From NCBI GenBank assembly GCA_025677835.1, contig JAIXMR010000057.1:62001-126000 (forward strand): a stretch of 64,000 nucleotides of DNA, written 5' to 3'. The number at the start of each line of letters is the position of its first letter. The first letter of the stretch is position 1. The notes below the pieces were generated by a model. That model did not search any database. It saw only the letters and a program-made list of their open reading frames with translations, and was not told the origin of the DNA. This document shows, in pieces, positions 1 through 64,000 of this stretch. This DNA is from Sporodiniella umbellata (taxonomy: Eukaryota; Mucoromycota; Mucoromycetes; Mucorales; Rhizopodaceae). Both the position numbers and the translations under genes were made by a program.

Positions 1-36
1 TTTTTTCAATTGAACTGTATAATAAAAGGCACTTAC

Positions 37-626
37 AATAGAAACATCTTCCAATGCAATGTTAAAGTCTCTAGCACGCTTATATAATTCTTCACGGATT
101 TTAGCAGAAACAACTTCACGTTGAGTAATCAATTCGGAGGCATCGAATTGTGCAACGATAGCCTTCAATACTTCATTACCAATGGAAGGCAAAACTCTTT
201 CGTCGTAATCTTCACCCAGGTTTTGGTAAATGCTAGACAAGTTCTTCAATTCAGGTCGGTGCAAGACACGAAGAGTCAAAGAGACCATTTGCATATCTTT
301 GGAACCGGTGGTAGTGGAGATGTTACGAGGCTTGGTACGGACATCAAACAAAACAGCACGTTGGAGCCAAGGAACCAAAAAGTGGGTACCTTCACCTACT
401 GAAGCTTGCTTGACACCTTGAATACGGTCAAAAATGACAGCGCGATAACCACCTTGGACTAAAATTGGGTCATGTAAGTAAAAAAGCGAAGTAAAAAAAA
501 AAAAAAAAAAAAAAAGAAAAGGTAATCAATAGGAAGCTTACCATCGTACATGGCGGATTGGGCACCGCCAATAATAAGACCAGCAGGAATAGCGAGCTTA
601 GCAATCTTCTCAAGAATGGCAGCCAT
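37..626 (-). CDS. PHB1: Prohibitin-1, 5' part only
   Basis: Subunit of the ring-shaped prohibitin complex of the mitochondrial inner membrane, which chaperones membrane proteins and regulates the m-AAA protease. Two exons are visible: 543-626 (start ATG at 626) and 37-458; the second ends at a GT donor at position 36 and the rest lies outside the window. The N-terminus [17 protein letters not shown] is the usual membrane anchor, followed by [43 protein letters not shown] and [18 protein letters not shown], all hallmark prohibitin-1 segments of the SPFH/band-7 domain. The first intron contains a long A run. Identity is secure; only the C-terminal coiled coil is missing because of the window edge. 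Confidence 0.95.
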
Positions 627-745
627 TGTGTTTTTTTTCTTTTGAATACAAAATGGATGGTGGTAAAAAGACCCAAGGGAAAAAAAAAGGTATACCCAGC
701 CTCCGCTGTGACTGTTATTTTATTGAACTATAAAAAAAAAGAAAT

Positions 746-2472
746 CTAAAGTTCGATAAGTGGAGCATCGTCTGCTTTTTTTTGCTGAGCAGGCTGCGCG
801 GGTATTGATGAGTAGTGCTGCTCTGCATGGGCAGGGGGTGGGTGCTGGTAGTAACTTTGATAGTGTTGCTCTTGAGTGTTCAAAGAAGGGTGCGGATAGT
901 ATGGTTCTACTGAAGCATAACTAGGTTGATGTTGAGCAATACGTTCTTCCAATACTTGATCGTAGGCCTTTACAACAGCATTCAGCTTTTGATGTAACTC
1001 AATGAACATATTACGTTTGCGTATTGTTTCATCCAAGTCTTTGACCAGCTTGGGGTGAAGCGTGCCGATCTGAGTGTAAAGCTGGTTTACTTGAGGATCA
1101 CTTGATACATCTCCTCCTTTAGCCGCTATTCTATCAATAAGAGTGGAAAACAAAAGTATGTTTTCCATTTCTGACGAAGACAAAACATCCCTGGGTGCTT
1201 CTTGATTAGATATATTTAAATCGTTTAGGGAGGCAGCAATGGCAGCTGCCAAGTCTGGGTCTTCGTCTGCCACTGAAGTTTCCTGTCTAGGTTGCAACTT
1301 TACAAACCCGGCGCCGTAACTATTTTTTTGTTGCTCTGCCTCCTTTAAAGACAGCTCTATAGCTTTTTTTATATCATCATCAAACTCATTATTATCGGAT
1401 GCTGACGGCGGCTGCACTGATGGGAGAGTCACGGGATTGCTTGGCGGGGTAGAAGCAGGCTTTGAGCCTACCTTTTCCAATTTTACTTTGATATAACATC
1501 CATCACAGACTCGCACAGGCTCATTGATGCCCAATTGTGGCAAAGGCAAAGATTTAGCCGAACATTGCTGACAGAATGTTCCGCCACATCGACGGCAGTG
1601 ATGCTAAAGCTTTAGTTTAGTCCCTTTCTTTCTTTTAATATAACTTACCTTTCGGTTTGTAAGAGTAAAAGACGTGCGACATCTGTCGCATACATTTGAG
1701 TCAGACCACTCGGGAGCCTACAAAGTAAAATCGTTCAAATTCTTGTTTTTTTGTTTAAAGGCAGTTTGTTTACAGCTGCGGTTTCTAAAAAGATGCTATC
1801 AAGGTTTTCTCTCATAGGAGGGAATGTCATGCCTTCTGCTTTTAAAAGAGTGTAGGTGTCGTGCATGTAACTTAATCTCGGATTATTTCTTGAGGCGGTC
1901 CCCCAGGTTTGAATGATGCTCAAAAGTCTGTCCCTGACATCAACATTGCAAGCCTACAAAGGGCAGTAAGTGTTAATTTTTTTTTTAAAAAAAAGAAAGC
2001 AAAATATGTTATTTCACCGGTTACTTACAGACGACTTGAGAACAGACACAAGAGAATCCATAAACTCTCTTGTAGCAACTTCCCTCAGAAACATGTCTCC
2101 GCTGTTTTTTACACAAGTGTCCACAAGCTATTTGAAGATAATTATTTTGTTTAGCTTCTCTCCCGTACTGCCTATATTATTTTACAGAAAGAGTAGCAAG
2201 CTGGACATTGGGATTTTTGTGTGAAAGCCTTTCCTTTAAGGAGCGCATAGCATCTTTAGGGTTGACTTTTTTACTTCTAATTTCATCACTGATTTCTAAA
2301 TTAAGAGCCAAGTTCTCTTGGCCTGCAGGCAATAATTCAGAAGTAGCTTTTTCTTTTGAAAGGTAACATATGTTTTTAGTCAAAAGAGAGAGCAAAACAC
2401 AGCTAGCTATTTTTTCGAATGCAAGCAATTACCTACGAGCTCATCAAAAGGATTTGAGCCCCACCAAGACAT
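746..2472 (-). CDS. VPS27: ESCRT-0 subunit Vps27 (VHS-FYVE-UIM)
   Basis: Vps27/Hrs binds PI3P and ubiquitinated cargo on endosomes and recruits ESCRT-I for multivesicular body sorting. Six exons (746-1603, 1649-1717, 1774-1953, 2029-2127, 2186-2352, 2433-2472) give about 470 residues. The start [13 protein letters not shown] is followed by a VHS domain ([34 protein letters not shown]). A FYVE finger comes next ([14 protein letters not shown], then [14 protein letters not shown], giving the R(R/K)HHCR-type PI3P pocket). Two ubiquitin-interacting motifs follow ([13 protein letters not shown] and [13 protein letters not shown]), then a helical GAT-like region and a Q/H/P-rich tail. It ends in LIEL, resembling a clathrin-box motif. 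Shorter than yeast Vps27 but complete in domain order. Confidence 0.93.
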
Positions 2473-2880
2473 TGTTTGAGATTGTATTTGTAAAAGACAA
2501 TGGCCTCACATAATGCCACTATGTTAGTATTATTTATTTTCCGATTCGCTCTCCGGTAGGTCATTTAGCTTCATTATAAATATCCAACAAGGCTCAGGTA
2601 TCACAACACAAGCTGTCATAAAGGGCCGATTATGTCATGTTTGTCAAATAGATGAAATATGTTTAACTTGATAGGGAGAGCTAAGAGGCTTATACGATAA
2701 CGAAAGCGTGTTCAAGGCCATATATGATGGCTCGACCATTTTAGAACTTGAAAAACGTGATGAATTGCATTGTGACATGGAAAATTTATTTTCTTTTTTT
2801 TTTTTAAAAGGTCTCCTCCTTATTTTCTTTTTTTTTTTTTTTCTTCTTTATCACTTGCTGAAAAAAACAAAAAAATAGAA
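2473..2880. promoter_or_regulatory. Divergent intergenic region VPS27 / PITP
   Basis: This 408-base spacer separates two divergently transcribed genes and must hold both promoters. It is AT-rich, with pyrimidine (T/C) runs at about 2795-2855 just before the PITP start, a common fungal core-promoter style. I see no clear TATA box, RNA gene or ORF. Confidence 0.5.
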
Positions 2881-4110
2881 ATGATCATTAACGAATATCG
2901 CGTTATCAACAACTGCACTGAAAAAGAATACCAAGTTGGTAAAGCTAAAGCTTTAAACAAATTTTTGAAAAAAAAAAAAAAAAGCATTCATCTATACGAG
3001 ATGCTCATCTAATCTAAACAGCCCAACTCTATGCCACTGCCATGGCCTCTAAAAACCAAACCGGTGGTGGGGAAGGTGTTGAAGTCCTCAAAAATGAACC
3101 CTACGAAAAGCCTGGGGAAAAGGGGCAATACACTTTTAAAATTTACCGTTTAGAGTCCAAAGTACCCTCTTGGGTGCGCTCCATTGCTCCTGCTGGTGCA
3201 CTTGAACTTCATGAAGAGGTAAAGAATTAACTTGATCAATTTATCCCATATTGATATCATTGTTTATATTAGGCTTGGAATGCTTATCCTTATTGCAAAA
3301 CAGGTAATTAGTATGATAAAAGGCGAAAGAGGAGGGGCCTATCCTCTATATATATATATATATAAAGGAGACAGCCAACAGCCTTTGCGATATGTCGTTG
3401 ACGTAATGGAAGGGATAAGGCGGGGCTTAAAAGAAGTGGAAAAGAGTAAGGCATAGTTACTAACATTCGCTGGTTGTGTGTTTCTGCTTTTGTAGTTTTG
3501 ACGGTAAGTCTGTGACTGATTGAGTTTTATGAAAGCTAACTGGCAAAAATAACAGAACAAATGGATGGGAAACAACTTTTCGATTGTCTATGAAACATTA
3601 CACGTAGACGGATCTCGTGGCGAAATGGACAATGCACTCAAAATATCTGCTGAAGATCTTAAAAAGCGTAATGTTCATATTATTGATATTGCCAATGACA
3701 GCATCGACCGCAAGGATTATAAGAAGGAAGAAGACCCCAAACTTTACAAATCCGAAAAGACTGGCCGCGGCCCTTTGACTGATCCCCATTGGCAGAAAAA
3801 ATGTGATCCTGTCATGACCTGCTACAAACTTGTTTATATCGAGTTCAAGTGGTTTGGCTTGCAAACAAGAGTAGAAAAATTCATTGCAAGCTCTATTCAA
3901 AACCTGTTTACCACCTTCCACAGGTAAGTCAGACCTATGCCGATAGCAATCATTCGAATAGCTCACTTTTTTTTTTGCAGACAATTGTTTTGTTGGACAG
4001 ATAGATGGTTTGGTTTGACAATTGAAGACATCAGAAAGATGGAAATAGAGACGAAGAAGGAGTTGGACGAAAAGAGAAATGCAGAAATTGCCTCCCAGAC
4101 TGGAAACTAA
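2881..4110 (+). CDS. Class I phosphatidylinositol transfer protein (PITP)
   Basis: START-like protein that exchanges phosphatidylinositol and phosphatidylcholine between membranes. It belongs to the metazoan-type PITPNA/B family, not the Sec14 family. Exons 2881-2938, 3022-3218, 3273-3303, 3496-3503, 3556-3923 and 3981-4110 give 263 residues, matching the family length (about 270). Signatures: IINEYRVI at the start, [68 protein letters not shown] and [15 protein letters not shown] near the C-terminus. The fourth exon is only 8 bases (TTTTGACG); without it the reading frame and the conserved segment KTVLTNKWM are lost. The 192-base intron before it is unusually long here and includes a TA repeat. 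Convergent with the chitin deacetylase downstream. Confidence 0.93.
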
Positions 4111-4288
4111 ATAACTTTAGAGCTTCATTTTTTTTATTATTATATTTTTGGCATTTATTTTTTGTTTTGTTTTGTTTTAAAAGAGGAGAAAAGTTCATAA
4201 AGAAAAGAGAAGAAACAGTTTTTTTTTTTAAAAAAAAAAAGATATGTTCTTTGGTCTATTTTTTGTTTTTTTGTTTATTTTGGTTTAC

Positions 4289-5639
4289 TTAAGAGAATGC
4301 AAAAAGGATAATAAATAAAGTAATAACACAGTTGATTGCTTTAAAATCGGAAAGCAACGCAGCATAGCTAGATGAGCCGCCAGAACCCATGCTGGCTCGA
4401 GTGACACTGATGGTATTTTTTGAGTCGAACCCGTTAAAGGTAATAACGTCTTCAAGGTAAGGTTGTGAGATGTTCATGCATGTAGCAACATCAACTATAC
4501 GACTATAGCTTTTTTGAATATCTGGGTAATGGTTCATAAAGAACTCCATCGTCATACCGTTGATTTCGTGGGAAAGAACGATATTTCCTTTAGTTGCAAA
4601 GGTTCCGTTGAGTCCCATCTGTATGTAGTCCCTGTATTTTTGGTTTACTGTGTCTGTAGTCACACCAGGCTTTGTACCCGCTGCCCAGTCGTTTGTGTCC
4701 AAATTCCAAAGAATGGCTGTCATGTTCAGCTGTGTAGCAATCCAACGAACACGGTCGTCCAAATCCCCCAAAGCCTATGTATAGTGCTCAGTATTAGTAT
4801 CATTGTTGTTTTTTGTTTAAGAATCCAGTAAGCACTTACAGGTCGCCAATAAAGAGGGGTAATCCCTGTGACGTATTTAATAGCCTTTGCAGTGTAATAA
4901 AGTTCGGCTAGTACTTCTTGATTTGTTAAGGTAGTCATCATTTTGTGAGACCACGTATGACCGCAGAGATGGTGGCCGTCTTTTAAGCCCCTTAGAGCAC
5001 CATACGGCCAGTTCAATACATTTGAGCCTATATAAAACATGGACGCTTTCTGATTATTTTCTGCAAGATAGTCATAAAACGCATTATGAGAACAGTTGGG
5101 CCCGTCATCAAATGTCTATCAAGAGCGTAAATATACTTTTATCTTTATTTTTTTTTTTTTTACATATATAGCTTGAGACTTACTAGACCCCATGTCTGTG
5201 GCTCTGGGCACTGGACTACATCAGCATGAATGTCTTGGGATTTAGGGCGAGTACATTGTGTGGCAGACCACCAACACGCAGGGTCGTTTACTGTATCGTA
5301 GCCAGTCAAATCTAGACTTCCCATCGAGTTTAAAGATCGGATAGGTACTTGAGGAGCTTTGGACCAGTCAATAGACTGGTACAGTTGAGTGAACTCTGGT
5401 GATGAGTCCATATTGTTACTGGTAGCAATACCCCATATAGTGGGCCACTCCTCGTGTTGTATCGTGAAATCAGATTGGTAATAAGTACATTCTGTTGCTT
5501 CATCATGTACGGAAGTTTGAGGGATACTTGGAATATTAATACTCGATGGATCCGTTTTTGTGGGAAACCATGAAATATCGACAGATCCAAACACCTTTCT
5601 GCTTAAAAACAAAATAACTAAAGCTTGAAACATCCACAT
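4289..5639 (-). CDS. Chitin deacetylase, GPI-anchored
   Basis: Secreted carbohydrate esterase family 4 enzyme that removes acetyl groups from chitin to make chitosan in the cell wall. Exons 4289-4774, 4840-5115 and 5184-5639 give 405 residues. A hydrophobic signal peptide (FQALVILFLSRKVFG) starts at the ATG at 5639; an upstream in-frame ATG at 5684 is possible. NodB motifs appear in order: TFDDGP (catalytic and metal Asp), HTWSH (metal His pair), RPALGDLDDRVR, LWNLDTNDW and IVLSHEI. Motif 3 has Ala-Leu where Pro and an aromatic residue are usual. The C-terminus is a small-residue stretch (GSGGSSS) followed by a hydrophobic tail (VITLFIILFAFS) ending the protein, as expected for GPI anchoring at the plasma membrane or wall. 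Confidence 0.93.
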
Positions 5640-5847
5640 TCTAATGTACTTTGTAAAAATAAAATAAAGAAAAGAAAATAGCAAAACCTCTGAACGGAAA
5701 TTAACGAATTATATATAAATCTACACCAAATATCTCTTCACAAAAAAAGTAAAATAAGATCAAATAAAGCCATAGGTATTTTTAATTCTCCCGACTAATT
5801 GTCCACAACAAAAACGAAGATACAGCTTGCCCAATATTGAACCATCT

Positions 5848-6680
5848 TTAAGCAGTGTCAAGCAATTGTGTCAAACAGTCTTTGCCAAATTGCTTCTGGA
5901 ACCTCAAAATTTTTTGATTGATCGTTTCTATCAAAACGGTCGATGTTTCTTCACAGTTTAATGGTACAGGAGTCAGTGGGCTGTTTGGTGATAATAAACA
6001 GTATTTGTTTGGTTGGTTTTTCGATTTTAGTTTGTTTAAGTACTCCATTATACTCTCTACTCTTTTGGACATATCAGACAGACTCATATTGGCATGCGGG
6101 TAGTTTATCTTTCCGCGCACATATCTTTCTGGGCTCGTGTCTACTTCATAGTCCCAGCTCAAGACACTTTGTTTATTTTTTTCTACAACAATAAGCGGTA
6201 ATACTTTTCTTCGTCGTTTGATTGGTCTTTTTGAATCGGCGATTTTACTATTGGGGTTATCAACATCATCCATATGTTTTGGTCTAAATGATAACCGCAA
6301 AGAATGTGTTATTTTTGTGTGTGTTTGTTTGTCAATCTCTTTGTTTACTTTTCGCTTGTATCCTTAGAAGTTTTCTCAAGCGTAGAATGACAGACTTCGC
6401 AATAGTAGCGCTTGGGAATGTTTTCAACCTTGAGGCCAATGCAAGGACAGTGTTGCCATACTTCACATTTTTCGCACTGAACCATAAGTTCTTTATTGTC
6501 TAGAAATGCCAATTGAGAAAGCTAAATGTGGAATCTTGTTTTAAAAGGCTTACTGGACTGTCCGCTCACACATATTGTTACAGAGCCACTTTTGCTTAAA
6601 ATGCCTTCCTCTTTTGATAGCGAATCAAAAGAAAATCCCAATTCGTGGTTTTTTGTACTTCTTGGAGCTAAACTTATCAT
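5848..6680 (-). CDS. PHD-finger protein (Cti6-like), variant finger
   Basis: Small nuclear protein with one PHD finger, a histone-tail reader fold. Exons 5848-6283, 6349-6499 and 6554-6680 give 237 residues starting MISLAPRSTKN. The finger is near residues 35-90: ICVSGQSNNKELMVQCEKC, then EVWQHCPCIGL and YYCEVCHS. The spacing and the WQH motif resemble fungal Cti6-type fingers of histone deacetylase complexes, but the second zinc ligand of the usual CxCG start is Ser (CVSG). Downstream are a basic KRPIKRRRKVLP nuclear-localisation-like patch and a helical region rich in Lys/Leu. The exact complex cannot be told from sequence. Identity as a PHD protein is good; a Cti6 orthologue is only a suggestion. 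Confidence 0.8.
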
Positions 6681-6903
6681 TAGAACTCTGTATCACGTAA
6701 AGCGACGATAAATACTTGCGCATGTATCAAAAAATCTATCAAGATCGAAGAACAAAAAGGTATAAATAATAAGAATTGCTATATTAAATACAAACTAAAC
6801 AAATAATTATAAATATATAAAAAAAGCATACAAACAAGTAAACAGAAAACAAAAACGAAAAAAAAAAAAAGAAAAAAAAAGAGCTTTGTTAGAGTAGATG
6901 TGT

Positions 6904-9900
6904 TTATTGATAATCAATTTTTATGTGGATCTCCCCTTGGGGTTCCAAGGGTAGCCACTGATCTGAAACAGATATCAGATTTTTCAAAGTACTCTGAAAC
7001 GTACCGATATCCTCGGAATGGAATGTATGCACATCCTTAACTTTAATATCCAAGACTTTCTCTCCGTCTAGATGGTCGAGGTTAGCAAATTCATTCCATT
7101 CAGGCTGTCCTGTCCTTTTTGCCTTCTTAGTTCTTAGGACAAGATGGTTGTCGATACTCAAGTACACTACTGGATTCATTTTATTTTCATCTCCTGAAAG
7201 CCCTTTGGCTTCCAGTATATGAATTGCCAGTCTTGTAGGTACCGTAATAGATTTGGGTAAAGGCTGAGACCAATCAAAGGCAGAATTTCCTGTACTGCTA
7301 GTTGTCACTCTACGCGTCAACGTTTTCATAAAGGTAGTGTGGGTTTTCTGTCGTGTAAGTAACTGTGGATCCCACTTGAGTCGGATACGTACAGTTGAGT
7401 CTTCTACACCTTTTATACCATCCAGTGGTATATTCCAATCACGAGCACAAAAACTTTCTACCCGGTCGCCTCTTAGCGAAATACCACCAGAGCCTTTTGG
7501 TAGTTTAGTTTAGTTTTCTTTTTTTTGTTTTTTTTTTTTGTTTTCCAATACTTGCCTATTGGGGCATCACCAGAAAACTGGTTCCAGCTAAATACTTCTA
7601 CTCTAAAAATTGCAGTTACACGTGACACAATGGGTATCTGAAAACTTTCTCCTTTCCATACAGGATTGAGAGTTTTTTTGATAGTGGTGCTCCTATGAAC
7701 TACTTCACCATTGATTGTGAACTTGATGTATGGGTCGCTGGTACCTGATCGATCTGCAGGCTTTAAATTTTTAGCATTCAACAGAGTTACCGTAAGATTG
7801 CCTTGGTCTGAACGAGTTTAGTAAAGCTAAACATATATAAATAGCAGAGAGTTACTTACTTTCAAGACTTTCGTCAGGATTCATTTGGTAATTGTTTAGA
7901 GGTGTGTAGTCAAAACTTAGTCTCATTTGACCGGCACCGCCTATTAAATCATACCATAGGCCTTCATCATCTTCAAAACTCTGACCATTACGCATTCGTT
8001 TTTTGATCAACCGAATAAGGCGTTCGCAACTCTCGTACCAGTATCCAACCTTATCCTTGATGTTTTCAGAAATAACCTCAATAGCCACTCTTGAAAAGCC
8101 CACATCTTTGATAAACGCATCAGAGGAAACGCCAAAAGCGATTGTTTTGCCCTTTCTTATTCCTGTCTTGAACTGAGGTACAAGTGAGTCGACCAAGAGT
8201 TGACAGTGAACTTCCAGTGCTTGTTTGAGTTTCAGCTCATGTATTTTTACTGTTATAACTCCTGTACTAAACGTATTTAGATCTAGTATTTCATCAGGCG
8301 TAAAGCGTGCTCCCTGACATGTAGTTGAACTTAGAGTGGGTAAGAACTCTGCACAGTAATGGACAGTGCTGTTTTTCAAACCACCCACCAAGGGCGCCTC
8401 CTTTTCTTCTTTGATCTCGAGAGCTTCGTAAACAGGAACGTCATCAGATTCCTCGCGCAGTTTGGCGATATCATACATTTGGATCAGGGCTGAGCCTAAG
8501 GATTTATTCTTATCGTTAGTGACCTCCATCATCTCAAGCACAAGATCTTCACGAAGTGAGTGGACAGGTATATAATGAAATTCTCCCCATTCTGGAGAAT
8601 TAGTGCTATCCAGAGTTTCTGTTCTTCCTCTATCTTGAGTACCAGACTTTATTCGGATATATGACTCACGCTTGATACTGTCGCCACAATTGACGGACCA
8701 AATAGACAGTCTGACCACTCCAATAGGCGGAACTAGTAAACTTCAATAAAAGCGTTTCCTTAATCTAACGTGTATTTGTTACCATAAATCCCAGAGGCAC
8801 CACCCATTTTAGACAGCCCATTCAGAACAACCGACCTCCATTGGACACTCAGTCTTAGTCTTGAGCTAATTCCTTTGGTAGTATCAGAAAGATCCCACCA
8901 ATAGTCAGCTGCTACTTGTTCATTGAAAATCTGGATCAAATAAGCCGACCATTGACCCAAACGTCGAGTACCATCGTGCAATCCGACATGGACATGAACC
9001 TCTGTCTTGTCCAGAACAAGAATTTCAAATGAACGTTCAAACTTTGGATTTGGAGTGTACTTGAAAGTAGGCGTCTGAAATCGATCTATACCATTGATCT
9101 TAATGACTGCATAAGGGTTTATTCGTTGATCAGGACCCAGGTTTCGACATTCGTGGATCGTTACTCGAAGAATACCAGAGTCTACAAAGCGAGATTATGT
9201 GAATATCTTGTTCTGTTTTTATCACTTACTTGAAGCCTCAGGGGCAATAAAAGTGCCATCCTTTTGTAATACAGGCGCAGATACTGGGAAATACTTCATG
9301 TCTGCACTCAGATCGGTTATGTGTTTTCCGTGGCGTAGCATTGGTATAGTTCTAAAAATATAAATTTCAGCATACTCCCTTCTTTTTTTTAGGTATTTTG
9401 ATGCCTACAAGCCATTAAGTGCGAGCTCTTCTGTACTTTCAACATCTTTCAGATCGAAATGGGCTTTTGCCAATCGCTTCCCTGCTTTTTTCAAGCTATT
9501 TGTCGTGCGTAACTCCATTGCCAATATGGACTTTAGGTCGTGAAGTAACAAAAATTTGGTTTCATTCCAGTGAGGTATACGTGTGTTTTCGCAAACGGAG
9601 GTTTTTTCTAGTTCTTGCTGAGCTTCGTTCAGATAGAAACGAACAAAAGGATGAAGTGACGCATCATTTGTATCGATCTTTGTACACGAGTGGATTGTGA
9701 TAGCCAAGACTCCGTTTGCTTTACCTACCAACGGATTGTCAAAAAAAAAATTTTTTTTGTAGCGGTGAATTTTTTTTACTGATGTCAAGCTCCCCTGAGA
9801 AGAATTTTTCTGCGTCAAAAGAAAATACATTAGGATAGTAAAACATTGGCCCTAAGATAGCATGTGCTTGGTCTCGTACAAATCCTTGTAGGCCTGGAAT

Positions 9901-11113
9901 CTAGTGTTTGCTAAGAAATAATCGCTCTATCCAAGTAAAAGCTTACATTGTTAACATCAAAACCAAAGGTATCACCCCCTAATGGCTTTAAAACATAGTC
10001 GAAGACTGGTTTTTCCATAAAACAGACATCTATTATCTTTACGTGCGGCATGTGGGTCATGAGCTGTAGTTTTATCCGCATACGCCCCTTGAAGCTCATG
10101 TCTTCCACCAACACGGGAAACGCAGTCCCTACCAGCCCTGTTCCTAACCGAATATGTAGGACAACTTTAGGACTTACTTTAGTTTCTACTTCTTCTTTTG
10201 TTAGTCCGATGATATCATTGGGTGTAAATGAAACAGTCCAGTCCATACACTAGTCACATCATATGAGCGTTTTGCCAATGGACGCGATTTTTTTTATATA
10301 TGGTTTTGCTTACAATTGTATTGGGCTCTGTTTGAAAGAAAGTATGTATTTTTTCAACACAGAGAGGCTTTGAGCCTAAAGTGAACGAACTTAAACGTAC
10401 AGAGTCCAGAAAAGCCGGAAGATAGTCTACCAGGTAAGTATCGATATTTTCGATTACATAAGTGCTCAGAACAGGCTCGAAGATAAGCCAAAATTTGTGT
10501 AAGAAGCTGTTGAGCCATTCTGCTTTTTCGGACAGCTCTAAAGGGACACTGTTTAATGCACGCTGGATATCGTCTGTAGCACAGCTTTCAAATCGTCTGG
10601 CAGAAATTCTGTAATAAGAAACTAATCGGAGAAGCAATTTCATTTCTTTAACATATCCATCAATAGTATTAAAAACCTCTTACAGAGAAAACAAGAGCCT
10701 ATAGCAATACCAAGCGCGCCCAATGTTTTTGCTAATACAAAAAAACCTATCCCTACGCAGTATATGACTATTCCGTCTAGCCAGTTGTGTTCTCTATCGT
10801 GTTTTTTTTCTGTCGCTAGCACCTTGAGAGGTCCCCCCGGATTGGTCATGGACGAAAAAGCGGTCCAGCCAATACGAGAATCGTCCGGAAGTGGGCGAGA
10901 AATAGAGTATCCCGCGATTGTATGAACTACAGGCCGCGTTGTAAAGGCGACGTCTTCCACAGGCTTTCGTTGGGAAGCCTCAATTGCTAGCTTGATTTCA
11001 TCCGCATTGCTTGAGCCGATTTCGGTTGCGAATCCGTCTTGATGTTTGCCAAAGCTTCTAAAGTCCGGAACTTGGGGAAGTTCATTGTTGTCAGACGCTA
11101 CTGGCTCCTCCAT
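6904..11113 (-). CDS. Tricalbin / extended synaptotagmin (SMP + C2 domains)
   Basis: ER-plasma membrane tether and lipid-transfer protein. Ten exons (6904-7493, 7556-7807, 7860-8732, 8783-9181, 9230-9351, 9409-9724, 9780-9900, 9947-10249, 10314-10621, 10684-11113) give 1,237 residues. The order is an acidic cytosolic N-terminus, a hydrophobic hairpin (IVIYCVGIGFFVLAKTLGAL), and an SMP domain (ESCATDDIQRAL, EKAEWLNSFLHKFW, FTLGSKPLCVEKI, FDVNNIPGLQGF). Several C2 domains follow; the clearest is LLNAKNLKPADRSGTSDPYIKF, which keeps calcium-binding Asp residues. The last C2 (IHILEAKGLSGDENKMNPVVYL) lacks most of them. One intron (7494-7555) appears to be GC-AG, with the donor read as G|GCAAGT. 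Length and order match yeast Tcb1-3. Confidence 0.93.
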
Positions 11114-11293
11114 AGAAAGAAAGAAAATAATACAGAAAGAAAGGAAAGAAAAAAGGGAGACAGAATGTGATTATATAATTCGCCAAAACGGATAAACCAC
11201 TTTTCTTCAAGTTCCTTTCTTTTTTTTTTTTTTTTTTTTTTTTTTTGTTTATGTCAGTAGTCTTTTTTTGGTTTTTGGTTTTTCGTGCAGGGT

Positions 11294-11585
11294 TTAGGCC
11301 ATAGTTATTTCTTCAACTTTTGTTTTAGTTTTGCAAAGCGCCTTTGGCCAAGGCTTGTATAAGAAGCGTTCAGAATTTTTACGGGTCAGGTCAAAGACTT
11401 CGAGGCTTTGCCTGCTCTGATCGTTCTTCTGCCTTATTTCTTTGCTTGGTACTATGCGGTACTGTGATAATACTGCTTGCCCAGTTGATTTACACGTCAA
11501 AAAGAATTATGGAGAGAAAAACCAAAGCCGTTTGGGTATATATGCTTCTTAGTGTTGCCCAAGGCTTCTCTAGCCATTTTGGCAT
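11294..11585 (-). CDS. Possible small single-pass membrane protein
   Basis: I do not recognise this family. An ATG at 11585 opens MPKWLEKPWATLRSIYTQ followed by a hydrophobic segment (TALVFLSIILFD), then a stop in frame. Removing a 34-base GTGTAA...CACAG segment restores frame into YRIVPSKEIRQKND, which runs to a stop at 11294 and contains a basic KPWPKALCKTKTK tail. The joined product would be about 86 residues: short N-terminus, one membrane helix, charged C-terminus. A 34-base intron is shorter than any other modelled here, so this may be a real tiny intron, a frameshifted relic or coincidence. It sits between the tricalbin start and the eS17 gene. Confidence 0.35.
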
Positions 11586-11865
11586 TTAAAAGAACTAGTA
11601 TAAACTTAAGCAGTGTCCGGGATCAATCGCGAATTCTACATCGCCTTTCGAAAACATATAAAAAGCGAAACTAGAGTCCATAGAGCCATTTTGTTTGCAT
11701 TGTTGTCCATGAGTATTTGGAAAAAAAAAAAAAAATTCATCCAGAAAAAACTCCGGGCCGCACCCCTAATTTAGTTCCCCGACTGTAATGTCGTTCAGAA
11801 AGAAGAACATATAACATCCAAGCTCCCAATTGATAAAACCTTCTCTTTTTTTAGATTTATTCACT

Positions 11866-12474
11866 ATGGTAAGTTTGGGATAAACATCCAAGCAAAAGAA
11901 AAAGAATGGTAGACTAACGGATGGATGTTATATAGGGTCGTGTTAGGTAAAGAGAAAGAATAATCATAAAAAGATGGATGGAAGAGATTGAAATATAGTG
12001 TATTCTCGTTTTTTCGATACTAACAATAACAATAGAACCAAGACTGTCAAGAAGGCTTCTCGTGTCGTCATTGAAAAGTACTATCCTCGTCTTACTCTTG
12101 ACTTCCAAGTCAACAAGAAGATCCTTGACGAAGTCACCATCATTCAATCCAAGCGTCTTCGCAACAAGATTGCTGGTTTCACCACCCACTTGATGAAGCG
12201 TATCTCTCGTGGTCCCGTCCGTGGTATCTCCTTCAAGTTGCAAGAAGAAGAACGTGAACGTCGTGATAACTTTGTTCCCGAATTCTCTGCTTTGGACACT
12301 TCCGCCATTGAAGTTGATCCCGAAACTAAGGATCTCTTGAAGGCTATCAACTTTGAAAACCTTCCCAACGTCCAAGTTACCACTCCCATCGCTGCTCAAG
12401 CTGATGTCCGTCGTGGTCGTCGTGACAACCGTGGTCCCCGTGCTCCCCGTGCTCAAGCTGAAGCTTCCGCTTAA
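11866..12474 (+). CDS. RPS17: 40S ribosomal protein eS17
   Basis: Component of the small ribosomal subunit. Exons are 11866-11868 (ATG only), 11936-11946 (11 bases, GGTCGTGTTAG) and 12036-12474, giving 150 residues starting [15 protein letters not shown]. Conserved segments: [56 protein letters not shown] and [10 protein letters not shown]. The last exon uses strongly biased, C-ending codons typical of a highly expressed gene. The intron before it has a CTAAC branch-like site close to the acceptor. Two introns packed at the very start codon are a known habit of ribosomal protein genes, but the 3-base plus 11-base exon pair is extreme. The C-terminal [25 protein letters not shown] extension replaces the shorter metazoan tail. 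Confidence 0.95.
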
Positions 12475-12748
12475 GTTCCTTTAAATAAAAGAAAACTGGA
12501 TATTATTTTTTTTATGAAGAGTCACACATCTAAACAACTTTTCTTTTTGCAGAGAGCGCCTAGTGTTTTGTAAGAGCAATACGGGATCATACACTTGGGG
12601 ATTTAAGATTGCCTCCCCAAGATCTCGAAAAAAGGGTAATCATGTGCACATTCAAGGAAGGCGTTTACTAGCTAGTTTTATTCGTACACATGCTTGGTAT
12701 TTTATTACCGCATTGGTAGGCTAAAAGGGTTAGTCAATGCAGGGCCTT

Positions 12749-14310
12749 TTAGTTTTTCTTATGCGACTTTTCCTCTCGGCGGTATTTTTCTAACCGTTTT
12801 TTCTGGATGTAAGAGGTGACAGGCATGAGCAAAATCAGCACAGCCGTGCCAGCAGCAATGACCTTCAAATGAATAAAATTGATTCGGTACCAAATCACGT
12901 ACACAGTTTTTAAGCTAGGAACATCAAAGCAAGGTACGAGCAAATTTAAAATCCCCATAGTAACAGCCCAAGTACACACATTATACACAGGCTTGAGGTA
13001 CGTGTTAGGCTGGCCGTCTATATTCATAGAAAGAGGTCGGATACTCTTACGCACCTGTCTGCCAACAATTTGCAAGACAGAGCCAACCACGAAAAATACT
13101 TTTACACAGCGTTAGGTGCCTATGCCTTTTGTAGTAAACACATACCATAAAAACCAAGATCGAATCCGTGCCATAAGGCAGAGATAACATAGGTCATCAT
13201 TGTACTGTAAACAGATCCTGGGCGATCAAACCTCAAATAAACATAGTGCCGTAACCAATGGTTGGCTCCAATGTTCCAGTTCTCGGTTAGCTCTTTCAGG
13301 GATTGAGCAAACTCGCACGACAATACTCGAGCGTTCGTCGTCTTGTTCCATATGGGTTGACCTTGGCCATCATACCCTTTGAAGCCCAGGCCAGCCATTA
13401 TGGATGCACCCTCTGTCATATACCAAATTGCATAGTATTTGCTTCTGATTAAGACAGCGGTTAGCTGGAGCGAGAGTATCCTAAACATTACGAGAAGAGG
13501 TTAGCTTTGTTATGATCTACGGTTCGTTCTGCTGACTATACTTTGTTGATAAAGATTGCCAATCCCATGGAGTGCGGATAGACTCAAAGTAGTTATAATC
13601 AGGTGCAAGATAGACTAAGGCAAGCACAAAGACCAAACTTTTAGCCAATCTCATGCCGGAATGAGTCCATGTCTTTGTTTGAACACGAGTTTCTGTAAAT
13701 CGAACATAGTCCATGTATTCGATAGTTGGACCAGTAAAAAATCCAGAGAAGAAGAAAATCCAGCCAAAATACTGAACAAGTGAAGGGTACTCTGTCAATT
13801 TCATTTTTTCGTCGTGTTCGGATAGCTTTTTTGTTTGAGCCAGACGACCGTCCATCACGTTGAAACCAAAGGAAGTCAGTTTTATCGTCAGGATCATCAT
13901 TGCCCCTGAATAATCGAGCACCGTGTCACCAAAGTAGCTTTTCTTAGCGCGAGTGTGATGACTACATGAAAACTTAATGCATAGCTCAAGCAAAGTTGTT
14001 TATACCTTATAAACATGCTGATCATAACAAAGACAAAGTTGAGTCGTGCATAGCTTGTATACTTCATAAAGATGTAAGAGGCAATGGATGTAGCCACAAT
14101 GTGTATATATCCCTGGAAAAACTGCAGTACAGATAGCATCACCAGAGTAGTGTAAGCAATAGAAAACGCATGTTTAAGAGAGGCAGAAGGTAGCCGTTTA
14201 AACAGTACGGCACTAGGATAAGTAAACAGAATTACAAGAGCAAGCTTCAGATGGTCTGGTGCTATCTCTCCACCCAATAGCTTTGATGCTTCTTTGAGCA
14301 ATTGGTTCAT
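12749..14310 (-). CDS. ALE1: Lysophospholipid acyltransferase, MBOAT family (Ale1/Lpt1-like)
   Basis: Multipass ER enzyme that transfers acyl-CoA chains to lysophospholipids (Lands cycle). Exons 12749-13098, 13146-13480, about 13542-13961 and 14006-14310 give about 469 residues; the lower edge of the third exon is uncertain (13542 or 13521, both in frame). Characteristic features are DYSGAMMILTIKLTSFGFNVMDGR, YFGWIFFFSGFFTGPTIEYMDY, RSKYYAIWYMTEGASI and the MBOAT asparagine/histidine sites WNIGANHWLRHYVY and SALWHGF. The C-terminus is basic (KKRLEKYRREEKSHKK), as in other ER MBOATs. Divergent from SCAMP across a 250-base shared promoter. Confidence 0.92.
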
Positions 14311-14560
14311 TTTGCTTTTTGTTTAATTCACTATACAAAGAAAAGAAAGAAAAGGATAAGAAAGTTGGCCTTTTGTATATGCAATACCTCAGGCATTTTG
14401 TACTACAAAACAGCCAAAATTCCGAAAAGTACATCTGTTTCTGGCTCCTCCCCCCCTTTTTTTTAACCCTATCCTCTCCACACACACCCCCTTTTTTTCC
14501 TGCTTTTTTCTTTTTTCTTTTTCTTTTATAATACACACTTTCTAAAGAGACAACAAGGAA
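14311..14560. promoter_or_regulatory. Divergent promoter ALE1 / SCAMP
   Basis: This 250-base spacer between two divergent start codons contains long pyrimidine (C/T) stretches at about 14440-14530 on the SCAMP side and a TATAAT-like site at about 14527. No ORF of its own. Confidence 0.5.
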
Positions 14561-15597
14561 ATGTCAAAAGGCCCTTTTGAAGATCCCTCGAATCCTTTCC
14601 AGGACCCTTCCATTACCTCTGCTTTAAACTCAAGCAATAAAATTGAAGAGTCCCAAGACGCTCATGACGAATTCACTAGTTTTCATCATGTTTCTGACAC
14701 CCACGACCCCTATTCGTTTCAAGAAAGCTCAACAGCGCAAGACGACTTCAAGTCCAGAGAGGAAGCACTGCGTCAAAAAGAAAGAGAGCTGGCTGATAGA
14801 GAAAGGGATTTGGAAAATAGGCAGAGGCAGGCACAAGGAGTGAAGGGTATGAACAACTTCCCGCCCTGCTTCCCTATTATGTATTTGGACATTACAACCG
14901 AGATTCCTTTAGAGCATCAGCAAACAGTTTGGTGGATTTACCGAGAGTGGCTATTGTTCGAAGTGACACTTGTGCTTAATTTCATTGCCTGTCTTTGTGT
15001 TTTATTCTCTCATCCAGCATCTGTGACATATGGGCCCGCCAACATGGGAATTGCATTGACTGAGATGTTTACACATACACTGGCTAGTTTCTTTTTGTGG
15101 TACAGGCCTGTATACAATGCTTTTATGAAGGAAAACTCATTGTATTATTGTAAGTAACACGCATGTGTGACTAAGGATCTAACGAACGGATATAGACTTT
15201 TATTTTGTGTTCAATGGATTCCATATCCTTTATACATTCTATATGGCCATTGGTATACCGTCAACGTAAGAAAGCAAAGACGACAGCGCGCCTGCATATC
15301 TAACCCTCTTTTTTTTTTTTTTTTCACTATCTACTGTCACATAGAGGCGGTGCAGGATTGATTTTATTAATTTCTCTGTTCACCGATGGATTTATCGGAT
15401 CTGCTGTCTTGACCTTGTTGGCTAATATTTGCTGGTTTGCTATGGGATTCTTGGCAATTTTTCTCTACAAAAAAACCTACGACCATTACAAGGCAGAAGG
15501 CCATACTTTTAACGAAGCCAAAAGTGAAGCTTATTCGCAAATGGGCAAATCAACAATCGTCAGAGATGCGGCTATTGGCGCAGCTACAAGAAGATAG
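14561..15597 (+). CDS. Secretory carrier-associated membrane protein (SCAMP)
   Basis: Tetraspan protein of post-Golgi and endosomal vesicles. Exons 14561-15149, 15196-15265 and 15345-15597 give 303 residues. The N-terminus carries an NPF motif (PSNPFQDPS), which binds EH-domain endocytic proteins. A charged coiled coil follows (REEALRQKERELADRERDLENR), then the conserved core with four membrane helices. Signature pieces are NFPPCFPIMYLDI before helix 1, WLLFEVTLVLNFIACL, YRPVYNAFMKENSLYY, FVFNGFHILYTFYMAIGIPSTGGAG and LLANICWFAMGFLAIFLYKK. The C-terminal cytosolic tail ends in a helical AEGHTFNEAKSEAYSQMGKS. Domain order and length match the family. Confidence 0.93.
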
Positions 15598-16181
15598 TTT
15601 CTTTTTATTTATATATAACATCACTTGTAAAAACAAAAACTCAATAAAAATGTATACACCTTTATTCATTGATACGTATTTCAAGGGTAGGTCAAAAAGA
15701 TCTTGGACTCCAGCTTAATTTCAATTTTTGCAAAGTCACATTTAAAAATTTTTTTTTTTTTTTTTTTGGATTTAGTGGCCTATAAAAATCTTGCTCTCTT
15801 CTTTCACACAATTTCTTCTTTACATACAATATTGTTCGTCATATAACCTAAAAAGTAAGTATTCAGAGAAAAGTGAGGAAATATACAAAAAAGAAGGTGG
15901 TGATGATAATCTATCCCATAAACCTATAGCGCTTATATTTGGTTGGCCGTTTTGGCTGACCGGGCGTACTGTTAGTTTTATTTTAGTCATAGTTACACTG
16001 AGCCTTCTTTTATATAAACACTGAAAAAAAAAAACCATTCTTATTAACTTTCCTTTGTCTAGGTTGTAAAAACGAACTGCTATTCCCTTTTTTTTTTTTG
16101 TATCAATAAATTATTTATTATTTCAAATCAGTGAAAGCTAGTCTTGTTCTTTTATATTCGTTGTTAAAGCCTTTTCAAAGG
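15598..16181. other. Intergenic, one doubtful small ORF
   Basis: This 584-base spacer separates the 3' ends of SCAMP and the vacuolar protease. It has AATAAA-like signals near 15640 and 16105. On the plus strand, 15791-16024 has an open frame of 77 codons ending in a hydrophobic stretch (VSFILVIVTLSLLLYKH) preceded by a TATAAAAA box at about 15780. It is unrecognised and may be chance. Confidence 0.35.
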
Positions 16182-17916
16182 TTACAAGGTCTCCTCATTG
16201 AAATTGACTATCGTCAAACCTTGCCCCCGGAGCAAAAGTAAGCTGTTTTCGGGAAGATTGTCGCGTAAGCTTGTAAAAGCAGGCAATTCATTTTGTGTCC
16301 ATTCATCGTAAAAACAGCCAAGTTTAACTTTAGGTGGTTGGTCAACAGGGTACTCAAATCCAAAGTTCACTTGTTTTTCATACTCTTTTACGTAAACCAT
16401 CAGTGTACCAATAGCTTCGTGCTTAAAGTGTAAGTCATCTACCCAAGCATTTTGAATAGTACGATCCAAAACTACGCGACATAGCAAGCTGTTCTTGGCT
16501 TGATAGCTACCAGTAGCTTGACAAACTGAGCCGCTGCAACTCTTTTGAATACCGGAAAAAGTGAATTCATTCAATGTTTCATTTCCAGCATACTTCGGCA
16601 ATAGAGAAGTCTGGTAAACACAAGATTTTAAGCGGCCTTGACTACACTCAATTGTTTTGTATTCGTCAGAAGGCAGTGCCTGTTTGAGGAGGGCAGGAAT
16701 GCCAGTGGCTGTGGTCACGTTGACTGTGGCCATGAGACTACCTGCTGTATATTCTTGTCTAAACAAGAGCTTGTTGGGAGACCAATCGCCGTTGAAGGGA
16801 TGAAGGGCAGAACAGATACTGAATACGAATAGCAAAGCAATGGCTGCACCGATAGTTGCCCTTCGATTGTTACCAGCCACATAAACCCAAGGCAAAAAGT
16901 GTAAATTGATAAGAATGATAGGTATCGAAATAAGAATATAAACTACAAAACAGAAAGAAAAGTAAACAGTTCAGTTGGATTTGCTACAAAATATAAAGCA
17001 CTCGTACCTGCAATTTCGGGTGTACCATCTACAGTGACATGACGCATAGTGTCCATTGACAACAAGGTTTGTTCTATTAAGAAAATGAATGGTACTATCG
17101 TTTGAGCAAAAAATATAGCAGCGGATCGAACTTTTTTATCTTTGGGAATAATAACATTCAGAATCGCAGCCGATGTGTTGAAAAACAGGATAAAAACCAT
17201 AGAATGAAGACTGGCAATATTTTTGGTTGCAGCATAAGAGCAGACAATCACCATAAGTCCCCAGAAAAGAATATTGCCATACCATATTCCGTCTGTAGTC
17301 GAGAGTGTGCGTTTGAACTTGGATGGCAAGATAAACTGGGACAGTTGAATTCCGAAAAACGCAGCCAAAAATATGTAGAGGCCAGCACCGTACACATCAC
17401 CATAAGTCATCAGAGGATTGATTTTAGTCATAGCCACTGCTGCTATGATACAGAATAGAGTAGCGAAAAACAAACCAGACAATGTAGCAAAGAAACCCTG
17501 GACAACAAGATAGCCTCGTTCTGTCAATACTTCCTTTACGGGTCTGTCGGTGTCTTTGAATGTCAGAAAACTTGATGAAAAGAGCACAGCCAAAATAGCA
17601 AGTACATTAATTATTTGAAGTGTAGTAAGACTGTAAGCAAACATGACACGACCCAAGACATCAAAGTAGATAAAGCTTTCACTTTCGCTACCAGTTTCAA
17701 GCAAATCATCACTATTGGCAATAGCACGTACTGCTCCCAAAGTCAATTGTCCCATGTGCTGGAGTGCTTCGGGTGTGGTATGGGCTAAATCGTCGCGAGG
17801 TGTATGGTAGTGTGAGCGGGGAGCATAGAATGCGATATCTAGCCCAGGGACTCCGTTCTTGGTGAAAATGGAGTAATCTGTGTCACTAATCGTAAATTAA
17901 TAAATAGCTACTAAAA

Positions 17917-17960
<44 letters not shown>

Positions 17961-18995
17961 TTTTGATCAAGTTGGCATTGAACATATCATTACCGGACGG
18001 AGAGGCATGTACCAAGCTTGCCTTTGAGCTGGCAAGCTTTTTAACGGCGCTCAAGTTTGAACAGCGGAATAACAAAGCTCGACCGCCGGCACCTGCCCCC
18101 TCTAAAAAAAAAAACTATCAACAACAGCCAAAAAGGAAAAAATAAAAAAAAACTTACCAAGGTTAATAAATAGTTTGATAGAAGGGTACCAAGGATGTTT
18201 GACAAAAGAACGGGCACCAATGAGGCCGCCCTCTTCCATATTGTTAAAAAGGAAAATAATAGTATGTTTAGGGGGATGTTGGACAAAGTAACGCAGAAGT
18301 TCCATTGTTGTAGCTACACCCATTCCGTTGTCTGTCACACCATGACTAGTAGGTACACTATCTTTTTTTTTTAAAAATAGAATAAAATCAATCAACACAA
18401 GCTTCTCAATAGGGATATAACAGCTTACCATAATGTGCATTTATAAGCAAAGCTTCGTCTCTTCCGGATTGACCGTGTAGACGTACGATTACATTACGGG
18501 AATCAACTACCCAATGTTCATCTACATAGAAAAAAAGCTTTTTTGTTTAATATTCTTGCACGACGCTTGAGTTTTTTGCTTACTTTCATTGAACCAGCCA
18601 TCAGGTATAACAGTTCTCGAAGGGTCTTCAGCAATAACATCCATACTTAAACCGCGATTTTCAGCTTCCTTCTGAAGTTCAAGCGCAACCGAGCCAAGCC
18701 AGTCTTTCATGACACCATTCTCACGGCTGTTGGGAGGATGGGGTGCCGTAAAATGGCTCAAGTATTCGTTGTAAGCGTGTACACCAGCAAAGTCGTCTTG
18801 CTCTATTGCCTGTGCGTCTGAGAGCGGTAAAGGTAGCGACGTTCTATACCAGTGGACAAAGTACGAGAATAAAAATAGAAAGCCAAGAGCAATACCATAA
18901 ACATGATAGGTACGTTTCATGCTTTCCCTTGGCTGCGGGTTTTCCTCTCGAGCTATAAGCGGTGTTCTCTCACCGTCTTCAGCAATTGCGGGCAT
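16182..18995 (-). CDS. PFF1: Vacuolar membrane M28 zinc aminopeptidase (Pff1-like)
   Basis: Multipass vacuolar protease of the ERMP1/Pff1 type. Exons 16182-16942, 17008-17885, 17960-18101, 18158-18361, 18429-18521 and 18584-18995 give 829 residues. I chose MPAIAEDGERTPL at 18995 as the start; the open frame upstream is outside the conserved protein. A signal-anchor helix (YGIALGFLFLFSYFVHWY) precedes the peptidase: LLINAHYDSVPTSHGVTDNG supplies zinc-binding His and Asp, FLFNNMEEGG the catalytic Glu pair, LEGAGAGGRALLFR the Pff1 signature, and SDTDYSIF and RSHYHTPRDD the remaining metal ligands. The C-terminal half has many membrane helices and a lumenal domain. One intron (17886-17959) holds a poly-T run of about 38 bases. 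Confidence 0.93.
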
Positions 18996-19156
18996 GGTTA
19001 TGAAGATGAGTAAAGTGGAATGAAAGCCTTTTTTTTTGTTTTTTGGGAAAAAGAAGGTTGCATTACACCTTTTTCGGAGATAGATAGTATACACCCAAAA
19101 AATAATTGGATACTTGAAATTTTTACTTGGCACAAATACAATTTTAAGATGCCGCG

Positions 19157-19528
19157 TTTGCTGGATTTTTTTTGGCACGTTTTCCAAATAAAAAACTGTT
19201 CAGAATTGAGAATAGCGTTCTTTACTTTATCTTAGTAGAAAATGACCTTTCAAGTCTTTCAAAAAGACGATTTCAGAAACGCTTTTGATGAAAATGAAAA
19301 CCAACCAGCTGAGGTGGGTGTTGATGATATGTATTCCCTTGAAAACATTACAAGTTGTGATTCTTACATGGATCTTAAGCCGCCATAACGAGAAGTAGAA
19401 CGTTAAACTAAAGGTAGTTTTAGGCAATGAAATAACTCTAAGAGTTTACACGAGACATAGTAGTGAGAAATAGTATAATTTTTTTTGCGCTTGTCTACGA
19501 TCAACATTACTTTGTTGCTGCTGCTACT

Positions 19529-19563
<35 letters not shown>

Positions 19564-20409
19564 TTTCCTCGTAGAATAGCTTATGATCGGTGTCAAAAGG
19601 ATCAGAACATAGTTTTGGAAAACTAGCTAAACATAAATAACCCTCTTTGAGATACTGTACAGGAAACTACGGAGAGCCGTATCTCACAATTTGAAGGCTT
19701 GAAAGTTTCAAAGATTACAGTTTTTGAGTTAAAGACGAAGGTTCGTACTTTGACAATGAACAAAGGATCATCGAATGATAGTCGAGGATTGCTTTGCTCC
19801 TGTTCCTATTTATAATGACAGCAACTTTCACAGAATGCGCCATAATTTGTTCCTGAATATTGTGAACAAGGTAAAAGATACCGATTACTACTTTGTCCGA
19901 AAAAAAAGATGCCGCAAAGCTGCCTGTCTTCAACCACGCTTTAGCTAGCTCCACGCTTAGACAATTTTTGTTGTTGCTTGATTAAGCTGGCTCTACTGGT
20001 AGAGTTGCGTCAACGGAGTGAGAAGGATATTATTATATTAGAAAATACTTATTAAAAAGCTATCGAAGTGGCGGTACGCATTACAATAATTGATTTATGA
20101 TATACCATTTAATTTTATTTTTAACAAAATCAATGCTCAAAACTTATTCAAATACATATCTGTGCATATTTCGCTCTAATGCTCATCAACTGTACGCTTC
20201 GTTCTTTTTTATTGATTGCTAGGTGATAAACAAATAATAACGGGCTCTACCTTTCTTTTTGGCGAACCAGAGGGACTAACCTGAGCATAATCACTGATTT
20301 CGATCAAGTCATACTTGTAAGATTGATCAACGTGTGATAATGCAATTGTGTTACTGAGATTTACCACGACCTCTTTCCAGGTATACAAGGTTTCAACACT
20401 GTTCCTGAG
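19157..20409 (+). repeat. Left arm of 1.25-kb inverted repeat
   Basis: This stretch is repeated in reverse complement at 22258-23516 with only occasional substitutions (for example A/G at about 19771 against 22890) and a length difference in an internal A/T tract (about 30 against 36 bases). It starts at TTTGCTGGATTTTTTTTGG, carries the 48-codon ORF at 19242-19388, runs through the long A tract at about 19530-19560, and ends inside the 3' part of the nuclease-like gene, where the two copies stop matching. Near identity across noncoding sequence shows a recent duplication. Confidence 0.9.
19242..19388 (+). CDS. 48-codon ORF in element terminus (N-terminal module)
   Basis: Starts MTFQVFQKDDFRNAFDENE and ends YMDLKPP before TAA. 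The same ORF start occurs at 22134-22274 (plus; 46 codons after a different junction) and 23285-23431 (minus; same 48 codons). It lies within the terminal repeat of the element, so it may be a short leader exon, a small element protein, or the remnant of a larger gene's first exon. Acidic, Asp/Glu/Asn-rich, with no domain I recognise. Upstream sequence is shared among all three copies. Confidence 0.4.
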   Translation: MTFQVFQKDDFRNAFDENENQPAEVGVDDMYSLENITSCDSYMDLKPP

Positions 20410-21066
20410 CTGCTTCAACTCTACAAGAGAACCTATCAAACTGAAACTCCCAATCTTGTGTCCTACAAAGCAGTTCTCATGTTTGTACAATTGAACCATG
20501 TAAGCGGATTTGCCAGCGAAATCAAAATAAACGAGCTGATGATCAATGTTTCCAGTTAAAAGATGTATGTCATTTAAAATACAGGCGCTGATCCTCAGGT
20601 TTTTGTTTTGCTGTTGACGTAATATATTTGTGGAGACATTTGCCTTTTTGAATTCAATGGAGCAGATTTCTACATCATCAGTATATGTTTCAAGGTTGCA
20701 TGCAACGAGAACATCAATTCTTTTTCCGTACGCGGTCTCACCGTTATTAATAACCTGCATTCTTTGTGTCGAGATTGATGCCGTTTCACCAGATTTCAAT
20801 AATACACGAGTGTCATCTAAAAGAGTTTGCAAAACATTGCTAAATTCCTGGAGATAGATAAACTCTGAAAACTTTGGCTCTCGCTTATACTGTTCCATGT
20901 TGTTGACACTAAAAAAAAAACCACAAATGTTGTTCGCAATAAATAAATAATAGAAGAAAAGCCTTACATGATACCAATCATTGATAAGACCCTATAAGTT
21001 ACAGAACTTTTGTCAGTTTCCTTTGTTTTTCTCATATCAATGAGTAACGACATGACCAGTATCAAA
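20209..21066 (-). CDS. PD-(D/E)XK nuclease-like protein of a mobile element
   Basis: The main exon 20209-20908 encodes about 230 residues. A further exon, 20968-21066, joins in frame through GTAAGG and TTTTTAG signals to give ...VLSMIGIIVNNMEQYKREP. More coding-like fragments lie upstream on the same strand (to about 21,965, such as VKYAKTFWEKHIEKELG and LKDFIYNALKRLPMVSLRHS), so the intact gene is probably longer. Core motifs KRIDVLVA, then VEICSIEFKKAN, then QQQNKNLRISACIL fit the D...ExK...Q pattern of PD-(D/E)XK nucleases. That assignment is by eye. The 3' end lies inside the duplicated arm, and a truncated copy is in the right arm. A role in element mobility is inference from position. 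Confidence 0.55.
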
Positions 21067-22008
21067 CTAAATATAATATAATGTTGTACTGGTTATAATA
21101 TTTCTGGTCGTATCAATATCTAAAAAGAAAATAATAGGTGTAGGTTGTTAAAAAACTTACAACGTGCTTTTTATGATGAATGTTTATAGAAGAAAAAAAG
21201 ATTCTCGAATCACACTTTTACTACCGAAGGAATAGATGAAAAGAGATGATTCGAAACAAAATAAAATATAAAACATAAAACAAAATTAAATTGACAACAT
21301 AAATAACAAAAAAGTGTTAACAATAACATATTGAAATCATAAAAAAACAAAAAGAAAAATAGCAAACAAAAAATAATAAAGTATTAAGACTTGATTCTCA
21401 CCTTAAATTAATTAATGTTTCTTACAAAACAAGATATCTCAAAATGACTATCACGTTTTGAAACAATGCTTATATTTAACTATCTTATGCTATTTAGTTA
21501 TTTCAATATGAAAAAGAGCTATGAGGGATATTAAGACTGACATGACTTGACGGGATCCAATGTTTCTAAAGAGACCAAAAAAAAAAAAAAGAAAACACTT
21601 AAATAGTATAATCTTAGACATCTCTCGTAGAAATTCAACGAAGAGATACTGAATGTCTTAAGGAAACCATCGGTAATCTTTTCAAGGCGTTGTAAATAAA
21701 GTCCTTTAGATCCTTGTATTGAGCGATCTTGTGCACAAAAGTTTTACTTTCATTTATATTTTTTTTTTTCAAAAGTTGTCTATTGGACAGCAAACAATGC
21801 TTTGTGCAATGAGAGTAGAAGCAAAGCTAAAAAAAAAAAAAGGAATGGGTTACTTTTCTTTAGAACAAAATAATTTTCTGTTTTGGACAAATTGTGTAAG
21901 CCTAATTCTTTTTCAATATGCTTTTCCCAGAAAGTCTTAGCATACTTGACCGGAGAAAATTGCAAATATGTTGTAAGGACAGATTATTTCACAGAAAAAA
22001 AGAATAGT
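21067..22008 (-). other. Element interior, possible upstream exons of the nuclease-like gene
   Basis: AT-rich stretch between the visible exons and the right element. On the minus strand two fragments look coding: about 21,690-21,750 (KIAQYKDLKDFIYNALKRL) and about 21,850-21,965 (FSPVKYAKTFWEKHIEKELG). Splice junctions could not be resolved. The part from about 21,100 to 21,600 shows no usable ORF. Confidence 0.35.
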
Positions 22009-22249
22009 GGAATTTTCAAAAAAATGCTATTTTAACAAGCTGCTTGCATTTGCTGGATTTTTTTTGGCACGTTTTCCAAATAAAAAACTGTTCAGAATTG
22101 AGAATAGCGTTCTTTACTTTATCTTAGTAGAAAATGACCTTTCAAGTCTTTCAAAAAGACGATTTCAGAAATGCTTTTGATGAAAATGAAAACCAACCAG
22201 CCGAGGTGGGTGTTGATGACATGTATTCCCTTGAAAACATTACAAGTTG
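22009..22249 (+). repeat. Terminal inverted repeat, left end
   Basis: Begins GGAATTTTCAAAAAAATGC and ends ...CATTACAAGTTG. It matches the reverse complement of 23316-23557 and, from TTTGCTGG onward, the left arm beginning at 19157. It contains the start of the short MTFQVFQ ORF. Identity between the two ends stops abruptly at position 22249. Confidence 0.75.
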
Positions 22250-22250
22250 C

Positions 22251-22458
22251 GAAACAACTCAGGAACAGTGTTGAAACCTTGTATACCTGGAAAGAGGTCG
22301 TGGTAAATCTCAGTAACACAATTGCATTATCACACGTTGATCAATCTTACAAGTATGACTTGATCGAAATCAGTGATTATGCTCAGGTTAGTCCCTCTGG
22401 TTCGCCAAAAAGAAAGGTAGAGCCCGTTATTATTTGTTTATCACCTAGCAATCAATAA
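22251..22458 (+). pseudogene. 5'-truncated nuclease-like gene
   Basis: Encodes only the last roughly 70 residues of the nuclease-like protein at 20209-20908 (KQLRNSVETLYTWKEV to CLSPSNQ). The upstream codons of the gene are replaced at the junction by the terminal repeat. The Lys-Gln codons at the junction differ synonymously from the left copy (AAACAA against AAGCAG), so the parent was not identical to the left copy. It lacks all the proposed catalytic residues. Confidence 0.7.
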
Positions 22459-23103
22459 AAAAGAACGAAGCGTACAGTTGATGAGCATTAGAGCGAAATA
22501 TGCACAGATATGTATTTGAATAAGTTTTGAGCATTGATTTTGTTAAAAATAAAATTAAATGGTATATCATAAATCAATTATTGTAATGCGTACCGCCACT
22601 TCGATAGCTTTTTAATAAGTATTTTCTAATATAATAATATCCTTCTCACTCCGTTGACGCAACTCTACCAGTAGAGCCAGCTTAATCAAGCAACAACAAA
22701 AATTGTCTAAGCGTGGAGCTAGCTAAAGCGTGGTTGAAGACAGGCAGCTTTGCGGCATCTTTTTTTTCGGACAAAGTAGTAATCGGTATCTTTTACCTTG
22801 TTCACAATATTCAGGAACAAATTATGGCGCATTCTGTGAAAGTTGCTGTCATTATAAATAGGAACAGGAGCAAAGCAATCCTCGACTGTCATTCGATGAT
22901 CCTTTGTTCATTGTCAAAGTACGAACCTTCGTCTTTAACTCAAAAACTGTAATCTTTGAAACTTTCAAGCCTTCAAATTGTGAGATACGGCTCTCCGTAG
23001 TTTCCTGTACAGTATCTCAAAGAGGGTTATTTATGTTTAGCTAGTTTTCCAAAACTATGTTCTGATCCTTTTGACACCGATCATAAGCTATTCTACGAGG
23101 AAA

Positions 23104-23144
<41 letters not shown>

Positions 23145-23516
23145 AGTAGCAGCAGCAACAAAGTAATGTTGATCGTAGACAAGCGCAAAAAAAATTATAC
23201 TATTTCTCACTACTATGTCTCGTGTAAACTCTTAGAGTTATTTCATTGCCTAAAACTACCTTTAGTTTAACGTTCTACTTCTCGTTATGGCGGCTTAAGA
23301 TCCATGTAAGAATCACAACTTGTAATGTTTTCAAGGGAATACATATCATCAACACCCACCTCAGCTGGTTGGTTTTCATTTTCATCAAAAGCGTTTCTGA
23401 AATCGTCTTTTTGAAAGACTTGAAAGGTCATTTTCTACTAAGATAAAGTAAAGAACGCTATTCTCAATTCTGAACAGTTTTTTATTTGGAAAACGTGCCA
23501 AAAAAAATCCAGCAAA
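22258..23516 (-). repeat. Right arm of 1.25-kb inverted repeat
   Basis: Reverse complement of 19157-20409, including the short ORF (here 23285-23431, minus) and the 3' end of the nuclease-like gene. The two arms are separated by about 1.85 kb and could form a long hairpin in single strands or transcripts. Confidence 0.9.
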
Positions 23517-23557
23517 TGCAAGCAGCTTGTTAAAATAGCATTTTTTTTGAAAATTCC
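23316..23557 (-). repeat. Terminal inverted repeat, right end
   Basis: Partner of 22009-22249. Its outer edge reads CCGGAATTTTC on the minus strand, against GTGGAATTTTC at the left end, so the true terminus is probably at or near GGAATTTTC. Confidence 0.75.
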
Positions 23558-23709
23558 GGCTATATATGAGTTGAAAAAAAAAAAAGCATTGAAACTTGAA
23601 GCAAATATACAGAAGAAAAGTAAATTGAGAATATACAAAAGCATTTTTTCATTTTATTTATGTGCAGTAGTTTAAACAAAGAATATAAAAAAAAATTTTA
23701 CAAGAGGCT

Positions 23710-25896
23710 TTACTTTTTGTCTTTATCAGTACCCAAGACCTTTCCAAGACCAAAGCCTTCCAAGATCTTGTTAAGACCAATGCCTCCCAAAAGGCTATTG
23801 AGAATAGAACCAAGGCCAAGTCCATTTAGTAAATTACCCACAAGTCCAAGCACACCAGTAAGTAAAAGGCCAACGGCTGAAAGAATTTGCAGCAAAGGAC
23901 TCTGTAGAATGTTCCATAGGGGACTAAGAGCCTTCTTGGCATGAGGCATGTTCTTGACTTTCTTCTTAGCCTTATCAATAGTGGTTTCCACTTCACCTGT
24001 CAATTGGGATAAGAGTTCAGCCAAGTGGTATTCTTCAGGAGATGCTTCTCTCTGGGATGTTTTGGCTTGTGCGGTTTTGGCAATTCTTCCGGTAGGGTCC
24101 AGACTCTTGATAGCACCTTCTGCTTCACTAAGAATATTGGAGGCTTGTTCAATCAAAGGTTTGACATCATCCACCAGCTTTTTCTCATTGCGTTCATCAG
24201 ATGGCTTGGCTTCTTCGGCATCAATATGGTCAGTGATACTTTTAAGAATAGGCTTGATTTTGTCGAGCGATTTCTGAATAGCGCTAGACATCATACTGGC
24301 CAGCTTGCGGTACTCTTCTTCTTCTTTTTCTTTGTCAGAGAGTTTCTGTTGTTCTTCTCGCTCTTGTTGCTTTTCTTCGTCAGTCTTTTCTTTGAACATC
24401 TCGGCCTTGCCTACAATGTTGCCTTCATGGTTGATTATGTTGCCCTCGTCGTCCACCTTGAATCCAGCCCAGTTATAAGCAGCATGTTTGTCAGCAGAGC
24501 CCACAATATTGTCGTCTTTGTCAACCACCTTTCCAGATTTTCGGACCTCGGGAGAAAATTCGTTAATATGAGGATAAGGGTTAGACCACTTCTGTTCTTC
24601 TTCTTTAGGCTCTTCTTTAGGCTCCTCTTCTTTGATCATTTCAGCTTTGCCAACTATACTTCCTTCATGGTTCACTACATTGCCTTCGTCATCGACCTTG
24701 AAGCCCACCATTTTTTCAGCAGCACGGCGATCAACGTGGCCCACCAGGTTATCATCACTATCAAGCACTTTTCCAGACTTCTTGACTTCAGGAGAGTTTT
24801 CGTTGACCCAGGCATAAGGGTTGGAGAACTTCTTTTCCTCTTCTTTAGGCTCTTCGATAGTTTCCTCGACAGGCTCTTCTTCTTTGATCATTTCAGCTTT
24901 ACCAACAATGTTGCCTTCGTCATTGACTACATTGCCCTCGTCATCGACCTTGAAGCCTACCATTTTTTCAGCAGCACGGCGATCAACATGGCCCACTACA
25001 TTGTCTTCACTATCGAGCACTTTTCCAGACTTCTTGACTTCAGGGGAGTTTTCGTTGACCCAAGTGTAAGGGTTGGAGAACTTCTTTTCCTCCTCTTTAG
25101 GCTCTTCGACAGCTTCTTCTTTAGGCTCTTCTTCTTTGATCATTTCAGCTTTACCAACGATATTGCCTTCATGGTTCACTACATTGCCTTCGTCATCGAC
25201 CTTGAAGCCCACCATCTTTTCAGCAGCGCGTTTGTCAACGTTTCCCACCAAGTTGTCTTCGCTATCGAGCACTTTTCCAGACTTTTTAACTTCAGGAGAG
25301 TTTTCGTTGACCCAAGTGTAAGGGTTGGAGAACTTCTTTTCCTCTTCTTTAGGCTCTTCGACAGCTTCTTCTTTAGGCTCTTCTTCTTTGATCATTTCAG
25401 CTTTACCAACGATGCTGCCTTCGTCGTTTACTACGTTACCCTCATCATCGACCTTGAAGCCGGCTAGCTTGGGAGCGGCTCTAGGATCAACGTGGCCAAC
25501 AATATTGTCATCTTGATCAAGCACTTTTCCCGACTTTCGCACGACAGGGGAGTTTTCATTGACCCAGGGGTATTCCATTGGTTTGACTTGACCTACGACT
25601 TTGCCTTCATCGTCTTTCACTTCTCCGTGTTCACCTACAGGTTGTCCTTGAAGTTGTTCGGCTTTTCCTTGGACTAGGCGACCAATGACACGACCGGATT
25701 GTCTATCAGTAACCAAACCCGACTTTTTGACCTTTTGGCCCACCAGAGGTTCATAATTGCTTTCGCTTTCGCTCAATTCACCGGGCTCAGACGAATCCGA
25801 ACTATCGTCCAATGCAGGCTTTTCTTGAGTAATTGGTTTTTCTTGATGGCTACTGGGTTGGAGTTCGATATCAGCGTTTTTTAGTTGCTCTGTCAT
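23710..25896 (-). CDS. DUF3659 repeat protein (LEA-domain-like)
   Basis: Single-exon 728-residue acidic protein. After a disordered N-terminus come tandem DUF3659-type units built on 'G.vvD.dGnivG.a' phrases (VGEHGEVKDDEGKVVGQ, AGFKVDDEGNVVNDEGSIVG). About five longer modules of 75-83 residues follow, each with WVNENSPEVKKSGKVLD, DNxVGHVDxRAAEKM, GFKVDDEGNVVN, GNIVGKAEMIKEEEP and a Glu/Lys-rich linker. A charged coiled-coil part (IQKSLDKIKPILKSITDHID) leads to a hydrophobic Gly/Leu-rich C-terminal region (LSAVGLLLTGVLGLVGNLLNG) ending KDKK. Repeats are also highly similar at the DNA level. Fungal proteins with these repeats are annotated as LEA-domain proteins of unknown function; a structural or membrane-associated scaffold is my inference. 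Long open frames on the other strand are shadows. Confidence 0.85.
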   Translation of the reverse strand: MTEQLKNADIELQPSSHQEKPITQEKPALDDSSDSSEPGELSESESNYEPLVGQKVKKSGLVTDRQSGRVIGRLVQGKAEQLQGQPVGEHGEVKDDEGKVVGQVKPMEYPWVNENSPVVRKSGKVLDQDDNIVGHVDPRAAPKLAGFKVDDEGNVVNDEGSIVGKAEMIKEEEPKEEAVEEPKEEEKKFSNPYTWVNENSPEVKKSGKVLDSEDNLVGNVDKRAAEKMVGFKVDDEGNVVNHEGNIVGKAEMIKEEEPKEEAVEEPKEEEKKFSNPYTWVNENSPEVKKSGKVLDSEDNVVGHVDRRAAEKMVGFKVDDEGNVVNDEGNIVGKAEMIKEEEPVEETIEEPKEEEKKFSNPYAWVNENSPEVKKSGKVLDSDDNLVGHVDRRAAEKMVGFKVDDEGNVVNHEGSIVGKAEMIKEEEPKEEPKEEEQKWSNPYPHINEFSPEVRKSGKVVDKDDNIVGSADKHAAYNWAGFKVDDEGNIINHEGNIVGKAEMFKEKTDEEKQQEREEQQKLSDKEKEEEEYRKLASMMSSAIQKSLDKIKPILKSITDHIDAEEAKPSDERNEKKLVDDVKPLIEQASNILSEAEGAIKSLDPTGRIAKTAQAKTSQREASPEEYHLAELLSQLTGEVETTIDKAKKKVKNMPHAKKALSPLWNILQSPLLQILSAVGLLLTGVLGLVGNLLNGLGLGSILNSLLGGIGLNKILEGFGLGKVLGTDKDKK

Positions 25897-26638
25897 GTTT
25901 ATTATTATATAGAAGAAATATTTAAAATATATGTAGATCAGAAAAATAAGAAAGATCGTCCTTGGCTTAAATACTTTTGTTTTAAAGCTAAATTAGAGTC
26001 TAAATAGAAAAAGGGATTTTGGGGGAGTAAAGAAACGGTTTATGGCATGATTTCTAAAGCCAAGAGAAAGCTTATAGAATCATGATTTCATTAGAGTAAA
26101 TTGAGAAAAAATGATTTCATACAATAAAGTACATCAAAACAAAACTTTGTATTTCAAAATATAGGCAATAATTATACTCTTGAAACACACTCAAAGAAGG
26201 CGCGCCTAGCCTCGATTTTCAAGAAACATAAAAAAGAGTTGATCAAAAAAAAGATCTAGCGGATCAGATAAAAGAAACACAAAGAGAAAAGGAGTTCGTT
26301 TAATAGCGTCTACAATAAGGTTATGTATGTAGATCCAACGAAAAAGAATCTTGGTGCACTGATCTACTTTGCATTTCTTCCTCAGCTAATATCCCAGCCA
26401 AATTCCCTTTTTAAATTATTTTGAAGCTAATTTGGAATGAAACAAAGCATAAATCGTGCTACCATTCTTGACACACGCTTGTCATTACAATGAGAATGGG
26501 TCGATTTTTTTTTTTTTTTTTTTTTTGGTATTAAGCTTTAAAAGGTTAAAGTAAGAGTACCTTTAGTCTGTTCATAATAAAGTACAGAAAAAAAAAAGGC
26601 ATTTGTAGTCATAAATGTTTAAAAGGTATTTATTATTG
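25897..26638. other. Intergenic, nothing recognised
   Basis: 742 bases between the DUF3659 gene start and the 3' end of the first small protein gene. AT-rich, with a GGCGCGCC palindrome at about 26,200 and a poly-T run at about 26,505-26,526. No ORF or RNA gene seen. Confidence 0.5.
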
Positions 26639-26911
26639 TTATTGTTCTAATAAAGTCAGAGTGATATCCCCTTTAGCTCTTGCTCTTAGTTGGATTTCTG
26701 CATCGATATTTAGGTCGAGACGAAGACTGGGTGCTTTTGGTTTGTTTCCAGTTGACTTTCTTTTAGATCGAGGTTTCTTTGTTATAGCTTTTTTGCTTGA
26801 CGCGATTTCTTTGTCATTCTCTTCGGTATCTTCACTTTCCTCATTTTCTAAACCTTTTTCACTCTCTTTATACTCTTTGTTTTCTTTTTGTTTTGACCCT
26901 GTTTGTGACAT
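26639..26911 (-). CDS. Small lysine-rich protein with C-terminal beta-motif, copy 1
   Basis: 90 residues, start MSQTGSKQKENKE. The first two thirds are disordered and highly charged: acidic (EESEDTEENDKE), then basic (KKPRSKRKSTGNKPK). The last roughly 28 residues form SLRLDLNIDAEIQLRARA then KGDITLTLLEQ, the element shared with the three neighbouring small genes. The alternation of hydrophobic and polar residues predicts two amphipathic beta strands with a Gly-Asp turn. I do not recognise a named family. Divergent from copy 2 over 388 bases. Confidence 0.8.
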   Translation of the reverse strand: MSQTGSKQKENKEYKESEKGLENEESEDTEENDKEIASSKKAITKKPRSKRKSTGNKPKAPSLRLDLNIDAEIQLRARAKGDITLTLLEQ

Positions 26912-27299
26912 TTGAGAGAGAGAGAGACTATAAACGAGAGTAAAAAATCTAAAAAAAAAAGGGGGGTAAATTGACTGGTTTATTTTTTTGAGGGGAGCTG
27001 CTGTTTTTCTGATGTATTTTAAATATACCTCTGGGAGTGATGTAATGATCACCCAAAGGCTGATGAGTGACTTTTTCAAGGTTGTTTTATTATTGTTATT
27101 GCTTAGTCTTACCTAAAGTTTATTGTGCAAGCTGGTGATTATTATAAAAAAAAATTGTAACCTTCATGTTGTCATTGTTTTGTCATTTTATCATTTGAGT
27201 AAGAAAAAGAAATTCACAGAGCTTTCGTAACAGAACCAAAATTATCTCTCTTTTTCTTTTCCCTTTTTTAACTTTTTTTTTCCCCTTTGTTTCTACCTA
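26912..27299. promoter_or_regulatory. Divergent promoter of small-protein copies 1 and 2
   Basis: 388 bases between two divergent start codons. A GA-rich run lies next to copy 1 and long C/T stretches (about 27,245-27,295) lie next to copy 2. No TATA box stands out. Confidence 0.45.
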
Positions 27300-27632
27300 A
27301 TGGCACCTACCAAAGAAAAGGAAAGACCTGCCGAAAATAAAGTGGAAGAAGCATCTGACAATGAAAGCAAGCAAGTGGCTACTAAAAAGAAATCATCTAA
27401 AGAAAAGGGCCTGAAGAAAAAGAAAAAGCGGTCATCCAAGAGCAAAGAAAGCCCACTTGATCTGGTCAACGGTGTAGGTCAAGCAGCCACAGGTGCTTTG
27501 GGTCAGCAATCCTCTTCAGGTGGTGGAAATAACTCGGGCGCTTTAAGTTTAAGACTGGATCTTAACCTGGAAGTAGAAATCACTATTAAAGCTAGAGTAC
27601 ACGGTGATGTGACCTTGGCTTTGTTGGCTTAA
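27300..27632 (+). CDS. Small lysine-rich protein with C-terminal beta-motif, copy 2
   Basis: 110 residues, start MAPTKEKERPAENK. Strongly basic middle (KKKSSKEKGLKKKKKRSSKS), a Gly/Ser/Asn linker (SSSGGGNNSG), then the shared end ALSLRLDLNLEVEITIKAR and VHGDVTLALLA. The N-terminal parts of the four copies do not align, while the ends are near identical, so only the C-terminal strand pair is under strong constraint. Intronless. Confidence 0.8.
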   Translation: MAPTKEKERPAENKVEEASDNESKQVATKKKSSKEKGLKKKKKRSSKSKESPLDLVNGVGQAATGALGQQSSSGGGNNSGALSLRLDLNLEVEITIKARVHGDVTLALLA

Positions 27633-27896
27633 TACACGAAAAGAAAAATTTTTTTTTTCAGTGCTGTTTATTACCCCTTATCCTAATAGCTTTTTTTATA
27701 TATCTTTTTCCTCATAATAATAATCAATAAACTTGGACACAAATTATATGTGTCAGGCACCACCCAATGTGACACTAAAAAGACAGTGACTGAGAATGAA
27801 AACAATCTTTGAATGTCTAACAATAAAAAAAAAAAAAAAAAAGACGCGTTGTATATACATGGAGGCTTTATTATGGTTATTAATTGTTCATTTATA

Positions 27897-28259
27897 TTAT
27901 TGCAAGAGGGAAAGCGTTACATCGCCATGCACGCGCGCTTTGAGCTCAATTTCTACATCAAGATTAAGGTCGAGACGAAGACTGAGATTCTTTTTGTCTT
28001 CGGATTGATTTTTTACTGCCCGTTTGGGTTTCTTTACACGGTTTTTACGGTTCTTGTCAGCCTTTTGAAGTTGTTGTGTGTTTTCTTCTTCAGAGCTATC
28101 TTCTGTTTCTTCTTCAGTGGAGTCGTCGTCAGTAGCAGATGCAGTATCTTCTCTATCAGATGCCTCATCGTGTTTGTTATCTTTGAAGTCTTTCTGAGGT
28201 TGTGTTTGGTTTTCTTGTTCCGATGGGTTTTCTTGTGCTTGTTTTGTTTCTTCCGCCAT
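27897..28259 (-). CDS. Small lysine-rich protein with C-terminal beta-motif, copy 3
   Basis: 120 residues, start MAEETKQAQENPSEQ. A long acidic segment (DDDSTEEETEDSSEEENTQ) is followed by a basic one (KNRKNRVKKPKRAVKNQ), then NLSLRLDLNLDVEIELKAR and VHGDVTLSLLQ. It converges with copy 2 (264 bases apart) and diverges from copy 4 (283 bases). Intronless. Function unknown. Confidence 0.8.
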   Translation of the reverse strand: MAEETKQAQENPSEQENQTQPQKDFKDNKHDEASDREDTASATDDDSTEEETEDSSEEENTQQLQKADKNRKNRVKKPKRAVKNQSEDKKNLSLRLDLNLDVEIELKARVHGDVTLSLLQ

Positions 28260-28542
28260 TGTTTGAGTTTATTTTAAATAAAGTATAAATGTATAAATAG
28301 ATGTGAATTCAAAAGTTTCAATATGGATTTTAAGCTTTCCTTTTTATACGTTTTTATGATTGAGTGATTTGGACATTACGTATGGATTTACACTCTAAAA
28401 AAGACCCTGTTTTTTTTTGGGTCTATATGAATCATTACCGGAGATTGAAATATAATTTTTATTGGGGGAGGGGATGTGAGATCATTAGCTTTATTTTCTT
28501 TCTTTCTTTTAATTTTTAATTTTTAGCTGTAACCCGATTTCT
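28260..28542. promoter_or_regulatory. Divergent promoter of small-protein copies 3 and 4
   Basis: 283-base spacer, AT-rich, with a pyrimidine run just before the copy 4 start (about 28,493-28,512). Confidence 0.4.
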
Positions 28543-28833
28543 ATGGAAGCAGCTAAACCAAAGAAAGAAAAACCTAAAGAGGGGCGAAAGAAAAAAAAAA
28601 GCAAAAAGCTAAAGATCAAACGAAAAGAAGATGATCCTCAAGTGACTATGGCTAAACAGCAAGCTGAAGTTTTAAAAGAAAGTGCAGCGAGGTTGAGCCA
28701 ACCTCCTGAACTGGCTGTGAACGGTGGTGTAAATAACCCTCGAGCGCTTCGATTGAGGCTGGACCTTAATTTAGACGCAGAAATACAACTAAAGGCTAAA
28801 ATCAAAGGCTACGTCAAGTTGACTTTACTCTAA
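28543..28833 (+). CDS. Small lysine-rich protein with C-terminal beta-motif, copy 4
   Basis: 96 residues, start MEAAKPKKEKPKEG. Very basic N-terminus (RKKKKSKKLKIKRKED), a helical Ala/Glu/Gln stretch (TMAKQQAEVLKESAARLS), then ALRLRLDLNLDAEIQLKAK and IKGYVKLTLL. This copy has Gly-Tyr instead of Gly-Asp at the turn and Lys instead of Thr, so it is the most divergent of the four at the motif. Intronless. Confidence 0.78.
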   Translation: MEAAKPKKEKPKEGRKKKKSKKLKIKRKEDDPQVTMAKQQAEVLKESAARLSQPPELAVNGGVNNPRALRLRLDLNLDAEIQLKAKIKGYVKLTLL

Positions 28834-29061
28834 TAATTTTCAATTCTTCACTTTTGTAAATAACTTTTTATATTTAAATCATATTGGTTATCACCTCGCT
28901 CATTAATAAAAGACCCCTTAATTTTTTTTATATATAAAAAAAAAAAGTTAATGCCTCATTCTATTGGTGGAATCCGAAAAAGAAACAAAAAACCAAAAAA
29001 AAAAAATTAAAATTGCTTTTCTTTTTCTTTTTACATACGATTTTTTTTTTTGTTTTCCAGT

Positions 29062-29911
29062 ATGCCAGCTGATAGAAAGACCAAAGAGTATTCACAAAAC
29101 GCCAGCTCATATGAGACTTACCCTACAGAAAATACAGCAGCATCTGGAGCAGGAAACGATTACAATCAATATTACGGTTACGATTATTCAAATGGAGCTT
29201 ATGCAGGTCAAAGCAATGCTGATTATGCTTATTATGCTCAAGATGCCAATGCTTCGTCTTATTACGGAAAAAACGCCACACTTAATTATAAAAACACTAC
29301 ATTAGCTGCTGCGGCACCTTCTGCTTTCACACCTGTCTCTTCCGGCATGACTTCCACTAATGCCAATGGTGTTAAGACCTATTATCCCAATCAGTCAAAT
29401 CCCAACAACCCAGTCGGTCCAGTGATCATCACCAAGTCAGGCTATGCTGGGCCTTCAGGAAGCTACAACAAAGACAAGAAGAAGAAGAAGAGCTACGTAC
29501 GTGTGGCAGGTGGCGAAGTCTGGGAAGACGCTACCCTTGAAGACTGGGACGATCAAGACTATCGTTTGTTTGCGGGTGATTTGGGTAACGAGGTAACCGA
29601 AGAATTATTGTACAAGACTTTTTCAAAGTATCCTAGTATGATCCGAACGCGTGTAGTACGTGATTCTCGTACAATGAAATCAAAAGGCTTTGGTTTCATC
29701 AGCTTTAAAGATCCGGATGACTTTGTTCGCGCTTGGCGTGAAATGAATGGTAACAAAGCCCACACATACTCAGTACTTATCATTTTATTTAGGTAAATAT
29801 GTAGGAAACAGACCTATCAAACTACGTAAGAGTACTTGGAAGGATCGCAATATAGAAGTAAAGGCAAAGAAAGAGAGAGAGAGAATGGGTCCTTATAGTA
29901 AAAATAAGTAA
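29062..29911 (+). CDS. RRM protein, RBM42-like
   Basis: Single RNA-recognition-motif protein of the RBM42 type, implicated elsewhere in splicing and mRNA control. Exons 29062-29749 and 29793-29911 give 268 residues. The N-terminal half is low-complexity Tyr/Ala/Asn-rich (YYGYDYSNGAYAG), possibly prone to condensation. Then comes a basic KDKKKKKSYVRVAGGEVWED linker, and the RRM with RNP2 RLFAGDLG and RNP1 KSKGFGFISF. It ends in the RBM42-typical KYVGNRPIKLRKSTWKDRN. I chose the ATG at 29062; a CAG acceptor-like site just upstream suggests a 5' UTR intron. Confidence 0.88.
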
Positions 29912-30182
29912 AAACAAATTAAAATAAGTAAAAAAAAAAAAAAAAAAACAAGCATTATAAAAAAGTAAAATAAAACAAATTCATCGCCTGATCAGAATAA
30001 ATCCAAACTAAACACTTTCTTGTGTACCTTTTTTTTATTTTTTTTTCTTTTTCTTCATGTGATTTTGTTTTTTAAGCGGGGGAAATCGTATCACATTCAG
30101 ACTTGTTTATTTATGTTTTCTTTCCTTTAACTTTCCCTTTCTTCTTTCTTTCACAAAAAGAGGAAAAAAAAAAAGAAAAAAC

Positions 30183-31317
30183 ATGTCTACCGTTGCTCTT
30201 CAGTCACCTTCTATCATTTCTACCAAGAGCGTTCCTGAGAAAAAACCCATTTCTTACAAGAACCTTTTGCTGGGTGCAGGTAATTGCCTTATAAAAAGAG
30301 AACTGTATTGAGACCTTGGTTTAGGTTTAAACATGTTTGAAACATCCACGCTTGGCCAGCCTTTTGAAGTCATCAAGACACAGATGGCTGCTAATCGAGG
30401 AGAGCCAATGTTGAAAGGTTTGCAAGCTATTTATGGTAGAGGAGGTATTCTCGGTTTCTACCAAGGTTTGATCCCTTGGGCTTGGATAGAAGCAAGCACC
30501 AAAGGCGCGGTACTCTTGTTTACTGCCTCTGAACTCGAACATCGGTCTCTTGCTGCAGGAACTTCCTCTTTCACAGTAAAGTTCATTTGTTTACTCACCT
30601 TCTTTGTTTCGTACTCATTTCTTATTATTGCTCAACAAAGGCTGGTATCATTGGTGGCATGGGAGGTGGTATTGCTCAAGCATACAGTACAATGGGTTTC
30701 TGTACATTCATGAAAACAGTGGAAGTCACACGACAAAAGTCAGGTAAAAAAAAAAAAAAATAGAGAGGTAAGGAAATGAGGGACAGTGATTCTCAATCAA
30801 GTAAAATAGCTGGTACCGAGTCCACTTTTTCTATTGCTGCCAAAATATATAAAAAGGAAGGTATTCGTGGTATGAACAAAGGTGTGAATGCAGTAGCTCT
30901 TCGACAGTGCACCAACTGGGCTTCCAGATTCGGTATTGCTCGTTTTGCTGAAGAAGCAATTGTGAAGTCAAGACACGGTGAGGCTGGTGTCGCTGATCAT
31001 ACCGATAAGATATTAGCTTCTGTAGCTGCTGGTGCTCTGTCCTGCTGGAATCAACCTTTGGAAGTCATTCGAGTTGAAATGCAAAGCCAATTGAAAGGCG
31101 CAGGACGTCCTGATAAGCCTAATATCAGCAACATCACCAAATACATCTATACTAATAATGGCCTAGGCGGATTCTACCGTGGTATTGTCCCACGTATTGG
31201 TCTTGGTATCTGGCAAACACTTGTCATGGTCGCTCTTGGTAAGACAGAAACAAACACTAAACAAACTCTCTAACTCTATTTTTTAAAGGCGATTACTGTC
31301 GTGCTCGCTTAAACTAA
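30183..31317 (+). CDS. YHM2: Mitochondrial citrate/oxoglutarate carrier Yhm2
   Basis: Inner-membrane carrier that exports citrate in exchange for oxoglutarate, supplying cytosolic NADPH and acetyl-CoA. Exons 30183-30279, 30325-30575, 30641-30743, 30810-31238 and 31289-31317 give 302 residues. It follows the Yhm2 family closely: [113 protein letters not shown] and [22 protein letters not shown]. The carrier repeats have family-specific variants of the PxD/ExxK signature (QPFEVIK, QPLEVIR). A TA microsatellite follows the stop. Confidence 0.95.
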
Positions 31318-31888
31318 AACTCTGCTTATCTCCATCACGCCTATTGTAAATACATATATATATATATACACAAAGACGTGTGAAACTTTGTATTACATTG
31401 GCCTCATTTTGAAAATAAGTTTAGCATTAGCTTTATCATACAACATTTTTAATGAGAATGAAAACTAAATTGATAGAATATGCAACTTTATTTAATTGTT
31501 TATACGTGCCTCAAATAGGTAAAGGATGACTTACATACAAAAGGCTTTAGGCTGTGCAGCTTTTTTGATGATTTCTTTTTCGTTTGGGTTTGAATTCAAG
31601 GTGCCATACCCTACTTGGTATGGCCTCTTAAGTGGGGTTTTCTTTTTTTGTTGGGAAAGGGAGTGCTATACATCTTTCGAGTTCAATTGTATGCTTTACA
31701 CTTAATTCTATATATTAGACGAGTTTTCGTATAAAGTTTAATCGCTTTAACTCAGTACTGTCTTTTACGACACAAATAACGCAAAAAAAAAAAAAAAAAA
31801 AAAAGATTTATAAGCCTTTGTTGAATAAAAATAGGGTTTCGTTTTTTATTTACACAACCTTTGGCCTCTGACTCTATACCTTTTTCCT
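31318..31888. other. Intergenic between convergent YHM2 and tubby genes
   Basis: 571 bases: TA repeat at about 31,351-31,369, a poly-A tract at about 31,781-31,804, and the two 3' ends. No ORF or RNA gene recognised. Confidence 0.5.
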
Positions 31889-33231
31889 TTATTCGCAAGC
31901 AAGCTTGGCATCAAAAGAAGTCAGAGCAATAGAAAAAGCTTGCAACAAACACATGGGGTATTTAAAGTCCATAGTGAAAAAGTCCCTTTCTACGCGACCA
32001 AACTGCATTACAATATAATCCACTAAGGGTTATTCGTTACTACATTTGCTAGCGTTTTTTTTGTATGAACGTTGAACTTACAGTCATTGTCATGAACAAT
32101 TTGAAAATTTTTGACGGACGCTTGAGTAACCCTTCCGTTAAAATTAAGTACAAAGGATTGCGTTTCTAAAATGAAAATAAATGAGCATACCACCTCTTTT
32201 TAAAGATTTCCAAACCTTCATTCCATTGAGGACTCTTATTATGAAGTACTAGTAGATCTCGAGCACCCCCTTCTTTGTATTTAGACAGTAACATGTCAGA
32301 CTCCTTTGTAGGTCTAAATTCAGGACGTCTTCCGTCTCGTGTTAGTGTATGCATTAGTATCGTCATCTTTCTTGGCCCTTTGAATCCTAGGATATTGGGA
32401 TCCTGTGAATAAAAAAAAAAATGGTTAGTTATAGAGTATAATTGTACGAAACCATACAAGAGTCCTTTTTCAAATCAAAAAAAAAAAAAAAAAATACTTA
32501 CATAAAGCACTGCGCCAAGCTCTTCACGAACAGGCAAGTCTTTCTTCTTCATTGCCATTTTCAAAGGATTCCTTCCATGCGAATAGATCACAAACGTAGT
32601 TCCCAAAAAGTTGGATCTTTATTGTTTATAGATGGATATGTATGTATGCATATGTAAATATAAAGCTCTTATAAGCTCTTTCTCTTTTTATTATACAGAA
32701 AAAAAGGTATCCGAACTTTTCTTACCTCACTTTACCCAATTCTACTTCTTGTACAGGCCCGAGCTCATTTTCGCGATAAACGCCAGTAATTGTATAATAG
32801 CTTGTGTTGCTCTTTCTCTTTTTTCTGGCAACCATAACAATCTGCTCTTCTCCGGTAGCTATATGCTCGACAGATAGACGGTATTGAGGATATAGCTTGT
32901 CTAGTCCATCTCGACAACGCTGAATGCGGCATGTTACACGGGTATTTAATGCAGCAGGTCTGTGGTTTAAGATGACGTTGACTGTTCTCTTTCTATCTTA
33001 CCTGAAAGCAAGGTCAAACAGTTCTTTTTCTGATGTCAAAGACCTAGATAATACAAAGTCTGTAGGTGGATGAGGTCGGGAGACCCTTATGGTAGTTTCT
33101 GTGATGGCAGGAGCAACAGGTGCCTCATTGAGCTCGTCCATGTCGTCTATTCCTTCATCAGTATTGGGAAGGTCAAATGTAGATGGCGAAAGCTGTGGAT
33201 AAAGTATTTGTTGAAGGTCTTGATGTGTCAT
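31889..33231 (-). CDS. Tubby-like protein
   Basis: Tubby-domain protein; the domain is a beta barrel around a central helix that binds PI(4,5)P2 at the plasma membrane. Exons 31889-32022, 32082-32165, 32216-32402, 32502-32616, 32726-32959 and 33002-33231 give 327 residues. After a short acidic N-terminus the tubby fold begins at [21 protein letters not shown]. It continues through [34 protein letters not shown] and [20 protein letters not shown] to the signature end [16 protein letters not shown] and [12 protein letters not shown]. Function in fungi is poorly known. No F-box is visible, unlike plant relatives. Confidence 0.93.
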
Positions 33232-34751
33232 GTCAATGAGTGAAATTAAAAAAGAAAATAAAGGAAAAGAAAAAATACAAAAATAATAATAATAATAATA
33301 ATAATATGGGAAGCACTGAGATGGAATTTTATAAACAACTTCTTTTTCAAGGGCACCAAAACCATTTTAATCTTTCCTTATTCAATTAAAAGTTTTTTTT
33401 TCTTGCTTGTTTGTAGATCAATTAGATTATCTTAAACAACAACAATAAGATCCTTTACAGTCCCTTATTCTTCCCAATAAAAGAAAATCCATTAAAAAAA
33501 ACGTTATTATTAAATGGGATTTAAAACAATTTTAAACTTTTATTTGTTAATAAATCAATAAAAAACACGCGTTTGTTTTCAGGGCCTTTTTAAGCTCATG
33601 TCGGCCCAAGAAAAAAAGGCTATTTATATGTTGAGCCACAATAGGAGAGGCCCATAGGCTACATATGCGCTATTGGTAAAAATCGAAAACAAAATAAAAA
33701 TATAGAAAACAAAACTCACGTTTTTCTCTTGTTTTTGTGCTACCGAGTTACCATCCAGGTGCTTTCATGCTTTTTCATCGCATTGAGCTTATAAATTAAG
33801 GGGGTGCAGTATCAAGGTAAGACGAGATAGATGACTTTGTTTCGCTATTAAAAAATCCTACTGGTGAAGAGAAATCTACGGCAACTGGGCTGACAAACTG
33901 AAGTAAAAGTATCAGAAGGGCAAATAGCTTGAATGTATTTTTGGAAACGGATTTGAAACTTCTTTTACGTATATTTGACACAAATTAGATATTACACAAA
34001 ACGAAAAGCAGCCTGTTTTTTTTTTTTTTTTTTTTTGCTTGACTTCATTTGCTTTTCACTTTATGAAACAACTAAACAATAGAAATGTCAGTTTAAAGTC
34101 TCTTTATGAATCTTTAGATCGGTATTGAGGCTTAGTAGATGTACGCCTTTCTTGCGCTTTTTATTTGAACCATTATAGTATCGCTAAGAGCTTTTAAAAA
34201 ATAAATAAATTGATTTTAATTGTCTGTGCTGCCAAAAGTTTGTTTCTTGATGTAACACAACTTGCCTAGACCAATTATTGCTGGTGCTTGATTTCTTAAC
34301 AGAGAAGGCAGTGTAACACTAATAAGGAATTTTTTTTTTTTTTTGTCTTTGTATAAATACTCATTACTGACATGCTATCATATAATCTGTTTTTCTTAAT
34401 GCATATCTTGTTATAAATTGTTAATATTTTGTTTTTCTTTTCCAAAAAAAAAACAAAACAAAACTACCCATTCTTTTCCCTTTACACTCCTTTGAAGCTT
34501 TTTAACTTTTTTTTATAGAAAAAAAATTTTGACAGCAACACACACCTCCTAGAATTTTCATTCTCCCACCTAACCTCCCTATCCGTTTTTATAACAAACC
34601 CAACTTTAGACATAAAAGTAATTAGTCTATCGCAGCATTTTCACACAACCGCATACACACATTTACTAGATCATTCTTTTTCTTATTTTTCTTTTCCTTT
34701 CCTTTCCTTTCCTTTTTTCTGTACTAAAAACTAATAATTTATGCTATTCTA
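33232..34751. other. Intergenic, 1.5 kb, promoter side of tubby and kinesin genes
   Basis: Contains an (AAT)n run at about 33,291-33,306, a poly-T tract at about 34,017-34,036, a (TTTCC)n run at about 34,692-34,716 and a pyrimidine-rich leader before the kinesin start. A minus-strand open frame at 33796-33981 carries a hydrophobic helix (FALLILLLQFV) but begins with GTG, so it is not a convincing gene. Confidence 0.45.
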
Positions 34752-37700
34752 ATGACACAAACAATAAACACTACAAACACTAATTCTGTCCAAGTTGGTA
34801 AGTGTATGCCTTTTTTATCTTTTCATCCTTCTGCAAAAGCTAACCATTTTATACATGTGTATACTTATTACCAAAGCATTGCGGATACGACCTTTAACAG
34901 AAAAAGATAAAATACAGCCGCGGTTTTCTCAGTCCAGTAATTCAGACGTTCTAAAAGTATATGAGAATTCAGTTGTTATTGTACCACACCAAAAATCGTT
35001 TGCTTTTGACCATGTACTGGACTCTTCAGTTAATCAGCAGCAGGTCTTTCATCAAGTTGCTTCGAATTTTGTCGATAGATTCATCGATGGTTATAACGTA
35101 ACCATTCTGGCTTATGTAAATCGCTATATATACATATAAATGTATTTTAGTGATATAAGTGTGCTAACAAAAAATATTTGGCAACCCTTAGGGCCAGACT
35201 TCTTCCGGGAAAACATATACTATGGGAACAGCTGTTGACGGCCAAGTAGATACTGAGCAAGAAGGTAAGAGTAACACTAGATCTTATACTCTCAACGAGT
35301 AAGGCAAAATGTTTTTTTTTGATACTAAACAACCTTCTCTATACGTATAAAGGCATCATTCCTCGCGCCATGACAGCACTGTTTCAAAAAATAGGGGATC
35401 ACCCAAAAGAAAAACAGTCGAAAACAATTATACCAAAAAGATCTCTCAGCACTATCCATTCCGCTTCAGGCATTCAACCACCCTCTCGCTCTTTTTCTTC
35501 CAATATAAAGCTAAGGCCTGTTTCCAAATTGCCACCAAGACGAGGTTCTACCGCATCCATGGTCAACGATAAATCCCCTCGCTATACTGTCTCTGTCTCC
35601 TTTATTGAAATCTATAATGAGGAGCTAATCGATCTACTCAACTCATCACCACCAGGCGAACGTACACAAGTCACTATCAGAGAAGACTTTAAAAACAATA
35701 TTATCTGGTCTGGGTTAAAAGAAGTGCAGGTCTCTAGTGCCCAAGATGTTCTCAAGTAAAAAAAAAAAAAAAAAAAAAGTCTCAAAAAAAGAGAATTACT
35801 CATTTTTTCAAAAGGTATCTTCAAATTGGTACTGAGAATAGAACCACAGGTTCAACAGATATGAACGCACAATCGTCACGTTCTCATGCTATTTTTTCCG
35901 TTACTTTAAAACAAGAAAAATGGGTTCCTTCTGATTTAACCAAAAAAGAAGAACCAAAGCCTCAGAAAACGCTCAGTCAGCGTCAGAGTGTACTGAACGT
36001 CAAGGAACTGATTGGACAGATGGAGAAGAGTAGGAAACAGGAAGCTATCGAAGAGTCTGGTGAATGGATGACGGTACATTCCAAGTTTCATTTTGTAGAT
36101 CTTGCAGGTTCTGAAAGACTGAAGCGTACCGCGGCTGAAGGCGATCGTCGTAAGGAAGGTATTCATATCAACGCTGGTCTATCCGCACTAGGCAACGTGA
36201 TCTCGGCCCTCTCTGACCCATCCAATCCACATATTCGTTATCGTGACTCAAAGCTGACCCGACTGCTGCAGGATTCTTTGGGTGGCAATTCAAATACGTT
36301 GATGATCGCCTGTGTAAGTGCAGCCGAGATTAATTTGAACGAAACTGCGAATACAGTCAAGTATGCTAGCCGTGCTCGTCATATCAAAAATAAAGCAGAA
36401 AGAAACGAAGAATGGATGACAAACGAAAACGTAGATTACCTCAAACAAATCATTACCAAGCTGAAGGCTGAAATCAAGAGTCTCCGACACCAAAGACGAT
36501 CGCCCTTATCCTCTGTTGGTTCTACACCAAGTCTGGCTCCTCAAGAAACACATTCAACCTCAACTGTAGACACCGAGCCTCTATCAAGCTCCAACTCTAC
36601 CACACTCACCATTCCAGAGGGCTGTTTTGATAACGCTCAGATTTTGGTCGACTTACGTCGTCAGATCGAAGAACTCCAAAACGAACTCACGGTCACTCGG
36701 GAGCGAAATGTTTGGGTCGAAAACGAGCTCAAACAAGCTGAGCCTACAATTCGAGATTATGAAAGTTCAATAGCAAAACTAGAATCCCAGCTAGTCGTTA
36801 CACGTGCTGCCCTATCTCATTCAGATAATGCCCTGGCTGACCAGCAACTTAAGATCACCGAGTACGAGTCGTTGCAGGAAAATGAGATACGCGCTCTGGA
36901 CGAGCTCAGACACAGGCTGGCCCTGGCACTCGAACGTCAACAAACTTCAGAAAATCATTGCAACGAACTGAGATGTAAATTAGAAAAGTGCCATCCTACC
37001 GCGAGCAACGAGACGCAAACATCTAGAGACAAGCTTCAAGCCGAGATTGATGAAAAACAGGCCAAGATTGATTTTCTGGAATCTCGTTTGCAAGATATTG
37101 TTCAGCTAAAAACAGAACTTTCGAGCTTGAGAGAAACGCATGCCTCCGAGCTGGAAAACATGGAAAGCAAACTCGTCACTCTAAAAGAACAATACGCTCA
37201 TTATCCGGATCAACTGCTCAAAGAGCAAACAATCAATCAAGATTTGAGAGAAAAGATAGAGGGCCTGGCCTCCTCTTCAGAATCCAATGCTTTGGAAACT
37301 CAAAAAGCAAAAGAAGAGTCGCAAAAACTTCAGCTTCAGCTTCGAGAACAGGAACATAGTATTCAGATCACTTTACGCCAACGACTTGAAGATCTGGAGC
37401 GTTTCAAGCTCGATTTACGCGCGCTTCAACAGGTCGAGGAAAAACAAGATGTAATCATCCACAGTCTTGAAGCCAAACTGGTAGAAATGGATCGACTTGT
37501 GAGCACACTAAGAGAACAGTTGGAGAAATGCAACCTGTCCATTGACTATCTCCAAGCTGACAACGATGCTAAGACCAAACTTGCTGATGATATGAAGATA
37601 CAAGTTGCCCAGATATTAAGCGATATATGTCACATAGGGACTGAGAAGAAGCAGCTGGAGCATGTCATGCGTTTTATTGAAAATACATTGCGATTGCAGG

Positions 37701-39511
37701 ACGCAAAATCCAGCAAAACTATCGAGTTTTTGGAAGATATCAAGCAACACTACACTATCCGTGAAGAAGAGTTGGAAAAACAAAAGCAGATTATAGCCTT
37801 ACTTTCTGACGAAAAAAGCCAGCTTTCTGAAAACCTCAAGCAAGTGTCTGATCATGCTTCCCAAAGCGATCATCAGGTCAAAGATCTACACAGTCAACTT
37901 AAGATTGCACTGGAAAAACTTGACCAACACTCTGAGCTTAAACCACATCCAACAGCAGATGTCTCCAATCTTACTGATGCGTCAAATAGCCGTGTTCATC
38001 AACTAGAGCAACTGGTTCAAGAACTCCAAAAGAAAGAAATTGACTTCAAAACGGAGCTCGATCAACATCGCTTGGATCTCAAGGCCCAAAAAGTGCAGAA
38101 CCAGGCCCTCACTCATACTGTTTCGGAATTGGAAGTGTCTTTGAAAACTGAGCGTGCCCTGATTTCTTCCCAAGATGTTACTGGCATGATTTCGCAGCTA
38201 GAGAGCAAACTAGGAGATCTTCAGAAAGCCAAAAATAGAGCGGACTATGCATGGCAAGAGAAAACTGATCTTCTGAAAGATGAGCTTCTCTCGGTAAGAC
38301 AAGAAAATGAACACAAAAGTCTTCGCATTGCGACTTTGGAAGAGTCCCTCAGGGAAGCTCATCGCCAGTTGCCTCCTGTGGGCACTCAAAGCTTGAGACT
38401 TGTGCATAAACCCAACCAGTCAGCTGAAGTTATATCCAATGATTCTACGAACGAAGAGCTTGCTGAACGTATTGTTCAGCTTCAGGAAGATAACAACCAG
38501 CTTATTTCATGGAATGAGAGTTTGGAGTCGCAACTTGTGCTTCAACGAAGTCAACTAACTCTTGAAACAAAGAACTTGGAACTGGAGCTCATGAAGTTGA
38601 CCGCTGCTAACGAACGCTTGGAGAAGGAGATGGAACAAATTCTGCCGAAGAATAATATTCTTATTAATAATTTAGCTGCACACAACGAAGAGTTCACCCA
38701 ATTTACTTCACCTCCGCTTACTCCGCGTACACCCCCGTTGGTCACAAATACGCCTTACAAAATACAGCGAGATCGCTCCAATTCAAGCATAATGCAGCTG
38801 TCTCGATCTGGGACCTATCTATCTATGCCCAATACCCTGGGTGATACAGACGAAGAAAATAAACGGGTTTCTATCATCTCATCCCGATCTGACATGAGCT
38901 CTCCACGACCTACTTCTTCACTTCGTCACAGTCGTCAAATCATCATATCCTCCAGTAGCCTACCGCCTCTTACTGCTCCGCCCTCTAATCCTTTACCACC
39001 TATACCTACACCTGTTCCACATACCACCTCACCTTCCTCGGGTGAGCCCTCTTCGCCCAATGAAGCTTTATCTGCCAGTCCTACTTTTCTTCACCGACAC
39101 AACTCAGGCCGTTTAAGCGAGATTAGTATGTCCAGTTACACACCCGAGCAATACGACAAAATCTTCCAATCCCTTCAGCGCAAGACCCAAAACGCAGAAA
39201 ACGACATCAAAGCTCATCAGAGCGTGATTACCAAACTCGAATCTCAACTCACACGATCCGAATCCTCCATCAAAGAAGCCAAAAAGCAGCTCGATAGCTT
39301 AAATCGCGAAAAAGAAGCGTATAACGAGGAAATTCAACTCTTGCGTACACAAGTACATCAATCTCAAGACTCTCTCAACGAGCGCAAAGAACTCGAAGAA
39401 GAGCTCGAGACACAAAAGATGTTACGAGAAAAAGCAGAGAAGGCCAGAAGAATTCTCGAAGACCGTATGGAAGAATTGATGAACAAGAAGAGTAAATTCA
39501 TGTGCTTCTAG
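34752..39511 (+). CDS. Kinesin-4 motor protein (chromokinesin type)
   Basis: Plus-end microtubule motor with a long coiled coil. Exons 34752-34797, 34877-35115, 35192-35264, 35353-35755 and 35815-39511 give 1,485 residues. Motor motifs: VQVALRIRPL, P-loop [26 protein letters not shown], switch [12 protein letters not shown], switch [15 protein letters not shown] and [21 protein letters not shown], then [23 protein letters not shown]. The last is typical of kinesin-4. The motor has two low-complexity insertions, about 65 residues between GIIPRAM... and the SFIEIYNEE strand and about 55 between TLKQEKW and the FHFVDLAG strand. Coiled coil spans roughly 430-1150; a Pro/Ser-rich linker follows, then a final coiled coil ending NKKSKFMCF. 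The large last exon holds most of the protein. Confidence 0.93.
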
Positions 39512-39711
39512 TTTTCTAGTTTTTTTTTTTATAATTATCTTTAATTGCCCCCCCACTCTTTTGTAAATTGTTTCTATGCCCCTTCTCTTTTTTTTAAAAA
39601 AATAAAAATAACGAATATGAAAAAAAAAAAAAAAAGTCTCTCTTCTGCATGAAAGTGGCTTATGTCAAAACTCTAAATTTTTTAAATCTAATCTATTTCG
39701 ATTGTCTTCTG

Positions 39712-40625
39712 ATGGGGAAACTTAAGAGAAAGAAGTTGAGTAACTGTTTAGAGCGAGTTCTTAATAAAGCTGAGAAGCTGAACGAGAAAAAAAGAAAAGC
39801 CGAGGCAATAGAAGCCAATGTCGAACGAGGCAAAAAAAACCAAGTAAAAAACACCAATGTACGACCCAAACCCAGCATTGAGTTGGAAGACAAGATTCTG
39901 CTTATTGGTGAAGGCAACTTTTCGTTTGCAAGCTCAATTGCCGAAAACTACCTTAGTGGAGGAGCAGAAGGGATGACCGCAACTTGTTTTGATAGTGAAG
40001 AAACACTCTATCAAAAGTATGAAGAGGCCAAAGACAATGTTGAATTGATAAGAGAGTTCGGCGGCACTGTCATGTTTGATGTAGACGGCACTGACTTACC
40101 AAAAGAAATCCGAAAAGGAAAATACACCAAGATCATTTTCAACTTTCCTCACTCTGGTAAGCTTCTAAAGAAGTATAGACTGCAAAGATAATATTCTTAT
40201 CAATTCTGTTAGGCGCTGGTATTAAAGATCAAGATAGAAACGTAATTGCCAATCAAAAGCTCCTGAATGGATTTTTTAAAGCTTCTATACCATTATTGAC
40301 AGATGAAGGTGAGATACAGATCACGCTAAAGACTTGTAAGCCGTACAACCTATGGGCTGTCAAAAGCTTGGCCAAAACGACTGGAAAACTGGCCTCAAAA
40401 GGCATCCGTCCTTTTCATCCTGAGGATTACCCTGGTTATGAGCATAGACGCACCTTGGGCTTCAAAAAAGGAGTAAGCAAAGACGGCAACCAAGAGATTC
40501 TGTCTGCTAAACCCAAGACATACATATTTGTAAAGAAGCAAGTAATGGAAGCTGAAAACGAAAATGCTTTGAAAGGAAAAAGAAAGAGAGAGGACGATGA
40601 CAGCGAAGATGAAGCAAAGAATTAA
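39712..40625 (+). CDS. BMT5: 25S rRNA (uridine-N3) methyltransferase, Bmt5-like
   Basis: Nucleolar SAM-dependent methyltransferase of the Bmt5/DUF2431 family, which makes m3U in large-subunit rRNA. Exons 39712-40156 and 40213-40625 give 285 residues. A basic N-terminus (MGKLKRKKL, NEKKRKAEA) suggests nucleolar targeting. The Rossmann core begins KILLIGEGNFSFASSIAENY (SAM loop), with TATCFDSEETLYQKY, VMFDVDGTDLP, YTKIIFNFPHSGAGIKDQDRNV (family signature) and GEIQITLKTCKPYNLWAV. The basic/acidic tail KGKRKREDDDSEDE is another nuclear-type signal. The open frame extends upstream to 39649, but the internal MGKLKRKK start fits the family. Confidence 0.93.
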
Positions 40626-41431
40626 TCCCATAACATATCAGCACTTCAACCCACAGTTTCCTTTTCACTTTCTCCTTTTTCCCCTATTATATACATATTA
40701 AAGATAATGAATACCAATTAAAAAAAAAACTAGCATCTAACAATACACTTTGACTTTTTAAAATAAATTAAAAGGGAATGTCTTTGTTATTGGCTTTTTT
40801 TTTTCCTGTCATTTTCTGCTACCATTATCGTTTATGTAAGAACAAAGGGCTTCGGATACACTATTCACTAAATATGTCAGCCTGTGAGCCAAAAAAAAAA
40901 AAAAAAAAAAAAAAAACTTTGAACCAAGCTGCTACCTCGTAAAGCATTATGAAGCGACAACAGTAAGTCTATGAAGCTGCAAATGACCTATTTGCTTTAC
41001 TTTATTGATTTTGTAGACGGACGATCAGTAAAACAGATGAAAAAGATTGATCTGTTTATTGATCAGCTAAAGACTACTAATGATTGTTATTGTTATTGTT
41101 ATTGTTATTGTTTATTACTATTGTTATTATAATTGTTATTGTAATTGTTATTATTATCTTGGCAATATCAGTTTTCGATCTTTAGAAATAAATTATATTG
41201 TTACTCCTGCTAAAGCGCGTCAGACACTTGGATTAATATGTACATATATATGTGTTTCCCTCGACAATCTTACAGAGGTCTCTTTGTACTAAAAGAGTAG
41301 GTTTCTATCTAAGACTGTATGGTTTAATTTCACTCAGTCTGTGCATTGAAACTATGCATAATAGTGACAATGTTTATTGTCCGTTTCTAGTAGGACCTGT
41401 AGACAACCTAACGGCACGACTAGATTTTGTG

Positions 41432-41464
<33 letters not shown>

Positions 41465-41946
41465 AGTTTAAACGTGTAAGAGGTAACGTTTAGAAGCATG
41501 ATGTTGTACGACAAGTTGGAATTAAGGAGAGCATTGAAAGCGTCACAGAAGGCCTTTTTGGGATTCAGGAATAGGTCATTTACTTGACAGACATAGACGC
41601 CTATTCTGATTGACAGTACAGTCTGAGTTTTTACTTTAGCCATACGGGCTTTTCTTGTGCTTTTAGGGAAAAGAGAAATTAAAAGAGATACTCAAATAGG
41701 GGTTAGGAAATAACCGTTTATTAAAATTTAAGTTAGTTTTTTTTTTTTTTTTTTTTTTTTTACCTAAAGCACTGGATCATAGTAAGAACCTGTTTACAAT
41801 ATACCTATTCGCGGTGGCTTGTGGTTAATATAATGGTATATAAGAAAAAAGAGCCAATATAATCTAAAACTAGTCCTTTTTTTCTCTCTTTCTTTGGCTC
41901 ATAGTGCCATCTTTCACAATAGAATCGACTTTTAAGAGCTTTCGAG
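40626..41946. other. Intergenic, 1.3 kb, repeats and doubtful ORF
   Basis: Holds poly-A runs at about 40,891-40,916 and 41,431-41,461, a (TTGTTA)n run at 41,084-41,112 and a poly-T run at about 41,739-41,760. A minus-strand frame opening at an ATG at 41643 (MAKVKTQTVLSIRIGVYVCQ, then DAFNALLNSNLSYNIMLLN) could be part of a small gene, but I found no domain and no convincing splice structure. Confidence 0.4.
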
Positions 41947-43539
41947 ATGTTTATACAATTAAATACTGACACCAAAGTAGAGGAATATCACGATCCGTCT
42001 CTTGAGTTATCAGATACTGGATGTATTTTTATGCGCAAAAGAATAAAAGAAATGATTAACGTCCTCAGTCTCCAATTGACAGAAACACCCAAAAAGAAAA
42101 GGCATCGAGTTATAGATCAACCAGCCAATTCGACTGCCAAAAGCCTTATGGAATATACAACCTGTATGGAAGCAAAAAAGTACCACCCACCGCTTGGTCT
42201 TAAGACTCATGGCGTCCCTAGAAAGCGAATACGTGCTGCTACGCCGCGATATCACCAAAACGAACATGTCCTTCAATCGAATATTCAACGATTAGAAGTA
42301 GAGAACAGGAAGCTTTCACAAAAAATGCGGCTCCATATGAGTCGCGCCAATCAGCAAATCACAAAACAAGAGCGAAAAATCCAACAACTCCAAAACCAAC
42401 AGGCGCAGTTTTATCAAACCAAAAAAAAGCTAGAGAAGAAATATCAGGAACAGAGAGTGATACTAAGAAAAAGAAATAAAGAGGCCAAGTCCGATACGGC
42501 ACAACTCAAGGAGCTTATATCCATGATGAAGAAAGCAGTACTTGAGGGTGGCGTTTTAGACGAAAAGATGTTGGTTAAACTTGCACCTATTCTGGGAGGG
42601 AACTTTGCAGTGATTGCTTATGGCGGTGGTCATGGCTTTCCAAAAAAGAAGAACCCTATTCCGGCCAGTGTTCGCATCGATCATAAAAAACAGCAGTTAA
42701 ACCAAGCCATTTCCCAATACGTTGAAGGGAAACACACACTGGCTAAAATGGAAAGCTTACTTATTCGTCGAAGGGATCTGACGATAGAAAAAATGAAGCT
42801 AGACGAAGTATCTTTGGAAACAGAACAGAACAGTCTACTATCCAACGAAATACAAAATATATCCATTCAAATACAAAACCTCCAAACAGAAGCAGCACAC
42901 AAAAGCTCTAAAGAAGAAGACCTGGTTCTCTTCAGCCGAACCAAAAAGAGCGTTAGATTTGTAGACCAAATTATAAATGAAAAGGGTCGTTCATCAGCCA
43001 GTAGCTTTGAGACGCAATGTAAGCTGCCAACCAATGCAGCGCCTGAGGTGGCTTATGATTTTACTTGCAAACTGGTGAGGACTTTAGAGACAGATGAATA
43101 CCAAGGGATCGTGGATCATTTGATAGAAAACCTGATTGACTCTCGAACTCTCCATCATGAGCAACAGTCTGCTTTCAAAGCGATGGAAGAAAACGTCGCC
43201 CTGCTGACGTGTAGACCGAGTTATAGTAAGGAACAGGAAATAGTAAGATGGGTGTCAGGTTCTGAAGACGTGTATGCCAAATCTTCAACGTTGATAGGCC
43301 TACCGGATACGCCTATAGCCTCACCACCCTCGCCACGAGAAAGAAATCCAGAGACGTGTTTGCCTGACACGCTTAGTCAGCAATCGGAAGAATATCTCTC
43401 GGACAGTGACTCCTACGCGTCTTTGACCCACATCGACCCTCTAAAGACATCCGTTGCTGAAAGAACAGCATTCAATGTGTTTGATAGGCTAGCTCAGACA
43501 TCGACGCGATCATCTCGGGCTAAAATGAGTAATTTTTAG
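41947..43539 (+). CDS. Coiled-coil protein of unknown function
   Basis: Intronless 530-residue protein, not recognised. Residues 1-100 are basic and disordered (TPKKKRHRVID, GVPRKRIRAATP). A long coiled coil runs from about 105 to 200 (IQRLEVENRKLSQKMRLH, ITKQERKIQQLQNQQAQF). Next is a short Gly-rich patch (LGGNFAVIAYGGGHGF). A second helical part (QLNQAISQYVEGKHTLAKM, LIRRRDLTIEKMKLDE) faintly recalls kinesin-4 and KIF21 tail regions. The C-terminus is disordered with Ser/Pro sites (PDTPIASPPSPRE, SRSSRAKMSNF). It lies 2.4 kb downstream of the kinesin-4 gene with Bmt5 between, so a link is speculative. Basic ends and coiled coils suggest a structural, perhaps cytoskeletal or nuclear, role. 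Confidence 0.75.
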   Translation: MFIQLNTDTKVEEYHDPSLELSDTGCIFMRKRIKEMINVLSLQLTETPKKKRHRVIDQPANSTAKSLMEYTTCMEAKKYHPPLGLKTHGVPRKRIRAATPRYHQNEHVLQSNIQRLEVENRKLSQKMRLHMSRANQQITKQERKIQQLQNQQAQFYQTKKKLEKKYQEQRVILRKRNKEAKSDTAQLKELISMMKKAVLEGGVLDEKMLVKLAPILGGNFAVIAYGGGHGFPKKKNPIPASVRIDHKKQQLNQAISQYVEGKHTLAKMESLLIRRRDLTIEKMKLDEVSLETEQNSLLSNEIQNISIQIQNLQTEAAHKSSKEEDLVLFSRTKKSVRFVDQIINEKGRSSASSFETQCKLPTNAAPEVAYDFTCKLVRTLETDEYQGIVDHLIENLIDSRTLHHEQQSAFKAMEENVALLTCRPSYSKEQEIVRWVSGSEDVYAKSSTLIGLPDTPIASPPSPRERNPETCLPDTLSQQSEEYLSDSDSYASLTHIDPLKTSVAERTAFNVFDRLAQTSTRSSRAKMSNF

Positions 43540-43778
43540 ATAGAGAGAGAGAGGGGGGCTGGAATGTATAAATATATAAATATATATATATATACATACA
43601 TACATACATACATACACTGTTTTGAATAGTAATCATAATAATAGCAATAAAGGCTTAATTTTTATTTTGAAACGATGTATATAGATATATACAATCGAGG
43701 ATTTGGGGGATGCATGGATGAACTATGATACAGGAGGAGGATGGTTATATACACTTGATTGGCTTAAGGGCGATGTGA
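43540..43778. repeat. Microsatellite cluster between convergent genes
   Basis: (TA)n followed by (CATA)n at about 43,578-43,616, then 3' flank sequence of the GATA/PHD gene on the other strand. Confidence 0.8.
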
Positions 43779-45164
43779 TTATTTAGGAATAGAATGTCTC
43801 TTGCTTTCTATCAGATTAGACTTGCTTGGAGCACACATGAGAGGCAGTCTCTTTCTTGGCAGTTCAACCACGATTCTCTTACGTTTACTGTTCTCACAGC
43901 AGGACACGTCACAGAACCAGGGCTCGTTGGAAGCCAGCCATGGATCGCTAAGCTCAGCAGGGCAGCACTTTTGATGGTAGGCTTTGGGGCAACCCTCACA
44001 GCGTACGAGGAGATTACCCTGCCAAGATTCTTTTCGCTGACATCCTGCGCAATAAAGTTGAAGTACCGGCCTATCTCTTTGATCAATCGTTTCTTTTGTA
44101 AATCCGGTCAAATCAAGTCTTGGCAATTTGCAGGCAAAGCCGTAGCCTTTATAATCACACCCATGCTTGTTGCAGAGCGTTCTTTTACCCCAAGGTCCAG
44201 GTCTCCAATTGACACCCTCAGTGGTGCCGCAATATCTACACCAATCCACATTGGCTTTAGTGAGTTTTTGGTAAAGGGTGGGCTGAGCAGTGGGTCGAGG
44301 TTCAGCTTTGGGCAGGTGATTACAATCGTCATAGGAGATGTTCTCCACTTTTTTGTGTTTTTGCTGCTGTTTTTTGGTGTATGTTTTGTATTCTTCCTCT
44401 GACTCTTCCCATGATGCAAGTGAAGAGGTATCGTCTTCCTCTTCAAATGGCTGGAATTCTACCGTGTTACCATAGGCTTCTTCTTCTTCCAACTCTTCCT
44501 TATCCGATGCTTCATCAAAGCAGGGTCTGGTATGGGTTCGGGCTTCCTGGAGTTTCTGTCGCTTGTTTTGGTCCAGGATAGAGTCAGACCATCTTCGCTT
44601 GCTATTATTGGATTCTACGTTCGGCTTCTTTTCCAAGATCTCCAGGCCCAGGTTAAAAAGGTCTTCTTCTTCTAAAGGCAAAAGCTCGCTGGGGCTGACC
44701 GAGCTTTCGTCATCGTCGTCGCTTTGGCCTGAAGAGATGGAAGGGGCGGGCGACATTTCTCTATCGTTCATGGCAGGCGAAAAAAAGACGTCTTTGACCA
44801 AATCCTTTTGGTGCTCAATTCTTGTATCGTATGCAATTGTGGCGTTCTCTAGTGTGTGGTGAATGGGCACGTGCATTACTGGCTGATACTATTACACAAC
44901 GCTTAGAAAACAAGCACAGGCATCGTTTTTAGAGGGGAGGGGGGGAGGAGGAGGATGACTTACCGAAAACTGCTTATAGAACATATAATTGAGAGACTGA
45001 TCGTACGTGTTGGACATAGAAGGAACCACGATAGGAGAAGACATTTCAGAGGCTGCCTCTTTGGTCGGAAGGCCCGTGGATGGAATGCGGTGGTAGGCAG
45101 GTCTGTATATGGAATGCCTTGTCTCTTGTTGAGAGTAAGGCTTAAACATTCTGGAGTAGTTCAT
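43779..45164 (-). CDS. GATA-like plus PHD zinc finger protein
   Basis: Probable transcription or chromatin regulator. Exons 43779-44888 and 44964-45164 give 436 residues. The N-terminal 230 residues are disordered, with Tyr/Pro/Ser-rich and acidic stretches (SDDDDESSVSP, FEEEDDTSSLASWEESEEE). Then comes a GATA-type finger, CRYCGTTEGVNWRPGPWGK followed by RTLCNKHGCDYKG; it departs from classic CxxC-x17-CNxC by having CNKHGC. A PHD-type finger follows: CAGCQRKESWQGNLLVRCEGC, KAYHQKCC, then WFCDVSCC. The basic tail (SKRKRIVVELPRKRLPL) could be a nuclear localisation signal. The pairing of GATA-like and PHD fingers is uncommon. Target genes cannot be inferred. Confidence 0.85.
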
Positions 45165-48100
45165 TGTAAATACAGAAGAGAGCGAGAGAAGGAAGAAAGG
45201 GTGCAAGGGAAAAAAAAGGCGTGGGTTACTCTTATATGCCCAAAGCCTAATTAGAACAAAATTAAAAGGAGAAAGTGACACAGCAGGAGATGATTGGTTG
45301 TTATTCTAGGAGAAATAATTGCTTGTAAGCTGAGAGATTTTTTTTAGTAACTCCAACTCTATTTCAACCAAAAAGGTCCAAAATAATGCAGAGAAAGAGA
45401 ACGTGTTACTAGTGAAATTTTGTATCACTTCATTTGTCAGTGCTCTCCGATAAAGAGCCTCTCTCCACCCACGCCTATCTTTTCTTACACACCTACCTTC
45501 TCTCTAGTCATAGCCGTTTTTTTCTTTTTCTTTTTTTTTTCTTTATTTTCTTTTTTTTTCTTTTGCAGATCCGCCCTGGTCGATAAAATCTTGCTTCAAC
45601 TTCTCAAAGCACACCTAGCGTTGCACACCTCGTGCTTCGCTTCGGAGGCTGAAAATCAAGCAACGCTAAAAGGCCTCGAATCACAACTGTGCTATTTGCC
45701 TTTCGCATCAAATGTGCACTGCCCACAAAACGTGGATTCATTAATTTTTTTTTTTTTTTTAATCTGTGCCAACAGTTACACTGCAATCGCCACACACACA
45801 AACATCTGTGTTTTTGGCATGCAAACACTCCGAAAGACACCCGTCCTTAACAATGCCATATTATAGACACTGTATATTTTGTGTAAACAAACTCTTATAT
45901 TGTGCGATTTATTAGGGATCGTGAATTCCATAACACTTACTCCTGCATAAAACTCAGACCTTTTTTTATTTTATTTTATTTTCTCCACCCAAACAACGCA
46001 CAGATAGATTTCTGGGCGTTGGCAATCATCACAACCCTATTCTTGGCATATGCATAGAAAGACTTCCTTAGACACGCTCAAATTAGCCATTCGCAGTTGG
46101 CTGGCTTATCTCCATAGCGACCTGGGATTCAATCTTCTGGGAAAAGCTTGGAAGATAGAATATCTACATGACGTGATAAAAACAAATCAAAAGTCAGTAG
46201 AAGGACCGTTCAAACAACATGCGTTTATCTATCAGAAATCGTGACCTACCTTATGCCTCTCGCTCTATCCCTCTTTTATGCCTCGACTTCTGTAGCCTAA
46301 CGATGAAGATCTTTTCAAGTGACACACTTCTAAAAATAATTACATTCATTGACCGCCCTATCTGATCCTTTTGGGTGGGGCTTTTTTTTTCTTTCTTTGC
46401 TCTCTAAAACAGGGTAGGTGTCCTTTTGAAGTTCAATATCCATAATCAATTGTTTGTTAATATAAAGAGTACAACAACACATGTTTTACTAACCAGAATT
46501 GCCTTCTCCTTTGCTTTGGAGAAGGCTCTAGCTCTTTATGTTAAAGTTATTGCAGCTGAGGTAGTTTGAATAGTGCTATCAGCTTCGGTAGGGGTTACAG
46601 CCATAACAAGGATCTATCAACTGCGCCCTAGGGACGCTACACTACATAGGTTGCTTGTATCTGCTAAAGCTCGTATCGAGTCAAGAATTTGTTTTTCTCA
46701 TTGTAAACCTGTTAGGATAAAGAGGATCTTTGAGAAGCATAGTTCGTTTAGAAAATAGTGTAACTGAAGCTCTGTCATATGTAAAGAGGTCCAACATGAT
46801 CCGGGAGAGATAATAGTGAATAGGGAGTTTAGAAGAATTAGGTTAAACTTCAAGTTGAAACATACAATTACATTTTTAATTATACACAAGTGCAGTCTTT
46901 AATAGCAATTTGAATAATTGTATGTAATCAATCTAGATAGAATCATCTATAGATAGATAGATAGATGTATTTACAATGGTAAAATAAAACAAAGATTGTA
47001 CCAGGCAGTTAGACAGAGGAATTGCTGTCTTTTTAATACTTGTGTCACTAACGTCTTACATGATTTATGGAGACTGCCAGAGCATCGCAAAATAGTTATC
47101 TATCTTTATTTTTTTTATTTTTTTCGATCTGATAAAGATTGGTGTTAATGTTCGCCGGCAAATGGCTGGCTTCACTATAGAACCTACAACGCGTTTGCTA
47201 TTGGGTAAAAAGTGCTGAGTTACGCGCTTATATATCTGCGACCCACTCCACCTTGATGTAACGAGACGACTTGATCTGATAGCAAACAATGGCTCTTAAG
47301 AATATTAATAAAAAAAGTTCTTAAAGATCTCTATCAAACATACTTAACCGCATCTACTAACTCGTACAAAAACTAAGATAATTGTGTCTCTTATAGTTCT
47401 GAGCAGGAAATGCGAGCGCAAAGGCCGAGATGAAATCAGACCACGTCCAAAGTGTTGTTATATGGGTAATGCATAGAATCTGATTTTATCGAAATGCAGT
47501 TTGTCTTTTTTGGAAAGCCAAACTATAAATTAAACTAAGCATTAATAGCAAGCCTTTCTTCTACTCGTTGAAAAGATTACATTCTAAGCTAAAACAGTCA
47601 CTAGACTGAAGATTTAAACTTTTTTAGGGTTTAACTCTACTACATGTGCTCAGTATTAGCATGGATCGCTATACGGTTCTTTTTGTTTTTGTTTTTGTTT
47701 TTAATAAGAGTTGAGTTTTCATCAGAGTATTTGTTGGGTTTTACAAAATTTTTGTAAAGCTAAAAAGATAAGACACGGTTTTGGTAAAATACCATCAGCC
47801 AATAAAAACTTAACACTTGCAGGGGGTGTGTGTTACTACAAATACAAACCAGTGTTCTTTGTACTCTCCTATCGCGTGGTATGAATTGCATACTCTGTGG
47901 TTATAGATGTTTGCTTGGTATCAATGGTTACTAAAAGCTGTTTTAAAAGTTAACCAATGCGATTTTATAGGGTATATGTACGCCAAATCATGATAGTATA
48001 ATTATCCAGAGCAAACTTGCGTATTTATATTATAGCTTAAGCATTCATCAGAAAAACTTGCCAGGTAAAAGACGAGTGTTACATATCTTAATTTAGTTGA

Positions 48101-48429
48101 AGAGCATAGTTGTCAGTAGCGTGGAATCGGATTTTGAATTTATGCAGTCTATTCACGAGTTGCTTTTTTAGTGTCGCCAATACAGGATGTTTTGGAATTG
48201 TCCACGCACTTTAAAAAAGAAAATTTCGAGCATTAATGAAGTGAAAATTGAATCACAAAATGAACAAAAAATCAGGCACATCAGGGCTTGTTAGATGAGC
48301 TTTCTGTTTAAGCAAATATCAAGTATCCTTACTGAATATTTACAGTACCTTTGTAAGTCACCAGTGAGCCCATTTTTGCAGGATTCCCTAGTTTTGGAAG
48401 ATGACCACTCTTCCTTCCAAGGCGCTTCT
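45165..48429. other. Gene-poor region
   Basis: Over 3 kb without a gene I can support. The first 450 bases are the pyrimidine-rich upstream region of the GATA/PHD gene. A plus-strand ORF at 46050-46244 (64 codons, start MHRKTSLDTLKLAIRSW, no stop before QKS) has reasonable codon use but no known family. A (TAGA)n run is at about 46,949-46,967. Fragments at about 46,530-46,700 (plus) and 47,150-47,280 (minus) look like decayed coding sequence. No intact transposon seen. Confidence 0.4.
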
Positions 48430-49010
48430 CTCTTTGCTTTGCTTTTGCATACTGATCAAGGCTGCTAAACAAGATTGAGTTCAGGTGAGTAAAGTGGAAG
48501 GTAAACACATCCGCAGCCATGGAACTCAATACACTTTCTGATACTGGAGTTTTTGTAAACGAGATAGGTGTCCGTTATCAAATAATAGCCTCTGAACTCT
48601 TTGTATCAATTCATTATTTGTATGGTCTCGGCTAAAGAGTTGAGATAATGTCTAATTACCGTTCCGCCTTTCTTTATCCAGTTTATAGCTTCACTTGTCC
48701 CTTTTCTCTTTCTTGACTTTAAGACAACAACGACTTTAGGAACTTTCAATTACACGCTAATTACACCCAAGGGTGATCTTGTTTCTACGATAGCATCGGA
48801 TATCACTCTCGTTTTGGGAGTTTCCACTATTTGAGGCTCGTCCACTACCTTTCATGTTGATATTAAAACCCAACTCGTCGATAAAGACACAGTTGGTCAC
48901 TTAATTTATATCTGTCTTCAGGAATTCAGTAACCCATTAAAACCTAGTCTCTATTTTCGTATCACCGTTCCGCACCACAGTTCGTAAAAGGACTCTGTTC
49001 ATTGGTATAC
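48430..49010 (-). pseudogene. Decayed Tc1/mariner-type transposase
   Basis: Read on the minus strand, this stretch keeps in order the landmarks of a DDE transposase of the Tc1/mariner superfamily: CVFIDELGFNINMKGSG near 48,890 (the second catalytic Asp region), a DNGHLSR-like segment near 48,575 replacing the usual (M/V)DNAxxH, then YLPLYSPELN near 48,500 (the third acidic block). SVCKSKAKRE follows. They are spread over different frames with several stops and frameshifts, so it is dead. An open frame just upstream (48937-49239, MVYFDGGSGKLTDENGNE) may be its 5' part. Ends and inverted repeats were not found. Confidence 0.65.
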
Positions 49011-49239
49011 CACAGTGAGTAGTGACATACTTATAAGGGGAAGGTTTGATATATTTCTTCAACTCTATTTGCTTTTTTTTTAAAAAAAGCTTTTCAACTG
49101 GTTTAAGATCCAAGTACGAAAAAAGGGTGATTGTTGATGTCAAGAGGTGCTCCTCAATGTCAACCTCCATCTGGTATTTAATAACTTCATTGCCATTTTC
49201 ATCAGTTAACTTCCCACTACCGCCATCAAAATAAACCAT

Positions 49240-50897
49240 AGCCGTCTGATAACAACTGAGAACTCTCAGGAAAATAAAAACAAAGTAAACGTAATAACTT
49301 TGAGCATCATTCTTTGTTTTGTTAATGATTGAGGTTTTTTATTTAGTGTTTTTAATACTTGATTTTTATTTTTTTCCACTGCTTAAAATATTTTTCAAAG
49401 TGTGTGAACAGCTATGAAACGCTCTGTATATAAAAATATCGCTTCTATTCAAGTACAAAAATCAGTCTACACGAAATGTCGGCTAAAACCCCATTAATAT
49501 TAATCATTGACTGCAATATGTATTCGCTGTTTATGTGTTAGCTTATGAGCGGTTCCTAGCCGCGTCTTTTTTTTTTTATACACCGGTCATTTGTGTAACT
49601 GTATGAGCATCAAGCTTGTTTTTGGGGGCTGCTCCTTTGAGTAGTAAAGGGACGCTTTCAATTGCAGATTGTTTGGTTACGGTCAAATCTACATAGTTTA
49701 GTGTTATATCCAAAATAATGGTAGAAAAACCAAAGTCAACATCGGATTTTTTTTAAAAAAAACGACGTGTCTTTTTGGTTGAAAACAATTGTCAGAATTA
49801 AAATTCGATGGAAAGACTGTACCTAAGAAAAATGAGGAGTAAGAACAATCGTATGACCAGGTGAAATATATGTCAATAAATACTTACGAACTCATATTTC
49901 TAGAAATGATATTCAACATTCGGCTAGCAATAAGGATTTGAAGTCGCCATATAAAATTTATTCATAGACAGTATGGCCTCTGGAACCTATAAACTAGTAA
50001 TTGAGGTTTTAAGGCTTTTAAGGGCAGACCGTTACACTGTACCGAAACAAAGGAGTGTTATGCAAAAAATAAAGCGATGGCATGAAAAGCCTCATTGACA
50101 ACCAAGCATAAAGAGCACCACTTGTTGATGATCTCTGAATAAGTACAAACTACACAACGGGCAATTTGGCTCAATGTATACCAAAAATGATATATAGAAC
50201 CTACCCCGTTGATGATTTGGGCTTTTGAGAAACGCTTCTAGTATATTATTCTCTTTGATATTTACGAAGACTACATTTAAAAAACAGCTTTTTTTTTTTG
50301 TAACATTCATTTTATATCATATTCAAAGCAATTTCGACGTTTTGAAGTCTTTTTTTTTTACAACTTCTTCAATGTTAAAACAAATAGGTGTATCAGAATA
50401 ACCTTTAGACATTTAATAATGATAAATAAAAACTACAATAGGCCAACAATGCCCTTAGCAATATAAAGCGCGAGATTTTTAAATCCGAAAAAGAGGTTTG
50501 GTTTCGCGTCTTGTATTGTTTAAAACAAAGTATCCTAATAGCCTATTTTATAGTTAAGTCTTTGGTATATGGGTGTGCCCAAAATTTGTACTGTTTTTTT
50601 TCTAAAGCGACAATTTACAACCAAATATCTTTATTACAACACGAAGTCTATATACTTGAATACCCATTAACCTACATAATTAAACACATCGGTTATTGTG
50701 CGATGTTTTATAGGCTTTTAATTTTACCCTATACAGCTTGACAACGGGCAACTAAAGTAGCAAAAGCTGATATTTATGCATAATAGATTTTTTGTTTACA
50801 AAAAAAAAAACTTTATTAAAAGCATTAGTCGTATAACTGACTGGCTTTGAGACAAAGCGTTAGCGACGTATTTTTTTCTTTCTTTCTTTGTTTTTTG
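49240..50897. other. Gene-poor region with one coding-like fragment
   Basis: At about 49,580-49,750 on the minus strand is an open stretch (DVDFGFSTIILDITLNYVD, then QSAIESVPLLLKGAAPKNK, ending TQMTGV) with coding-like composition but no start codon. It looks like an exon or relic. The rest, to the BolA gene, shows only short AT-rich frames. Confidence 0.35.
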
Positions 50898-51366
50898 CTA
50901 TAGCTTGTCAAATTCTGCTTTTGTTTTAGCTTTGATTGTCAGTGCATGCAGTCCTTGGTTTTGAAGCTCGTCATTAAGCAAATTGTAAATCAAACGATGG
51001 CGTTGCATCAAAGACTGAGAAAGAGAAAACAATAAATGCACACCCTAATTATAATCTAATGCAAGCATTGTCGCTTTACCTTTCCTTGAAACTCATCGGA
51101 AACTACAAATATTCTATAGAGCGGTATCTTAGTTGGGTCATTGCGTACCGCTATCTTACTTGAAGTGTGTTTCCTTATTTGCTACACCTTTCATAGCCTC
51201 GTGATGCGCGTGCAGATGGGATTCGTTCACTAGTTCTAATTTGGCAGGATTCAAGGCTTCTGTAACCTGATATTCAACAGTGAGAAGCGCCTCAAATTTG
51301 ATGTTTTTTATAATTCACTTTGGTTTCTATTGCAAGCTGAATGGGTCCTTTTTCTGAGGTTGACAT
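50898..51366 (-). CDS. BOL1: BolA family protein
   Basis: BolA proteins partner with monothiol glutaredoxins in Fe-S cluster trafficking. Exons 50898-51014, 51080-51113, 51160-51266 and 51319-51366 give 101 residues. The core is clear: TEALNPAKLELVNESHLHAH, HEAMKGVANKETHFKIFVVS, DEFQGKSLMQRHRLIYNLL and LHALTIKAKTKAEF. It has the invariant RHR and a HAHH motif of the metal-coordinating kind. The first exon (MSTSEKGPIQLAIETK) precedes an unusual GTGAAT donor. There is no obvious mitochondrial presequence, so cytosolic Bol2-like or mitochondrial Bol1-like is undecided; the symbol is tentative. Only 58 bases separate it from the end of the Utp30-like gene, same strand. Confidence 0.88.
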
Positions 51367-51424
51367 TTGTTTTAAAAAAAGCAAAAAAAGCAAAAAAAAA
51401 AAAAAAAATTGAAAGTACGACGTT

Positions 51425-52270
51425 TTATTCATTATGCTCGTAAATTGGTAAACTAATAGAGTTGGCTGTCTTGATTTGTAAAGATCTTATAGCATCTTCC
51501 CCTCCTGGGCTGGCTAAGACAATTTTTTTGTAACCAGACATAAGATTTTCGAAAGCAATGGTATCTGTTTGTCCAGTGGTTGCAATCTTGACAGCATAAC
51601 ACGACCCCTTTCTGAAATTCATATATGTCGATTTAGCAGACAAAAGTATTTCCTTTTGCAAGTCTTTCGCTTTAAGATCTATAGGCATCGGCTCTCTATA
51701 TGAATTTTAGCTTTTTTGGCTCAAGTCTAAAAGTGATCTACCTTCTTTTTTTATACACTTCTTTACAAAAGATTTTTCTTAATTTGTTGATTGTATAGTT
51801 ATCGGCTAGAAATACGTCGAAATCTTCCATTAGCTGTAATTGTGCATCTGATTTAGAATATTGCTTTTTTAAGTGTTTGAGGTCTAGAACTTTGTGGATG
51901 CCTTTAATTTTTTTCTCTTTAATGGTGTCCTTGTAGGTTTGTTGTGCTGCTCTTACAATAAGGCATCGACGAACACCAGGTGCGTGACAACCATGCTTTA
52001 ATAAACTAATAAATTTAAACGTCTAGTAAGTCATAAGAACCCTCTTAAACTCTTTTTGTTTACATTTTAGCAGGATTCCGGTTGAGAAGAGTATTGTTCT
52101 CAAAGGTTGAGATCATCAGCCAAACAGCTTCCTCCTTTTCTCCATTCTCGCTTTCATGTTTATAAAGAGCTTTAAAAGATTTTTTTGCCTACATAGATGT
52201 ATCAATGTACTTGAAGGTGTATTAAGCAATTCTCAAATTGTCGTTTTACTTTGTCCTGATCAATCTTCAT
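51425..52270 (-). CDS. UTP30: Ribosomal L1-domain protein, Utp30/Rsl1d1-like
   Basis: Nucleolar L1-fold protein of pre-ribosome assembly. Exons 51425-51695, 51742-52005, 52064-52188 and 52250-52270 give 226 residues from MKIDQDKAKKSFKALYKH. Family features: EEAVWLMISTFEN, NPAKILLKH, RRCLIVRAAQQTYKDTIKE, LKHLKKQY, LMEDFDVFLADNYTINKL, KRREPMPIDL, KGSCYAVKIATTG, GYKKIVLASPGGEDAIRSLQI, and the ending KTANSISLPIYEHNE, which is diagnostic (KTxNSISLPIY). The start is tentative; an in-frame stretch upstream (GLGKGNLFLQE) after a CAG acceptor could belong to an earlier exon. Confidence 0.85.
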
Positions 52271-53253
52271 TTCTTGTAGAAAAAGGTTGCCCTTTCCTAA
52301 GCCATCTGAAATAAAACTAATTTCAATCCCAGAACAGATGCCAAAAAAAAAAAAAGCAATTTTGTATTCATGCTTAGTGTCCCTCGAAGCTATCTACTAT
52401 TTTAGTCGACAACGGTCCAGAAGAAAATTTTGCTAAAGAGATGTTGTATTAACATCAGTTTCGCTAAATGAAATCTTTTTCGTATTTTTATGCTGTGTAT
52501 TTTAAAAGTTTTTTTTATAAAGGTCCAAGGTCTCACAATATATGCATCAGGCTTTCATTTATTTATGTGAAAGACATATGCAATATAAAGCCATTAGCTC
52601 TTTTAGTAGTCACAGATTGAGCATACAGATTGTTACATTTTTTGGTAAGAAAAAGAAACCATTTTTCTTTGTTTTCGTGTTATCAACTAAGTGAGTTAAG
52701 CCTACTAAAAGAAGAACCTGGTATCGCTAAAATAGTTGACCCTTTACGAACAAGTGTTGTTATTTTGAAATTGTTAGGTTTAAGTCAAGCTAGAAAGCCA
52801 AGTTTTCCGAGATTAATGCAGGAGTACTCTACAATCGTTTCAATTGAATTCATAAAAGCTACAAAGTTTTCAGTTGGTTCTCTTCAGTCTACCATAGCTT
52901 AATAAATGGAGCTATTTGTGGGTGACTAGCCACAAACTACATTCGCTCTATTCTATTTGGGACTACTACTGCCATATACAAATGTCCAATCGAATTCGCA
53001 GTATAGATAGGGTCTGTTTGAAACTGAAATAATTTTTGAGTTTAGGTTTTTACTGAACGCTCTTTTGGTTATAGCTTGCTACTTTTCAAACAAGATTAGA
53101 CGTAGTATGGGCTACTGACACCCAACTAGGCAAGCATGAAAAGCCAGCCAATTAAGAGCTTCGATTACAATAACCGATTTTTTAAACTTCTGAGGCTGAA
53201 AGCTTTTCTTTTCACAAAATTTTTTCAATTTGTATTTCTCTTTAAAAGCCAAC
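52271..53253. other. Intergenic, about 1 kb, no supported gene
   Basis: Upstream of the Utp30-like gene and of RPB8. A 90-codon plus-strand frame (52630-52902, containing KEEPGIAKIVDPLRTSVVIL) opens with a non-ATG codon and has no recognised domain. It may be a relic. Confidence 0.4.
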
Positions 53254-53840
53254 ATGTCAACAGAAAACACGTTGTTCCAAGATATCTTTGACATCAGAGA
53301 AATAGATCCCGAGGGAAAGCGCTTTGATAGAGGTATTTTTTTCTTTTTTTTTTTTTAATCTCATTCTGTCTTTCTCTTTTTCCATTTTACTAATTCACTT
53401 GAAATAGTATCTCGTCTTGTCGCTCGCTCTGAAAACTATGAAATGGATTTGACAATGGACTTTAACTCTGAGATCTATCCTTTGAAGATTGGAGAGAAGT
53501 TTTCTCTTGTCTTAGCTTCTTCCCTGTCCCTTGAAGCTACCAGCAGCACTGGCGGTGTCGAGAAACGTGAAAGCTGGCGTGAACGCCAACCTGGAGAGCG
53601 CGACTTGAGTGATGAGTATGAATATGTTATGTTCGGCAAAGTCTACAAGTTTGAAGACTCTAACAAAGGCGCTGTTGGGCAGCAAGTGTAAGTAGCTCTA
53701 GATTGAGTAACAACAGCTAAAAATTTCATAGCTCTGTCTACATCTCTTTTGGTGGCCTTTTGACAAGTTTAGAAGGAGACTACAGACATTTGCAAAATTT
53801 GACTGTTGGTGAGAACATTTATCTGTTGATTAGAAAATAG
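53254..53840 (+). CDS. RPB8: RNA polymerases I-III subunit RPABC3 (Rpb8)
   Basis: Shared subunit of all three nuclear RNA polymerases, an OB-fold protein. Exons 53254-53332, 53408-53687 and 53732-53840 give 155 residues (family about 145-150). Signatures: LFQDIFDIREIDPEGKRFDRV, SRLVARSENYEMDLTMDFNSE, IYPLKIGEKFSLVLASSL, LSDEYEYVMFGKVYKFED and VYISFGGLLTSLEGDYRHL, ending LTVGENIYLLIRK. It converges with the Cdc25-like phosphatase, only 73 bases apart. Confidence 0.95.
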
Positions 53841-53913
53841 AGAAGAACAATAAAAAAAAACTGTAAATAATCCAAAAGCAAGTGTTTTTGTCTCCTCTGT
53901 TTTTTGTTTCAGT

Positions 53914-54470
53914 TTATGCTGCCCATTCCCAGACTTGAGGATTATAATCTTCTATAAGTTCTTTCTCAAATTTATATCTTGAATGCCAACCTTCAAAACC
54001 ATAGCGCATTATTTTCACCTACAAACATGTTCAGTTAATGGGTCTTCACTGTTTACTTCCTAACTTTTTGGTCGGTTGCAATTCCCAGGTTTGTAAGTGT
54101 CTCACTGTAAATACGAGCTGATTTTGGGCCTTTACAATATTTAAATACGTATACTGATACATTAAATGTTATTTAAATGGGTTCACATACCTCTCACTTG
54201 AGAAAGGGCACAATGAAAATAGATGACTGGCACTTTGGAATATTTTTGAATGAGCTCGTTGGCTTCTTCATACATTCTTCCTGCTGGAACATTAATAGAT
54301 CCTGGAATGTGGCCACCCTAAGATTTTTAATATTGTATCTTTTAATTGTGGGTATTTACTATGTAGTCATTATCTCTAACATCCACCACGACATAATCTA
54401 CTTCTGGATGCTTTGTGGAGTCACATACAAGAGACATAACTTCTTCAGGCTCTGCAAAAGTTGGTGTCAT
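53914..54470 (-). CDS. Cdc25-like rhodanese-fold phosphatase (Ibp1/Ych1 type)
   Basis: Small protein tyrosine phosphatase or arsenate-reductase-like enzyme. Exons 53914-54018, 54065-54129, 54191-54318 and 54361-54470 give 135 residues, a match to Ibp1/Ych1. It has VVVDVRDND and GGHIPGSINVPAG (rhodanese/Cdc25 fold), and the active-site loop HCALSQVRGPKSARIYSE with Cys nucleophile and Arg, ending MRYGFEGWHSRYK. The HCxxSQxRGP pattern separates it from plain sulfurtransferases. Divergent from the 63-residue membrane protein (162 bases). Confidence 0.9.
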
Positions 54471-54632
54471 TTCGTTAGTTGAGTAAAAAATTATAATGTG
54501 TATTTTTTGCTGTCAAATAATTTTCGATCTTTTTCTTTTGCCGTCCGCGCGTTGTTTATTCTTTTTCTCGTTTCTTTTTACAGAAAGAAAGCAACGAACA
54601 TAAACGGCAAAAAAAAAAAAAGCAAAGCGCAA

Positions 54633-54824
54633 ATGGAATGGATTCAACGCACTGGTGCATTTCCTATTAGTACTGATGTTGCTCATAAGTTGAGACTTTT
54701 TGTTTTGTCAGACTATAGGACTGACAAGTTTATACTCGGCTGTACTGTTGTCTTCTTAGTGGGCCTAAGTACTATTATTTGGCATACTTGGGTAGATCCC
54801 AGGAATGGAGATGAGGACGATTAG
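54633..54824 (+). CDS. 63-residue single-pass membrane protein
   Basis: MEWIQRTGAFPISTDVAHKL is followed by a charged LRLFVLSDYRTDKF, then one membrane helix (ILGCTVVFLVGLSTIIWHTW) and an acidic end (VDPRNGDEDD). Intronless, good codon use. I do not recognise the family. Size and layout suggest an accessory subunit of an ER or Golgi complex, which is only a guess. The frame is open further upstream, but this is the first good ATG. Confidence 0.6.
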   Translation: MEWIQRTGAFPISTDVAHKLRLFVLSDYRTDKFILGCTVVFLVGLSTIIWHTWVDPRNGDEDD

Positions 54825-55321
54825 TTGTATAAATAAACCGTTTGTTTATATGCTATTTCTATGACGTAGTATTGTGTATGTATCGATATATTTTTACTTT
54901 CCACTCTTTGTTTCTTTCTTAAGCCACCATAGTAGATAAGTTAAAGCTAAATAACAAAAAAGACTTGCTTCATAACCAAAGAGGCCCGCCAAACACAACT
55001 AACAGCAAAGTATTTGCTCATGCATCGCACCTTTACACACTATCATCTCTTCATAACACACCAACGACATTATTACAATGGGTTTGCAAACGGACAACAT
55101 TAGAAGTTCGAAACACTTGCTATAAAATTAAAAACTGCTAGCGGTCATATAAGTAAAAAAAAAGGAGGGGAATGCGCTAGGAAAAAATATCAAGTATAAG
55201 CCTGGGTCTAGGATAATGTGCGGTTTAGTAGAGACAACGCTATCTCATGAGCCGTAGCTTCTCATTACTGATGGTTTCTGCCAATTTAATTAAAATATAT
55301 ACTAACTGACAGTCTCTATTC
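54825..55321. other. Intergenic between convergent genes
   Basis: 497 bases with the 3' flanks of the small membrane protein and the kinase. AATAAA-like sites near 54,832. No ORF or RNA gene recognised. Confidence 0.5.
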
Positions 55322-56648
55322 TTAGTCAGAATCAATACTAAGCATTGACTTTATTTTCAAAATTGTCTAAATAAACGTATTGGATTAGTTGGTTTCAAAG
55401 AAAAAGGGACAAACTCAAAATTTTACTTGATAGATGTCGGGTCTCTCTTTCGGATCTACTGTGAGTAAAGATTTGATTAATTCTTTGAAAGCTTCACTAT
55501 AGATGTCCTCAGTAGGAAAGTTGTAAGACCCATTTAGTATTGACAAGACTATGGACCCGCCCATCTCATTTGCGCTGAGCTCAAAGGGATTTTGGCCATA
55601 TGCTGCTGCGTAAAGTGTACAGCCTATACTCTGACATATTGTTAAGACTTTTTTTTTTGCTCTGTGTGTTACCCAAATGTCAACTTTTTCATCCAGCACA
55701 GACCCTGTTTTTATGTCATACAACTCTGGGGCACGGTATGGCATTGTTGAATACTCAGCAGCAATGTCCTATTCAAACAGTTTGGTAAGTCCGCTTTATG
55801 AACTATTTGTACCTGATGCAACAGACCATCCTGTCTAGTGCTTATAGGAATTCTAGCCTTTGTAATGGATCCAAAATCCATGAGAATGGGAGATTTTCCA
55901 TCGTCCGTGATAAGAATATTTCCAGGTTTAATGTCACGATGCGCTAATTGCGATCAAAGGATCAGATTTTGATTATTTTACCGAACACGGTAGTTTTATA
56001 TTACCATAAGGAATAATACTACTGTTCTTTGTAGCGCCTGGCTGATCTGAGCTAGAATTCACTAAATGTGCTTTGTACCCGTGCAATTCACGAAGTGCAT
56101 AGCATATCTTCAGGAAAAATTTCAACAAGACATCCTCTGAAAACTGAGTCTTGCTGATATTATTTGTATCAATGTTGTCTTGCAGGTTTCCTTTCTGTAT
56201 GATTCAAGTAAGTCTCAACTTTTGCTATATTTATATTTACCTTATAGTAAGGGAAGAACATGTAAACCGACTGTGTCCCATCCTTTTCAGTGACAGTGTG
56301 GGTATCTTTTAGTTGTATAATGTGCTCATTGTTGAAAAATAGTTTGTACATGTTGATCTCGTGCATCGCATCTGACATGGCTTTGTGATCTCCTATGGAA
56401 CATCTGGTTTTTTTTAATGCAAAGATTTCTCGAGTTGAAGCATCCTCTACTAAGTAGACAAAAGAAAAGCCTCTGTAATAAAAGTCAGGAACAGAGTATG
56501 GGTTAATTGTTGGTTATTTTATATACCCCTCTCCTAGTAAACTGATAACTCTCAACTTTCGTTTACCAACTACTATAGTTGGGTTCGGAAAACAACAAGA
56601 TGTTAAAGCATATATGGTATCCAAAAACGTTGTTAAATTTGTTGTCAT
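55322..56648 (-). CDS. ENV7: NAK-family Ser/Thr kinase, STK16/Env7-like
   Basis: Palmitoylated vacuolar or Golgi kinase type. Exons 55322-55366, 55427-55630, 55673-55768, 55813-55943, 56005-56194, 56241-56472 and 56527-56648 give 339 residues. The start MTTNLTTFLDTIYALTSCC has a Cys pair that could be acylated, and the kinase starts immediately: VISLLGEGGFSFVYLVED (P-loop), FALKKTRC (catalytic Lys), HRDIKPGNIL (loop HRD; Asp and Asn present), LMDFGS (DFG), PYRAPELYD (APE), VDIWSIGCTLYA, and DPKERPDIYQ. Family members are small kinases lacking other domains, as here. The last exon (TILKIKSMLSIDSD) is short and predicted from splice signals only. Confidence 0.9.
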
Positions 56649-57714
56649 TGCAGTTGTTGTCAAAATATGTTGTAGTGAAAAAGGAAAAAATCAAAGGCTC
56701 TTGCCAAGATAAATGCTTGACTGTGAATTTTCAAGAAATATAATTCTGACTGAATATTTCTGCGCTTATTATTTACTGGGTTTTTGTATAAAATTTTAGG
56801 AAAGGCATTTCTAGAGTAGACAGAATACTCCCTTTTTGTCTTTGGTATTGAACTTTTCTTTTCCGCTTGTTACGCCGCTCCTACTTACTATCTGGGAATC
56901 CCAAATGGACAAGCGCATTTAGAGAATTTACAGACATATAGCTTTTTATGTTTGAGGTAGTTGAGAAATCTTTCAAAAAAAAAAAAAAATCGAGTTGTTT
57001 TATATATGTAAAAGAATGTGTTGGCATATCCTTTTTTTTTTTGGGCTACAGCGAGGTAAGAAGCCTTTACTACTTGCTGATTGCATGCAAATGATAATAG
57101 AACCCAAAACTTTTTAGAGGTAAAACAAAATACTGCATTTCTATCTTGCGCTTTCAAAGCCAAATATAATTAAAATCCTAGAGACTGCTTCTACATGCAG
57201 AAAATGAACATATCGCTTTGACTTATAGGTCATGAACGCAAGATATACATACCCATGACCTTTTGATAACCTAGAGTTAAAGAATTGGTACTCAAAAGAC
57301 AGCTTTTTTCTTTCGAAAAAAAAGTGATTTGCTAAGACTATATGTACCATAAGTTATTTTGCCAGGTCTATTGACACTTTTAAAGACAAGCCTTTCAAAA
57401 AAAGATTTGTAATAAAAACGTTATATGTCCAAAAGACTAAACAGTTCTGTATCACCACAGCTTTCGGTTTTTGTTTCTCTTACTTGCTGATTGGAGAAAG
57501 CAAAATCGCCGTGAATTTTCAGGTTACCGCTTCTCAATACTTAGATATGTTATATCCAGCTGTGGTACACGATAACAAAAAAGGAATTAAATCAGGAAAA
57601 AAGAGCGTTGTTTATGTTATGTACGCTAGCTAAATAAAATCAAGGCGTTTTATTCTACACTTAGAGGCCTATGGTATTAACAGTGAATAATGTACAAAAT
57701 ACTGTTACAGCATG
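56649..57714. other. Intergenic, about 1 kb, no supported gene
   Basis: Overlapping minus-strand frames at about 56,888-57,350 contain some coding-like stretches (SKGHGYVYLAF, VHFLHVEAVSRILIIFGF) interrupted by stops, perhaps a relic. Otherwise AT-rich. Confidence 0.35.
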
Positions 57715-58847
57715 CTAGTTGAGTTTCTTTTTTAGATGGAACCCTTTGCCTCCTACAAAATAAAAGATATAAGGAGAGCAGATAAAAAGCGAACAGCCCA
57801 TCACAATACAAAGGTAGAAGAATCCAATTTTGCTATACAAATAACCTCCCAGAAGTGGGCCTACGATTCCTCCCCCAGCAAAAGCAATGTTAATCAGGGC
57901 ATAGCCTTTACTTTGTCCATCGTCAGTCCCATCAGAATTTTGCCCGTCAATAATGTATCCAATCTCTGCTAATACTGGAGTCATAAAACAAGAGATGCAG
58001 AATCCTTGAATAATCAAAAGCACAATCAAAGGCGCTATACCGCCTATTGTACTTTGATTAGGAATGCCGCACAAGGCAGTGGTGATTGCACATACAATCC
58101 ATGTCGGATAAACCAAAATTTTGGGCCCATATTTATCAGTAATGATGCCAGAAATTGGCGAGCCAATAAATGTAGGGCCCACTTCTGCAATAAACACGAG
58201 ACCAATCTTGCTAGAGTTATACCCCCATTCGGATACCAACCTCAAACTGAGCGTGGTCTAATATAGAAAAAAAAATAAGCTTGTGATGAACATTTCCAAC
58301 CTACCTCAAAAACACCAATAATCAAGGCATCAGTAAACACCATAAGCATTCCTGCTAATAGTCGATGTTCTTTCAAGAGACTCCAATAAGTGACGTTTTT
58401 TGTTGTTTTTTCGTCATTCTTAGATACAGTTTCCGTGAAAATAGTTACATCTTCGGTAGAATCGTTTTTGGCTAATGATTCAGGCGCTTTTTCAAGAGAA
58501 TTGGCACTGTCTTTCAGCTTTGTTTCGCCTGATTTTTGTGAAGCACTGTCTTGAGAAACAATACTTTCTTGGTTTTTGCTATCTTTTTCAAACCATTCAG
58601 GAGGGTTGTTTTTTCGTTCCACTAAAAACAGCCGCAGTAAAAAATCTAATCCAGCAATTGCAATGCAAAATATAAAAGGTGCTTTGTATCCTCTTGTATG
58701 ATATAGCGCTCCTAAAAGATAGATATGACGGCTGAGTATGTTTTCTGCCAGACTGTTAATATTCTGTTTACCTCCTATAGGCGCGCCAGAAACTAAGCCT
58801 ACTGTATGGAACATTGTGATTCTCCCCATCTAAACAAACAGAAGCGT

Positions 58848-58879
<32 letters not shown>

Positions 58880-59592
58880 AGAGGACTGTATGATCATTAA
58901 ACGCACCTGAGTCCCCAGTTCTTCTAAGGCAAAGGTGTCGGAAACCAGACACATTCCTAGGGTCCAGACAGATGAAGAAGAAAAACCTTGTAGAAATCGA
59001 GCCAGTAAAAGCTCCCAGTATTTTTCTCCCAACATAAACAATAAGGTAGAACCTAGTAAACCTAATATACCAACCAGCATCAGTCCTCGGCGATGTTTTA
59101 GTCGGTCGCCTACTCTTGTAATTTAGTAAAGGTATATAGCGTGTTTTACTCAATTACCAAGGTAGCCAAATCCTAAGGAGCCTACAATTATCCCAACAGA
59201 AAATAAAGCTAGTAGTACACCAGATTTTTGCGATACATTTCCTGGATTTTCTATATTTGTATCATATGCATTTGAATTGTTATCTGGCGATATGCCATGC
59301 TCTATAGCATTGATGGCAAACGGCACTGAATAGAGTTAGCCATGTCTTTAATTTTTTTATTTTATTTTATTTTTAGCTTCTGCTATTATTTCAATTGGAT
59401 TTGTCATTTACTTATAGGAACAATGATACTGTATGTAAGCATCTACAAAATTTGAATGTTATGATTTTATTCTTTTAAAACCAGTTGAGTTTTATATCTT
59501 ACATCTATAAACAAAGACATGCTCACAGTGGCTGTCACATAGAGCTTTGACGATCTTGCTCTAGCAAGAAAAGGCTTTCCTTTGAACAACAT
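57715..59592 (-). CDS. MFS transporter, DHA1/VMAT-like, copy 1
   Basis: Proton-coupled drug or amine antiporter type of the major facilitator superfamily. Eight-part model with exons 57715-58257, 58305-58711, 58772-58829, 58907-59109, 59158-59325, 59411-59441 and 59503-59592 gives 499 residues. Helix 1 (SKLYVTATVSMSLFID) opens the protein. The loop GDRLKHRRGLML is the classical motif A, LLARFLQGFSSSSVWTLGMCLVSD fits helix 4, and GRITMFHTVGLVSGAPIGG fits helix 5 of the VMAT-like clade. The central loop (NNPPEWFEKDSKNQES) is charged and variable. LSLRLVSEWGYNSSKIGLVF, ISGIITDKYGPKIL and GGGIVGPLLGGYLYSKIGFFY follow, ending in the C-terminal helix. The motif A-like GIITDKYGPK resembles the second half repeat. 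Substrate unknown. Confidence 0.88.
58348..59040. repeat. Tract shared with MFS copy 2
   Basis: 693 bases nearly identical to 63138-63829. I see three substitutions (around 58,944-58,953) and a small change in the intronic A tract, although this tract spans two whole introns and parts of two exons. The flanks on both sides are much more divergent. Confidence 0.9.
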
Positions 59593-62474
59593 TTTTTTGT
59601 TAGAAAGAAAAAGAAAGCGATCCCGGCGCACTTAGCCGAGACTTAAATGTAAATCAATTCTAGGCAACCGATTGAGTCTCAAACAGTGTTTTTTTTCAAA
59701 GCAGCACAGTGTCACGCTTGGATGACAATCCAGATTTAGCTATTTCCTGACATGGAAATAAAATGCAAATAATGAGACGTAGATGATTTACTACATCACA
59801 TTTTTGTTTGTTCGTGGCTGGGATTTAGCTACACAATATTTGTTAATGTATGTTTAAAAATTGTAAACAGCTCGAATTCATCGACATGTCATATTCAATA
59901 ATACAAAGATGATGCTACCTGAGAAAAAGCCGAATTTTAGGCTCGTTCCAGTGTTTATTGCAAAGACTCAATATAGTTTGATGTCCAAATACTGTAAAAC
60001 AAATGTACAGTTATATCTAACAGGCTTGTAAACGATATGTAGCATAAGCCTAATTTTGCTCAGTTTATGTGTAGTTGCATCTTATTATTTTTTTATCAGC
60101 TTTTTTTTTAGCAGTTGAAAACTAACGAGGTTTGCTCAAATACATCTGCTGAGTATTAGAGCAGCTCATAAGAATTTATGTTTAACGTCAGTCGGGGCCG
60201 CTCAGTTTACCTGTTATGTCACGCAGGCTTCTTTTTTAAAAACTTATTCGCGTATTTGCCTCTATAAGAATTTTGAGTTTTGACAAAAATATCTATTATC
60301 AGACTTCAGGACGTAGTAATGTTAAAGTTCATTCTCAGATGAAGCCTCTATTTATACAGCAAAGACAGGGCATTTAAGCGATCCATTTAAAAATAAGATT
60401 TGTTGATCCGACCAAGTTATTTCTTGAAGAAAGAGGTAGGTGCTCTGATACGTTGATGATGCCTTGAAATGCACTATTTTAATCTGCTTTTATTTAAAAC
60501 TTAAAATGGATATCAAAACACAACGATGTTTTGGTCTATAACATATTCCATGTCCTAGTCGATAAGTGTAGCTACGCCTTTTTTTTTTTTTTTTTAAAGT
60601 ATCTTAGGAAATCGCATACACTTTAACTTTGAGCCGCTACTTATACGTAATTTTTATTGCGCCATTTTATATTTAGCAGCTCATGTTTACCATTATGGCC
60701 AAATTTACTTCAATCGTCACTACTCTTTATGAAAAGCTGGAATTTGATAAAGTAATTTTATTATGTAACTCCAGAATTTAAAGAACCGTAAAGACTGTTT
60801 ATCCTAACAGCTCAAAGTCATTTCCTTTCTGAAAATATTATTTAAATAGGTTTTGCTAAAGTCCACTTAACATAAAGAATAAAATTTCAAGGATGCATGG
60901 TCACTCAAGTATTTATTAAGGATTAACACTGAGCTATATATTTTTGGTTCAATAGCTTAAAGAGACTTCAGAGTAAGACATTCGATTTATATCAAAACGT
61001 TTTTGTGTCTACAAAAATACAAATTTTTCAATTATATTTACGAGTCAAAAAAAATTATTTAGACACCTTTAAACAACCGTTGGCATACTCGATTGTAAAG
61101 GACATCAAAAACCTAAAATACATGAAGGGCGATTTATTAAAAGCTTCAAACTAATTCTAACTCAGCAACAAACTAGGCTTGTTGATATCTGTGTACTTAG
61201 TCAATCCCTACTAATATGCCACCCGAAGCTGTTTTATTTACAAGCAGTCTTTTTTAGCTCATAATATTGACTTGGTTTATGTCACTCAAAAGATCCATTG
61301 GTCGTATATTTAGAGTATTCATCTGATTTTAGTTACTGATTTCTTAAAAGAAAAGAAACCGAGTTATCTTATAGATTGTTTTGTTTAAGAAAATTGCATT
61401 GCTTTTTAACTCGGAAAGATCTAAAGAACTGTTTTTTTTTCTGCTTTTCTGCTTGCTCAATAGTACTGAATTTGATCGCTTCTTGAAACTACATACATGA
61501 TTTGTGGCTTGCTTTACAGCGATGTAAAGAATCCTGAGCAGCACATAAAACTGTAACTCATAGTACCTATTTTAAATGGCCATTTTTTTGCCCTTATAAT
61601 GTACTAGAATAAAAGTAACAAAAGAAATAGCTCTGGTTCTTCTACTGCTTCAAACATCGTCTCTCGCTCCACTGTTTAAATAGAAATGTCAACAGTTATG
61701 TTTACTCCGAATATGTAGTATAGGAAAATGCGCTCAGCTCTCTGGTGTACATCTAAATTTATTAATATAGCGCAGACTCTAGGGCTTTTATGATGCAGTC
61801 TTTGATAGACATATGAGAAACGATACAAATTGTATGTTTTTTTTATGTTTGCCTTTTTATAGTATATAGCATTATTTTTATCTTTCGATAGTGATTCATC
61901 GTTCAACTATCTCATAGGCTGTTAAAAAAAACTGAAGCACTACTCGTTTTAATAAATCTTTAAAAAGATAAAAGACCTTAACACTTCCACTGCCCAGATG
62001 AAATACTGAGTATGAGAGAAACGCTACTCGAAAAAAAAAGAGTAATTACGTATAGCATGTTGGTTGTTCTTTTCAAGTTTTGTATGACTTTATTAAACCC
62101 AAAAATATTATAAATGTCAAAAACTATACTTATTTCAAAAAAATACAAAACTATATACGTATATCTTTTGTTAGTTTACATTTATGATGTTTTAGTTTAT
62201 AATAATTCGCTAGAGAAAACAAGTCCCCATGACACGTCATTTAGCTTCAAAAAGACATAAAACAAAAACTAACTCATTTGAGTATCAAAAAAGATAGGAG
62301 ACGTTGATACAGATTTTGCCCAATGTTGAGATGGAAATATCAAAAACTTTTAGGAGAGCAAAAAAAGGAAAAAAAAAGATCACAAATCTTAAGTATACAT
62401 ATCCTAGACAATTCACAGCCTAATTACTTTATTTTGCAATGCAGCTTCTTTTAAGCTAAATGATCGACAGGATG
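59593..62474. other. Gene-free AT-rich spacer between the two transporters
   Basis: 2.9 kb. Only short open frames (for example 61344-61544 and 61676-61906, minus), without recognisable domains or a credible splice structure. Poly-T run at about 60,579-60,596. No RNA gene or transposon signature identified. Confidence 0.5.
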
Positions 62475-64000
62475 TTACAATAACATATCACTTTGCTTTT
62501 TTTTCAAATGAAAGCCCGGCTCTCCTACAAAATAAAAGACATAGGGTATACAAATGACGAAAAGGCAGCTTATCACCAGACAGACATAAGAAAATCCGAT
62601 TTTATGATACAAGTATCCTGCTAAAACCGGACCTACAGCACCTCCACAAGAAAAAGCCGTACTGATCAGAGCATATCCTTTGTTTTGGGCATTGTCCTTC
62701 CCTTCGAGTTTTTTCTTGTCACTAATATGTGCTACTTCAGTTAACACAGGAGTATAAAAACATGAAACACAGGATCCTTCAACACTTAAGAGAAAAATCA
62801 AAGGTGCTATACCACCCGCTGTTTTTTGGTTAGGAATACCAGACAAAGCAATGGCGATCGCACATATAATCCACGTTGGGTAAATCAAAATCTTGGGTCC
62901 ATATTGATCAGCAATGATACCCGAGAGTGGTAATCCAATAAAATAAGGTACTAGATATGCAAAAAATACAAGGCCAACCTTACTGGAATCATACCCCCAT
63001 TCAGACGATAGTCTTAGGCTAAGAGTAGCCTAATACAGAAAAAAAAGTACAAAGTTAGGCCAGCAGAGTATTTTTTTTTTTTAAAAAAAGTTACTTCGAG
63101 CGCGCCCTCTAGAAAAGTCTCGTAAAATACCACAATCATTCCTGCTAATAGTCGATGTTCTTTCAAGAGACTCCAATAAGTGACGTTTTTTGTTGTTTTT
63201 TCGTCATTCTTAGATACAGTTTCCGTGAAAATAGTTACATCTTCGGTAGAATCGTTTTTGGCTAATGATTCAGGCGCTTTTTCAAGAGAATTGGCACTGT
63301 CTTTCAGCTTTGTTTCGCCTGATTTTTGTGAAGCACTGTCTTGAGAAACAATACTTTCTTGGTTTTTGCTATCTTTTTCAAACCATTCAGGAGGGTTGTT
63401 TTTTCGTTCCACTAAAAACAGCCGCAGTAAAAAATCTAATCCAGCAATTGCAATGCAAAATATAAAAGGTGCTTTGTATCCTCTTGTATGATATAGCGCT
63501 CCTAAAAGATAGATATGACGGCTGAGTATGTTTTCTGCCAGACTGTTAATATTCTGTTTACCTCCTATAGGCGCGCCAGAAACTAAGCCTACTGTATGGA
63601 ACATTGTGATTCTCCCCATCTAAACAAACAGAAGCGTCAAAAAAAAAAAAAAAAAAAAAAAAAAAAACAGAGGACTGTATGATCATTAAACGCACCTGAG
63701 TCCCCAGTTCTTCTAAGGCAAAGGTGTCGGAAGCCAAGCACATTCCTAGGGTCCAGACAGATGAAGAAGAAAAACCTTGTAGAAATCGAGCCAGTAAAAG
63801 CTCCCAGTATTTTTCTCCCAACATAAACATTATACATGAGAGCAATAGGCCTATTACTCCGACTCACATAAGTTGTCTTCGGTTTTTTAGTCGATCACCT
63901 AAATTATTAGTTCGTTAGAGAAACGGCATGTATAATGTCTGTTTACCCAGATAACCAAAAGACAAAGACCCAGCTATTGACCCAATATAAAACAAAGACA
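62475..64000 (-). pseudogene. MFS transporter, DHA1/VMAT-like, copy 2, 5' end outside window, internal stop
   Basis: Tandem paralogue of copy 1. Visible exons: 62475-63029, 63095-63501, 63562-63619, 63696-63898 and 63947-64000 (continuing past the edge). It shares domain order and motifs (GDRLKNRRQLM, MLGEKYWELLLARFLQG, MGRITMFHTVGL). The first parts of the middle exons are near identical to copy 1, while the C-terminal exon is only moderately similar (GIIADQYGPKIL, GGAVGPVLAGYLYHKIGFSY). A TGA at 63864-63866, in frame within the motif A loop (LM-stop-VGV, where copy 1 has LMLVGI), would truncate the protein to its first tenth or so. Nothing suggests it is spliced out. A sequencing error or an unusual start downstream cannot be excluded. 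Confidence 0.7.
63138..63829. repeat. Tract shared with MFS copy 1
   Basis: Counterpart of 58348-59040, including two introns. It starts right after the divergent 5' part of the 63095-63501 exon and ends inside the exon 63696-63898, a few codons before the nonsense codon. Confidence 0.9.

Follow-up and report, generated by a model that had tools for sequence, protein, structure and literature searches.

Passages of two papers on HET-s-related motifs describe motif sharing between adjacent genes, an Asn and a Gly-Asp turn (PMC5485727, PMC9815663), and parts of the former report that HRAMs have diversified into subfamilies (PMC5485727). Likewise, sections of two papers on the SPA/SPP septal-pore proteins of Pezizomycotina portray these proteins as disordered and thought to act by assembly (PMC10023807, PMC5309816). 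For the DUF6987 family, the open-licence literature yielded only protein J9VK61, in an excerpted table whose entries are taken as those of Cryptococcus (PMC12345193).

Here, we describe a gene cluster in the genome of Sporodiniella umbellata, located within a 64,000-nucleotide stretch of contig C152 that was analyzed as a whole (the window), in which a gene for a DUF3659-DUF6987 protein lies beside four genes for small proteins with a common C-terminal motif (motif I). In open-licence papers, we found neither the term DUF3659, nor the letters of motif I in the fungal literature, nor any account of linkage between motif I genes and DUF3659-DUF6987 genes. One string from the motif does occur in three papers, and the two of them that were listed are unrelated.

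RESULTS

A DUF3659-DUF6987 gene beside four small genes with a common motif

The cluster comprises the following features, with the motif I proteins labeled a, b, c, and d in window order (E-values refer to the motif profile):

23710..25896, minus strand: 728-aa protein with six DUF3659 units and a C-terminal DUF6987 domain
23713..24579, minus strand: residues 440-728 of the 728-aa protein, i.e., its last DUF3659 unit and DUF6987, predicted helical bundle
26639..26911, minus strand: motif I protein a, 90 aa, with a charged low-complexity N-terminal part and the C-terminal motif; E 7.7e-14
27300..27632, plus strand: motif I protein b, 110 aa; E 3.0e-18
27897..28259, minus strand: motif I protein c, 120 aa; E 1.1e-18
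28543..28833, plus strand: motif I protein d, 96 aa; E 8.9e-15

An original prediction, made from the letters of the window, had placed four small genes exactly here, and they are indeed uninterrupted open reading frames (ORFs) on alternating strands. The ending that it proposed for all four proteins is real (E 7.7e-14 to 1.1e-18): motif I spans 26 residues of the type LRLDLNLDVEIELKARVHGDVTLSLL, is C-terminal in each protein, and aligns among a-d without internal gaps, with 13 of 28 columns invariant. The profile was built from the motif stretches of retrieved relatives, including P0049, which is identical to an ORF of the same genome on contig C144 (L025:3926-4135); among window ORFs, the best match after a-d reached only E 1.5. 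Charged residues are abundant in a-d, whose N-terminal parts lack Cys and contain no more than one aromatic residue. In line with the claim that these parts are unrelated, each is absent from the matches listed for the others at E 0.01 (for b, the first 20 matches). Relatives of the N-terminal part of b were found in other Mucorales, and those of d include Rhizopus and Parasitella. None of the four proteins has a Pfam match above the cut-off (two have one weak match each, at E 0.37 and 0.61, and two have none), and no family recurs among 48 motif relatives, in which four families occur in one member each; motif I thus corresponds to no known Pfam domain, in keeping with the prediction.

The neighboring gene product is, as anticipated, a 728-residue DUF3659 repeat protein with a hydrophobic Gly/Leu-rich end. 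More specifically, PF12396 (DUF3659) matches it in six stretches (E 4.3e-81; 267.2 bits versus a cut-off of 24.8), with the best-scoring unit at residues 50-108, and the Gly/Leu-rich end falls inside PF22485 (DUF6987; residues 522-719; E 3e-86; 288.8 bits versus a cut-off of 26). This second domain had not figured in the original prediction. AlphaFold models residues 440-728 as a high-confidence helical bundle (mean pLDDT 85.5), in which a 42-residue helix (residues 651-692) bears a conserved Gly/Leu segment (invariant columns in 50 sequences) that is strongly hydrophobic by hydropathy. DUF6987 may bind a hydrophobic surface, making it a candidate for a membrane role; the HsbA/MP1 lipid-binding helical bundle was considered as a possible fold relative. 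The label LEA appears in the source names of relatives P0212, P0267, and P0272; for the 728-aa protein itself, 11 families are listed at E 1, and none of them is an LEA family (LEA_4, PF02987).

A second, collinear cluster in the same genome

Searching the 25.9-Mb genome with the motif of c recovered at least seven copies, i.e., four on C152 and three on C144 (474,248 bases), and the motif of d recovered the same seven plus one chance match. DUF6987 was found in two places, namely, the window gene and C144:216638-217045; at least seven DUF3659 matches all lie inside these same two DUF6987 genes, and each of the seven motif genes is <4 kb from the nearer of the two.

The order on C152 is DUF6987(-), a(-), b(+), c(-), d(+), and that on C144, turned round, is DUF6987(-), a 157-aa protein(+), a'(-), b'(+), c'(-), where the labels a', b', and c' derive from position and strand and, for c, also from a weak N-terminal match (E 0.0059). 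The two clusters are therefore collinear with the same alternating strands, the motif II-like gene (+; see below) being present only on C144 and d(+) only on C152. This shared order suggests that both arose by duplication of a single ancestral cluster, and we count them as a single independent case.

Across the 21 pairs of the seven genomic motif copies, pS ranged from 0.62 to 1.05, with synonymous sites close to saturation, while pN ranged from 0.04 to 0.30. Thus, motif I in this genome is under purifying selection rather than a product of recent duplication.

Motif I is widespread and near-constant in fungi

A profile of the four proteins matched 550 proteins at E 0.01 among 1,775 candidates. 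Named relatives among the 120 listed of these 550 belong to Mucoromycota, Basidiomycota, and Ascomycota, and one is a chytrid (Borealophlyctis). The motif pattern recognized one copy in 116 of the 120, two in three, and none in one; the three with two motifs may be merged gene models. In 106 of the 119 with a recognized copy, the protein ends within 2 residues of the final motif Leu. No confirmed motif relative was present in 84,980 bacterial and archaeal genomes, nor in viral contigs.

To describe motif variation, we used 105 distinct versions (218 instances from 334 retrieved proteins). Positions 4, 7, 16, and 20 are invariant and positions 2, 3, 5, 6, 8, 21, 24, and 26 differ in at most 5 of the 105 versions, a constancy that is somewhat overstated by the collecting pattern, which fixes L4, permits A/G at position 16, G/E at 20, and D/S/Y/N at 21, and limits hydrophobic positions to hydrophobic residues, as well as by the protein search, which needs shared 5-residue words. 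The constancy of R3 (102 of 105 versions), D5 (103), and N7 (all 105) is the safer part, because the pattern left positions 3, 5, and 7 free; all three residues are present in all seven genomic copies. Residues 2-8 are nearly constant on the hydrophobic face and the polar face alike.

Motif I genes are linked to DUF6987 genes in other fungi

We compared 211 motif entries with the 120 listed DUF6987 entries, taking contigs of equal size as one contig. Nine motif/DUF6987 pairs lie on a presumed same contig, each inside one species, and they span six other Mucorales contigs (Rhizopus microsporus, two contigs; Parasitella, two assemblies with three pairs; Blakeslea; Backusella) and two contigs of Sordariomycetes within Ascomycota (Achaetomium and Corynascus), the locus tags in Corynascus being consecutive (C7999DRAFT_34774 and _34775). 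Against linkage, the two families are on separate contigs in Trichoderma harzianum THAR02, Umbelopsis sp. PMI_123, and Rhizopus microsporus BCV72 among the entries listed. They are also on separate contigs in Rhizopus delemar G6F56, where each contig is <3 kb and hence uninformative. Among the Basidiomycota entries, several motif genes lie together on one contig in Desarmillaria and in Guyanagaster.

One of the observations that the original prediction had named as refuting it was that motif genes and DUF3659 genes would fail to co-occur in other fungi. Linkage was instead found on the eight contigs of other fungi and, among 94 longer gene models, in 15 (see below), as it was at the C144 locus of the same genome. 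The linkage of motif I and DUF6987 genes is well supported. The small motif proteins may nonetheless act without DUF6987, since none of the 120 listed DUF6987 proteins contains motif I and none of these 120 is a named Basidiomycota entry.

Joined gene models and a second motif

Among 94 longer proteins (candidates of up to about 875 aa), 15 from ten genera, all of which we take to be Sordariomycetes, contain motif I, then DUF3659, and then a second strand-turn-strand tail (motif II, of the type DIFLDVKSTxxGIQLTIRIPTVF). All six that were rescanned of these 15 pass the DUF3659 cut-off. The stretch right after motif I is unconserved among the joined models listed, so annotation has probably fused two adjacent genes in each of these models; fused or not, their parts are same-strand neighbors. 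PF28325 occurs in six further proteins of the 94, and in two of them (P0250 and P0283) the extra part precedes motif I, an arrangement of sequence that suggests a possible further neighbor gene upstream of motif I genes.

The 157-aa protein of the C144 cluster ends in DIIVKVDATRKGITLTLHIPRNK, which resembles motif II, and ranked first among window and L025 ORFs with a motif II profile, but only at E 0.044. If this protein is homologous, the trio of motif I, motif II, and DUF6987 predates the split of Mucoromycota and Ascomycota.

Predicted structure of motif I

Hydrophobic and polar residues alternate strictly along motif I, and the hydrophobic moment of strand 1 is 0.66-0.72 at the β angle versus 0.02-0.10 at the helical angle. 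The two-stranded amphipathic β structure of the original prediction is therefore upheld for the strong β-amphipathicity of strand 1. In an AlphaFold model of a natural joined chain with two DUF3659 units, the motif had a pLDDT of 41-45 and no strands, and no prediction gave a folded motif I or a contact with anything. The low pLDDT would be consistent with folding on assembly and would be equally expected if the hairpin idea were wrong. Residue couplings, which form a weak and mixed list, include 19-21 and 18-22; these two fit a turn at G20, round which strands 1 and 2 may form a hairpin upon association.

DISCUSSION

Our findings point to a fungal protein assembly that is ancient and as yet undescribed. 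Conservation of gene order between fungal phyla is rare, so that a small cluster recurring in both Mucorales and Sordariomycetes suggests joint action of the encoded proteins, and we infer that they meet one another. In our preferred reading, to which we give a probability of about 0.4 as a whole, the cluster would be one copy of an ancient fungal set in which several small, largely disordered motif I proteins are kept beside a DUF3659-repeat/DUF6987 protein. This reading builds on the motif, its breadth, the purifying selection on it, and the repeated linkage. Motif I would be a tag for assembly or docking and would fold only upon association, with a long amphipathic strand leading through a turn at the conserved Gly into a short strand that runs back. 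In different family members, these tags would assemble together, bind a single common partner, or both, and unlike charged tails would thereby be gathered on one scaffold, which the DUF3659-DUF6987 protein would probably tie to a hydrophobic or membrane surface via its helical bundle and Gly/Leu helix. Overall, the original prediction is partly supported, with contact between the small proteins and the DUF3659 protein, a polymer, or a coat remaining its putative elements. A bolder version strikes us as improbable: a cluster predating the divergence of Mucoromycota and Ascomycota would encode an intracellular β-tag assembly, in which many disordered proteins would share motif I as a polymerization tag, a motif II protein would form a bridge to DUF3659 modules, and DUF6987 would anchor the co-polymer to a hydrophobic surface, making up a new class of fungal scaffold or functional amyloid.

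Among the alternatives, we take most seriously, while considering it doubtful, that motif I is a docking tag only, a short linear motif that would add a strand to the sheet of a single conserved partner whose gene lies elsewhere, with family members competing for this partner and no polymer forming. In favor of such a tag are the two nearly constant faces of residues 2-8, the C-terminal place of the motif in 106 of 119 listed relatives, the coexistence in one genome of several family members that differ at their N-termini, and the unfolded state of the motif alone in AlphaFold. However, no partner was found, the joined chain with two DUF3659 units gives no folded motif, and three of 120 listed relatives carry two motifs, even if these are perhaps merged gene models. 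Each protein might instead coat a lipid surface (membrane or lipid droplet) alone through an amphipathic β-strand, a proposal that gains from the strict alternation of the motif and from the strongly hydrophobic helix of the linked DUF6987. We hold it to be unlikely, as simple lipid binding does not require that the polar residues R3, D5, and N7 be near-constant; judged from sequence, their constancy suggests tight packing on both motif faces rather than mere one-sided lipid binding, and thereby favors sheet assembly or strand addition over the latter.

Least likely in our estimation is that motif I is a functional-amyloid signaling motif like those of HET-s and the HRAMs, which neighboring genes would have acquired by copying and whose fold would pass from protein to protein. 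Adjacent genes do share a short motif here, and its constant Asn and Gly-Asp turn recall HET-s-related motifs, but NLR and HeLo domains are absent from the 48 motif relatives and from the 94 longer proteins (up to about 875 aa), and motif I is nearly constant across phyla, unlike the HRAM subfamilies. NLR and HeLo were likewise absent from eight neighbor ORFs at both loci, scanned along with two cluster ORFs, where intron-split genes are partly visible. A motif-bearing HeLo-type effector with an adjacent NLR, the mark of the HRAM class, was thus not found among the motif relatives, the longer proteins of up to about 875 aa, and the neighbor ORFs.

Motif I is near-constant over very deep fungal divergence and was found in no Pfam model and in no fungal paper in our open-licence search. 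The 26-residue peptide and the three linked gene families provide a precise handle on what many unannotated disordered fungal proteins do.

Compared with described families, the 728-aa protein is a plain member of both DUF3659 (PF12396) and DUF6987 (PF22485), whereas the motif I proteins belong to neither. Like HRAMs, motif I is a short β motif in adjacent fungal genes, often C-terminal, with a turn Gly and a strand Asn; it differs in its length of ~26 residues, its strict alternation, and its near-constancy across phyla, as well as in and the disordered-looking remainder of its proteins. By description, the SPA/SPP proteins are similar in being disordered fungal proteins with presumed assembly; in contrast to those proteins of Pezizomycotina, motif I occurs also in Mucorales and a chytrid.

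Second cluster and longer motif I gene models

The second cluster, which lies on another contig of the same genome (C144; locus L025), includes the following protein:

L025:4240-4713 (G000:C144:213739-214212), minus strand, 157-aa protein

Its C-terminal tail is strand-turn-strand-like and resembles motif II, the tail that ends Sordariomycete DUF3659 proteins (E 0.044). As judged by eye, the middle part of the protein is coiled-coil-like. The bZIP-like word TACGTA(A) is found repeatedly ahead of cluster genes at both loci (window 25897-28543 and the regions upstream in L025), a weak signal given that many words were tested.

A PF28325 domain was found in 6 of the 94 longer gene models carrying motif I, the C-terminal tail of the small cluster proteins (P0250, P0255, P0269, P0277, P0283, and P0286); three of these six were tested against a local set of Pfam profiles and gave no match there. 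The PF28325 part is probably an adjacent gene fused through annotation.

Other features of the window

20209-20898, minus strand, and 22171-22458, plus strand: ORF pair in opposite orientation
24226-25467, plus strand: 413-aa ORF antisense to the DUF3659 repeats
23713-24579: DUF6987 region, predicted model and conservation

By eye, a C-terminal stretch of ~68 residues is identical between the paired ORFs, an uncharacterised gene piece seemingly duplicated in inverted orientation. The antisense ORF is probably a by-product of repeat composition. Across 50 sequences, from Mucorales to Ascomycota, the Gly/Leu segment of DUF6987 has many invariant columns, and the domain's predicted structure is a bundle of helices that weakly resembles the MP1-type fatty-acid-binding bundles of fungi.
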